From the NCBI GenBank assembly GCA_947561395.2, contig OX387182.1, positions 38,991,949 through 39,055,948 of the forward strand: a stretch of DNA of 64,000 nucleotides, written 5' to 3'. Every line of letters begins with the position of its first letter. The first letter of the stretch is position 1. The DNA comes from Buxus sempervirens. Lineage: Eukaryota > Streptophyta > Magnoliopsida > Buxales > Buxaceae. The position numbers and the translations under genes are program-made. This document shows, piece by piece, positions 1-64,000 of the stretch. A model generated the notes under the pieces. It had not been told where the DNA came from. It worked only from the letters and a program-made list of their open reading frames with translations, and searched no databases.

Positions 1-1963
1 ATAAAAGTATCATCTATCCTCAACCTCAAATCAAATCTAGGTAGAAATAATCTTCCGGCGAATAGCTCACAAGATCACTCTAGTAATCACCACTATGATC
101 CCCCTCTCGCGTATCAACTGAAAAATAACATAAAGAAGTAGGGTGAGATACGAATATCTCAGTAGACAACACATGCATGCTATAAACAGTTCATAGTCAG
201 TAAAATAGATTTTCATGCTCGAATAAGCAATCTCAAATAAACAGGCTCACATAAACATTCATATCAATCATGGAATACAAATCAGCATGTAAAACAGTTT
301 AAGTATTTTTGAACAGATAAAATATATCAAGATCATGATTCAGAAATCAATAATAGAATTCAATATATAATCAAGGATGTACTAAATAGTCACATCCAAC
401 CATAGCATCCAATACATGCTTCCAGCATGTGAATAATATCAAAAATAAGTGTTTGTGATCTCAGTATCATTGTAGGACTCACAAAGAAAGATACACGTTT
501 GAGATGACTCTCAAACATATGCTATACAACAGGGTGGCTTATGGGCGATGCTACTAATGATACTCAAACCCGTGAAGATCACCTTAGATAAGAGTTATAG
601 TCATTGACTTATTGCACATGAACTCAACCAAGTTGGCAAGTACCACCAACATGCACCAAAATCAATACATGGAGATGGTCACTTATCCACATGTACAGGG
701 AATCACCAGTGGAGCGCCGGGGTGTCCCTCCAGACATAGAATCCTCCAGAGCAAACCAACTTGCAAAGGAAGCGCGTTCACAACAAGGAGTAACCCAACC
801 CAAATGAAATATCCTTCAGCTATCTAGCCAAAACTATGGATACATAATCAGCTATGCCCATTAAACACCAACAATCCCTAAGGACTAGTATTTCTGTATA
901 TAACAGTGCCTAGCGGCATATAATGATTATATCTGTAATTTCTTTCCTTATTGGGTTAACTGTGTTCAAGACTTGATCTGGAAATCCTGTATATCATATT
1001 CTGGTTACAAGTAGAAACTTACATGTCACTTAATTAATTATCTTAAATTTACAAGTTCAGTTCTTTCAAAACTTGGGTTTCTTACAATTTACAAAGCTTG
1101 GCCACTAAATACCCTAAATACCTTCCTATTATTATTCTTCTGTAAAACAGGGAATTGGTAATTTATTTTGGTCTTAAAACATCTTATTTAAAGGTTAAAA
1201 TTGATTAAAAATAGTTTAGAATTGAATCAGGGGTTCAAATTACGAAAATCTGCATTTTTTGCACAGAGTGCTCAGGATCACCTAGGATCGTTCAGGCGGT
1301 CTAGGGTTAGCGGTAGTTCAAAACAAAGCGCCGACAATACGTCAGTAAGCGATCTTGGGCGGTCAACATTTTTCAACGAGCGCCAAGGATCGCTGAGCAC
1401 AGTAAGCTCAGCGGTCTCCCAAAAACATGCATTAGAGATTAAACCAATCTTGAATACAAAACCAACATTAAATCAGTGTTGCCTACCTCTTACGATCGTT
1501 TCTCCTCTTCTTCCTCTAACCAACAGTGTTTACTCTTCTTCACTGACACCAAGCAATGATCAGGAGATGAAAATCAAAGCAATACTCTCCTTTCTCCTTC
1601 TTCTTCTTCTTCTTCCTCTTCGGTCGTTCTGCTTCTCTCTCTCTCTTTCAGCTGACGAATACGAGCAATACATTTAGAATACCACTCGTATTCTTCTAGG
1701 TTATTTTAATTTATTTATATACCTCCTATCCCACGCAACACACTTACATAAACTCAATGTACCTTGTCCAATCACAACTCAGTAAAATTAATTATTGATC
1801 ATACCTCGATATCTCATGATCAGACGGTCGAATCTACGTCCAACTCTGGATCTCCACTAATTATGATATCACCTACATTAATAAAATATTTCTATCAATA
1901 ATAATCCTCAAGAATATTAATTATTATTTTACTTTTATATTTAGGAAAATTCGGGGTCTTACA
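1..1963 (-). mobile_element. LTR A, Tekay-like, minus strand, partial
   Basis: Read on the minus strand, this LTR begins at 1963 with TGTAAGACCCCGAATTTTCC and runs off the left edge of the window. It is the inverted relative of solo LTR J (12290-14648): both share the block around the GAGATA/TATCTC palindrome (145-160), the GGATCCATA-type block and the blunt run of CG-rich words at 1265-1430. It interrupts the CACTA transposase reading frame; the five bases next to it are CCAAG (1964-1968). No internal retrotransposon region is visible, so lineage is judged from the termini only. Whether it is a solo LTR cannot be seen because the other end is outside the window. Confidence 0.75.
26..160 (-). 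other. Palindrome, acceptor-like CAG and short tyrosine-tailed frame in LTR A
   Basis: On the minus strand the palindrome at 145-160 is followed by a T-rich stretch ending in CAG (118-120). The frame after it reaches a stop at 26-28 with the tail SPEDYFYLDLI. The same layout and reading phase occur in LTRs J, H, K, B, F and L. The acceptor role is inferred. Confidence 0.5.
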
Positions 1964-3640
1964 CCAAGCATGCTATCACAAACATTCTTCTCAATATGCA
2001 TCACATCCAAATTATGTAACAACATATTGTCCCTCCAATATGGCAATTCAAAAAATATGCTATTTTTCTTCCAATTATACGGCATCGTTCCTTTACCAAT
2101 GTTTTTTGAGTATTTCTTACTAGTATCCTTCCCGGATACATGCAGACTGCCCCTTAAGTGATCGAGAATATCCCACCCAATTAATCCTGTTGGAGCTTCC
2201 CTTGTCTCTGTGGTACCATCGAAAGATTGTTTCTGCTTTTGAAACTTATGATCAAGAGGTAGGAATTGACGATGACCTATATAACAATGCTTCATGCTAT
2301 TACACAAATACTAAGAACATGTGTCTTTATGGCAAGAAGGGCATGCAAGTTGTCCTTTTGTGCTCCAACCCGAAAGCATAGCGTACCTAGGGAAATCACT
2401 ACTCATCCAAATTAATCCTGCACGTAGAGTGAAGACCTCCTTTGTTGATGCATCATATGTCCCAATCCCAGAAGCCCATAAGTCTTTATAACTCTTCTAT
2501 AAGAGAGCCCAAGTACACATCAATATCATTTCCCGGACCCTTCGGCCCTAGTATGAGTAAAGAAAGGATCATGTTCGGTTGTTTTATGCATAACCATTGC
2601 TGTAAGTTATATGGAATCAAAATAACTAGCCAAGTGCTGTGAGAGATACTCATTGTTCAGAATGGATTGAAGCCCTTAGATGCAAAGCCCAGTCTAACAT
2701 TACGAGAATCTAAACTGAACACGGGGTTCATCCCATCAAAATATTTCCAAGTGGGAGAATCCGCAGGATGCCTTAACTTACCATCATCAATGTGACCATC
2801 TACATGCAATCTCATATCATCAGCAATCTTGGAAGACATATACAATCTTTGAAGACGCTGCTTCAAAGGAAAGTGCCTTAATATCTTTGTTGCCTTTTTC
2901 TTTCCCTTTTTATTGGAATGACTATCTTCAAATTTCCATCTAGAAGTACTACAAATATCACACTGTTATTTTTCACTAGTCTCATTCCAATATAGCATAC
3001 AATCATTTGGGCACGCATCTATTTTGTTATAATTAAGACCCAAATCTGATATCATCTTCTTTACTTGTGAACTTGTTTCTGGCAAATTTGACACAAATGG
3101 AAATGTCTCTCTCAACAACTCAAGCATCAAAGTCAATAACTTATTGCTCCACCCACTTAGGCACTTTATATAAAATATTTTAATAATGAAAGACAATTTC
3201 GTGTGGCTTGTACACCCAGGGTATAACTCTTGTCCAGCATCATAGAATAGTTTCTCAAACTTAGGATTATCCTCATTTGGGGTATCATCTGATGGCCTAT
3301 GCGAAGAACTCGTCGATAGGTCCATTTCATCCTGCACTCCATAAGCTTCTTTAACCATGAGCCTACCTTCATCACCCACAAATTGTGCATCATCTCCTAT
3401 GGGATTTACCTGAGGGGATCGTGAATCAAGTATATCCTCCCCGTGATGGTACCATTTTGTGTAGTTTTAGTCAAATCCATCACAAATCAGGTGTTCGTAT
3501 GTGATTTTCTTACTCTTATACAACACATTATTACATTTCGGACAAAGACACTTCGATAACCCATTAATAGTTGCCCCGCAAGAGCAGGCAAATTTGATGA
3601 AGCCCTTGACTCCATCAATACAATCTTGACTTGCCCTATT
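1964..3640 (-). pseudogene. CACTA (En/Spm) TNP2-type transposase, decayed and truncated
   Basis: On the minus strand the reading starts near 3640 with a transposase-associated domain: GVKGFIKFAC, then CLCPKCNN, then HLICDGFD, followed by NYTKWYHHGED. The TNP2 core follows in order: ELYPGCTSHTKLSF (about 3210), KIDACPNDCMLYW (about 2985), FPLKQRLQRLYMSSK (about 2850), NVRLGFASKGFNPF (about 2670), MLSGWSTKGQLACPSCHKDT (about 2320-2380) and NLDVMHIEKNVCDSMLG (about 1985). These are hallmark blocks of plant CACTA transposases that cut and paste the element in the nucleus. The frame has at least four in-frame stops (after DGFD, after ETSEK, after FNPF and after KDTCS) and its 3' part is cut off by LTR A. 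No intact protein can be made. Recognition of the family is secure; the ends of the original transposon (CACTA termini) were not found. Confidence 0.88.
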
Positions 3641-3948
3641 TCATCCATAGTAAACGTAACCTATTTAGTTAATAAATATAGATATACACCCTTCATTAAA
3701 ACATTAAGAAATTAACATAATAAATACCTAGATCTCCTCATCCACATTCAACCCATATGTTAGTATGTTGTGGAAGAATTTACCCGCTTCTTTTGAATAA
3801 AATTACCTTCTACAAAAAATATTCCATAAATAAATCTAGCTAATATCAAATGGTACTTAGGTTAGTTTTAAAATTTATGCTTGGATTTGCCCATTTAGGA
3901 ATACCAAGTATATTACTCATTTATCATAAGATTCATATATTTCTCCAC
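3641..3948. other. AT-rich flank between CACTA transposase and LTR M
   Basis: About 300 bases of AT-rich sequence with no coding signal. It probably belongs to the CACTA element's 5' non-coding part or an intron, since it directly precedes the transposase N-terminal domain on the minus strand. Nothing else is recognisable. Confidence 0.4.
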
Positions 3949-4060
3949 TGTAGACACCCCAAATTACACTAAAATGTGAGAAAATAATCAAAATATGTTC
4001 AAAATATATTAATTAAGGTTTGACATGTGTCAAAACCTCAAAACCATAAAAAATGTGATG

Positions 4061-4332
4061 ACCGTATAGACATTACGGTTCTAACAACTTTTGTTTTGGT
4101 CCGTATATACAGTATGGACGTGTCCGTATATACCATACGAATGGATTCATGCTTTACCTTTGAGTGCAAGTGGCTGCCACGTGTCGACCGAAGGCTTCAA
4201 CCATTAGGCCACGTTGGCAGCGCAAATGGGAGCATAACTGAATCTCATCCGTAGTACTTGTGCGGATTTTTATATTTGTGCTCTGTCCGTATGTATCATA
4301 CGGTTTGGGCAAAACTGTATGATATATACGGG
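4061..4332 (+). repeat. Cluster of CCGTA..TACGG palindromes upstream of the LTR M TATA box
   Basis: At least five imperfect palindromes of about 20 bases: 4061-4082, 4101-4120, 4121-4140, 4285-4305 and 4312-4332. Each has a CCGTA-like left arm and a TACGG-like right arm around a variable AT centre. They sit 200-470 bases upstream of the TATA box at 4535. Confidence 0.7.
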
Positions 4333-4534
4333 CAAGGCCATTTTAACCAATTTCGTAAAGGCTCGAAATCTGAGCCTTATTTACCCTTTGTACCTCTCTC
4401 TAGGAGACTCGATCTACCCTATTTGCCCTCCAAAACTTGCAGATTCACTTCAATTCATGCCTTAGGCTTGAATTGGAAGAGTCTAGAAAGGTATTTTAGC
4501 CAACCCTTGGGACTTTCATACCCTTGCTCTTGCC

Positions 4535-4542
4535 TATAAATA
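4535..4542 (+). promoter_or_regulatory. TATA box of LTR M
   Basis: TATAAATA followed by GAGGGCC, the same context as the TATA boxes at 47289 and 57101 (TATAAATA followed by GAGAGGCC). Confidence 0.65.
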
Positions 4543-6059
4543 GAGGGCCTCTCCTCTAGCAAATGGCTAGAATTTTGAAGTTTGAAGAGCTTTTGAAGAA
4601 GAAGGGAACCTCTGCCCAATTCTCCACTCAAGCATTCAAACAACCAAGGTGAGCTTAGAAGCTTTCTTTCTTCATTTTTATTTTTAATTCAAGCACTCTA
4701 TCCTCTTCTACCTTTCTATAGATAAGGCCTTCTATGTGTTTGAAACCCCAAACCTTGCTAAAATACCTTATGCACCATCTCTAGCCATAAAACGTGAAGA
4801 GAAAGCTAGGGGAAACAAGTGTTGGAATGGATCCGTAGGCTTAGAACCATTTCTCATGAAACACTTGCATGATTTGTTTAAATTCGTGTGTTGTTGCTGT
4901 TTATGTTTGTTCTGTCTTCAAATCTGAAGGAATTATATAGATCTATGCTCTCTATAGCATTAGATCTCAATTCTCTCCTTAAAATCTGATTTCCTACAAA
5001 ACTCAATGCACACATTCACTTGATTTTGTCAAAATAGACATAGATCTTAGATCTACTATGCTCAATATAGTAGATCTGAGATCAGAGGCCTTAGAGTAAC
5101 CTCTCAAGACTTTTTGAGTTGATTTCAATTGATTTTTATGTTCTAGAGAAGACCTCATGGTCTAGTCTCTCTTATTTGAGCAAATTTCATTAAATGTGAG
5201 TAGATTTGTATCTTCCTCTCCAAATAATGAGAGATCTGAGCCAAATCCATGCCCTAAATATTTCTGAGTTGTTTTCAACTCATTTCAAGTGATTTCAAAC
5301 CAGATCATATGGATCAAGTACACACACACACTGTTTTGGCTTGGTTTTACTTAAATTTTACAGATCTGGACGAAACTTGTACCCTGTCTTGAATCATTCA
5401 TAACTTTGTTATATTGATGAATTTTTGAAGGATTCCAGAGACATGTGTAGGTGAAGATGTCTAGTTTAATCCTATAAAATTTGAGCAATTTATATGAAGA
5501 AAATTTTTCAAATCATTTGATTAAAGTTGGTAAGTCAAATCAGATCAGATTGCAAACTTGTCACTTTGATTGAGCACCAAAGGCTCATTTCAACTTAGAT
5601 TTGAGTAATTTCAATTTCTGAGTCTTCTTCTATGAGTCTACTTTCACATCCAAGTGATTTTATGAGTGTGCACGTGTCGATCCATGGGCTCACACTGTGA
5701 GGCGCATGGGAGTTGCATGCCTCCTATTGGGAAATTGGGATTTGGAGTCGCCACTGCCTGATGGGGTACAAGCAGACACCTGGGTGCCTAAATTTTGTCT
5801 ATAAAGTGGTCTGTGGCTTGAGATTCTAGCTAAGCTCTCGGTTACGGTCCGGGGAAGTCCGTAGACACCCCAGTCTGCCCCATCGGGTGACGGGTCCCAT
5901 AGGTCTTCCTAGTTAATTTAGTAGAGTCAACTTGTTATGTCTCACCCAATCCTAATCCGATATGCACTTCTTATTTTAAGTCTGTGTGGGGACCACCTAA
6001 GTGGTGTGGGTCCCCCTTTTATTCTCTTTTATCTTTGTTTATTCAATGATCTTAGTTTG

Positions 6060-6660
6060 ATTGGGCAGGCCCCGTTGGAAGGCCCACGGTATCCCTGGTG
6101 GACTAGATATAGCCCACATGTCCCTTTGGTGGGCTCAGATCTAAAGCCTAAAAAGCCCTTTAGGGTTGGTCCAATATGATTGATTTTATTTATGTTTAAA
6201 ATTTAGAAAAGGATTTAAGTTTTATGATTTCGGTGGGCCTGGATGTTGTGTGGGTCCCTTTGGTGGGCCCTACAGAGGTTCCTTTTGGTTTACTTATCTT
6301 TAGTTTAATTCATCTCCAAATGGACTTGGGGCCCATCTCCTAGGCTTAAGCATGAAATCCCAAGACTTCACAGGTGAGGGACTTGGATCCCTGCTTTCCT
6401 TCAACTTGGATGGGCTCTCTTTAAAGAAAGAGAAAGGGCCCGATAGGCCCAACCCTAGTCTCGGCCAAACCAAACATGCTCCTTATTGGGCCTCAAGTGG
6501 TGTGGCCCTTTATTAAGTGAATTATTTGCTTAATTAATCAAAGCCTATGAGTTGGACTCGGTGGGCCCATTGGAAGGCCCACTAATATTCAATCTGGGCC
6601 CACTAGGCCCAAGACCCATCTAGGGTCATGGGAGAGGCCCAAAACCCACCTAGATTTGGT
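6060..6660 (-). repeat. Dense TGGGCC/GGCCCA words in Tat LTR
   Basis: More than a dozen copies of GGCCCA/TGGGCC-type hexamers in about 600 bases, in the transcribed part of the LTR. The same cluster occurs in the gag-only element's LTRs at 48270-48650 and 58080-58470. The hexamer equals the plant site II word (TGGGCC/T) recognised by TCP factors; use here is unproven. Confidence 0.6.
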
Positions 6661-6727
6661 TATTTTAATTAAAAATGGTTTTAAAATGATAAAGGGAACA
6701 AAAGCTGCACTTTTTAGGGTTTTCTGG

Positions 6728-6800
6728 GTGTAGCCGAAATTATATTTCGGCTACACTTAAAAAATGCATAGCCGAAATTATATTTTGGCTATGAAAAAAA
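6728..6800 (-). repeat. AGCCGAAAT..ATTTCGGCT palindromes, downstream set
   Basis: Two near-perfect palindromes of 20-24 bases (about 6731-6754 and 6769-6792) with AGCCGAAAT and ATTTCGGCT-type arms. They lie about 1.4 kb downstream of the probable TATA box of this minus-strand LTR. Confidence 0.7.
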
Positions 6801-8167
6801 TACATCTTGCCCGACCTAAGTTTTCGGGCAAGCACAGAAAACCAATTTTTGGGATTTTTACAGGGGCTTTGGCTCTCTGGTCTTTTGGGATGACCAGGCA
6901 CTGTGTGGGCCCACGGTGGCTTAGACAAAGGGAGATGAGCCTAAACATGGCTCACTCCACTCCTTTCTAACAATGAGGATGAATGAGGAGGCTAGGGGCC
7001 TTCTCTCTAGCCTCCTTACTCACCTTGAGCAGGAGCTCAAGAGCTGGAACAGGGACCTTAGGTGTCCCAATTCTTGTGTTAAAAAAAGACATCTCTCCCT
7101 CCTCCATGAGAAGTGGAGAGGAGGTGACCCGAATGGCCTGTGTCTTGGCTTATTCGGCCAATCCATGCTCATGTATACACAATCAAGCCCTTAAAACATA
7201 TGAAGACAAATTTAATAAGACTCAAGACATGCTGTAAAACAGTGGGTTAAAGTGTATGTTTATTCACCTTCATATTCATGCAAATGGAATGAAACTAAGG
7301 AAGGAAACCTATGCATTCTTTCCACGTATGTCAAGTGCATGGTGTACATGAAAGGAAGGGGGGAGCAAGCAATAGAAAACACCAAAAGAGTAGGTAAAAA
7401 ATGAATGGGGACATGGCAATGGGGATGTATGGAGCATGCTATTTAAATGCATGAAAGCATACCACTTTATACAACACCCTTCATGATAGAAGAAGAATCA
7501 AAAAAGAAACAACCTTGAAAGCAACTAAGAAGCCATTAAAGAAGGGATTTGGGGGGTTCAAGGGATACAATGGACATGGAGAGAGGGAAGAAGAACATGC
7601 ACTTCTCATTGTTAAATAAAGAAAATAAACAAAGGGGTATGAGAGGGAACATGCCTTAAATATGAGTCCTAAATCACTCTAACTATACCTCTCATCCCCC
7701 CTTTTGTTAACCTAACCACCTCCCCTCACAGTAAGAGTTCACTCACTTGAAGAGAAGAAGGAGATGAGAGGAAAAGGGGGAATAAACAAACCAAAACAAA
7801 GAGAAAACACATATATAGGACAAAAGTAACAAAATATGCTCACATTTCATTCACCCTTATATATGTTCAATAAGACATGCCAAGAGAGCTTACCTTGGGG
7901 TTAGTGGGCCTCTTGGGTGTGTGTAGAGGCTCCTTGAAGTGAGGACAGCACCTAGGTACATCCCCTTTGAGCTCCAAGTGATTCTCCAAGCTCCTCCTTG
8001 GTTAAAAGTGAAGAATAAGAGCGAAGGAAGGGGTGAAGGGGGTTCAATGAGTTAAGAGAGATGTGGAGAGGTGTAGAGGGAAGTTTCGTACCAAGGGAAA
8101 GGTTGAAGGAAGACAAAACAAGCTCTCCATGCAAATGAGATGCTGGTTAGCTTATATATACAAAAAA

Positions 8168-8415
8168 CTTGTAACCAAAATTATATTTCGATTACAGTAA
8201 TTTTGAGTATAGCCAAAAATTAATTTTGGCTATTCTCAAAATACTTGTATCTGAAATATAATTTCGGATACAAGCACATCAAATCAATAATGATTTTTCT
8301 TCAGAGATGATGTCAGAAAATTTGGGGAGAAATCCTGGAACCTTATCCTTAGATCCAAAAATATATTTTGGATATACACATTTTTGTGTATATCCGAAAT
8401 ATATTTTCGGTTATT
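8168..8415 (-). repeat. Palindrome set upstream of the Tat LTR TATA box
   Basis: Five related palindromes with arms of the type (A)GCCGAAAT/ATTTCGG(C)T at about 8171-8195, 8211-8234, 8249-8272, 8351-8374 and 8380-8405. They begin a few bases upstream (minus-strand sense) of the TATA-like stretch at 8151-8160. The arms are conserved and the flanks differ, so these are not tandem repeats. Confidence 0.7.
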
Positions 8416-8891
8416 TTATAAAAAAAAGATATTTTCTAGATTTACCCCTCTCTCTCTCTCCAATTTGGCTGATTTGATGTTGCATTCTCTCACTTAATGA
8501 GAGAATCCGAATTTTGATTTTCAATTTATTTTAATTAGTTAAAATGAGATATTTTGAAAAGTAATATTATTTTATTCAAGATATTTTATTTTTTGTCCTT
8601 TTGTCCCTTGATTCGCCACTTGCCAATGTGACTTGCACATTTGTCACGTGGACAGATTTTTTGCACTTTTGCCCTTAGGGTTGTTCTACCCATAACTTCT
8701 TCATTTGGACTCCGATTGTGGTAAACTCAGTTGCATTGGAACCATGTCGAAATTTCCTATCCATTGGGATAGGGTATGGTAGTTAATTTAGGCTTGATCA
8801 AAAAGTCAATTTTTGCTCCCTAGGATTTGACCTGTCGGTTGGGGTTTTTATTTCTGGCACTTCCGGGAGGTGCAAAAATGAGGTGCTTACA

Positions 8892-11040
8892 ACTGCCCCT
8901 CTTTGCCGGAATCACCTTGCAGATGAACGGCAAAGAATAAAAGAACCTTATTTTTGCACCTTGTATTTCTATCGACATGATTGATGAGCTAAGTCCTATG
9001 ATGTTTTCAGTGAAAGGGAAGCTCCAAATGATATGGTGTCATTTCCCGGCTTCGAAGTTTGCTTACCCTTGATTCTTGGGCTTTCTAGAGTGACTCATTG
9101 TCCTTTAGTTTAAGTTTAAAAGAGATGAGATTGGACTTAAGCTTGCTAACATGTTTCAACGTTGATGCATGACACTCAACAATATTCTTTTCTCTTGTTT
9201 GTTCCATTAAACTTTTAGATGATTTCAACTTTGCTCTCTTTTACCCCTTTTTCAGACTTAGGACTTTTAGGAAAAAAAAATTTTTTTGGGATGCGGAAAG
9301 GGAGGAGGAAGGAAGAAGGAAAGAGGAGGTGCTCTTTCTGCTGTCCGATACTTCAAGGAAGCTCATACACCTGTCTTATTCTATTTTACAAAAGTAGGAA
9401 ATCAAAAATTAGAGAAAGGGGGCCAATTTACCCAGAAGTTCTTCATTCTGCTCATTTTTCCATATCCTAAAGGATCTGTTTCTTTCTTCTGTTGGGGATT
9501 GATGCTTGATTAAGTCCATACTCCTCTTTGTAAGGTTCTTTCCACTGGGGATTGTGGAAAAGAGGTCTGATCTTTGCTCTTGCTATTTTGGGAGAAGGTT
9601 CCCTTCTTGCTGGGGAGGTGGTCTCCTATCGGTCCTCTTTTATGATGGGGTAAGATCCTCCTGGTTAGAAACAACTCAGTTGGGGGGAGGAGCCTCTACC
9701 TCTATTCTTTCTTTGCGATGAGGCTTTTGCTGAGCTAAGGTCTCCATCAGACAAACACTGGGACTCCTTTTGAAAGGAATGATTTATTTGGGGATTTGGT
9801 AGGAGTCCCTTCGTATTTGTCACTCTTTCTCACAAAGATCATTTCTTTAGATTGGGCAGGGACTTGGCATGCTATTAGGGCTCTTGTTGAGTAGGAAAAA
9901 CTCCACTGGGGATTTGTGGGTGCCCTCTTTATCTGCTAAGTGCGTCTTATGTTATGACACTCTCCCCTATCATGGTGCTCCTCTGGGGATTGGTGAGAGA
10001 ATGTCATACTTTCAGTGTTGCCTTGGTAGACCTTCCTTATCCCTAGATACTACTCTCCATTATTAACGAATCTCCACTGGGGATTGGGGAGAGAGTATCG
10101 GTTTCTTCTGAGGGGTTCATCTTTTTCTTTGCCCTCGGCCATCTCCTTCCTTAGCAAGAAATGGCTCCCATCATGGTTATGAACTTATTAGCTAAGGTTA
10201 GTAGCACAAGTGAAACTCAGAAATAGTTAAGAACAATTATAGAAAAACAGGTGTGCCAGTGTGTGTCTGTGTCTACAATATTGAAAGTTAGTCCCAAGGT
10301 CAGACAGGACTTGATGTTCTTGGCATTTTCAGTAGCATTGTCATCATGGGGCATTGTGAAATTCTGACTCAAACACAACCTGCTGGTCTAGATCCCTTAG
10401 ATCTGTCTTTTTTTCTCAGTTGACTGCTTAGCCCTGTTTTTGCTCTTTCTGTCTTCTATTCTGCTCAGTCCAGTCTTGACCATCCTAAGGCATTTTCTTC
10501 TTCTTTTCTTTTGCCACGACTAACCCTTTTTGCACACGGCACCCTTTTTCAAGTTTTTGCCGTGTTCGGTCCTTTCTGGAAGTTTTGTATTCCGTCATTA
10601 CCAACCAATGCAAATTTGGTTGCTTTGCCAAAATCATTCCTCTTGGGATTTGAGAGGTCTTAAAAGATAGGACGAAATGTAGGCTTGGTTTCAGGTTATG
10701 AAGAAAATGTAGGTGGCTCAAAAAGGCTTAACTATCTAGTTTTACATAGTGCTCTACTTTTTATTGTTGTTGGGGCTTACATCCTAGTGTATTTTTGTCT
10801 ATATTTTTGTTGCTTTGTTTTTTCTTTTTTCGCTTTCTTTTGCATTTTCTTTTCTTTATTTTTTTTTTTTGGTTTTTCTTTTCCAAGAATGCCTGGTTTG
10901 ATGTGTAGAACACATGCACTAGGTTGAAAGAAAATATTTAAGGGTCAAAAGTGTTTGACTAGGGTTGAAGGATTCAGGGTGATTGGAGGGATTTATGGTC
11001 TGAGGGAGAGCCAAAGATGGCCTCTTTTCATTTCCCAATT
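8892..11040 (-). other. Polypurine tract and 3' UTR of Tat element I
   Basis: The polypurine tract (8892-8908, minus strand) precedes the LTR. The remaining 2.1 kb is non-coding. Parts match the gag-only element's 3' UTR in reverse complement: 9290-9440 against 55700-55830, including the TTTTGTAAATAGAATA-like stretch. Three words equal to the interior of a Tat primer-binding site lie at 9541-9551, 9900-9912 and 10072-10083. A T-rich tract lies at 10795-10880. Confidence 0.7.
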
Positions 11041-11049
11041 AGAATGATT

Positions 11050-12284
11050 TTAAGTGTAGTACAATTTGACTGCGTCTGCATTTATCAGCTTAGGAAAAAT
11101 GGCTCCATCCATCTCTTGTAGGATAAGTGCTCCTCTAGATAGAACCTTGTGAACTATGAATGGCCCTTCGTAGTTTGGCTTAAATTTTCCTCTATTGTCT
11201 TCTTGGTGGGGAAGGATTCTCTTCAACACAAGATCTCCCATCTTGAAGTGTCGTGGCTTCACTTTCTTATTGTAGGTTCACGCCACTATCTGCTGATAGA
11301 GTTGGCTATGACACAAAGCCATGATTCTTTCCTCATTCAACAGTTGCAATCAGTCAAATCTAGATTGCTCCCACTCAATGTCACTTATCTCGGCTTCCTT
11401 CAAAATTTTGAGTGAGGGAATCTGCACTTCCACAGGGAGGACTACTTCCATTCCGTACACAAAGAAGAAATGAGTTGCACCGGTCAATGTCCTAACCGAC
11501 GTTCGATATGCATGCAATGCATAGGGCAACTTTTCGTACCAGTCTCTGTAGGTGACTATCATCTTTTCAAGTATCCTTTTCAGATTCTTATTGGCAGCCT
11601 CTACTGCTCCATTCATCTTAGGTTGATATGCTGTGGAGTTCAAATGTCTAATCTTCAGGTCTTCACACATCCTTTCCATATCCTTGTTTTCAGATTTTTG
11701 CATTGTCTGTGATGATGGCTTCGGGCACACCGTAGCAGCAAACAATGTTATTTCTCATGAATTTCAGTACATGGGACTTCTTCACATTCACAAAGAACAT
11801 GGCCTCCACCCACTTGGTGAAATAATCGATTGTGACCAAGTTGAATCAGTGTCCATTTGAAGCTTTCGGATGAATCTGGTCAATCATGTCAATTCCCCAA
11901 ATGGCAAACAGCCAAGGCTATGCCATGGAGTGCAATGTATTTGGTGTCACATTAATGTTGTTTGCATAGATCTGGCATAACTGGCATTTCCTGACATGGA
12001 CGTAGCAATCTGTCTCCATTGTCATCCAATAGTAGCCCATTCTCAAGATTTTCTTTGCGAGCATGTAGCCATTCATGTGTGCATTGCAGAAGCCTCCATG
12101 GACTTCATCAGTCAATCTTCATGCCTCATCTTCCTTGACACACAATAGCAGCAGGTCGTTGTATGACTTCTTGTATACTCTACCACCACTGTGGAAGTAC
12201 TGCCCTACCAACCTTTGGATTGTCTGCTTCTTCGTAGCCATGACATGTTTTGGCAGAGTTCTGTCTTTTAGGTACCTTTCAATG
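11050..12284 (-). pseudogene. Integrase region of Tat element I
   Basis: Read on the minus strand. An N-terminal HHCC zinc-binding region (12115-11940) shows HGGFCNAHMNGYMLAKKIL followed by CQLCQ. A catalytic-core C-terminal part (11745-11350) shows HLNSTAYQPKMNGAVEAANK with the family's conserved glutamate, then WYEKLPYALHAYRTS. A C-terminal GPF segment (11262-11050) shows FKMGDLVLKRIL and NYEGPFIVHKVLSRGAL. Integrase joins cDNA ends to the host chromosome, making the 5-bp target duplications seen across the window. The region is broken. Solo LTR J is inserted between this domain and the RNase H region. Closest known relatives are Tat/Ogre integrases, which lack a chromodomain; none is seen here. 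Confidence 0.8.
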
Positions 12285-12289
12285 TCTGC

Positions 12290-14648
12290 TGTAAAACCCC
12301 GAATTTCCCTTAAATAATAAATTAAATTAGTAAATAATATTACCCAGAGTTATGATTGATAGAAACATTTTAATATTGTAGGGGGTGATCAACTTAGCGG
12401 AGATCCAGAATTAGACGCAGATCTGACCGTCCGATCATGAGATATCAAGGTATGTATTCTGATTGGGCATGTGTATGAAATTTGGTATAGGTGAGACACA
12501 TGGGATAAGTGAGTATAAGTATTAGTTTAATAACCTAATTTTATACGCGTGTATTTTCGCTCGTATTGATCAGCCGCAAGCGACAAGCGACCGAAGGAGA
12601 AGAAGAAGAAGGGGAAGAAGAAAAGCTTGGGTTTTTGGAGTTCTTCATCTTCCAGAGTGTTGCTGGGTGATAAAGAAGCGTGGTTGAGAGAAGTGAGGAA
12701 GAGGAACCTTCGTTCAAGAGGTAGGTGACACCGTTTTGGTTTTAAATTCGGATTTATCTCTGTTTAATCGCAAACGCATGTTTATATGATATGTAAAGTT
12801 GTATTTAGTTAGCTAAGCATGTTATAAATACATTAGTATGAGTTTAGACGAGAGAAATCGTGATTTAGAACTGTTTCTGTTCGATTTGGTGAGACCGCCG
12901 ACCTCGACTGTGCGAGGCGCTCATCGGCGATCTTAGGCGCTGGTTAAATATTTGAGGACGCCGTGGACCGCGGAACGACGGACTGTGGGCGCTCGAAATT
13001 GCACTACCGCCGACTGATGACCGCCCGGAGCGATCCTGAGCGATCCCAGGCGCTCTCAGCAGAATTTCCAATTTTTCATAATTTCGAACCTAATTCAATT
13101 CTAAACTATTTTTAGACAATTTTAATGATTAATTAAGGTGCTTTAAGACCAAAATAAACTACCTAAATCCCTGTTTTACAGAAAAACAAATTAGGGAGAT
13201 ATTTAGGACATTAGTTGCCAAGTTTTGAAGGTAAACGAGAAATGTGATTTTGGAAAAGCCTAACTACCATTTGACTATCTAAACACTTTTAAATGGCATT
13301 ATAAATCATAAGACATTATAAAGAGAGTTCATAATCCGAATGACTGAATAATGAAGTGAATGTACAGATATAACCATTATATGCCGCTAGGCACCAACCC
13401 TTATAGAAATATGATACTTTAGGGAATTTTGGAGTCTAGTGGGCATAGCTGGTTATGGATCCATAGTCGTAGCTAGATAGCTGAGGGATATGTCATTTGG
13501 GTTGAGTTACTCCTATATGCGACGCGCTTCCTTTGCAAGTTAGTTTGTCTGGGAAGGTCCTATGTCTGGAGGGACACCCCGGTGAGCCGCTGGTGATTCC
13601 CTGTACATGTGGATAAGCAACCACCTCCATGTATTGATTCTGGTGCTGCATGCTGGTGGTACATACCAACTTTGATGGGTACGTGTGCAATAAGTCGGTG
13701 ACTACGGCTCTTGTCTAAGCTGCGCTGCATGGGGCTTGAGTATCATTAGTAGCATCGCTCCTAAGTCGCACGGTGGTATAGCAATTGGTTGAGAATCATC
13801 TCAAAAGGTTTATCTAACTTTGTGAGTCCTACAATGACACCGAAAACATAACACTTGATATGATTACTATTGTGCACGTGCGGGATGCATGTGATTGGGA
13901 TATTGGTTGGATGTGACTGCTTAGTACATCCTGGCAATGCATGGATTATGCTATTGATTTGTCTATTGAGATCTTATATTAAAACTTGCTGAAAATCATT
14001 TCTAGAACTGTTTATCAAACTGTTTTGTGTTCATGAATAGTATAAATGATTATGCGAGCCTGATTTATCGATGTTGCTTTATCGTGCATGAACTGTTACT
14101 TTCCGTATATTAACTGTTTAATCATGCATGTGTTACCTACTGAGATATTCGTATCTCACCCTACTTCTATTCCATTTTTTCAGCTGATACGCGAGAGGGG
14201 GATCTTTTAGACTTCCAGGGAGAGATAGCCGAGTATTCGCCGGAGGATTATTATTATCCAGATCTTGTCTGAGGTGGATTGATGTTATAGACTTAGCATT
14301 TTTAATTGGTTTATTATCACTGAATTGGATTTGATGTATGAGAGAGACAAGAGAGAGTTAGTAACCAGTTCATTCTACCAGACTTTGATACTATTGATTG
14401 ATGGTCAAGCTTCATGCTTGTTTGATGATTTTAATCTACACTTCCGCACATACTTGTTTCCGCAACTCTGATAGTTTAATATATGGATTGAATTTACTTT
14501 CTTTGGTCTGGTATGTTATTGATGTTGTAATTGATATGGGCCAGTAACACCTCGGATTTGGTTGTTGAACTAAATTCGGGTTGTTACAATAGCGAACCGG
14601 GTTCGGGTCGGGTGCCGGTTTGCACTGACCCGGGTTCGGGGCGTTACA
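12290..14648 (+). mobile_element. Solo LTR J, Tekay-like, with 5-bp target duplication
   Basis: Starts TGTAAAACCCCGAATTTCCC and ends GGTTCGGGGCGTTACA. Flanked by TCTGC on both sides (12285-12289 and 14649-14653), which proves insertion as a unit into the pol region of element I. At 2,359 bases with no internal domains it is a solo LTR. A donor-like AGGTAGGT lies at 12719-12726, CG-rich words at 12895-13050, the GGATCCATAG block near 13455, and the palindrome/acceptor module near its 3' end. Confidence 0.92.
14142..14272 (+). other. Palindrome, acceptor-like CAG and short tyrosine-tailed frame in LTR J
   Basis: GAGATATTCGTATCTC (14142-14157) is followed by a T-rich tract ending in CAG (14181-14183). 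The frame after it ends at TGA 14270-14272 with the tail SPEDYYYPDLV. Confidence 0.6.
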
Positions 14649-14653
14649 TCTGC

Positions 14654-15640
14654 ATACCGCGGCTCTTCTTCGGATATGCTCTTTGCAATACTGAAGCAAT
14701 AGACGGGCTGATGATGGATTTCTATCTCCAATGGTTGCACAAAAGCATTATTGGTGATGGTTGCCTTAGATACCAGTGTTGCTAAGGCATCCACGAACTG
14801 ATTCCTGTCTCGTGGTATGTAATTGAATGCCACATTCTCAAATTGCTCTTCCAACTCCTTGATCAGTTCTTGGTATGGCACCAACTTCACGTCTCTGGTC
14901 TTCCAGTCTCCATCACTTGATAAATGATAAGACTAGAATCGCCAAACACCCTTCACTCTTGTATATGCATTTCGATAGCTGCTCGCAAGCCTAACACACA
15001 TGCTTCGTATTCTACCATGTTGTTAATGCAATCAAACAAGAGTTTTGCTACTACTGGGTGATAGACACCTTCTGGGGAGATTAATACTGCTCCAATTCCC
15101 TTTCCATTGACGTCGACTGCTCTATCAAAGAACATCTACCACTTGTTTTCATCTGTCTCCTCTATTGACTCAGTACACATTACATCTTCATCTGGGAAAT
15201 GAGTCAAAAAGTGGTTGGTAGTCTAGTAGGGGATGCTCCGCCAAGTGATCTGCTACTGCTTGTCCTTTTATCACCTTCCTAGACATGTAGACAATATCGT
15301 ATTCAGATAAAAGGACTTGCCATCTTGCTACCCTTACAGTAGAGATCGGCTTCTCAAAGATTTACCTCAGTGGATCAAGGCTCAAGATCAATAGGACTAT
15401 GTGGTTGAGCAAGTAGTGCCGAAGCTTCTGAGCCCCCCAGACTAAGGCACACATGTCTTTCAAGCACCATATATCTCACTTCGAAGTTAGTGAACTTCTT
15501 GCTCATGTAGTAAATTGCTTGTTCTTTTCTTCCTATCTCATCATGTTGTCCTAGCACACATCCTATAGCCGTCTCCAAGACTGTTAGGTACATGATCAAG
15601 GGTTACCCTGGAACTAGTGGGACCAATGTTGGCGGGCTCA
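14654..15640 (-). pseudogene. RNase H and archaeal-type RNase H region of Tat element I
   Basis: Minus strand. 15599-15375 carries the retroviral-type RNase H (YMSKKFTNFEVRYMVLER). 15135-14953 carries a second RNase H of the archaeal type: FFDRAVDVNGKGIGAVLISP, then NNMVEYEACVLGLRAAIEM, with the acidic D..E spacing of that family. 14890-14654 continues with VAFNYIPRDRNQFVDALATL, the usual end of this domain. In retroelements RNase H removes the RNA strand during reverse transcription. A dual RNase H is the hallmark of the plant Tat clade. The region is broken. Confidence 0.82.
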
Positions 15641-16487
15641 TCAATTATGCCTTGTTATTGTCGAATGCTTCTTGATAGTCTTCATTCCATACCACCGAGT
15701 TGTCTTTCTTTAGCAACTTGATTATCGATTCACACACGGGAGTCATCTGTGCGATAAACCGGCTTATGTATTGTAGTCTACCTAGGAAACCTCTCACTTC
15801 CTTTTCTATTAACGGAGGAGGCATCTCCAGAATTGCCTTTGCTTTGATGGGGTCAACTTCAATTCCTCATTTTCCAATGATGAAGCTGAGCAGTTTCCCT
15901 GAAGTAACTCCAAACACACACTTGTTGGGATTGAGTTTGAGCTTGTGCTTTCTGAGTCTGTCAAACACCTTTCCTAGGTTCACCAGATGATTCTCCTCTT
16001 CTGTTGACTTTGCAATCATATCATCCACATATACTTCCATTTCTCTGTGCATCATGTCGTGGAATAATAGAGTCATTGCCTGGTGGTATGTAGCGCCCGC
16101 ATGTTTTAGTCCAAACGGCATCACACGGTAGCAGTAAGTGCCCCAGTGTGTGATAAATGATGTTTTTTCCATGTCTTTATGTGCCATCCTTATTTGATTG
16201 TAACCAGAGAATCCATCCATGAATGAGAACATCGAATGCATCACTGTGTTGTCAACCAATACATCAATGTGTAGCAATGGGAAGTCATCTTTCGGGCTTG
16301 CTTTGTTCAGATCTCTGTAGTCAACACACATCCTGACTTTCCTGTCTTTCTTGGTAATCGGCACAATGTTTGCCAACCACTCTGGATAATCTATCACTTG
16401 CAAGAACCCGACATCCAGCTGTTTGGTAACCTCTTCCTTAATCTTCAAGGCCCATTCTGGCTTTGTGCATTTGAGTTTCCGCTTCAT
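15600..16487 (-). pseudogene. Reverse transcriptase region of Tat element I
   Basis: Minus strand. The best-kept stretch runs 16487-15867: PEWLANIVPITKKDRKVRMC, VDYRDLNKASPKDDFPL, FSFMDGFSGYNQI, MPFGLKHAGATY and the catalytic YVDDMI motif, followed by the thumb segment LNPNKCVFGVTSGKLL. This order (VDYRDLN, DGFSGYNQI, FGLKNA-like, YVDD) is that of Ty3/Gypsy RT. The enzyme copies element RNA into DNA in virus-like particles. The copy is part of a broken element. Confidence 0.88.
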
Positions 16488-16499
16488 GGGTGTGACCTC

Positions 16500-18523
16500 A
16501 GACTTTGTTAGTAACTAGTGCACAACCAAGTCTATGTCTAACCTGGGCATATCCACGTATAACCATGAAAACACATCAAAATAAGACTTTAGAAAATCAA
16601 TCATCTATTTTCTCAATAATTGTGACAGTTTTTTACCAATTTGGAGTATCTTTGGTTGTGCTATTTCACCTATTTCAATTTGTTCAGTTTCCTCAATGTT
16701 GGCCTGGAGACCCTTTTCATGCATTTCCAAAGCAAATTGGATTTCTGGTGGAGTTTCCCATGATTCATCGTCGTCATTATGCTCGGAAGACTTATAGGGG
16801 ACGATATCTAAATCTTCTTGCTGCAGTGGACAAGTGTCCCAGTCTGATTTATTGAGGTCTTGCTCATTTTCAATACTGGATACTTGCTCATGCATTTCTT
16901 TTATTATTAGTTGTTCAAAACCAAGGCCTTCAATTACTTTTTCTTCTTTTTGTCCAATTATGACAACCTCATTATCTATCCTGTACTCCGACTTTTCCGG
17001 GTGTGCGTCGGGATTGATATTAAGACTGCAAGATTCAGATTGTTTATTTTTGTTATTTTTGCTTTTATTTCCAGACATATGCAAGTAGTAGAAGTTGTTC
17101 AGATATTCATTGAAAGTTCAGCAGTTGCTACAACAAAAGTTTCAGAAGTGGAGGGAACTCCCTTGGCAAGGTCAGTCCTACTGACTGCAAATGGCACAGA
17201 GCTCTAGTTCTTCAAGGGTGGGTGGTCTTCCTTGTAGATTTTTGCTATCTTTTCTGGTTGAACTTCACCAGTCATGACCATGTTGGTGCTTTCATTTGAC
17301 GATATGCAAATGGGATCGTTTGCTGCACCGATAGGCTTATTCCGGCTTTCTTCATACTCGGATTCAAAACTCAACGGTGACCTCCTTGCTAATATGGGCA
17401 TGACGGGGCATCCAATTGGTATTTTTGGGTTAAGGGGTGGCAAGAAAGCAACAGTGACTTGTTGCGTTAAGCTTAATCCTAGTCGTGAAGTGGCAACAGG
17501 AGCTATGGGTGGTGCCCCTGGTCCAGTGGTGAAGAAGCTTTCTAGGGCCAAACACGGTATGTCAGGGGGTATGGATTTGCAACAGGCAGTTCTAACACAT
17601 GGGGCATGCCTTGGAACATCTGTCCAAGTCCATTAGAACCACCAAGGTTCCTTTTGACCGATGGGGGTGGAGGAAGTGGAGATCTGGGATTCGGGTTAGT
17701 CGATCCCGAACTTCCTTGACTTTCGAGCATGCAGATGTACGTCTCTAGACCATCCTTCGCTTTGGATTCTTCAGCAGAAGCAAGTGGGGGAAACACGATG
17801 GTGACCTCCTCTGCCAGATCCATGGCAAATTGTGCAGGTAGGTCATCTTGTGACCAGTTAGGGGACAGGGGCTCCACTTCCATAGTTATTTCAGTCAAGC
17901 CCAGGGTAGGTGGCTCCTCCCTAAACATTTGGGCTATTCCTTGCAAGTAGTCCCTGTCTTGAGCAGGGGAAGACAAAAACTCATCACCCCAACCTTGGGC
18001 GACTATATTTTTCAGACACATGGCCGCTTCCCGTTCTATGTCGCTGAAGAAATGGTATAATTTGCCATGCATGCATATGGGGTCTCTTCCCTCAGCTTTG
18101 GCTCTTTTCCTTTCAACACGTCTTCCAAGGAGCCTGGAATAATCTTCAGGCTATGGATCAAATCCAAGCCCAAATCCAGTGATGTGTTCATATGGCTGGA
18201 TAGCCATCTTGACCCCTTGTTTGTATCGGCCTAGGCCTTCTTTGACTCTCAAGCCCCAATCTGCGCATTCAACAATGCCAAACATTTCGCTTCTCTTCCT
18301 CTTCTGAAATTGCTGCTTTCTTTTAGAGGTAGGAATTTGGTTCACTTGTACCATTTCCACAGCCCGGAAGTTCAGCGAAGTGGGTAGCTCATAGTCCACA
18401 TAAGGCACCCCAACCCTTTCAAATTCACGGTGGTCTTCAGCATGCACCCATGATAAGTTCATTCCCCGAGATGAATCAGACCATTCTATGTAGAGAAGAA
18501 GGTACTACCCCTCCATGGTGTAA
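16500..18523 (-). other. Protease-RT spacer of Tat element I
   Basis: About 2 kb of partly open sequence on the minus strand. It includes an acidic stretch with ESWETPPEIQFALEMHEKG (about 16750) and QPKILQIGKKLSQLLRK (about 16620), a segment that typically precedes RT in Tat elements, and P/S-rich segments at 17542-18072. Ogre elements are known to splice between protease and RT, and this spacer occupies that position. No enzyme domain is recognised. Confidence 0.55.
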
Positions 18524-19348
18524 CTAGGGTCTCCCAATCAGTAGGTTAAAGGAGGCGTTGATATCCATGAGCTCAAAGGCCAGAGTAAAGGACCTTTCAG
18601 TAATAATGATGGTTAGGGTAACCTCTCCCAAAGATTCCCTTCTGGCATTATCGAACCCTCTGACGTTGTGGGCACTTGGCTTTATCAGTGAAGGATTCAG
18701 CTGCAAGCTATGGAAAGTCCTCATCGGGTAGTTGTTTAATGCTAACCCATTATCAATCATAGCCCATTTCACCACCAGATCAAAACATTTTACAGTGATA
18801 TACAAAGGCTCTGTATGGTTGTACCCTTCAGGCAACAAATCTGCCACTGAGAAGGAAATGGCCTTTGGTGCCATTATTATTGATACTACAGCTTCCGACT
18901 GTTCAGGGTTGATGTTCTCCGGTACATGGGCATCTCCCAAGACTTTCATCAACACTTCTCTGTGCTTGTCCAAGTCTATGAGTAGGTGTATTATGGAGAT
19001 CTGAGCGGGCACCGTGTTCAGTTGTTGGAGAAGATCATATTTTGGTACATAGATACTATTATGAAGATCTGTGATCTCCTCCTCTGTGGTTTTCCCCTTT
19101 TTCTTGTGGGTCTGTGGTAGTTCTTTTACCACGTCCTTCCCTTTTCTCCTCTTCTCCTTTCTTCTTCTGGTGATCCAATCAACTTCTGCTTCTGAGGTGA
19201 TGGAGATGGATTGGTGATAGATAGGATGGATAGGGTAAGGTGGGGGTATTGCATTATATGATGGAGGTTCAAGGTTAAGTTGGGAAAGGTTTAGCGTAGG
19301 TGGTTCAAATGAGGTGGCAGTTGGATCACGAGGGGGAAGGTCCACCAT
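18524..19348 (-). pseudogene. Protease region of Tat element I
   Basis: Minus strand. The region has a P/K-rich lead-in and then a retropepsin-like fold segment: VKWAMIDNGLALNNYPMRTF, where Tat proteases usually have an ID.GSA.N active-site word, followed by GEVTLTIIITERSFTLAFEL and ASFNLLIGRP. The ILLGRP-like word closes the fold in this family. The protease matures the polyprotein. It lies between gag and RT, the normal Gypsy order, in a broken element. Confidence 0.75.
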
Positions 19349-19499
19349 GTCAAAGATGTTGAGGGTGGATGGGTTGGGATTTGAGATAGGTGAAGGGTAG
19401 AAGAACTTGAATTCTTTGAATGGGTAGAAATGTACCAGAGGAAAACAGGGGGTGTGCCTTCATCATCTTCTTCTCCGATGATGTTTACTGTTTGCTACT

Positions 19500-21105
19500 C
19501 CACTTCCTCCTAGGGATATTCCCTTACTGCTTGTCCCAGCTGTCCAATGAGTACCGATGGGTCAAATTGCCCCTTGCTAATATCATTGCTGCTCACTTGA
19601 TTCACAAGCTTACTAGTGGAAGCCTTGGGATGATGTGGGAGAGGGTTGGTGGATATGCCTATAGCAAGAGTTTGTGCTGATGGTGCTAGGGGGTTGACTG
19701 AGATACGCTTGCCATCGATCAAGTCTTGTATGTATGCCACAAATCCCAGCAACGGTTGGTATGGTGCCCTGGAGCACCAAAATGATCCTCGCAGTGTTCT
19801 GCTGCATTATAGCTTCTTGCATTGATCAGCCGGGGATTTGGGGGCTTGATCTATAAGTACCCCTTATTTAATAAGGTGGCAACAACTCTGCTGGCACATA
19901 TGGTAATGAAGTGAAAACCCTCCTCATCCTGGCTTCTATTTCCTCTTTGGTTCTCCTTACTCCTTGGTAAGGTGCTGCCGTCTACCCCATGTTTTGAGGT
20001 ACCCCCGCTTTAGGCCTCTAAGCAAAGTGATATGGTCGCACTGGCTGCACATAATTGACCGCTTGTGGTTCCTTCCTCCTGGGTTCTTGCCCCTAGTATT
20101 TGTTTCCTTGACTAGTTACCGACCTCCTCTGCATGGCACTCTGCCCGCTACCATCAATCTTGCTCGCTCTTACCGCATCTTCGATCCTGTCCGCTATTAA
20201 GATTAGATCATTGAAATTGGATGTACTCTGCCCCAGTAGCAGGGTGAAGAATGGCTGACCTAGTGAAGCAATGAACAAGGATGTCATTTCTTGTTCTAGA
20301 AGTGGGGGTTGTACTAGCGTTGCAAGCTCCTTCCATCACTTGGCGTATTCTCACATGGACTCCTGGCTCTTCTTGGCCAATCTCTACAGTTCTACCCTTG
20401 TCTGTACTATCTTACTATTCAGACAGTACTATTGGATGAAGACTGCTGCTAGATCATTCCATGTCTTAATCTTGGTTTGGTCCAGACTCAAAAACCAAGA
20501 GTAAGCTGCCCCAGTTAGCGACTTTTGGAAGAATTGTACGTATGTCGCCAGAGTATGACCTTAGGTGGTTCAGAGGACAACCAGTGCCATCAAATTGGTG
20601 TAATTCAGGACACCTGAACTTAGTTGGCAGCTAGATGTCAGAGAAGAGGCACAAATTTTCCAAAGTAGCTTCGCTCTGAACCGTGCTAGGCTGGAGCTGT
20701 TTCAACAGGTCTTCCCTCATGGTGGCCATCTGCACCTTGTTGTCTTCTTTCATCGCTGCCAGTCTCTCTTAAAACTGAGCCTCTTGCGTTCTATACCAAT
20801 CTTCTTCGTCCTACCCCACTTGGACAGGCACGAACTGCTCTTGTAGTGGGGGATGAACAGGTGCAGCTGCAGAAAATGGGACAGCCTGTGGTGGTGGTTG
20901 TGGTGGAGCCATTGGCGAGGGATGCACTAGGTATGGTGGTGGCGCTGCTTCTGCTTGTGGTAGAGACTGCGGTTGCTGCTGCTAGGTTGCCAATGCCGTG
21001 GGTTGGACTTGTTTCAAGTCCTTTAATTCTGTCATTAGGTCTTGAGTGATGGCGGTCTTGCTTTCTACTTTCTATGTCAGATCATTAACAACTTGTGTTT
21101 GATTG
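19500..21105 (-). pseudogene. gag region of Tat element I
   Basis: Minus strand. 20287-20093 reads FIASLGQPFFTLLLGQSTSN and LILIADRIEDAVRASKI, matching the gag-only element's FISTLGQPYYTLLLGQ and ADRIEDGVKSGRV at the same place in the protein. 19752-19613 reads YIQDLIDGKRISVNPLA and TNPLPHH, matching DIQDLIDNKQISVDPPA and TNPLPDH. Gag forms the particle shell that packages element RNA. The N-terminal half (above 20300) is poorly preserved and P/Q-rich. LTR E is inserted directly upstream. Broken. Confidence 0.78.
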
Positions 21106-21766
21106 GATTCTGTAACGCCCCAAATCCGAGTCACATAGAAAACCCGTAACTCGTCTCCAGAGGTTATTATTTATAGCAGGATCGAACTATCAGAGTGAAG
21201 GAAAAACATGAATTCAATAAAAAAACTACGAAACAGAGTGCGCTAAAATAACCCCAAAGTAATAACTCACATGGCCCAATAAACAACCCGCAAGTATCGG
21301 CTCTCCATACGTATCTGAAAAGCAAAACAGAAGCAAAGGAATGAGATACAAATATCTCAGTGAGCAGCACATGCATGCACAAATACAATTTACTAGTCGT
21401 AAAATATGAATCGAATAATCACACGAGTAAAGCAGGCAATAACTCAATGGAACCAACTAAAACCCCTAGTAATTTATTTGACACAAAGATATATGTAAAA
21501 TCCATAATTTTTAATAAAATTAAAAATTATTAGTGAGCAATTAAATTAAGGTTAATCTATAATTTTTCAGAAAAAAAAGAGACCAACAAGTTAACTGGGG
21601 ACTTTTGAAAAAAAAAATTTTGGTTGAGATTTTAGTTGGATGAATTGTGGTGGTTCGATGGTGTGTCAAGCATGGAATCAAGATAGTTAAGCGGTGCTCA
21701 TGTAGGGAAGATAGGCTGGAGTGGCAAGTACCAGATGAAGCTTTAAACAAGGAAGTTGGCGGAAAC

Positions 21767-21774
21767 TATATAAA
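21767..21774 (+). promoter_or_regulatory. TATA box of LTR D
   Basis: TATATAAA followed by GGGGAG, about 270 bases into the LTR. A purine-rich leader and a donor-like AGGTAAGT follow some 310 bases later. Confidence 0.6.
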
Positions 21775-23307
21775 GGGGAGTTAGTTGGTCGTTTGTTGGT
21801 TAGTCGGTTAATCTCTCAAGAGTTCTAGAGCATCCGAGAAGGAAGGGAGTAAGAGCTAGGGTTTTAAAGTGGAGAAGAAAGGAGGCGATTTGCTTTGGAG
21901 GTGAATTCTCGTTAGATATGGAGGGATCATAACAGAGAAAGAGCCAGAGATTGGCTAGTTGAGCGATTGGAGTTGGAAAATTCTACAATCCAGAGCAAGA
22001 TTAGGTCGGTGACTAAGTGGAATTTTTGTGGAGGAAAGCTAGATCTGATTTTGCTGGAGAGATTTGAGTTCGAATTGGACTTATAGAGGTAAGTAGCTTT
22101 CCTTCTTCGTGAGTTGATATTTTCGTGTTTGTGAAAACGGTAGATATTATGTCGATTTCCTCATGTTTAAAATTTACTTTGATATGCTTAAAATCTAGTT
22201 TAATATGGTATTAGATGATTGCAAGTGGTTTAAAACCATTTAGTAATATGTGTTGAGCATGGAAAGGCTTTAAAAATTTACAAATCGCCGACTGGTTCGC
22301 TGTGCGAGTTGGAGAAGACGATGTTCTCTAAATAATTAAATTTTGATGCAAAACATCTATAATAAATAAAAATTGATGTATTATTTTAGAAAATAATTAC
22401 ATTTTAGTGTAAAACTTTTACTGTATTAATAAATTAGTACACCGAACCTAAATAATTACTTTTTAGTTTAGATTTTAGTTAGATTCAACAAATAAGTTCA
22501 AACCCCAAATAAATAATTACATTTTAGTTATATTTTGAAAGAAAAATCAAAATGCAAGGAAAAAGTGTTTAAAAATGGATTTTTAGATTTGTAACTTAAT
22601 TTAAAAATAAGATATTGACAATTTAATAACAGTAAAGAGAAAAGAAATAGTTAAGATGCAATTTGACATATTGCACGAAAAGGATTTTTAAGAAGGTGAT
22701 CAAAGAATTTTGGGAAGGTAGTAGTTGAGAACAACACTTTTATTCAAATTTGACTCTTAAAGGGGTTTTATGGAAGTTAATGGAAAGGACTTATAAAGTA
22801 AATATAAATGAAAATTTTGGTTATCGGAGGGTGTGCCAAGCCTTTGGAGAACTGCAGAAATTAATACTAATTTGTTGGGGCAAGAGAAGGCTTATTTGAA
22901 CAAACCAAGTCAAATTGAAATAAGAAGGAATGGAGTAAAATACTATGATGAAACTCTTTATAAAAATTTAACTGTTAAATTAGGTTGGGAAAATACAGTA
23001 ATTAAACAAGGAAAATGTTAGGGGTTTAAATTGTACTTGGAAAGATTGAAAGAAAATACTTGAAAAACTTATTATTTGGATAAAGTTGTGTTTATAAATT
23101 TCTGATCTTGGGATACGGTTAAACCTTGATTATTATCATTGGAATTCATCTTGGATTAAATGGGATTGTCACGATTATGAAATTTTTACATCGAATTGGT
23201 TTTATGCGGATTATATGGAAAGAGGATTTTAAATTGAATATGGATGTTTGGTTTTTCTGGTTTGGAATTGGTTTTTCCTCCATGTACTAGAGAGACGGAT
23301 TGTGATG

Positions 23308-23659
23308 CCCGCGTATCTCGGGATGTTGTTACCTCCGTGTATCTCGGGGATGCCCCGTGTAGCTCGGGATGATATGATTAAGATTGAGATGGGTTGTGCT
23401 TACTGGATTTCTCTGTTGGTTTTGGTTTTAGAGTCTAGTGGGCATAGCTCGATATGGATCCATGTTAGGAGCTAGATCGTGGAAAGGATTGTTCTTTGCT
23501 AGTCGTAACACTTTGGTTCACGCACGCGTTTCCATCGTGTATCTCGATGAGGCCTTCACTGTATCTGGTTGGCTGCAGCTATGACAGGATAGTACATGCC
23601 AACTCATTACTGTATCTGGATGGGTTCTCCCGCAATAAGTCGATGACCGTGTAGCTCGG
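23308..23659 (+). repeat. Constant-loop, variable-stem hairpin array in LTR D
   Basis: Loop word TGTATCT (or TGTAGCT, CGTATCT) with different perfect stems: CCCG/CGGG (23308-23322), CCTCCG/CGGGG with one bulge (23333-23349), CCCG/CGGG (23354-23368), CATCG/CGATG (23533-23549) and CCG/CGG (23647-23659). Weaker copies lie between 23567 and 23625. Confidence 0.75.
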
Positions 23660-24443
23660 CTTCGCTCATAAGCCGGGAGGTGGCATAATGAGGAAGGTCT
23701 TACACTAGTTAAAGGCAGTCTTATTCATGAGTCATGCGGTGACTTATCAACTGCGGATTTGATGTTACATATATGTTTGTTAAATTCGATTATTCTTGTA
23801 TCTCATACTGATCGATGGATTACTGTTGATTTACTCGGATTATTCGGAACTGCTGTGTTATCGCTACTCTTACATGGTTTACAACTGTATTATATTTTAG
23901 AACTGATAAACTGTATTTGAGCATGCATCTGCTGCTTACTGGGATATTCGTATCTCATTACGTTTGGTTTTGTTTTGTTTTCAGTTTCTGGTAAGGACGG
24001 CACCAACGGGTATATGCTTGGTTCATGTGAGTTAGCCTTGGTTATAGTATTTTATTGTTGAGCTTGGGTTATAGTGCACTCTGATTATCCAGTTATTGTT
24101 TTATTCATGTTTGTCCTTCACTCTGATATTGCTATCCTGGGTTATATATTAACCTTCGGAGATAAGTTACGGTTTCTTTATGTAACTTGGATCCGGGGTG
24201 TTACAATATAGATAATGAAAATCAGTACGTATTTAAATCTGAATATGTTTGTCAACAAAATTCCAATTGATTGGAAAAGAAACAATATCATTATATCCAC
24301 ATCTCAAGAACACCAATTTCTATAACAATCCAATAATATGTCTTAAACTAAATAAACAAAACCCCACATTGGTCAATGTCATGTAATTATTTGATTGGTT
24401 AATCAACACGCCAGAGCGACCCCCACACCTCCATGTACACAGT

Positions 24444-24564
24444 TCCGACCTACTCAGGGTTTCGGATACTCTGAAATGACGGCTTACTCAGGGTTTCGTC
24501 ATCCAATGCCGGCCTGCTCAGGGTTTCGATATTGACAACCAGGCCTACTCAGGGTTTCTGACTG
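24444..24564 (-). repeat. Constant-loop hairpin array in LTR E
   Basis: Four units with the loop word CCTACTCAGGGTTT (plus-strand reading) and stems TCCG/CGGA (24444-24466), ATGACG/CGTCAT (24476-24502), a weakened ATGCCG/CGATAT and a weakened CCAG/CTGA. The same four positions are present in LTRs B and K. Confidence 0.72.
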
Positions 24565-26106
24565 CTCTACACCGGTCGGGGCAACACTCTATGTCCATGC
24601 CATTACTCCAATTAAACAAAGGCATCACATTACTAAGCTTAGACTCTGGATCCAGGACAAGCTAAACCAAAACAGTAAACCATCATAAAATCACAACTCT
24701 GACATCACAATAAAACAATACGTTCCACATCATGTATAACTCAACCAATTCACTACATGTCCCTCTGGACCATAACAGTACCTCATGTACTTTCGGTATT
24801 TCCTCAAAATCCATAACACATGCTCATTTGTAATAAACTCATTTACTCACACCAATAGAAACCGTTACAATACATTTCAAAAACTTGCAATCAAGTAAAA
24901 TTAGATTAAGTAAATTCTCATTCAAGTACAGTATGTAACAAAAGGAAATTAAATCAAGAACTCATAATGTTAGGTACAATAAGATCATCTACTGGTAGTC
25001 CTTAAAATTTAACCTTGGATGCTCCTAAGAATTTCCAGAATTTCCACTTAATATTTTCAGGGTATTTGAACAGGTAATAGTATCTCTAAAATTTTAAACA
25101 AACCATTAGCTAATTGCTTGAACCCTCAATTCATCAAAATCTAGCTTGATTGGTCAATTCTCCCATTTCGGCAAAGGATAGAGGCTTGCGCTGACCTCTA
25201 GCGCTAGACACGAGGTCGGCGGTAGGTCGTTTGAAAAAAAAACAAGTTGCGCTTACTTAAAAGAGGGTAGGCGCGAGCTAGGCGCACGATACGCGCGAGA
25301 TTAGCGTGAGATTGGCGGAAAGGAAACTGGTTGGCGTGAGCTAGGCGCACGATACGCGCGAGCTCGGTAGTAAGAGGAATTGGTCTTGCGCCGACTCAAC
25401 CCAGTTGGCGCTAGGTAGGTGCCAAACCCGGCGGATGCTACCTTTGTTTTTCAACTCTCTGTTATTTCCAGATCTACACAACTGACCAAAATTTTTCTGT
25501 CTGTAACCACTTCCCTAGCCTCCTACTATCCCCAGGAGATGTTTAAACCACTTTTGAAATTATTCTAAACACCTTTTTATTTATCTCTAACAATTCTAAT
25601 ATTTATCTCTAACAGTTCTAAAAAAGAACTCACGCTCAGACTATCTTCTTCCAGAAAACATATGCATCAAGATCAAACTCACGAATCAATACAAAACCCA
25701 GTTTTAAAACGATGCTACTCACCGGTATTGAGGATCTTCTTCTAGCTTCCAACCCTTTTGATGGACTCCTCTAGAGATCCAAGCTTTTCGGCCAACGCCC
25801 TAGGTACCAGGCAGCGACCTTTCCCCAACCTCCGAAAATTTTTATCTTAGCAATCTATTTATAGACCTCACAAGGTTTAACTTAATTTATCCCCGGCATT
25901 AACTTAACCCTCGGGATTCCATATCTACCCCTCATTAAAGTTGAGGTTACCCGAATTATTTGTTTGCTAAGTTCCTATTCACTACAAATTTTTAAGTTCG
26001 CACTTAATTACTTAATAGCATTCTACTTATTTTCTTTGCCAACCAATGACCACAAATCTCCAGCTTTAAATAAATTTTTGATTAAACCTACTAATTAATC
26101 CATGTG

Positions 26107-26140
26107 TATATATATATATTTATTATTATTATTATTATTT
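26107..26140. repeat. TA/TTA microsatellite
   Basis: Short (TA)n followed by (TTA)n run close to the start of LTR E. Confidence 0.8.
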
Positions 26141-26164
26141 TCTACTCAAAACTGGGGTTTTACA

Positions 26165-26538
26165 GATTCTGCCGGGTACTAGCCTGGTGGCGTCTGATTT
26201 CGCTGTGGACCCACCTCGAGTCTTTTTCTCGATCTCAACAATTATGGGCTCCTGTGAGCAATTTTGGTACCTATTAAACAATTAACAGTCATCAGTGCAG
26301 TTTTACACAACTTTATTTCGCAGTTTTCTTTCTTTGTTTGATTGAACATGTTTATCCACTTTTCATTTTTGTTGTTTTCTCTTTTTTGATATGATTTGAT
26401 TAAAACTGAAATTAACTAATCCGTTTTAGTTGCCCAAAGGCAACAAGGGAAGAGAACCTAACTTCTATAAAAATGATTTGTTTTAGCTGCGTGGAGGCAG
26501 CAAGGAAAGAGAACCTAATTTTTTTTTTTGGAAACTGA
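26165..26538 (-). other. Leader of Tat element I, inner part
   Basis: Non-coding sequence upstream (minus strand) of gag. From 26425 it carries the first two units of a decayed tandem repeat (about 60 bases each, core GTTTTAG..GGCA..AGAGAACC) that continues at 29008 on the other side of LTR F. The leader between PBS and gag is long in Tat elements. Confidence 0.6.
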
Positions 26539-28242
26539 TGTAAAATCCTAGATTTTAATAATAAATAAATCAATAGACTAATTGGTTAATAAATATGCAG
26601 GAGATGAGATTTTGGTTCAACCCGGAGGAGTTCAAGATGAACCAGAGATGATAGGAAAGCCTATATAAGGTGAGTTCGTGATTATTGGTTAAGTATAATA
26701 CTATTATACTAATTAGTTGTGCTATGGTATATATTAGTAAGAATTAATTGAGAAATAAGCAAGGAGAATAAAAAGAGTTGATCGAACCCAAAGAGAGTGG
26801 GTTGACCCAAGGGTTCAGTTGGGTTGAGGCTTTATGGTTGGATTTGGGTTGGTATGAGTGGTTTGGCTTAAGGAAAGAGGGTATTATAGTAAAATACCTT
26901 AAATAATAAACAAACCTAGTAGTGCATGGATCGATTCACATTGAGTTTAGAACTCAAAATAGAAGAAGCTGCACGTTTCTCTTGTTTCCTCTATTCTTCT
27001 CCCAATTTCCTTGTGACTAAACCAAACCCTAAACAACTTGTTGGAGCTATCTTAGAGAAGGAAAAGAGGGATTTTCGTGCATAGAAACTCAGGTAAGAGC
27101 AAGTTAATAAAAAGTTCTGTTTTTGAGAGATAAAAGTGTTGTTCGGTTCCTAAAGTGGTGATTTTCTTAACCCAGACATGATCGAGGGTTGTTGTGATCA
27201 TTTGGCAATCTTATGAGTGATATTTCGTTGCTTTTAGAGAAGGTTTAAGTCCTAGAACCAGGTAAGTAGTCCCTTGACGCTTGCATAAAATACAAATTCA
27301 TGTTTAGGTGATATACATGGTTAATCGGTGATTTGATGCGTTGTTTTTGTTATTTATAATGTTTTAATTATTGGGAATTGTTCTAGCATGTTTATAAAGT
27401 GTTTTAGAATGATTTAGAATGGTTTTGACACATTGAATATTGAGTTGTGGAATTTTTGTTGAATTTCGCAAAGTTACAGATTTTTCACGTATCGGGCCGT
27501 CTGAGTAGTCGCTCAAGCGCTCCATGTATTTATTCCAAAACCTGAGAGCAATTTTACCCAGATTGAACTGTCGCTCGAGTGACCAGTCTAGCGACCTCCC
27601 CTGAAACAACCTATTGTTTAAGGCCGATCGAGTGCCCTTGGCCGCTCGAGCGACCAGTCTGTTAGATTTTTGGAAATTCGCTTTTCAACCTAGTTTTCAC
27701 TACGGAAGTGTTTTTATCCAATTTAAACCTACCATCAAGATTGGGGTATTTTGGAATTGTTTGCACTGGCGAATGTTTAAAATTCAATTTTATAAAGATT
27801 TTGGGTAGATGTTTCTAAAGAGGCACTTTTACTTGATTCCATTGTTCCAAAAGATTTTACTTTTAACCAGGGTTGGTTTTGTGAGTGCATACTCCTGTAT
27901 TTAGGTGATATGAAGGTATTTTGTGCATCGATGGAGTCGATACACATTCAGGACATATTGGCCCGTTGAAACCTGGAGTTTTGGACATATGACTTAGTGC
28001 ATTCTGTTTTGGTTTTGAGTCACTGGTGTGACAAGGCTGGTTCCTGATTTATTGTTTCCCGCATGGGCAGATTTTGTTATACATATAAGGTTCTGTATTT
28101 GATGGGTGTTATTGAGAAGTATGTCCATTACCCTGGTCGGTTTTTCTCACTATTGAGTGGGCTTAGCAGTTATATGGATCCATAGAATAGCTAGTAAGTG
28201 AAATGTGTATGAGAGGGGTTTGAATTCTGTGTTTAAGGCATT

Positions 28243-28278
28243 CCATCATCTCGAGGATGGTACCATTCCTGGATTGGT
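28243..28278 (+). repeat. Hairpin pair in LTR F
   Basis: CCATC/GATGG with an 8-base centre (28243-28260) and ACCA/TGGT around TTCCTGGAT (28262-28278). A third, weaker TCCTGGAT unit follows near 28300. Same position in the LTR as the arrays of D, K and G, but a different loop word. Confidence 0.55.
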
Positions 28279-28570
28279 CGGTCGCTATGTTACCCACTCC
28301 TGGATTGGTTGGGCCGTACATGCTAACTCATGGTTGAATTCTTCCGTTGGTGTTGAATAGCCAAACTGCAAAGCAGTTGGTCCATCGTAATTCAGTTAGG
28401 TAGCATACTGGCACATGTCTACTCTCTTTTTCTGGTATACTATTTCATGAGTCCCATGAGGTGGACAAATTGTATTTCATTGTTGTCTTGAATCTTATTG
28501 TGATCAACTATTTGTATGACTACTTACTAAGATGTTGTTTCTCACATTATTGTTTTATCGGTTTTGTTTT

Positions 28571-28659
28571 CAGATATTCCTGGAGAGGATGTTGCTCGGG
28601 TAGAGGCTCCGGGGGATTACTGTGATTACCAGGAAGAAGACTATTTCATTCTTGTGTAG
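28571..28659 (+). other. Acceptor-like CAG and short tyrosine-tailed frame in LTR F
   Basis: TTTTGTTTTCAG (ending 28573) is followed by a frame ending at TAG 28657-28659 with the tail YQEEDYFILV. The upstream palindrome is degenerate in this copy. Confidence 0.58.
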
Positions 28660-29007
28660 GTCTAGGAGGACATGGAGAGATATTTAGATTTATTTTCTTA
28701 GGAATTAACTTTAGTATTTTATTTGAGGATTTTGATGTCATTTAAAGGATTATTAGTATCTTTATTCCACACCCTTAGTGGATGTTATTTATTTTATTTA
28801 GTTGAATCTTTCCAGACTTTATAGATGAAATACTAATGGATTATTTTGGTGGTTTAATTTCGCGCTTTCTAAAAGATGTTCTTATTTCCGCACTCTGATA
28901 TAATAAATGAAATTGTTTAAGTCTGGAATAGTTGTTTTGGGCCATTTTCCCTAACGAACCAGATTTGGGTTTATGTGTTTAAATAAACCTGGATCTGGGG
29001 CGTTACA

Positions 29008-29350
29008 ACTGATCTGTTTTAGCTGCCCTAAGACAACTGGAAGAGAGAACCCGATTTTTAGGAAACTGGTCTATTTTAGTCACCCGGAGGCAACTGGGAG
29101 AAAGAACCCGATTTTTAGTAAACTAGTTTATTTTAGTTACCCGAAGGCAACTGGGAAAGAAAACCCGATGAATCTAATCTATTTTAGTCATCCGAAGGCA
29201 ACTGGGAGAGAGAACCCGATGAATCTGGTCTATTTCAGTTACCTGAAGGCAACTGGAAAAGAGAACCCTATTGATCTATTTTAGCCACCTTAGCATGACA
29301 AGGGAAGAGAACCTTCATTAAGAGGGGTTTTGGTTGAGCTCAATATCACA
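29008..29350 (-). repeat. Tandem repeat 1 of the Tat leader (split by LTR F)
   Basis: About six units of 45-60 bases here, and two more at 26425-26538. Each has a TTTTAG(C/T) start, a GGCAACTGG-like core and an AGAGAACCCGAT end. Units differ at many positions, so the array is old. Confidence 0.7.
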
Positions 29351-29359
29351 AGGTTGGAC

Positions 29360-29708
29360 CATGTCGGGTCTCCGCAAGGGATGAGCTAAAAAGCATCACC
29401 CGGGCTTATCTCAGCATGTCTCTGACTCATCCATCGGCGCCTTCAGTGCCACCAAATTTTGATAAGCAATACCCGGGTGTTCCTCAGCCAAACTTGACTC
29501 ACCCATCGGCGGACTCGGTCCCATAATTGGGGTACGCAATACCAAGACGTTCTTCAGCCAAACTAGACTCACCCATCGGCGGCCTCAATGCCCCAAATTC
29601 TTCGACAAGCAATACCTGGACATTCCTTAGCCAAATATGACTCATCTGTCAGCAACCTTGGTGCCACGAATTGGGTTATGCAATACCAGGACATTCCTCA
29701 GCCGAGCC
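29360..29708 (-). repeat. Tandem repeat 2 of the Tat leader
   Basis: About four and a half diverged units of 70-85 bases, with the recurring words GCAATACC, TCCTCAGCCAAAC and GACTCACCCATCGGCGG. It abuts LTR G, whose insertion hides the next part of the leader. Confidence 0.68.
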
Positions 29709-30439
29709 TGTAGTGTCCCGGATCCGAGTTGTTCATTAAAGATATAACTCATTTCACGTTAACACTATGCATGAGCCCATAGCAAGCCAATGCCATGATA
29801 TAATTCAACAATTATTCTAATATCAGAATGAGGAAGAACAAACTAAACTGAAACTTTATTACTTCATAAATAAAAGTAATAATGATCCTCAAAATAAACT
29901 TCTTAATTCAATACATCAAATCTAAAATTTTAAAAGGCAACTACCTATTCTAGACACTTCTCCAACCTATCATAAAAGAAATAACTCCTAAACAAATCTC
30001 CTATTAAAATATAAAAGAAAACTAATAATTCGTAAGGTGCTCATCAAGGTCCTTTGCTATACCCTCTGTATTATCTACCCCAACTTGCACGTCCTCTCTA
30101 AGAGTATTTGAAAACAAATATTAAAATCAATGGTGATATATAAAATCTCAGCAAGTAGTAACATGCATGGTATAAAACAGTCCATATAATTTTATAAACA
30201 TTTTCATGAAATACAACAAATAAACCAAAGTTCATAATCCAGAAAATACAGTATAAAGTCCCAAAATCGAACAAGTTATAATCCAAAACCAATATAATAT
30301 TCACAGAACAAGCCACACAATTGTGACATCACAAGGTCGTGAAATAAGACATCTTTGAGAAATTAAAATCCCGATTTCAAATGCCACCTCCCGATCTATG
30401 CTGGCCGATATACACGAACTACAACATAGGGGAATACCC

Positions 30440-30876
30440 ATCCAGATACAGGAATAAAGGTTGGCATGTACAACCAAACTTCCCACCGAGATACACGGAT
30501 AAAGGAATATAATTGCTGCAAGTTCTAACTTCCCACCGAGATACACAGATAAAGGAAAAGGATTGCCGAGATACACAGACTAAATTGCATAAATGGACCA
30601 CGGGGTTAACTAAACAAAGAACAACCAACTCCACTATCTAGCTAAACTATGGATCCATAACAAGTTATGCCCGCTAGACACAAGGCAATCAAATACTCAA
30701 ACATGTTATTTTACATACCAAAAACACCATCAATAATCCACAAGTCAACTCCAAGATACATGGGGAAATCCAAATCTCAAACCCAAGCTACATGAGTGAG
30801 AAATTCACCACTCCGAGGTACACGGAGGAAAATAATAACAGTAATAACCATCAAATCAACTCCAAAATACATGGAG
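30440..30876 (-). repeat. Constant-loop, variable-stem hairpin array in LTR G
   Basis: Plus-strand loop word AGATACA (also AGGTACA, AAATACA) with stems ATCC/GGAT (30440-30454), CCG/CGG (30486-30498), CCA/TGG (30751-30763), CTCCG/CGGAG (30811-30827) and CTCCA/TGGAG (30860-30876). The last two show a paired C:G to T:A change. The 3' half is a longer duplication: about 30745-30830 resembles 30853-30940. Confidence 0.75.
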
Positions 30877-31753
30877 GAAATCCAAGTCTCAAACCCAAGC
30901 TACATGAGTGAGAAATTTACCACTCCAAGGTACATGAAGGAAAATAATAATAATTCTGCCTTAACAATCATGAAAACATCTTTAGGTAGATTAAATACAA
31001 GTGTATGAACCAATAAAATCAACCCAAGGTGAAAGGAAAAGGATTTGAAACAATAAACTCAAATAAAAGTCATTTTAGTAGAACGTACCCAAATTCTTTA
31101 TAAAAGTCCAAATAAATCATCGGCCAGTGCAAACACTCTTAAAACACCATAATCTTATTGGTACATGAGTTGAAATTCAATAAAAACAATTCTATAATCA
31201 AAAACTAGGTCGAAAGGTTAAATTCCAAAAATCTGTCAGTTAGCGCTTGAGCGCTAACTAGCAGCATGTCAGGCGCTCATAGAAGTCTGGGTTTTACGAA
31301 ATTTTGTGAATTTTATATTTATCTTTCAGTGAAAACCTCTTCAAAATACCTTCCAAAACTTTAAAATCTATTTGGGTATTCAAAGATATCATAAGCAAAT
31401 ACAAAATAAACTTTAATGAATTATTATAGAATTTCAATCATGTAAAGGTCAAATCTGTTACCTATGAACAAGTAATGTTCTAAATATCATAACTCGATCA
31501 TTTCCTAACCAAATTACCTAAAATTTAACTCATTGGATTCCTAACTCATAGTACTAAAATAACTTATAGCAGATTTCCAAAATTCTATGTGGTTACTTAA
31601 TTATAGCTTTTTAAAATCAACTTTTAATAAAAATCTATGCATACCAGTAAGTAATAAAAATTAATTAAAAATTACTAAAGGGTAGAATATTATTTAAATT
31701 ATATTTTTATGTGAAACTAGACACAAAACCCTACAACTTTCATGAAGATCACG

Positions 31754-34092
31754 TGTAAGACCCCAAAAATTTGCAGAAAATTTTAATTAAATAATAATCA
31801 GTATTTTTTGGGGATTTTTACTGATGGATTGTAATTATAAATATAGGTGATCACACTAATGGAGGAAATCCAGAGATTGAAGCAAATCTGACCATTGGAT
31901 CATGAAATAAATAAGTAAGTATTAATGTAAAGCCATTTGTTAATCTGATTGGTTAATAGTATAGGACTTGATGGATGTGAGATGCATGGAATCATGAGAT
32001 TAAAATAGGGTTAATACTTCAGAGAATACTAATCATATTTAGACTTGTATTCTCTGGCTGCTAAAGGAAACAAGAGACCAAGAGAGAAGAGAAGGAGATG
32101 AGGAGCTTTGAAGGTTCTGCATCAGTTCTGTGTTGCTGTAGAAGGAGAGTCTACATCTACACTACAAGGGAAGAAGAGGAATAAGGAAAAGTTGGTCGAA
32201 CAGAGGTAGATAACACACCTGTTTAGTCGATACTTCGTTTTCTTACGGTTTGATCTTTCTACATGATCTGAAAGTATTGTATTCATGTTTCTACATGATT
32301 TAGAAGTATGATATATGTTTTGAAGTTATTAGAGTTGATTTGAATACGTAGATTGTTGTTTTGTTGCATAAAAATTAGTTTTTAGAAGTCGGATTAGCCG
32401 CTATTTGTCGAGCGCCTGGCATGATCGCCTAAGCGATCTGGACGAGTGTCTCGCCTGTGTGTTTTTAAAATTAAGTTAAATAGGTCACCCAACCAGGTCA
32501 CCTGAGCGATGGGTTGAGCAACTGTTAAAAGATTTGATTTTGGGTAAGTCGCCCAAGGGGAACACCTGGGCGCTCCCAGGCCCACCTTGAGCGCCCATTG
32601 TTGAAATTTCGTTTTAATTATCATGGCTGCCCAACCAGGTCGCCTGAGCGACAGGGACGAGCGACCTTAACAGAAACTTGATTTTTCCTATTCTGAAGAG
32701 TTATTCAATTCCAAAATAAATTTAAATGAATTTTAAATACCTGAACCAAAAAATATTGAGTGTTTACAACTGTTTTCAATAATTTTGTGTATTTAAACAA
32801 ATTGATGAGTGATTTAAGGTGTTTACAAAAAGGGTTGTCTTATTTGTAAAATAAAAGGATTTTTGAGTTATTTCACTATCTAATTTGATTTGATTGGGAA
32901 AACATTATTACCCAGCAAAATATATTTTAAAGTATCTTGATTTTTGAACTTTAGGAAAATCTTCACATCTGAACTATTTTGAAAACTTATATTTGAAAAG
33001 AGTTTAAGCTTTGGGAAACCATATATACCACTAGGCACTATTATTGAACCATGTTCGTTTGAAAAAATTGTTATTGTTGGTGTTTGGTGGACATAACTGC
33101 ATGTGGATCCATAAGGTTAAGATTAAGAGTGAAGAGGTTTTTCTTTGCTTGGGTACTCCTAATTTGCACTCACACTTCCCTTGCAAGTTAGTTTGCTTTG
33201 GAGGGTCTGCATGTATGTGTAGATAAACGACTATCTCCATGTATTGATTCAAGTGCTGCATGCTGGTAGTACATGCCGAACTTCGTAAGTTTCATGCGCA
33301 AAAAGTAGATGACTACGCCTCTTGTCTCAGTTGGTATACGGGTTTGAGGGTCATAATAGCTTCGCTTATAAGTCACGTGGTGGCATAGTGAATGGAGAGT
33401 TTCTTTTCAAAGACCTATTTGCCTTCATGAGTCCTACAATGTTGTATGATGGATTGTGATGTATTAGTTGTGATCTTGTGATGGGATTTTATGTTGATGG
33501 AAAGGATTATACTTGTTGAACTGTTTTGATTTGAGTACTGTTTAATCTGCTGAGATAGTTTCGTATCCTCCTTATCTCGTTTATTTTTACCAAGCATGAA
33601 GGTAACTATTTTCTATATATAAATTGTTTATTCATGCATTTTGTTACCTACTGAGATATTCGTATCTCATTCCTATTTGTTTTGCTTTGTTTTCAGCTGA
33701 TACACATGATAGAGACGTGGGGCTTGCTTTTGGGGGCGAGTTTGCTAATTTTCTTCCAGATGACTATTATTATTCAAAGTAGTTAGGTTTTTGAGGTTGA
33801 TATTATTATTGGGACATTGATTATTTTCTGTTATCTTATGGTTTGATGTTTATGAGAGTGAGAGTGATAGAACCTGTTTTACCAGACTTGATTTATATTT
33901 TGATGAGATGGTTTGGATGATTTTAATCCACGCTTATTATTGGTCTTTATTAATGATAAGACTTCCGCACTCTGATATTAGTTGTTAAACAAATTGAATT
34001 TAATTGTCTGGTATTTAGAAGCTTTAGGCCCGTAGCACTTCGGATTCAGGTTGAGCGCCGGTTTTGCATTGACCCGGGTTCGGGGTGTTACA
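31754..34092 (+). mobile_element. Solo LTR H, Tekay-like, inside LTR G
   Basis: Starts TGTAAGACCCCAAAAATTTG and ends GGTTCGGGGTGTTACA. Target duplication TCACG at 31749-31753 and 34093-34097. Length 2,339 bases. Same subfamily as A and J. Donor-like AGAGGTAGAT near 32202, CG-rich words 32396-32680, GGATCCATA block near 33104, palindrome 33653-33668 and acceptor-like CAG 33694-33696. Confidence 0.92.
33653..33782 (+). other. Palindrome, acceptor-like CAG and short tyrosine-tailed frame in LTR H
   Basis: GAGATATTCGTATCTC (33653-33668), then T-rich sequence ending in CAG (33694-33696), then a frame ending at TAG 33780-33782 with the tail FLPDDYYYSK. Confidence 0.6.
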
Positions 34093-36114
34093 TCACGTAA
34101 CCCAAATCTCTCTCTAAGTGTAAAAATTCCATCTAATTGTAAAATAATTGCAAAAATCTGGTTTTCTAAGTTTTAGGTTAAAGTTTTCTACAACATCTGA
34201 TTTCTTCTTTTACTAATCATAAAATCACGTTTAAAACTCTTCTAAAAGCATCTAAAATATGCATTAAGACGTTCATATCATCAAAATCATGCTTTTCATC
34301 CAATGATCAAAGTAGACAAAATTCTATCAAGAAGAAGAACTTATAATTTTTCAATGCTTTAAAGCTCAACCAAAACCTTCCAAATCAACCTAAACATGTT
34401 TCTAAATCATCACAAATCCGAAGAACACAATCTTTATCGTTTAAACAATAAAGCATGCAAGTTTTCCAATGTAAAGGGTTACTACTTGCTTTAAGATTGC
34501 AAAAATCCTTCTTCTTTCTATAACCTCAAAGTATAGCCGATTTTCTGGAATTTTTGTACAACTCTAGGGATCTCTAAACACGATCTCCACCATTCAGATT
34601 GAAGAACCACCAGCCTAGAATAAAACCTCCAAATTTGAGGCCGATCCAACAGTTGGATCTCTCTAGATCTTCGTTTGAAGGTTGCTGGTCGGACTTCTCT
34701 GCAACTCCTCTTTTTCTCCAAAGTCACTTATTATCTTCTCTATTTCTCTCTCTCTCTATTTCTCTCTCTCGCTATTTCTCCAGCCTTATGCACGAATTTT
34801 CTCTCTCCTTTTCTCCTCACGATTGAATTAATGGAAACCCCACAACTTCCCTAACGCCTTCCTTTTATATGCTCACCCAAATACAAGTCCTAATTGGATT
34901 AGGAAACTTTCTAACTAGGATTCCTAATTCTTTTTGGAAGACTTTCCTATCTTATCCCTCCTTCTAATTATTTTCTCTTAAATCTAATTTATAAGGAACT
35001 TCTAATTTAATAAATTTTCGTGCTAATTGTGTGCGCGTCAATCCACGGGCCGCACGTAGCTGACTTGAGGCGCACGGGGGTGAGTACCTCTCTATGAGGA
35101 AAATCGAGATTTGGAATCTGTAAAACCCCGTTTATTTTCAGGATTTATGGGAAAAATTTAAAATTTATATCAATAATAAATGTCTAAACTGATAAGGTGT
35201 GGATGTAGGGGTTTTGGTGGGCGCGCTCGCACCATATCAGAGTTAAAAGGGGTCGTCGAGCAGCAAGGGTATTGCGGAAGGTATAAATAGTTTAAGAAAT
35301 TAGGTCTTTGTTTTGCCCTGAATACGCGTATAGAATACTGAGAAGGTTGCGGCTGCGGTTTTCGTTTAGGGCTCTTCGAGAGAAGGAGTAGTAGAGGTTT
35401 TGTGGGAGAGTAGAGATGGGGAAGACTCACTGCCAGTAAGTTGTTGCTGATAAGAAGTTCGGAAGGGCTTCCTTCTTTCAAAAAACCCCTACGCGACCAG
35501 AGCAAGCATACGGCCGAAGTGATTGGGGGATTTCTGGGTTGCTGTTGCCAAGGCTTGGAAGCATAAAAAAAAGTGAGTGGCACCGTTTTAAACCTGGTTT
35601 GTGTAATTCGTAGTATTTGATTTCAATGAATGCATGTGTTTATCGAATGAATTCTTCGCTGGGTTTCTAGTCGAAGACGGTCCGAAGGGTTTTTGTATAA
35701 CAAATTGGGGATAATTGAAAAGTAGGTTAGATTAAATTCAAAATAGGCTTGAATGTGTTCTGGGGGTATTAGGAGACTAGAGAAGTAATTACAGATTGAA
35801 AAATCTCAGCCAGAGTCAAAGATTTGGAGTTAACAAAGAACCGAAAAACGCAGTGGGTATCCGCTCACTTGGCGCCCACTTCGGAAGTAGGCGCATAGTA
35901 AAACTGACCTGGCACTGAGCTCACGCCCACTTGGCGCTCAGCTCGCGCCCACTTAAATGCGTCGCGCTTTTCTTGCGCCTATCTCGTGCCCTTCTCGCGC
36001 CCACTCCGCGCCGAGCTCGCGCCCACTTACCATCGAGTGAGCGCATACCCTATTTTTTAATTAATACGATCCGCTCACTCGGCGCTCACCTGGCGCTCAC
36101 TTCAGGAAGTGAGC

Positions 36115-36258
36115 GCATAGTCCACTTTTCTTGCTGAAGTTCAAAATTGAGTAAACCAATGGGGATTTTGATGCTAGAAGGTCTCCGATCACTTAGCGAA
36201 GTACTTGTTTAGGACATTAGAGACAAAATTACTTATGAGAACATTGAAGATAGATTCG
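36115..36258 (+). repeat. 144-bp direct repeat, left copy, flanking LTR L
   Basis: Identical by eye to 40512-40655. It is part of LTR K and is duplicated exactly at the two junctions of the L segment. Confidence 0.9.
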
Positions 36259-36456
36259 TACCCGAGGGTTAGAAAAACAAACCGCAGGATCCATATCAGA
36301 GTGTAAGAAAACATGACATTTGATTTATTATTCCCAACAAAATATCAGAGTTCGCTAAAACATCCCAATCACTCAATCACCATGAATTGAAAGAATTACA
36401 ATTCAAAACTACTCACTATCTCAAATGAAAATAAAAGCTAAAATGAATCTCAGGGG

Positions 36457-36582
36457 TCACTCGACAAAATAGTCCTCTCCCCTATACTCAGGGTAACCTG
36501 CAACTGGCTCAACCCCGCGAGTATCGTCCTCACCAAGATCTGAAAACAAAACAAAACAAACGGAATGAGATACTAATATCTC
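36457..36582 (-). other. Palindrome, acceptor-like CAG and short tyrosine-tailed frame in LTR L
   Basis: Minus strand: GAGATATTAGTATCTC (36567-36582), then GTTTTGTTTTCAG (ending at 36540), then a frame ending at 36457-36459 with the tail YRGEDYFVE. Confidence 0.58.
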
Positions 36583-36859
36583 AGCAAGTATCAAATGCAT
36601 GCATAAAACATTTAACAACAGTCCTCAAACATGCTCCTAGAATAACCGTGCATTAATAACAATCACCAAGCTTGCCGTTTAACCCAAATAATCCGATAAC
36701 AACATATACTGATAAAGAAATATATGAACAATCACCGTATAACCGAAAACAATACTGTGCACTCCTTGGAGGTAAGTTCGTGTTGGACTCATGGAATAAA
36801 TCGCCTTTAACTAGTTTAAAACCAAGCTCACTATGCCACCTCCCGGCTTATGTGCGAAG

Positions 36860-37160
36860 CCGAGCTACACGGTCATCGACTTATTGCGGGAGAACCCATA
36901 CCGATACAGAATGAGTTGGCATGTACTATCCTAACATAGCCACAGCCAACCAGATACAGAGAAGGCCTCATCGAGGTACACGATGGAACGCGTACGTGAA
37001 CAAAGTGTTACGACTAGCAAAGAACGATCTTTTCCACTATCTAGCTCCTAACATGGATCCATATCGAGCTATGCCCACTAGACTCTAAACAAAACCAATA
37101 GTGAAATTCAGTAAGCACAACCCATCTCAATCTCAATCATATCATCCCGAGCTACACGGG
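36860..37160 (-). repeat. Constant-loop, variable-stem hairpin array in LTR L
   Basis: Plus-strand loop AGCTACA or AGGTACA with stems CCG/CGG (36860-36872), CATCG/CGATG (36969-36985) and CCCG/CGGG (37146-37160), plus a bulged CCTCG/CGGAGG unit near 37165-37182. Matches LTR D in inverse orientation. Confidence 0.7.
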
Positions 37161-40100
37161 GCATCCTCGAGATACACGGAGGTAAGATGACCATCAAACC
37201 ATTAAAGAAATCCCAAACATCGTTCAAGTACATGGAGAAAACCAAATAATTACATTTATCCAAAATAATTTGATTTCAAGTCCTTTTTCAAAGTATTGCA
37301 TAAAATTCCCTTTTTATAGTCAAAGTTTGATGAAATTGTTCAATTTCGATTAAACCAGCAAATCCACACGTTGAGACCAATATTTAATTATGTTACTTAA
37401 TTCTGGCCTGTATCACTTGCTTTTAATCCTAAATAGTAGTTTAGGATTAAAATTATACTCGTATCACTCTTATTTAGCCTAAATCCCCAATTCCTTCCTT
37501 AATACTCTTATCTCTTTTAAAAACCCCACATTGATTTCATTTATAGACTTAATACAACATAATATAACTCACCACCATCTCTTCAGACATTAACTAAGAT
37601 GTATATAAATCAGACCTGCACCACATTGCTGCTTTAATTCATCACTTCCTTACTTAAGCAAAATCTGTTTTCGGTAATTAAATCTCCAGCTATGCCTCCC
37701 CTTTAACATTTCAGTTTTTCTCCACTCCCTGATTATCATTTCCAAATAGTTTTGTAGGTAATTCTATCATTTACATTTTACAAATTTAACATATGCATAT
37801 GTTGCCAATATTTCAGCAATCAAAGAAATCTGATATTGTGCCATAGCAGAATTTTTGTACATTATTTGGAACCCAGCATACTCTTTCACACCCCTTATAT
37901 AACCCCAACTATTACTAAGATAATCTCTTACATGAATTCCCCAATTAGATTTATGACACTTAAATATACTAGTAGAACAGGCTGGCATCAACCATGGAGA
38001 AAGTAGACACCACCTAGTGGTACTCAACAGCACCCGTCATTCACCTATTAAGCTTAGACCAATTTGCTGTTTTGGTCAACCTTAACACCTGCAAAGTATT
38101 CTCCAAAACGACCTCTCTTATTTCCCCACATTCCATAATGTTCTAGGCTAACTTCTAGCTTACTCCCACACCAATTAAACTTAGAACAAATAAGATAAAT
38201 AATGAGTAAGAGCTGGGCGCCAACCTCTGTGATGGTAGGCAGCACTCAGCTCATACTCCACATCTCCCATAACACAGCAATTTCAATTAACTATCCTTCC
38301 CATTGAATAACCAGCACCTGGATAAGTGACCACAAACAGTATTACTGAATTTCACCACTAAACATTTCCATGTCTAAACAGCCGCATATGGCTGGATAAA
38401 ATAGTGCTGGCGCTGATCTCTGAAGAGATGGACAGCACTCAAGCCTACCTCCTTCTCCCCATGAACACAACCCATAATTCATTAACTCTTTACCTTATAT
38501 TCCCAGCTCTTAAAGTTACTTAACTAACTACTAATAAAAACCTTTACACAGGTGAAATTTCTATTGTTAAACAGCAGCATAAAGCTGCAAGCATGGAGCT
38601 ACCGTTGACCTCAGATGAGGTTGGCGCTGGATACAAATACTCAAAGCCAAGCTACATTTCCCAGGTGTGAGTGTTTCCAATTGAGTCAAACTCCATGGCT
38701 GGATCACATACTTTACATTCAATCTTTTCTTAGTTACTCTAGCCTATTCCCAATGGCCCTTTTTTTTTAACATGAATCATGTTTAATAACTCCATTGCTA
38801 ACGTTTGCATGAACTCAGCCACTAGTGCCCTTCTTTTAACTAAGATTTTATGCTACAACCTCACTTCACCTTCTCAATAATTAGCATATCACTTATGCTG
38901 TGACCCACCTGATTATCAAGACATTCTTTCATTATTTAACTACCATCACATACCTTTAACTGTATAAAACCAACTCTGCTCAAAGACAACCCCTGCAAGG
39001 CTAAATACAGATTTGACCATCCACTATATCTATAATCTTCTTAATCACTATATATTTGCCTTAAGCACTCATTCTAAAATTCTGTAGTCACTAATCCCTC
39101 ACACTCTCATTAGTTGGGCATGCCATTTCTCTGAACTCAGTTCAGGTACAGCAATATGCCTCCTACTTATAACCTGTACCTTCATGATATTATTACTAAA
39201 AATCATAACCATATTACTCCTACTAACCTATAGCTTTGGCTTGAGAATTTAATTGAAACAAGTATAAAGTTTAAACAGATTTGACTTCAAAACAGCAAAA
39301 CAGAATTCGGCTACTCCCTTTGAATCTATTTAAGTCGTTCAGGCCATATTTCAAACATCAGCCACTCATAGAATTTCCTCTAACAATTCTGCTACTTATG
39401 GACTATATCAATTCCCAATTGAATCAATCCCTGCATTCTCCTGTTCAACATCTACAATACAGATTAATAGACTTGCTAACACAGCAACCTATTTTCTTTT
39501 TTTTTTGTTTGAAATCCATTACAGCACCATCCATGCCCACTCGTCATGCTCATTCAAATCCATGCTCAAGCTCATTCAGATCCACAACAAAAACAGGAAA
39601 TTTAATTTCTCATGCTCATTAAGATCCACATTTCCAACATTCATTGAATCAAAGAATTACTATTAATCAGGTATGAAACGCCAATTCAGTTTTTCTCTGA
39701 ACCATAATCTCAGGTTTTAAGACAATTCCGTTTCTAGATTTTAAAAGACAAATACTGAAATCATATTATGATACTTACCTCTAGCTACTGTATTGATTTG
39801 CTGATCCTCCAATTTGTACAGCAAGCCTTCTGAATTTGCACTTTAGAATTTCCTACACTCAACACCGATCTGAAATTTTCACCAACACCAGATCAGATTC
39901 CATTCGATCTGATCCTACATTCAATTCAGATTAACAGTATACTGATTGATCCTAGTGAAGGTGACCTAACCTGAAATTAGTGCACTCAGATTGGACGAGC
40001 ACTCCAATTCTGATCTGCACTTTTGATTGTAAACGGCAAGGCTGCTTCACCTCCCTAACCGAGGTTACTCACACCACACGAACTCCACATATTGGAATTC

Positions 40101-40511
40101 CTCTAGCTCAGCTCCCATGCAATGCCGCTGCTCTCCTCTTTCCTCTGAGATCCCAATCCACTTGTTCAAGAGTTCGACCAACACAGCAACTTTTCCCCTC
40201 GTTTTATACTTGCCGCTCAACCCATTTTAACTTCTGATTTGCTGCAATGCCACAATACCGAAATTCCTATACCAGCAGATCTTTAACATTAATATTATTT
40301 ATTTGCCACATCGACCTAGTAAATAATTTAGTTAATAAAAATTCCCAATTTTTTTTCATACCTTATAATCTTTAAATAGCCCATCCGGCTCAAGCAACCT
40401 TTCCGATAAGTCAATAATCTCTCTTCTCTGAAAAAGAAAAATCACTAATTACCTTTGAGTTAATCACTGAAAATATAAATTTAATATTTTCAGAAATTTA
40501 GGGATTTTACA

Positions 40512-40655
40512 GCATAGTCCACTTTTCTTGCTGAAGTTCAAAATTGAGTAAACCAATGGGGATTTTGATGCTAGAAGGTCTCCGATCACTTAGCGAAGTA
40601 CTTGTTTAGGACATTAGAGACAAAATTACTTATGAGAACATTGAAGATAGATTCG
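40512..40655 (+). repeat. 144-bp direct repeat, right copy, flanking LTR L
   Basis: Starts immediately after the terminal TG/CA of LTR L and ends where the LTR K sequence resumes with GGAATTTTCC. Confidence 0.9.
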
Positions 40656-41057
40656 GGAATTTTCCTAAGAGCTTCCAAGGTAGGCGTAGGGCAACCTGTT
40701 AGGTGATGTTTGGGATACCCAACACCGGGGCTTTTATTTTAGTTCTTTTGGATTACACTGTAATTGATTGAGAGTTATTAAACCCTGTTTTCGTGATGGA
40801 AAGTTTTGAATTATGTTGCAAAGATTATTTACTTGTTTTCTTGTGAGTAATTATTGTTCTGGTTGGAACACTTGTGTAAGATGAAGTTCTAGCTGGAACA
40901 ACTTGTGATGTGTGTACTGAATGCAGAGTTTTATCGGTTATTTATCGGCTTTGGGTTTAGCTTCCTATGGATCCTTGTTAAGCTTAGTAATGTGATGGTA
41001 TGTGTTTATTGGTGTAATTGCATGGCCTTGTGTGTTGCCACGACCAGTGTAGAGCAG

Positions 41058-41175
41058 CCAGATACCCTGAGTAGGCCTGGTTGTCAGTGCCGATACCCGG
41101 AGTAGGCCGGCATTGGATGACGATACCCTGAGTAGGCCGTCATTTCAGAGTGTCCGATACCCTGAGTAGGCCGGA
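41058..41175 (+). repeat. Constant-loop, variable-stem hairpin array in LTR K
   Basis: Four units share the 15-base centre ATACCCTGAGTAGGC (one unit has ATACCCGGAGTAGGC) but have different stems: CCAG/CTGG (41058-41080), TGCCG/CGGCA (41088-41112), ATGACG/CGTCAT (41117-41143) and TCCG/CGGA (41153-41175). The centre can itself pair CCT with AGG around GAGT. Confidence 0.82.
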
Positions 41176-41356
41176 ACTATGTACATGGAGGTGTGGAGTG
41201 TCTACTTGGCATGTAGATTAATCAATGTAACCATATGCATGACATTGACCTTGTTTTGTATTGTTATTGGAAGTACGTTGGTTTAAATTGTTGATTATTT
41301 ATCGAAGCATGTCTTATAACTATGTTAACTATTTCTGCATGCATGTGTCACTCGCT

Positions 41357-41475
41357 GAGATACTCGTATCTCATCCCTCTTTGTGTTTCGTTTTTCAGAT
41401 CTTCGTGGTGAGGCGCCTACGGGGGTAGATCCGACTGACACATATAGGGAGGAGGATTATTACTACCATCCTTAG
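41357..41475 (+). other. Palindrome, acceptor-like CAG and short tyrosine-tailed frame in LTR K
   Basis: GAGATACTCGTATCTC (41357-41372), then TTTCGTTTTTCAG ending at 41398, then a frame ending at TAG 41473-41475 with the tail YREEDYYYHP. Confidence 0.62.
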
Positions 41476-42132
41476 TCTAGTAGGTTGCTTAGTCTTAACC
41501 TTTGTTAAATTGAATTTGCGGGAATTGTAGTAAGATAGTAAATTGGAACCATTGGATGTATTTGAAGATGCTATGTTTTGCCTAGATGAGAATTTTTAAT
41601 TGTGCACTCTGATGTGATATAAATTGCGCGTGATTATCCAGCGATCACTATTTTTGAGATCCTTACCTAACCCCTGGGAGACGTGTTATATCTTTAATGA
41701 AAAACACGGATCCAAGGCGTTACAAAGTCGCTGCTACCTAATGGGGTGTAGGCAAACACCTGGATTCCTAAAGTTTGTCCATTTTTTGTCTGTGGCTTGA
41801 AATTCTGTCTAAGCTCTCGGTTATGGTCCGGGGAAGTCCGTAAACACCCTGATCAGCCCCGTCGGGTGACGGGTCCCATGGGTCTTCCTGGTTTAGAGTC
41901 AACTTTTGTTTTATCTCACCCAATCCTAATTCGATGTGCACTCTTTATGTTAAGTCTGTGTGGGGACCACTTAAATGGTGTGGGTCCCCTTTACTTGATT
42001 TTATCTTCTTTCTTTAAGTGGTCTCTGTCTGATTGGGCGGCCCCATTGGAAGGCCCGCGGAATCCCTGATGGGCTAAGCATAGCCCACATGTCCCTCTAG
42101 TGGGTTTTAAATTAACCGTAGAAAGCCCTTTA

Positions 42133-42647
42133 GGGCCCGATTGGTTCGTGGAATTAGGTGGTGGAATTGGGATAAGAATTGGAATTAGGTTCCTAATTCC
42201 AATTCTTATGATTGGTTAAATATTTAAAATTTGGAATTTGAATTGGAACATAATTCCTTGGAATTAGTTTATAAGCTATTTTTAAAGATACATAATTCCC
42301 TACTAAATAGAGGAGAATTGGGGATACGATTGAGGGAATTAGAAGGACGATAGAACCCGATAAAGAAGCTACCATACTCATCGACTCTTCCTCGCTAAAA
42401 CTGGAGAGACTCTCGTTCTCCTCTTCCTCTCCTCTTCCTGGTGTTGCAAACACTATCACGTTCTCCTCTTCCTCGCTAGTATTGGTACGTATCTTCTCCC
42501 TTTTTCTCTCTCTCTCTTTCATCTCTCTATCTCTTCTGTTTCTTCTCTCCCCTAATCTCTCTCTTCCGTTTTCTCTCTCATCTGATCTCTCTCTTCCGTC
42601 TCTCTCCTGCAACCAGAAATTGGTCAATGTTTTTGCCTCAAATCGAT
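42133..42647 (+). mobile_element. Harbinger/Tourist-like 5' end, truncated
   Basis: The Tat LTR sequence breaks off at TTA (42130-42132) and GGGCCCGATTGGTTCGTGG begins. Plant PIF/Harbinger elements and their Tourist MITEs use a TTA target site and GGGCC..TTGGTT-type inverted ends. The interior is rich in GGAATT words, with a long palindrome near 42170-42215, and a CT-rich tract at 42490-42600. The opposite end is not seen because the Athila element starts at 42648. No transposase is recognised. Confidence 0.45.
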
Positions 42648-43308
42648 TGATAAGAACTTAATTTGTTATATTTTTCTCTACTAATGTTTAACCTTTTGAA
42701 TTTATTTTTGTGCCTAAATATACTGATTATGCTCATATTTTGATTTAGGTTACAATTGGCAGCATGTGTGAAAAATGAAGCTAAACTGAGATACTCTCGA
42801 TGATTATAGAAGTCACGGTTCAAACGGCGTAAAAATCGGAGTCAAATTGTAGAAGATATGAGCAAAATTCACTGGCCGTTCGCCTGTCGTTCGAACGTTG
42901 GTGTTCTGCAGAGAAACCTGAGAGCAGCGTTCACTGAATGTTCGCCTGTCGTTCAAACGTTGGTGAAAAATAGAGAAATTGTGAGCAGCGTTCGCTGGCC
43001 GTTCGATGAACGTTGGAACAAGAGAAGAGGAAACAACTTTTTGACCTGAACGTTCGACCCGCGTTTGATGAACGTTCGAACGATCAAGTATTAAAACCTG
43101 TTATAAAATTCCACTTTGCGGATTTGTTTCCTTTTTCTTGGGGATCTTCTTCTAGTTTTTAGGAGGACTTTAAGGGGTTTCTAATTAAGAAGATTAGGTC
43201 GTTTTTGGACTTCTAAGTCGTGGATACACAAGGAAAGGAAGTTCTCTCTTCCTTAGGAGTCTTGGAAGGAAAGTTCCTATTTTCTCTTCAAGGGATTTTG
43301 GGCAAGTT
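42648..43308 (+). mobile_element. Athila 5' LTR, first segment
   Basis: Begins TGATAAGAACTTAATTTGTT; contains the CGGAGTCAAATTGTAGAAGA-like block and repeated GTTCG/CGAAC words (42870-43085) usual in Athila-type LTRs. The five bases before it are TCGAT. It continues at 45801 after solo LTR B. Confidence 0.68.
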
Positions 43309-43555
43309 TGTAACGCCCCGGATCCGTGTTGTTCAATAAAGATATAACACGTCTCACGGAGGTTAGGCAAGGATCGTTTATCAATTATGATCGCTGGATA
43401 ATCATCTAGCTATAACCTGACAGAGTGCACAATTTGATTTATCCAAAATTGTAACATTTAAAACTGAACTAGAATCATATGGTTCAACCCCAATTAACTT
43501 TAACACATCTCAATTATTCAAAGTTCTCAAATTCAGAACAAGATAACCTACAAGT

Positions 43556-43678
43556 CTAAGGAAGGTAATAGTAATCCTCCTCCCTATAAGCCTCAGCAGG
43601 ATCTACCCCAATAATCGCCTCACCACGAGTATCTGAAAAACAAACAAAACAAACAACGGAGTGAGATACGAATATCTC
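43556..43678 (-). other. Palindrome, acceptor-like CAG and short tyrosine-tailed frame in LTR B
   Basis: Minus strand: palindrome 43663-43678, TTTGTTTTTCAG ending at 43633, then a frame ending at 43556-43558 with the tail YREEDYYYLP, almost the same as LTR K. Confidence 0.62.
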
Positions 43679-43917
43679 AGCGAGTAGCACATGCATGCAG
43701 AAATAGTTGACCACAATTTAAAACTATGCATCGACAAACACCCAATACGGATTAACAACCAACATCAATTCCCAAGTTCAAATCAAAACTTGTTCTAATC
43801 AAACAAATCACATCTCAGTTAAGTACGGCAACACATCGATTGGTCAATGTCATGACTATCGTTTAGTTGATAAATTAAACATGCCAAGTAGACACTCCAC
43901 ATCTCCATGTACACAGT

Positions 43918-44037
43918 TCCGGCCTACTCAAGGTTTCGGATACTCTGAAATGACGGCCTACTCAGGGTTTCGTCATCCAATGCAGGCCTACTCCCCGGGT
44001 TTCTGCATTGACAACCAGGCCTACTCAGGGTTTCTGG
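43918..44037 (-). repeat. Constant-loop, variable-stem hairpin array in LTR B
   Basis: Plus-strand units with stems TCCG/CGGA (43918-43940), ATGACG/CGTCAT (43950-43976), ATGCAG/CTGCAT (43980-44008) and CCAG/CTGG (44015-44037). The centre is CCTACTCAGGGTTT-like. The third stem differs from LTR K by a paired C:G to A:T change. Confidence 0.82.
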
Positions 44038-45800
44038 CTGCTCTACACCGGTCGTGGCAACACACAAGGCCATGCAATTCCAACAACCAACAATAACATC
44101 ACATTACTAAGCTTAAACATCTGGATCCAGGACAAGCTAGACCAAAACAGTAAAACATCGTATAATCACAATTCCAATATCAAGGTAAAACCATTCATTC
44201 CACATCATGTAAAACCCATCACATTTCATCACCTGTCCCTCTGGACCAAGCAGTATCTCAAGTACTTTCAGCATTTTCTCATTTTCGTAACACATGCCAT
44301 TCGGAAACAAAACTCAATTCATTCATACCAAGGAAATCCTTACAATACATTTAAAGTTTCCAAACAAGTGAAACCAGAATAGAATAACTCCTCAATCAAA
44401 ACAGTGTGTAAAACAGAGTGAATGTAACTGGTAACTCTTAGTGGTTTGGCATCCGGCACAACACTCATAAATAACCTAAATTCAACTTGGAAGCTCTTAA
44501 GAAGTTAACTAAATTTTCCTCTAATATTTTCATAGGCAAAGTAGATCCTAAGGTTCCCAAACAAGTGAATAGTGAAGTGGTTTAACCCTTAAGACACCCA
44601 ATTACTCTTGGCTAAATCAAATTTCCATTTCAGTAAGTAAAATAGGGTAGGCGCTCACTTCCTGAAGTGGGCGCCGGGTGAACGTCGTCGGCGGTAAGAA
44701 AAATAGGGTAAAAGGTTGCTTCCGCTCACTCGACGCTAAGTGAGCGCGAGATAGGCGCGAGCTGAGCGCCAGGTTCGCACGAGCTAAGTGGCAGGTTTTC
44801 GAGTGCACGCGAGCTGAGCGCCGGGTTCGCGCGAGCTCGGCGGTAAGTCAAATTTAACAGGGCATCTAGCTAAGAGGTGAGCGCCAGTGGGCGCCAGGTT
44901 CGCGGATACCCCCTGCGATTTCCAGTTCTCTGTAAATTCGAGATCTATATCTCTGGCTGGTTTGTTTCGGTCTGTTATTGCTCCAATACCCTCCTAGTAC
45001 TCCCAGAAGACTTCCTAACCATATTTGGATTTAATCTAAACACTTTTAATTTCAAGATAAAATTCAATCTCCGACTCTGTTTCATGTCATTCCAGAAAAC
45101 CAGAAGAAAACCAGAAAACTCATACATCACTTAAAATACAAACCATGCATAAGAATAAGCCCACGAAAACATCAAACACAAAACCCAGTTGTAAATCAGT
45201 GCTACTCACATGAATGCGCTTATTCCAGAATATAGCAAAACCTCGGCCGATCACCACTCCGGCCACGCACGCGAGGACAGAATCTACCCAAACAATACGT
45301 CTCGAGCAGAGAGAAATAACCCACTCAACTTCAACTTCAAGATCCGTCTCTTACCCCTTGCGATCCTAGTTCTTCACGAGCAGAACCCTAATCGCCACTC
45401 CAGCCGGTTCTCCTGAATATCAGACTAACGAACAATGTTTCCGTAAGTATGATACGCGTATTCCCTTAAACCCAAAACCCTACTTTCCCTTTTTGTACAT
45501 TTACCTTGCGATACATACGCCGCTCGATTAATCTTTTAACTCCTTGATCCTATGCGTGCTCGCCCACTGGAAACGCTACATGTTCCGCATCCACTTACGT
45601 TAATAAGCACACAACTATACTTTCCTAATAATAATGATAATAATAAAATTTTCCAGAAAAATTGGCTATATAACGCCTGTACATGCGAGTATGGGCTAAG
45701 CCCCCAAACCACAAAAATCACCTGATAAACACAGTTTATATATCAAAATAAATAACTAAATAAAGAAATAACTCACCAAAAATCAGGGTCTTACAAAGTT

Positions 45801-46509
45801 TATGTGATTTCTATAAAGGAGGAGTTGAAACGTGAAGAGAGGAGGTTTTTTGGCTGGAGAGCTTTTCTGAGTTCTGGACGTCCTCTTTCTCTTCTTCCTT
45901 TCTTCTTCTATTTATCTTCTGAGTTTGTGATCCATGGCCATGTGTGGCTAAACTTTTATTCTTGGTCAAAGGAGGCTGAAACCTCGGAATTAATAAAGCT
46001 GTGAGATCTTAATGTTTTAATTGTTCAGTTTATACTTGAGCATTGAATATTCTTCTATGTTTATTCTCATGATTGTCCCGTCTAATTGCTAGGAGGCCTA
46101 CTAGTTCATTATTCGTTGCAATTTATTGCTAGGCTAGCTATCAAATCCATAATTGTTTGATCCCTCTAATCTGTGAAGCAACTGAGGTTTAATGATTTGC
46201 TGCGTCAGGAATTGTTAAACTTTAGGAAGAATTTTCTACTAGATTAAATACAGCCGCTTGTGATTGTATTGTTTAGATTCATCATTCTTTCTAGTCCCTA
46301 AAGCTGCTGCTGGATTAAATCTTTACCGCTTGTGTGAGGTTGTTTAGTAGTTAGGGTTAATTAGATCACTTGTTTTCTGATTAACTATAATTGAAAGAGT
46401 TTGGAAAGTATTTCCAAGGGTGAATTTTCAATGTCTGAATTGATATATTCTAGCATCTATGATCAGCTTTGATATTCCGATGGTGGATGTTAACTTAGAC
46501 CAAGGTTTG
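45801..46509 (+). mobile_element. Athila 5' LTR, second segment
   Basis: Continues the LTR after solo LTR B. A TATA-like word TATAAAGG lies at 45812-45819, just after the insertion. Ends at GTTTG (46505-46509), the target duplication of the gag-only Tat element, and resumes at 58830. Confidence 0.68.
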
Positions 46510-47064
46510 TGTAGACACCTGATTTTTGCACCCCCAAAAAATGCCAAAAATGAAATTTTAATTAAAAATTCAAACTCTGAAGGGACCAAAATTTGACCTT
46601 TTGATCCAAAGAAAATTGGCCATCAAACTTCCTTTCATTGAAAAGAACATTTCGACACGGTTCTAACGCAACTGAGTTTGCTAGAATCGGAGTCCGGATG
46701 AGAAAGTTATGAACCGGTCAAACTTTTGGGGGAGCGAAAGTTGACTTTTTGCTCGACCCCAATTCAACTGCCCAATTTGATCCCAGTGGATAGTATGTTC
46801 CGAGCTGATTCCAACGACACCAAATTTGCTAAAATCGGACATTAGACGGAGAAGTTATGGGCAGTTGGAGTTTCAAAGAAAGCTGCCCATGTGGCAAAAC
46901 AGCAGTAAAAAGCAGAATAGATGAATTAAATAAATAAAAATAATCTTTTAATATTATTTTAATAAGAGAATCCCGTTTTATAATAAAATAATCAAAAAAT
47001 CGGATAAAAATCTTTAAATAAACCAAATTGAATAAAGGTTTGAAATCCAAACATTTTAAAAACG

Positions 47065-47275
47065 TGCCGGACCGTATTTGAAGTACGGGCAAGGCATGCC
47101 CGTACTTCAACTACGGGCAAGCTTCTAGAAAAGGACGCGTGGCGGGACACGCGTCCCGTACGGAAGAATCTGCGATAATTGCAAATATTCGTTTTTCGCC
47201 CGTACTGTAAGTACGGGCAAGGCATGCCCGTACTTGAAGTACGGGCAAGGCATGCCCGTAGTTCAAATACGGGCA
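47065..47275 (+). repeat. CCCGTA..TACGGG palindromes upstream of the TATA box
   Basis: Five palindromes of about 20 bases (about 47069-47088, 47097-47116, 47199-47219, 47225-47245, 47253-47273) with constant CCCGTA/TACGGG arms and variable centres, separated by AAGGCAT in several cases. The copy in the 3' LTR is at 56879-57090. Confidence 0.8.
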
Positions 47276-47288
47276 CGAAAATTTTGCC

Positions 47289-47296
47289 TATAAATA
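47289..47296 (+). promoter_or_regulatory. TATA box of the gag-only element's 5' LTR
   Basis: TATAAATA followed by GAGAGGCC, 16 bases after the last upstream palindrome. Repeated at 57101-57108 in the 3' LTR. Confidence 0.7.
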
Positions 47297-48109
47297 GAGA
47301 GGCCACCCCCCTCATTTGGGCAAGCCTTCTCCCCTGGCCTACCCCCTCTCCCTCTTGGAGCTTTCCACGGCCAAACCCTGCCCAACCACCACCATCCCAA
47401 AACCTAAACTCTTTTTATCCCTAAATTACCCCTATACTCCTAAACTACCCCAAAACCATGCCCAAATCTCCTTCAACTTGGTCTTGAACCCATCCATCTT
47501 AACCAAACTCTTCCCAATTCTTCCCCGCAAAATAAGGAGGACGCGGAAGCGCTGCCCAAACTTCTGGAGGATCACCAAATCAGTAAAAGTAAGCAATTGC
47601 ATTGTAAGCATGTTCTTTTCCTTAAATTAATTCCACTTTTCTTTCTTTTTCACTAATCTTTTTTATATGTCACTAACCTATCTTGGAGTATTGTGTGAGA
47701 TGACAGTTTTTAATCTAGGAAAGATCATCATCATGGAAAAGAAATGAAATAGTGACAAAAAGTCACCAAAAAAAAGGGTCTTAAAAGGAGTATTTCATTC
47801 CATTTAATTACTATTCTAGAAAGGAGAATGTGAGGTTCTTTTGAAGTCCTTGGCATCCCCTGTAAATCATCCATTTCCCCTCTTAAAAAGTGGCTATGAA
47901 CAACTAGCAAAGGGGTTGATCTTTCAGCAAAGAACCCAAGGAGAAAGGAGAAGAAAAATAAGACCTTTTTAGCCAATTGAAGTCAACAAAGGAATTCGGA
48001 GGACCTAGAAGTACCACTGAAGCTGCCGGAACAACCAGGAGACTCACCGGAGTGATCCCAAGCAGAATCGGCAGCAAAAGTGCAGAATAAGCTGCGCCCG
48101 TATACTCAG

Positions 48110-48205
48110 AGCGGTCCAGGCGTGCCCGTAATTAATATACGGTCTGGCCTGAACCGTATTAAAATTACGGTTCAGCCCGGACCGTAAATGAAATACGGTC
48201 AAGAT
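48110..48205 (+). repeat. CCGTA..TACGG palindromes, downstream set
   Basis: Three clear palindromes (GCCCGTAATTAATATACGGT near 48124, AACCGTATTAAAATTACGGT near 48146, GACCGTAAATGAAATACGGT near 48180) and a partial one near 48108, about 0.85 kb after the TATA box. The 3' LTR copy is at 57911-58015. Confidence 0.75.
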
Positions 48206-49013
48206 TGTAAACAACTTAAAAAATTAATTTTTCGGACCCGGTTGGACCCAATCCGACCCATTTAAATTTGACCCGACCAATTGGGCTTCTTGGATAATTC
48301 CAAGCCCATTCTTGAGACTGTGGGCCTAAGTGGGCCCACCAAGGCTTCGTGGGCCCTCCAATGGGGCCCACATCTCGACTAGCCTAACCAAGGCCCATTT
48401 TCACAAATGGGCTAAGGCCACTTGATTAAATTACCCATGGGCCAAATCCTAGCCCATTGGGCCCTAAAAGACATCAACCCACTAAATTGTGTAAATATAA
48501 TTGAATCTTTAAACCAAATGACCAAAATCCAATAAGGGTTACCCAATAACCCGGACTGGGCCTTGGGCTTGACTTAAGCCCAACTCGGAATCCATTGGGC
48601 CTTCCAATGGGGCCCATACCAGACCCACTTCACTAACTTAATAAAAAGATAAAATCAAATAAAAAGGGGACCAACACCACCAACGGTCCCCACCAGACCA
48701 AATAAGTGTGCATGCTGGCTTAGTAATTGGGTGAAAACTAAGTTGACTCAGACCAAGGAGACCCACGGGACCTGTCAATCGACGGGGCGGGCTAGGGTGT
48801 CTTCGGGCTTCCCTAGACGTAACCGAGAACTTGCTCAGAACTCTAATAAGCCGCAGACCAGATTAATTAGGCCCGGATAGGTGCCCTTTGTGTCTGCCTG
48901 CACCTCTCAGGCAGTGGCGACTCCAAACTCCAAACCAGTCCCGAGGCGAGCATCACATTCTTCATGCACCTCGTCGTGCGACCCGAAACCAAGAAAAGGG
49001 GGTGCGCAAAGCT

Positions 49014-49032
49014 TGGCGACTCCACTGGGGAC
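49014..49032 (+). promoter_or_regulatory. Primer-binding site of the gag-only element
   Basis: TGGCGACTCCACTGGGGAC begins three bases after the 5' LTR. It starts with the universal TGG (complement of tRNA CCA). I cannot name the tRNA with confidence; Ogre relatives are reported to use an arginine tRNA. Confidence 0.8.
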
Positions 49033-50870
49033 CTCTCAGCCCAATTGGACCTTGGTTAGGAAATGAGTCAACATAGGGGGATATGAGTAGATTTAGGAAG
49101 TACTTTTTGTCCAACCTTAGTGAGGTATGGAACTTTTGCAATTACGTGATATTGGGGGATCCTGTCACAAGGACGAGATAATTGCCTAAGGAAAGTGGAA
49201 TTTAAGCGGTTCCCTGTGACCCTCCACTTACCTGGGGATCAACCCAGACATCGTATTGCATGTTGTTCTGTATTCTCACTATAAAAGTGACATTAAGGAA
49301 CCCTTTATCAGCTCATTATCCGAGAATCACCCGAATAGACACAGCACTTTGCCCCACTGCACACATGAGCACTTCACTACACCGTGAATGATCTTTTAAC
49401 TGCATGGGGTGACATGCACGAGGGGGTCTGCATGAATGGTCCGCTTTGAATAACTTGATGAAATGCTGCTCTTGTCCACCAAAACCTAGATCTTTCTAGC
49501 AGCCACCCTTCTCAAACGATGAACTTACTTTTGGGATGGTATTAGCTCTACGCTCCCGTGGCTTGCCGGGGAAAGCAGGGTAAACCCATCTCCCCAGGTT
49601 TCTGGATTCCTTAGCGCCACTGGCTTCATGCTGTGGTATGCGAGGGTCTAGTACTTGGCTCAGACCCTTGTAGACGAATGTCTTGGGCTGGGTATCCTTT
49701 CCCCACCTATTGTTTCTGATAAACCGCAGCTTTGTAAATGCAGCATGGATTTGGATGTAGATATGAATATTGGAAAATAAAATCAAGTTAAATCCAAGAG
49801 TCCATCAGGGGCAGTCCCCTGCTCTTTTGCATCGAATTGAGTGAACCCTAGATCGTGGGTTGCCTTAGCCCTAACTTAGGAAACCAACCAAATTTTGATC
49901 AGGGGAACCACCCCAGATCCATGCATTGAGTCCTGTGAACCATGGTCCTTGACCCATCGAGCCCATTGGAAGCACTCCAAGTCCAGATCGGTCTTTTGAG
50001 CAGATGAAAGCCGGCCAGATCAGAAAATCAGACAGAAATAGGCCAGATCAGAACAGGGGCATAAAACCCTAGATCCAGGATTCCAGCCTACCTGCCTTGA
50101 AGAAAATTTGTATCCTTCTTTTGGGTTCCCAAAAGCCCTTAAGATGAAATTTTTCAGATTTTGAATATCATGTAATTTTAGCCCTTTTCGGCAAATTATT
50201 AATCCTTTTTGGTCTGACACCTGAAAGAGAAGATGGAAGAAAGAACAGATGAAAGAAGACTGATCTGGACTCAAATGTGCTTCTATACACAAGTATGTCT
50301 AGAAGTCGTGCCTTGAGGGGCACCAACCTTTTTAGGACTATGCACACACTTTTTAATTATGCAGAATGGTAATATTAATTTTGTGTACGCATCTTCATGC
50401 ATCAAGTGCACACACTTCAAGATCATCTGCATAAGCATGCCTGATTAACTCATTTCAAAAAAAAAAAAAAAAAAAAACCAAACAAAAAAAAAAAAAAAAG
50501 AAAAAAAGAGAGAAAATTTTCAAAATTTTGAATTGCCTCTAAGTGTACATTAAATTTGCCTTAAGTCGAAGAATGGTTTCAATCCCCTGTGCTTAAACCA
50601 AGTTTCAATTGGCTGTAAAACAGCCCAAAATAAGAAAAAAAAAGAGTCAAGGAAAAAGTCTGATTTTTGCCGATGGCCATCGGACCAAAAAAAAAAAAAA
50701 AATTTAGCCAATTGGGAAATCAACTCTTGCAGTTTCCCAGATCCTGATGGAAATCAATACTTTGTGTTCCTACCATTCCAAACCCCTTATCATTCCTTGG
50801 AATTCTCCAAACTGATCCATTTCCAAAATCAAAATCAGCTCCTGTGGTTTCCAAACCCAGAGGTTATTTC
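49033..50870 (+). other. Leader of the gag-only element
   Basis: Non-coding 1.8 kb between the PBS and the tandem array. It contains A-rich low-complexity tracts at 50457-50513, 50634-50643 and 50688-50702. No domain was found. A long leader before gag is usual in Tat elements, and packaging signals are expected here but cannot be pinpointed. Confidence 0.6.
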
Positions 50871-51880
50871 CTTACCTCCGAAGTGGCGGTCAACCTCCGA
50901 AGTGGGGGTTGAAGGAAATCATTCTCAGAAATCTTCTTTCCTTACCTCCGAAGTGGCGGTCAACCTCCGAAGTGGCGGTTGAGGGAAATCATTCTCAGAA
51001 ATCTTCTTTCCTTACCTCCGAAGTGGCGGTCAACCTCCGAAGTGGCGGTTGAGGGAAATCATTCTCAGAAATCCTCTTTCCTTACCTCCGAAGTGGCGGT
51101 CAACCTCCGAAGTGGCGGTTGAAGGAAATCATTTTCAGAAATCTTCTTTCCTTACCTCCGAAGTGGCGGTCAACCTCCGAAGTGGCGGTTGAGGGAAATC
51201 ATTCTCAGAAATCCTCTTTCCTTACCTCCGAAGTGGCGGTCAACCTCCAAAGTGGCGGTTGAGGGAAATCATTCTCAGTAATCCTCTTTCCTTACCTCCG
51301 AAGTGGTGGTCAACCTCCGAAGTGGCGGTTGAGGGAAATCATTCTCAGTAATCCTCTTTCCTTACCTCCGAAGTGGCGGTCAACCTCCGAAGTGGCGGTT
51401 GAGGGAAATCATTTTCAGAAATCTTCTTTCCTTACCTCCGAAGTGGCGGTCAACCTCCGAAGTGGCGGTTGAGGGAAATCATTCTCAGAAATCCTCTTTC
51501 CTTACCTCCGAAGTGGCGGTCAACCTCCAAAGTGGCGGTTGAGGGAAATCATTCTCAGTAATCCTCTTTCCTTACCTCCGAAGTGGTGGTCAACCTCCGA
51601 AGTGGCGGTTGAGGGAAATCATTCTCAGTAATCCTCTTTCCTTACCTCCGAAGTGGCGGTCAACCTCCGAAGTGGCGGTTGAGGGAAATCATTCTCAGTA
51701 ATCCTCTTTCCTTACCTCCGAAGTGACGGTCAACCTCCGAAGTGGCGGTTGAGGGAAATCATTCTCAGAAATCTTCTTTCCTTACCTCCGAAGTGGCGGT
51801 CAACCTCCGAAGTGGCGGTTGAAGGAAATAATTTCCAAAAATCTTCTTTCCTTACCTCCGAAGTGGCGGTGAAAAGAAGA
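50871..51880 (+). repeat. 70-bp tandem array in the gag leader
   Basis: Fourteen full 70-bp units (starting at 50871 and every 70 bases to 51781) plus a partial unit at 51851. Each unit contains the 17-base word ACCTCCGAAGTGGCGGT twice, separated by CA, and ends with a GAGGGAAATCATTCTCAG-like spacer. The block 51151-51410 is repeated without change at 51431-51690, a 280-base (four-unit) shift, so the array grew by copying several units at a time. It ends about 190 bases before the gag frame opens. Confidence 0.95.
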
Positions 51881-52148
51881 TTATTCTCAGGGACTCTCCC
51901 CTTGTCTCCGAATGGCGGCTAAAAAGAGATCAAATCATCCTCCTTGGTTGTTGAATAAAAGCTTCAAAGCAAAGAAAAAATCAATTAAGTAGAGGTCAAT
52001 CAAATCAAAAAGTCATTGGCATGCATCAACATGCATTATATTTTGATGAAATATGAATTCTTTATACTAATTTTTGTCTTTTTATTCAATAGGTACCAAG
52101 ATTGCGTATCGCAGCCCGTACCTCCTACGTTCAAGAAGAAAACTCCAA

Positions 52149-53720
52149 ATGGATCCTGCTGAAGGACTTGAACAAGCACTCCCTCCACCTCCTCAGGAGC
52201 AAGAAAAGCTGGAAGACCATCCAGTGATCACAGGAATTAACCAGCAAATGGCTCACATGACGGCCATGATGGCAAACATGATGCAGAGAATGGAAAGGCT
52301 GCAAGCACCACCACAGATTATACAGCCGCAGCAACAGTTGCCAATACCTCTGCAACAGCCAGCACCTCCCCAGGAGCCACGAGTACCACCACCACAGCAC
52401 TTGGCTCCTCAGCCTTTACCAGTCATGCCAGAGCAGCTACCCCCTGCTATTCCACAGATGAATTTGCAACCACCAGAACAGCCAGTTCCTCAACCACTAC
52501 CTATCCAAGCAGAGCAACAGCTGAGAATTCCAGCAGCCCCTGCCATGCCACAGGAAATGGGGCATGAAATAGAAGATTGGTATCGGGCACAAGAATCGAT
52601 GCAAGCCGATGTGCAGGCCTTAAAAGAACATGTACGGAATGCAAACCGAAGTTCTGTGCCAAAAGAAGCCTCACTGGATAGGCTAGGGTTCTTCCCTGAT
52701 TTACAGCTTCCGCCAAAGTTTAAATGTCCAGATCTCGTAAAATTTGATGGAAGTGGTGATCCACTGTTACACCTCAGGGCGTACTATGGAGACATGTGCC
52801 AGTATGCGCATGATGAGAGGATCATGATCCAATTCTTCCAACGCTCATTGACGGGATCAGCACAGAAATGGTTCGCCAGTCTAGACAGGAGCCGAATCAG
52901 GACATGGGATGACTTGGCAAGTACTTTCCTTGAGCACTTCAAGTTCAACACCGAAGTCTTGCCCACTCGGATGGAACTACAAAAGATGGTCAAGAAAAGC
53001 ACGGAGTCCATTCGTGAGTATGCTAAGAGATGGCGAGAGATGGCTGCGATGGTTCAGCCGCCCATGCTGGAAAAGGAGATGGTGACACTATTCATTTCGA
53101 CGCTAGGACAGCCATACTATACACTGCTGCTGGGGCAGTTTGCTGCGAGTTTCGCAGACCTGGTGGTTGTGGCAGACAGAATAGAGGACGGGGTCAAGTC
53201 CGGCAGAGTTGCAGGATTTCCTGAGCAGAGAAGAGGTCCTGTTAGTGGGAGAGGTCCGGAAAAGAAGAAAGAGGACGAGAATGTTAATTACGTCCAGCAA
53301 AGCAGACCTTACCACTTTTCAGCACCTAATAACCAGAACCCTGGACAGGAGACACAGGCTGCAAGAAGGCCTAGGTTGACCAGAGAGGAACACCAAGCAA
53401 GAATGACTAGAGTGTTCACTCCCCTCCCTTACTCAGTTGCAGAATTGCTGCCAACCTTGTTGAAAAAGGGATATTTGCAGAAAAAGGATCCAACCCACCA
53501 GCCGACTAATAGTCGCAATTACAATCCTAATGTGCGCTGCGAATATCACATGGGAGCTCCTGGTCATCATACTAACTATTGCTGGGATTTGAGGCATGAT
53601 ATACAAGATTTGATCGACAATAAGCAAATTTCTGTCGATCCCCCAGCAACAACTCCTCCAGTAGGGGTCCAGACTAATCCTCTTCCAGACCATCAGGCAT
53701 CTTCTAGCGGGACAAAGTAA
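52149..53720 (+). CDS. Gag polyprotein of the gag-only Tat element
   Basis: A frame of 523 residues from the first ATG (52149); the frame is open upstream to about 52074 without an ATG. Residues 1-150 are rich in P and Q, with a methionine-rich helix (MAHMTAMMANMMQRMERLQ). Residues about 195-305 form a Retrotrans_gag domain: VKFDGSGDPLLHLRAYY, FFQRSLTGSAQKWFASL, TWDDLASTFLEHF. Then FISTLGQPYYTLLLGQ and VADRIEDGV. Near residue 450 lies a modified zinc knuckle CEYHMGAPGHHTNYCW followed by DIQDLIDNKQISVDPP, as in Tat gags. It would build the virus-like particle and bind element RNA. The frame looks whole. It is the only protein the element encodes. Confidence 0.9.
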   Translation: MDPAEGLEQALPPPPQEQEKLEDHPVITGINQQMAHMTAMMANMMQRMERLQAPPQIIQPQQQLPIPLQQPAPPQEPRVPPPQHLAPQPLPVMPEQLPPAIPQMNLQPPEQPVPQPLPIQAEQQLRIPAAPAMPQEMGHEIEDWYRAQESMQADVQALKEHVRNANRSSVPKEASLDRLGFFPDLQLPPKFKCPDLVKFDGSGDPLLHLRAYYGDMCQYAHDERIMIQFFQRSLTGSAQKWFASLDRSRIRTWDDLASTFLEHFKFNTEVLPTRMELQKMVKKSTESIREYAKRWREMAAMVQPPMLEKEMVTLFISTLGQPYYTLLLGQFAASFADLVVVADRIEDGVKSGRVAGFPEQRRGPVSGRGPEKKKEDENVNYVQQSRPYHFSAPNNQNPGQETQAARRPRLTREEHQARMTRVFTPLPYSVAELLPTLLKKGYLQKKDPTHQPTNSRNYNPNVRCEYHMGAPGHHTNYCWDLRHDIQDLIDNKQISVDPPATTPPVGVQTNPLPDHQASSSGTK

Positions 53721-56321
53721 GAGGTTAGGCAGGGCTGCAAGATGCAACATCTACTATAACCAGGATAAGTTTGAAATTTACCTTTTTGTTAATCTCTCCT
53801 GGTAATTAGTAATTCTGTAAATACTTTTTACTTCCATGCAAACTTTTTGAAAAAATATGTATACATAAAAATGAGAAAAAAAAAAAAGAAAAAAAGAAAA
53901 AATGTGCAAGTGTTTGGTCGGTGATGACATTGTTCTGAGACCATACCCTTTTTGGCAGGACCATGATCATGGAAAAATGCCGAGTAGCTCAAAGGTGTTT
54001 TCAGCTGGGTGCAGGATACTGTCCCATGAGAACCTTGACTGAGCCAAAGGCAGTCCTTTCCTGATCTGTGCTTTGATTTTTCTCCCAAACCCATCCTTGC
54101 ACTGGGGCAGAATAACCCTAGAGAGGAAAGAGAGGAAAAAGAGAGAAAATGACTAAACCAGCTAAGGGCCGAGGCCGACTTGAGCAATTATGTCTTTAAG
54201 AAAGGATGAGAGGCCATCCTTCATCCATCCTAAATTTTAAGAATCGCTAGTCAAACACTTTGAGCCTGATCGTATTATTCAAATACCCGTGTTGTGTCTA
54301 GCCACCCCACACTGGGGAAAAGCTGAAAAAGAAATAAAAAGGATGAGTAAGATTCCTGAACGAGGTTGCATGAAACAATCCAATTAAGTTGTCACATCTT
54401 CTGTAAAGGGATGAAAGGCCATCTTTGCTTTGCATCCCAAATTTCCAAAGTCATATCCTGAGTCAAACCCTTGAGCCTAATTGTCGTTCTTCTAACCCAC
54501 TGAGTCAAATACCCTAAATATGGTGCTTGACAAAGAAAAAGGAAAGAAGAAGAGAAGAAAAGAGGCAAGTATGCAAAAGCAAAGAAAAGAAAAGAAATTA
54601 GAAAGCACATTGGGGCATCTCAATCAAGAAAAGCAAGGAAAAAAGCAAAGGAAATATGATAAGGAAAAAAGCAAGGCCTCAAAAAGGAAAATGAAAGAAA
54701 GTGAAACGGATAGTGTCAAAGTCCAAGCAATCCAGAAAAGGGTAGTACATGACTCAACCCATTTACAAAATAACTTTGAGCCGTATTCCCTTTCTTTCAT
54801 AAACTAAAACCACGGCCTTTGTTTCGTCCTATTAGAAAGTCCTTTCTGATTACAGAAGAAGTAACGATCAGATTTGTGCAAATTTGTGATGAAGGAATCC
54901 AAAAGAGGAAGAACGAGCTTCGGCCAGACACAAAGTAAAACCTGAGAATGAAAAGATTTTGAGCCTTGCCACCTTTCATTTCTCAGATTTAAAACCAAGC
55001 TAACGTTTCGTCCTAATTTCAAGACCTCTCTGATCTGAAGGACATGATATGCAAAAGATTGGCCAAGAACCCTCAAGTTGGAATAAACACTAACCCAAGG
55101 GAGGAATCCTCAGTTGCCAAATCTCCAGACCACCCTAAAGGTGAAAAAAATGAGAGAAACCAAAACCTGGGAATGGGGAGACATTCCTTAAAACACCTCT
55201 CAACTTTTAAACCTTTGTTGGCACAAGTCAAGAATTTCATGGGAATACGTGTCAAGCACACTGTCCCAAAACACCTCGAGCCAACAAGGCAAATCTCTGT
55301 GGCCATTGGTCTTGCCTTTTCTTTTAAGATCACTTGTAAAAAAAAAAAAAAAAAAAAAACCTACTCTGCTGCTTATATTCTTTGTGAGATCTTTGCAGAA
55401 GAACAAGCCGGAAAAAGGCCGAGTAGAAAGCCAAGGCAAGGGGAATTGCAAAAGGACTCCCCAATCCCCAGCCAAGTCTATTCCCCAGTAGAGCTCTCTT
55501 TAAGGATCCTGAACAGCATAAGGACTCCCAAAGCTCCAAGAATCAGCAAGAAAGAAGAAGTGGTAGAGGCTCCCCACCAATCCCCAGTAGAGTCATTCCA
55601 AACCAGGAAACCTCTACCTTATCACGAGAGAAGCTGATGGAGGAACTCTTCCCCAAGCTGAGAAGGCTATGCCGTGAAAAAGGAGCAATGAAGTTCTCAA
55701 GACTTGAAGAAGAAAGCAGAATAAAGAAGTTCTGGGCAAATGGGCCCTTTTGTAATTTTGATTTACCACTTTTGTAAATAGAATAGGTCAGGTGTGCGAG
55801 GTTCTCCGGATGACAAACGGCAGCGAGGCAGCCTCCTCCCGACTCCTTCATTCCTGAACCACCATCATCAACCCTCATCTAGCCTCTAAGCTCTAAAAAA
55901 AAAAAAAAAAAACACTCTAAATCTGCTGAAAGATAAAAGAAAGCCACAAATCAGAAATCACCTAAAAGCTTTAATGGAACAAACAAGAAGAAAAGAACAT
56001 TTTGCATCGATGCCAAAACAGGTTGGTGAGCTTAAGTCCAATCCCATCCCTTTTTTTGTAATCAAGAATTGCTCCAAGAAACCCGCGAAGTGTGGGTGAG
56101 CAAGCTTTGAAACCAATCAGGGGTTGCTCCAAGAAGCCCGCGAAGTGTGGGTGAGCAACCTCCAAAAAACTTAGTGGAAACCATTTTGTGTTTCCACTGC
56201 TTTGAAAATCAAGAGGACTTAGGCTCATTAATTATGTCGACAGAAATGCAAGGTGCAAAAATAAGGTTCATTTTCTTCTTTGCCGTTCATCCCCAAGGTG
56301 ACTCCGGCAAAGAGGGGCAGC
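53721..56321 (+). other. 3' UTR and polypurine tract of the gag-only element
   Basis: No pol domain is present. A decayed repeat of about 200 bases can be followed by a TTTGAGCC-type word near 54260, 54472, 54777, 54957 and 55273, and by GATG(A)AGGCCATC words near 54206 and 54411. A-tracts lie at 53877-53902, 55338-55359 and 55897-55911. Words complementary to the PBS interior lie at 55482-55493 and 55581-55594. A 33-base direct repeat (56071-56103 and 56126-56158) precedes the polypurine tract AAAGAGGGGCAG (about 56309-56320). 55700-55830 matches the 3' UTR of Tat element I. Confidence 0.7.
56071..56158 (+). repeat. 33-base direct repeat near the polypurine tract
   Basis: Two copies (56071-56103, 56126-56158), 55 bases apart, differing at one position, with the core CCCGCGAAGTGTGGGTGAGC. 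Confidence 0.85.
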
Positions 56322-58824
56322 TGTAGACACCTGATTTTTGCACCCCCAAAAAATGCCAAAAATGAAATTTTAATTAAAAAGTCAAACCCTGAAGGGACCA
56401 AAATTTGACCTTTTGATCCAAAGAAAATTGGCCATCAAACTTCCTTTCATTGAAAAGAACATTTCGACACGGTTCTAACGCAACTGAGTTTGCTAGAATC
56501 GGAGTCCAGATGAGAAAGTTATGAACCGGTCAAACTTTTGGGGGAGCGAAAGTTGACTTTTTGCTCGACCCCAATTCAACTGCCCAATTTGATCCCAGTG
56601 GATAGTATGTTCCGAGCTGATTCCAACGACACCAAATTTGCTAAAATCGGACATCAGACGGAGAAGTTATGGGCAGTTGGAGTTTCAAAGAAAGCTGCCC
56701 ATGTGGCAAAACAGCAGTAAAAAGCAGAATAGATGAATTAAATAAATAAAAATAATCTTTTAATATTATTTTAATAAGAGAATCCCGTTTTATAATAAAA
56801 TAATCAAAAAATCGGATAAAAATCTTTAAATAAACCAAATTGAATAAAGGTTTGAAATCCAAACATTTTAAAAACGTGCCGGACCGTATTTGAAGTACGA
56901 GCAAGGCATGCCCGTACTTCAACTACGGGCAAGCTTCTAGAAAAGGACGTGTGGCGGGACACGCGTCCCGTACGGAAGAATCTGCGATAATTGCAAATAT
57001 TCGTTTTTCGCCCGTACTTGAAGTACGGGCAAGGCATGCCCGTACTTGAAGTACGGGCAAGGCATGCCCGTAGTTCAAATACGGGCACGAAAATTTTGCC
57101 TATAAATAGAGAGGCCACCCCCCCTCATTTGGGCAAGCCTTCTCCCCTGGCCTACCCCCTCTCCCTCTTGGAGCTTTCCACGGCCAAACCCTGCCCAACC
57201 ACCACCATCCCAAAACCTAAACTCTTTTTATCCCTAAATTACCCCTATACTCCTAAACTACCCCAAAACCATGCCCAAATCTCCTTCAACTTGGTCTTGA
57301 ACCCATCCATCTTAACCAAACTCTTCCCAATTCTTCCCCGCAAAATAAGGAGGACGCGGAAGCGCTGCCCAAACTTCTGGAGGATCACCAAATCAGTAAA
57401 AGTAAGCAATTGCATTGTAAGCATGTTCTTTTCCTTAAATTAATTCCACTTTTCTTTCTTTTTCACTAATCTTTTTTATATGTCACTAACCTATCTTGGA
57501 GTATTGTGTGAGATGACAGTTTTTAATCTAGGAAAGATCATCATCATGGAAAAGAAATGAAATAGTGACAAAAAGTCACCAAAAAAAAAGGGTCTTAAAA
57601 GGAGTATTTCATTCCATTTAATTACTATTCTAGAAAGGAGAATGTGAGGTTCTTTTGAAGTCCTTGGCATCCCCTGTAAATCATCCATTTCCCCTCTTAA
57701 AAAGTGGCTATGAACAACTAGCAAAGGGGTTGATCTTTCAGCAAAGAACCCAAGGAGAAAGGAGAAGAAAAATAAGACCTTTTTAGCCAATTGAAGTCAA
57801 CAAAGGAATTCGGAGGACCTAGAAGTACCACTGAAGCTGCCGGAACAACCAGGAGACTCACCGGAGTGATCCCAAGCAGAATCGGCAGCAAAAGTGCAGA
57901 ATAAGCTGCGCCCGTATACTCAGAGCGGTCCAGGCGTGCCCGTAATTAATATACGGTCTGGCCTGAACCGTATTAAAATTACGGTTCAGCCCGGACCGTA
58001 AATGAAATACGGTCAAGATTGTAAACAACTTAAAAAATTAATTTTTCGGACCCGGTTGGACCCAATCCGACCCATTTAAATTTGACCCGACCAATTGGGC
58101 TTCTTGGATAATTCCAAGCCCATTCTTGAGACTGTGGGCCTAAGTGGGCCCACCAAGGCTTCGTGGGCCCTCCAATGGGGCCCACATCTCGACTAGCCTA
58201 ACCAAGGCCCATTTTCACAAATGGGCTAAGGCCACTTGATTAAATTACCCATGGGCCAAATCCTAGCCCATTGGGCCCTAAAAGACATCAACCCACTAAA
58301 TTGTGTAAATATAATTGAATCTTTAAACCAAATGACCAAAATCCAATAAGGGTTACCCAATAACCCGGACTGGGCCTTGGGCTTGACTTAAGCCCAACTC
58401 GGAATCCATTGGGCCTTCCAATGGGGCCCATACCAGACCCACTTCACTAACTTAATAAAAAGATAAAATCAAATAAAAAGGGGACCAACACCACCAACGG
58501 TCCCCACCAGACCAAATAAGTGTGCATGCTGGCTTAGTAATTGGGTGAAAACTAAGTTGACTCAGACCAAGGAGACCCACGGGACCTGTCAATCGACGGG
58601 GCGGGCTAGGGTGTCTTCGGGCTTCCCTAGACGTAACCGAGAACTTGCTCAGAACTCTAATAAGCCGCAGACCAGATTAATTAGGCCCGGATAGGTGCCC
58701 TTTGTGTCTGCCTGCACCTCTCAGGCAGTGGCGACTCCAAACTCCAAACCAGTCCCGAGGCGAGCATCACATTCTTCATGCACCTCGTCGTGCGACCCGA
58801 AACCAAGAAAAGGGGGTGCGCACA
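56322..58824 (+). mobile_element. 3' LTR of the gag-only Tat element
   Basis: Nearly identical to 46510-49010. Begins right after the polypurine tract and ends ..GGTGCGCACA before the GTTTG target duplication. Its TATA box is at 57101-57108. Confidence 0.92.
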
Positions 58825-58829
58825 GTTTG

Positions 58830-59022
58830 TTTTATTGATTGATTTATTAAAGTCTTTTTAGTAATCTGTTATTTTCTGATCTCATTGTGACAAAACCCCC
58901 CTCTTAATTCTATTTTATAAAGCATAAAAAGAGATAGAAACTCTCGGTGGAACGATCCCTACTCACCTTGCTATATGCATATTTTTAAGTAGTGGTTTAT
59001 TTTTGGTTTTGTACGACAGTCA
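58830..59022 (+). mobile_element. Athila 5' LTR, last segment
   Basis: Resumes after the gag-only element with TTTTATTGATTG and ends at ..GACAGTCA. The CTCGGTGGAACGATCCCTAC stretch and the GACAGTCA end are usual at the 3' end of Athila LTRs. Confidence 0.72.
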
Positions 59023-59030
59023 CCAAATTT

Positions 59031-59048
59031 TGGCGCCGTTGCCGAGGA
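59031..59048 (+). promoter_or_regulatory. Athila primer-binding site
   Basis: TGGCGCCGTTGCCGAGGA, eight bases after the LTR end, matching the Athila-type PBS (complement of an aspartate tRNA 3' end). Confidence 0.85.
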
Positions 59049-59079
59049 GTTTCTCTTTGATAATCATCTTTGATTGTTT

Positions 59080-60336
59080 ATGACTGCAACTCGATCTTCT
59101 AACCAAGGTTATTTGCAGAAAGATCCAGAAATCGAAAGAAGTTTGCACAGGCTACGGAGGGCAGCACAAAGACATTCAGAAGAGAACGATCCATCTCTTT
59201 TTGCTGGTGAATCTGATTCCGAAGAAGAAGGAACCATGGCTGGAAACAGAACTTTGAAAGAGCTTGCTGCTCCTGATTTGAATCAGCAACCTTTATGCAT
59301 AACTTTTCCTACTTTAGATGTGGCAACTAATTTTGAATTAAAGTCTGGACTGATACATCTTTTGCCTTCTTTTCATGGATTTGCAGGTGAAGAACCTCAC
59401 AAACATCTGAAGGAATTTCACGTGGTGTGTATAAGCATGAAACCCACTGGAGTGACTGAAGAGCAGATTAAATTAAGAGCCTTCCCATTCTCTTTGAAGG
59501 ATTCAGCTAAAGATTGGCTTTATTACTTACCTTCTGGGACTGTTACTACATGGAATGAAATGAAAAGATTATTTCTGGAAAAATATTTCCCAGCTTCAAG
59601 AGCAGCAAATATAAGAAAAGAAATTTGTGGTGTAAGGCAAAACAATGGAGAATCTCTGTATGAGTATTGGGAAAGATTCAAGAAGTTGTGTGCAAGCTGT
59701 CCCCATCATCAAATCAGTGAACAGCTACTGATCCAGTACTTTTATGAAGGACTTTTACCCACTGAAAGAAACATAATTGATGCTGCCAGTGGAGGAGCTT
59801 TGGTAGATAAAACTCCAGAAGCTGCTAGAAATCTGATTGCAAATATGGCAGCCAACTCTCAGCAATTTGGTAGTAGACTTGATTCTTCATCTAAACAAGG
59901 CAAAGAGGTAAATATTTCTTCCCTTGAACAGCAAATTGCAAGTCTAACTTCTCTTGTGCGTAATATGGCTGTAGGTAACATGCAAACAGCAAAGGTTTGT
60001 GGAATTTGCTCTGTAGAAGGACATGCAACAGACATATGTCCAACTCTTAGAGAGGAATATGATGAACAAGCAAACTGGGCAAATGGTTTTCCTGGACAAC
60101 CTCAAAGGAAATATGATCCTTATTCAGATACATATAACCCAGGGTGGAGGGATCACCCAAATCTTAGATATGGGAATCCACAAGCAACTCAGCCAATACC
60201 TCCAAACAGATCAAATTTCCAGCAATATAAGCAACCATACCCCCCAAGACAACAACAGGGCCACACTTCTAATTCTGGTATGTCTTTAGAAGATATTGTT
60301 AAATCTCTTGCCACTAACAGTGTGCAATTTCAATAG
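59080..60336 (+). CDS. Athila gag
   Basis: A frame of 418 residues from ATG 59080, 32 bases after the PBS. The N-terminus is charged (HRLRRAAQRHSEENDPSLF), then GNRTLKELAAPDLNQQPLCI, which is very typical of Athila gag. The Retrotrans_gag domain (about residues 110-240) includes LLPSFHGFAGEEPHKHLKEF, LRAFPFSLKDSAKDWLYYLP, WNEMKRLFLEKYFPASRAAN and ESLYEYWERFKKLCASCPHH. Then LIQYFYEGLLPTERNIIDAA, and further on a CGICSVEGHATDICP knuckle. The C-terminal part is P/N/Q-rich. It would form the particle shell. The element as a whole is broken. Confidence 0.88.
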   Translation: MTATRSSNQGYLQKDPEIERSLHRLRRAAQRHSEENDPSLFAGESDSEEEGTMAGNRTLKELAAPDLNQQPLCITFPTLDVATNFELKSGLIHLLPSFHGFAGEEPHKHLKEFHVVCISMKPTGVTEEQIKLRAFPFSLKDSAKDWLYYLPSGTVTTWNEMKRLFLEKYFPASRAANIRKEICGVRQNNGESLYEYWERFKKLCASCPHHQISEQLLIQYFYEGLLPTERNIIDAASGGALVDKTPEAARNLIANMAANSQQFGSRLDSSSKQGKEVNISSLEQQIASLTSLVRNMAVGNMQTAKVCGICSVEGHATDICPTLREEYDEQANWANGFPGQPQRKYDPYSDTYNPGWRDHPNLRYGNPQATQPIPPNRSNFQQYKQPYPPRQQQGHTSNSGMSLEDIVKSLATNSVQFQ

Positions 60337-60885
60337 GAGACAAAACGCTTCCAGCAAGAGACAAGAAACAGTATTCAAGGCTTGGAAAACCAAGTAGGTC
60401 AAATGGCCACTGCCATTAGTCGTTTGGAAGCACAAAATTCAGGAAAATTACCTTCTCAGACAATAGTGAATCCAAGAGAGAATGCCAGTGCAATTGTTTT
60501 GAGAAGTGGTAAAGAAGTTGAAACTCAAGTAAAGCCAACACCTACAATGCTGAATAAAGAAGAGGAGAAAACCAGTGAAGCCACGAAGGACATTCCAAAT
60601 GAAAATGAACCAAGTATATTCCATCCTCTTCCTTATTATAAACCAGTACCCCCTTTTCCTTTGGCTTTAACAGAAAATAGAAAATATGAGAAGAACTCAG
60701 ATCTTTATGAGACTTTCAAAAAATGTGAGGTAAATATTCCACTCTTTGATGCTATTAAACAAGTACCTCGTTATGCCAAATTTCTGAAAGAGCTATGTAC
60801 CATAAAGAGGAGACAGAAACTTACTGGGAAAGTAAGAGTAGGGGAGAATGTTTCTGCTGTTATTCAAAGTAAACTCCCTACAAAA

Positions 60886-61257
60886 TGCAAGGATCCAGGT
60901 ATGTTTACTATCCCTTGTATGATAGGAGACACCAAGTTTGAGAAAGCCATGATAGATTTAGGAGCTTCTATAAATGTCATGCCATATTCTATTTATGACT
61001 CCTTAAAACTTGGACCTTTGAACAAAACTGGTGTCGTAATCCAATTGGCTGACAGATCAAATGCATATCCTAAGGGTGTTGTGGAGGATGTTCTAGTGAA
61101 AGTAAATGATTTGGTTTTTCCTGCTGATTTTTATGTTCTTGATATGGAAAATGGTGACCAGAATGCACCTATCTTGCTAGGAAGACCATTCTTAAAAACA
61201 TCTAAGACTATGATAGATGTTCATGAAGGCACTCTTACCATGGAATTTGATGGTGCA
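60886..61257 (+). pseudogene. Athila protease domain
   Basis: Within a long open frame after gag. The domain shows GMFTIPCMIGDTKFEKAM, the active-site word IDLGASINVMPYSIY (Athila proteases usually have DLGAS), then VQLADRS-like IQLADRSNAYPKGVVEDV, VNDLVFPADFYVLDME and the closing PILLGRPFLKTSKTMIDV. The segment before it (60382-60880) includes ENQVGQMATAISRL and the PLPYYKPVPPFP stretch usual between gag and protease. It matures the polyprotein in a working element. Confidence 0.82.
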
Positions 61258-62119
61258 TTTTTTAAGTTTAATATATATGATGCCATGAAATATCCTTGTG
61301 ATGAAAATCCTGTATATTCTGTTGATCTAATTGACTCTTTTGCACAGGACACTTTAGAGCTTGATGGAAAAGATAATTTAGAAGTTGTCCTCAGCAACCA
61401 TCTTGAGAAAGAGAATGTAGAATTAGTTTTGAATGCTGATTTACATGAAACTGTTGCAGCATTGGATGTTTCTCCAAAGTTACAAGATACAGATTCTTTT
61501 CAACACATTGCATTACCAATTTCTAACAAGAGGCCTTTACCCTCTGTTTTGCAGCCCCCCATTCCAGATTTGAAACCTCTTCCAAACCATCTGAAATATG
61601 TTTTCCTTGGAGAAAAAGGAACCTTGCCAGTAATCATCTCCAACAAACTGACTGCCTCTCAAGAGGAACAACTTGGCCAAGTTCTTAAGAAGCATCAAAT
61701 GGCTATTGGCTGGGCAATTGCAGATATTAAGGGAATCAGTCCATCTACATGCATGCATCGGATTTTGCTGGAAGAAGGAGCAAAACCAAGATTGATCAGA
61801 TGGATACTTCTCTTGAGTGAATTCGATATGGTAATCAAAGATAAAATAGGGACAGAAAACTGCGTTGCAGATCACTTGAGTCGTTTAACTCATGTAGAGG
61901 ATACACTTCAGTTGCACGAAACATTCCCTGATGAGCAACTGTTTTTAGCAAGTTTGAAGTTACCTTGGTATGCAAATATTGTCAATTATTTGGCTACTAA
62001 TGTGTTACCTCCTGATTTAGTTAAAGCTCAAAGAGACAAGCTAAAGAGTGACTGTAAGTATTTTGTATGGGATGATCCCTACTTATGGAAGCATTGTGCA
62101 GATCAAGTAATAAGAAGGT

Positions 62120-63210
62120 GTGTACCTGAACATGAAATTACTTCCATTCTCACCTTTTGTCATTCTTATGCATGTGGAGGACACTTTGGAGCTAAAAGAA
62201 CAGCAAGAAAGGTACTAGAATGTGGTTTTATTGGCCACGTCTGTTCCGAGATGCATATTCCTTTTGTAAGTCATGTGCTAATTGTCAAAGAACAGGTAAT
62301 ATTTCCCAAAGGAATGAGATGCCACAAACCCCTCTACTTTTTTGTGAAATTTTTTATGTTTGGGGCATTGATTTTATGGGACCTTTCCCTTTGTCCTTTG
62401 GTTATGTTTATATCCTCCTTGCTGTTGATTATGTCTCAAAATGGGTGGAAGCAAAAGCCACCAGGACTGATGATTCTAAAGTTGTTGCAGATTTTCTTAA
62501 GTCAAATATATTTTCCAGATTTGGAATCCCAAGAGCTTTAATCAGTGACCGAGGTACTCATTTCTGCAATCAAACTGTGGAAGATTTGCTGAAGAAATAT
62601 CATGTTACCCACAAAGTTTCAACTGCATATCACCCACAAACTAGTGGACAAGCTGAAGCATCGAATAAAGAAATCAAGTCCATTCTTGAAAAAACAGTAA
62701 ATCCAAATCGAAAAGATTGGAGTTTGCGCTTAGATGATGCTTTGTGGGCATATAGGACTGCATACAAGACTCCTATTGGTATGTCCCCTTATCGGTTGGT
62801 GTTTGGGAAGCCATGCCACCTTCCGGTTGAATTAGAACACAAGGCTTATTGGGCTGTCAAGAATTTTAACATTAAGATGGATGAGAATGGAGATCATAGG
62901 AAGTTGCAGCTACAAGAACTAGAGGAAATTCGAAATGATGCCTATGAGAGTGCAAGGATTTATAAAGAAAAGACAAAAGCTTTCCATGATAAGATGATCT
63001 CTGGAAAAGAGTTTCAAATTGGTCAAAAAGTCCTTCTTTACCATTCAAGGCTTCGTCTATTTCCTGGTAAGTTGCGTTCTCGTTAGATTGGACCTTTTCT
63101 TGTTACTAATATTTTTCCTCATGGTGCAGTTGAAGTGCAAAGCTTAATCACTTCCAAAGTGTTCAAAGTGAATGGACATAGACTTAAGCCTTTCCATGAA
63201 GGTTTCCAAT
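62120..63210 (+). pseudogene. Athila integrase region
   Basis: Recognisable in order: the zinc-binding start ([20 protein letters not shown], then [11 protein letters not shown]), the catalytic core with [10 protein letters not shown] (first aspartate), [12 protein letters not shown] (second aspartate) and [19 protein letters not shown] (glutamate), then [40 protein letters not shown] and a C-terminal tail up to about 63210. The D-D-E residues are visible. It belongs to a broken element. Confidence 0.85.
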
Positions 63211-64000
63211 TAGAACCAGTGGCAGAATTGCACATTGAGGATCCAGCATATTCTGATTGAAGAATGCAGACTTGAGTCGAGCCAAAGACAATAAACAAAG
63301 GCGCTGCTTGGGAGGCAACCCAAGGGGAGTTTGTTCCTTTTCTCTTTTATTTTCTGCGTTTATGTTTTCGTTATTTTTGTTGCTTCTTCTTTGCATTTAC
63401 TTTACATTGGGGACAATGTAAGTTTTAAGTGTGGGGGAGGGTATCAAGTGTGTTTTAATTTGTTTTTAAGTGAGTTTGTTTTTGTTCTTGTGTGGTTTTC
63501 AATAGTAGCTGATTGTGTATGTCATGAGCAATATTCAATTAAGCTTGAGAAAAATTCAGAACATGATTGAATGAGTAATCTTTCAATTTAGCATTACTTG
63601 GTTTAGTTGTTTTCCTTGAGGATGGTAATGACCAAACTTGGTAGACAAAAGCCGGTGAGATTTTGAGCCTTTTGACTGACACATCCATATCAGTCTTTTA
63701 TTCTTTCTTGTGTGATATTCTTCCCTGGTTTTGTTTCTCTAGAACTTGCTTTGATTCTCATTCAAGATCACATTGACACATGTATGCATGAATATGATTA
63801 AGGCCTTCTTTGTTATAAGTTATAAAAGCCAAATAGCCTACCTTGTGATTGATTATTTTCCTTTTGTAAACCCCATTGAGCTTTATTAACTTTTCTGAGA
63901 ACCCAGATTATAAATCTTATACCAGAAAAAAAAAAATTTTTTATGCCTTTACCCAAGCTGAAGATCTAGTGGAGCATTGTTCATTATTCTGGTATGCATG
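63211..64000 (+). other. Athila sequence downstream of integrase
   Basis: Contains two landmarks common to Athila elements after pol: GGGAGGCAACCCAAGG (63310-63325) and TTGGGGACAATGTAAG..TGTGGGGGAGGG (63406-63440). The rest to the window edge is AT-rich; I see no env-like frame or LTR in it. Confidence 0.6.

Follow-up and report, generated by a model that had tools for sequence, protein, structure and literature searches.

Stem-loops in the R/U5 leaders of retroviruses have roles in dimer formation and packaging, and the dispersed packaging signals of RNA viruses are likewise stem-loops, which share a motif and are bound by capsid protein. In plants, retrozymes carry a hammerhead within their LTRs; to our knowledge, little is known about how plant LTR retrotransposons select their own RNA. 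Published work describes stems with both arms conserved in long retroviral R regions (PMC3601003), many packaging signals of one kind in each RNA of RNA viruses (PMC6281560), the hammerhead as a folded RNA motif in plant retrotransposons (PMC4918200), and stem-loops derived from transposable elements in enod40 RNA (PMC10578108).

Here we describe an array of hairpins in the LTRs of a plant retrotransposon family, designated F1, which resembles the retroviral R/U5 leaders in placing what may be cis-acting stem-loops in the terminal repeat. No such LTR hairpin arrays are described among the open-access titles and abstract starts listed as matches, and the novelty of the arrays is accordingly provisional.

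The hairpin array and the element that carries it

The window, a stretch of 64,000 nucleotides of Buxus sempervirens DNA, holds an array of four hairpins in LTR K, at 41054-41178 on the + strand, where an earlier note on this DNA had placed it. The four inverted repeats given there (CCAG/CTGG, TGCCG/CGGCA, ATGACG/CGTCAT and TCCG/CGGA) are present as written, and the stems extend beyond them, to GCAGCCAG/CTGGTTGT, CAGTGCCG/CGGCATTG, GATGACG/CGTCATT and AGT-g-TCCG/CGGA-ACT. That the four units share one centre holds exactly for three, which have the 15 bases ATACCCTGAGTAGGC, but not for unit 2, whose centre ATACCCGGAGTAGGC is one base off. Hairpin 1 (41054..41084, +) has eight pairs, two of them G-U; hairpin 2 (41085..41115, +) also has eight, one of them G-U; and hairpin 3 (41116..41144, +) has seven, again with one G-U. 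These three abut directly, with zero spacer bases between them. Hairpin 4 (41149..41178, +), which like hairpins 1 and 3 has the loop ATACCCTGAGTAGGC, is the least well supported of the four. At its 3' end LTR K reads GGATCCaaGGCGTTACA (41708..41724, +), the type of LTR end that is accompanied by target duplications in two copies elsewhere in the genome, L075 and L077.

The same hairpin array is found in LTRs B (43902..44043) and E (24428..24567), both on the - strand. A paired stem change had been reported in B, and it is real, a C-G pair replaced by A-T in CAATGCAG/CTGCATTG, but it belongs to hairpin 2 in the sense direction and not to the third stem. The counterparts of this hairpin elsewhere are CAGTGCCG or CAATGCCG with CGGCATTG, and the loop in B, at 17 nt, is two bases longer. 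In E, hairpin 2 is CAATATCG/CGGCATTG, with an A-C mismatch inside. The window contains 11 matches to the core at up to three mismatches, where shuffled sequence averages 1.0. In the host genome (676.5 Mb in 247 contigs), ACCCTGAGTAGGCC with at most one mismatch occurs 10061 + 9893 times, or about 20,000, against 33 + 35 (68) for the reversed pattern; the carrier of the array is a very common LTR retrotransposon family in this genome.

Two F1 copies inspected for their termini, L075 and L077, begin with TGTAAGACCC and end, about 2.37 kb further on, with GGATCCGGGGCGTTACA, from which L075 departs by one base; they have TG...CA termini and 5-bp target duplications (GCATG in L075, GGAGG in L077), and the array begins about 1.63 kb into an LTR of this type. 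The LTR end of another copy, L069, runs on into TGGTATCAGAGCC, and in a second, L126, the LTR end is followed, by coordinates, by TGGTATCAGAGC; both sequences we take to be the tRNA-iMet primer site. Since the primer site follows the LTR end of L069, the array lies on the sense strand, which for K is the + strand of the window. Judged from such sequence features, the F1 carrier is an LTR retrotransposon primed by tRNA-iMet and probably of Ty3 type. The other F1 LTR ends inspected have no primer site after them (solo or 3' LTRs). The interior of L069 holds a truncated gag-like frame with zero Pfam matches, and at L189, where the LTR shares this end type but belongs to a different family, reverse transcriptase and then integrase follow the LTR.

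Junctions of an LTR end with a primer site number 192 + 218 = 410 in the genome (control, 0), a figure that is not a count of F1, since three junction regions (L188, L190 and L191) are without the F1 core in the roughly 800 bases before the primer site; these three, despite primer sites behind their LTR ends, were rejected as members of F1. A TIR transposon, suggested by inverted-looking LTR ends and by 3' flanks that vary from copy to copy, was ruled out by the 5-bp duplications and the primer site, and L028 and L068 were set aside as full elements, their interior frames resembling unrelated nested repeats. No TATA box is conserved among copies in the 200-345 bases upstream of the array: the candidate GGTATAAATAACTG is exact only in L035 (= L077) and L052, and TATAAATA, present in L015 (= L075), L032 and L087, reads GGTATGAATGAATTG or GGTGTGAGTAACTG in sister copies.

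Some LTRs carry two arrays, roughly 307-351 bases apart (L011, L026, L056, L064, L067, L079-L083, L094, L097, L102 and L126), and hairpin 1 of the second array then has one extra pair. TGTTC-TGGTTG-GAACA and its kin stand upstream of the array, in one to several tandem copies, at 40855-40905 (+) and in K-type LTR copies. At 41356-41398 (+), a T-rich tract and then CAG, the latter at 41396-41398, come after a hairpin GAGATA-NNNN-TATCTC, an arrangement that resembles a 3' splice site preceded by a hairpin; hairpins of this type also occur in B, in the LTRs at 21 kb, 23 kb and 36 kb, and in L190, that is, in several LTR families, with GGGATA in two and a loop that is often TTCG. A GGATCC palindrome, with flanks that vary in matched ways, lies upstream of the array in F1 (E and L077) and is found in copies L128-L147 of a second family, F2, described below; its forms are CTGGATCCAG in E (one base off in L077) and TATGGATCCATG and GTGTGGATCCACAT in F2, and it could conceivably form a self-complementary hairpin or serve as a dimer site.

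Elsewhere in the window, two 144-base stretches (40512-40655 and 36115-36258) are 100% identical in surroundings that are not, possibly through recent conversion or duplication. A 2.5-kb direct repeat (46510-49015 and 56322-58829; 99.5% identical) is probably a young LTR pair, and between its two copies, at 50867-51870, a 70-base unit is repeated about 14 times. The Rfam family snoR71, a plant C/D snoRNA, matches at 59608-59714 (-) with an E value of 3.6e-6, antisense inside a gag open frame.

Pairing between the stem arms in F1

Sampling of F1 was non-random, taking the first 100 matches of the core patterns, mostly on contig C1, to which 20 of 83 loop-variant matches on C1-C10 were added (one of these, L181, is not an array). 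L001-L008 were left out for overlap with later loci, and identical arrays were counted once. Arms were swapped among 136 arrays, in which hairpins 1, 2 and 3 were usable in 136, 134 and 120, respectively.

The earlier note had argued that both arms of each stem change together, with independently varying arms as the outcome that would speak against it. Such independent variation is absent for hairpins 1 and 2. In the upper stem of hairpin 1, the canonical share is 0.830 for own arms and 0.622 for swapped arms (22 lineage types; 0 of 10,000 shuffles), and in hairpin 2 it is 0.910 against 0.863 (25 lineage types; 0 of 10,000), or 1 of 10,000 when all 53 distinct types are swapped. For hairpin 3 the arm swap by lineage types is not significant (6934 of 10,000); a paired alternative, GATGACA/TGTCATT, is present in 14 of 120 copies. 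In an earlier arm swap with 117 arrays, again by lineage types, hairpins 1, 2 and 3 gave 0, 36 and 686 of 5000. Extraction of the arms by a loose regular expression produced spurious matches for hairpins 1 and 3 (1002 of 5000 for hairpin 1, 45 of 5000 for hairpin 2 and 0 of 5000 for hairpin 3) and was replaced.

A set of 34 arrays, hand-picked from the 136 to span lineages, has 33 doubly changed cells that are still paired, against 15.6 ± 3.2 after shuffling (0 of 500), and a covariation of 0.198 against 0.149 (0 of 500). When partners are slid along the alignment, doubly changed paired cells number 0-10, far below the observed 33, and all five shuffle measures stand above chance, being reached by 0, 1, 0, 7 and 0 of 500 shuffles. 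RNAalifold recovers hairpins 1-3 from this set unaided, though covariation contributes little to the score (-1.01 of -18.36), and does not recover hairpin 4, for which covariation support is weak.

Of 104 arrays, 94 entered the analysis of changes along branches, five having been dropped for length and five for gaps or insertions, with five further sites lacking an anchor. Among these 94, counting copies with both letters present, canonical pairing exceeds 90% at 29 of the 31 stem pairs. In 12 of the 94, hairpin 1 is longer by one pair, formed by an A in one arm and a T inserted opposite it in the other. Double changes on the same branch keep pairing in 15 of 23 cases, against 5.7 for permuted partners of the same base (2 of 2000). 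A second sampling used 101 arrays, with 29 listed as dropped, and its looser anchors lost much of the longer-arm sub-lineage; it gave 20 of 28 against 11.3, reached by 319 of 5000.

When events were simulated under an R-scape-like null for the 94 arrays, mostly close to one another, the result was not significant (G 257 against 330 ± 85); doubly changed canonical cells numbered 50 against 74, and 1 of 30 pairs reached p <0.01. In the same simulation, the canonical share of 0.965 lay above all 400 simulated values (mean 0.798). This null spreads events by branch length, which makes it a poor yardstick in both directions, and we attribute its G-test result to the mostly private decay of dead copies, a process outside the null model. 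The covariation tests on F1 came out divided, with an excess for hairpins 1 and 2, for the 34-array set and in the first same-branch count, but no significance for the arm swap of hairpin 3, the R-scape-like simulation or the second same-branch count.

The loop, said to be held while the stems change, is indeed similar within arrays, yet it is altered in divergent sub-lineages of F1. In the sub-lineage with the loop TATCCTTGGATAGG, in copies that include L099 and L175, hairpin 1 is CCCG/CGGG, hairpin 2 CAGTGTCG/CGACACTG and hairpin 3 GATGACA/TGTCATT, and copies of this type thus show matched changes in three hairpins at once. The covariation picture changed once divergent sub-lineages were added to the sample.

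A second LTR family with a different loop

Two further regions of the window, 23.2-24.2 kb (+) and 36.5-37.3 kb (-), contain LTRs that are without the F1 array and carry hairpins with the loop TGTA-N-CT. They represent F2, another LTR family, in which a different hairpin series follows the same building principle as in F1. Hairpin A of this series reads CATCG[TGTATCT]CGATG at 23533..23549 (+) and CATCG[TGTACCT]CGATG at 36969..36985 (-), with the loop in brackets. A third LTR-like copy, at 30.4-30.95 kb, contains five TGTA-N-YT hairpins (30781..30939, -) with the arms CTTCA/TGGAG, ACTCA/TGGGT (twice), CTCCA/TGGAG and CTCCG/CGGAG. Across the genome the F2 marker has 386 + 388 = 774 matches, against 0 for the control, and two of the markers are placed by their coordinates 571 and 576 bases upstream of a primer-site junction.

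Hairpin A is fully Watson-Crick in 36 of 42 copies, in four forms: CATCG/CGATG (18 copies), CACTG/CAGTG (13), CACCG/CGGTG (3) and CACCA/TGGTG (2). Among the other six, three have one G-U, two have one A-C, and one has a mismatch together with a G-U. Across 24 chosen F2 copies, double-changed cells number 24 against 7.5 (0 of 500), and there is no excess in the number of pairs that changed doubly (4, with 2.7 after shuffling; 70 of 500) or in pair types (474 of 500). Paired changes on the same branch number four, a value reached by 1 of 2000 permutations. For TGTA-N-YT loops in 43 sequences, at least four pairs form in 21.7% of 106 distinct arm pairs, compared with 8.7% when arms are swapped; the same count for four control loops gave 0 of 38, 0 of 8, 1 of 8 and 0 of 15.

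Competing explanations and described systems

The folding stability of the arrays lies in the usual range (K, z -0.02; B, -1.05; E, -0.77), and in K the antisense strand gives the more stable fold (-50.5, z -1.47, vs -42.3 for the sense strand). Minimum-energy folds of the full stretch contain hairpins 1-3 in K, with another fold replacing hairpin 4, all four hairpins in B, and hairpins 3 and 4 in E, with another fold over 1 and 2. With folding energies of this kind, the argument depends on covariation. Selected RNA pairing in the array is likely. Rfam covariance models gave 0 matches at E up to 1 between 40900 and 41750, and a hammerhead-like reading of CTGAGTA, which we take to resemble hammerhead core letters, was set aside for lack of an Rfam match.

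Selection could act instead on inverted repeats in DNA, such as cruciforms or palindromic protein sites, with RNA irrelevant. The arms are inverted repeats in DNA as well, these LTRs repeatedly contain the GGATCC palindrome and inverted motifs of the LTR ends, and tandem repeats in U3 can regulate transcription, as indicated for tobacco Tnt1 (PMC3601003). DNA would, however, treat G-T and A-C mismatches alike, whereas G-U is preferred on the sense strand: single changes away from Watson-Crick pairs in F1 give G-U over A-C at 17:5 on internal branches (p 0.017) and 85:60, a slight excess, on terminal ones (p 0.046), with 21:7 and 94:72 in the second sampling, and F2 hairpins A and D give 10:1, with 43 G-U cells against 2 A-C cells. 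The G-U preference modestly favours RNA over extruded DNA, and we regard selection at the DNA level as rather unlikely. In unpaired columns, C-to-T changes are not in excess per base (57 for 1711 C, compared with 109 G-to-A events for 2624 G).

Matched changes might also arise by mutation alone, with no selection, if template switching during replication or reverse transcription perfected the inverted repeats, a form of repair known in principle for quasi-palindromes. Template switching would account for the double changes on single branches and for the matched extra pair of hairpin 1, but it should yield Watson-Crick pairs, whereas G-U pairs are common and persist stably (at the base of hairpin 1 and of hairpin 3 they are close to fixation, and F2 hairpin D has them too), and single changes preserve pairing more often on internal than on terminal branches (24:7 vs 103:78, p 0.046); we hold it to be quite unlikely. 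Less probable still is a plain tandem repeat with shared ancestry, in which arm variants are linked by descent and pairing is unconstrained. In its favour, the simulation that spreads events by branch length yields an equal association by descent alone, the second same-branch value was reached by 319 of 5000 permutations, and hairpin 3 was not significant. Descent, however, produces linkage and not the pairing of linked variants, and the lineage-type shuffles, the slid partners and F2 all show that pairing itself is kept; double transitions do give pairs by themselves, but the changes from C-G to A-T in hairpin 2 and from A-T to C-G in hairpin 1 are transversions.

The explanation we prefer, with a probability of about 0.55, is that three or four hairpins in the sense RNA of a Ty3-type LTR element, with their pairing kept, form a multivalent protein-binding site whose likeliest reader is Gag. 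The F1 sense transcript would fold into three or four short hairpins, the first three abutting. In the lineages that continued to transpose, the pairing and not the arm sequence would be kept, the arms drifting in matched steps, and each hairpin would offer a similar loop on a generic stem, thereby creating a multivalent protein-binding site. We infer the action at the RNA level, the protein reader and the step affected. A multivalent binding site fits best because two LTR families with different loops follow a common plan, and the difference in loop from one family to the other would make Gag the first candidate. The reader would most likely be the element's own Gag/nucleocapsid, in genomic RNA selection or dimer formation, and the next candidate would be an RNA-binding protein of the host with a role in export, splicing or translation. 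Possible, though doubtful, is a wider generalization, namely that a family-specific loop on coevolving stems is a general architecture of plant Ty3-type LTRs and serves as a recognition code by which an element's own Gag packages its own RNA.

Under the preferred explanation, selection of own RNA would become testable, since the element is compact and a single genome offers natural variants of it by the thousand, and F1 and F2, with their different loops, would provide a ready specificity test. Should pairing serve export, splicing or escape from silencing instead, the natural variants would still permit mapping.

Among the described systems, retrozymes differ from the F1 array in that the array has no Rfam ribozyme match. 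Tnt1-type U3 regions resemble it in their tandem short LTR repeats; the passage on these repeats describes them as regulating transcription and makes no mention of a need for paired flanks (PMC3601003). Viral packaging signals are dispersed over the genome, whereas the F1 hairpins are clustered in one LTR. Set beside the retroviral R/U5 leaders, the F1 array is distinguished by several near-identical tandem hairpins with changing stems, located in the LTRs of a plant.
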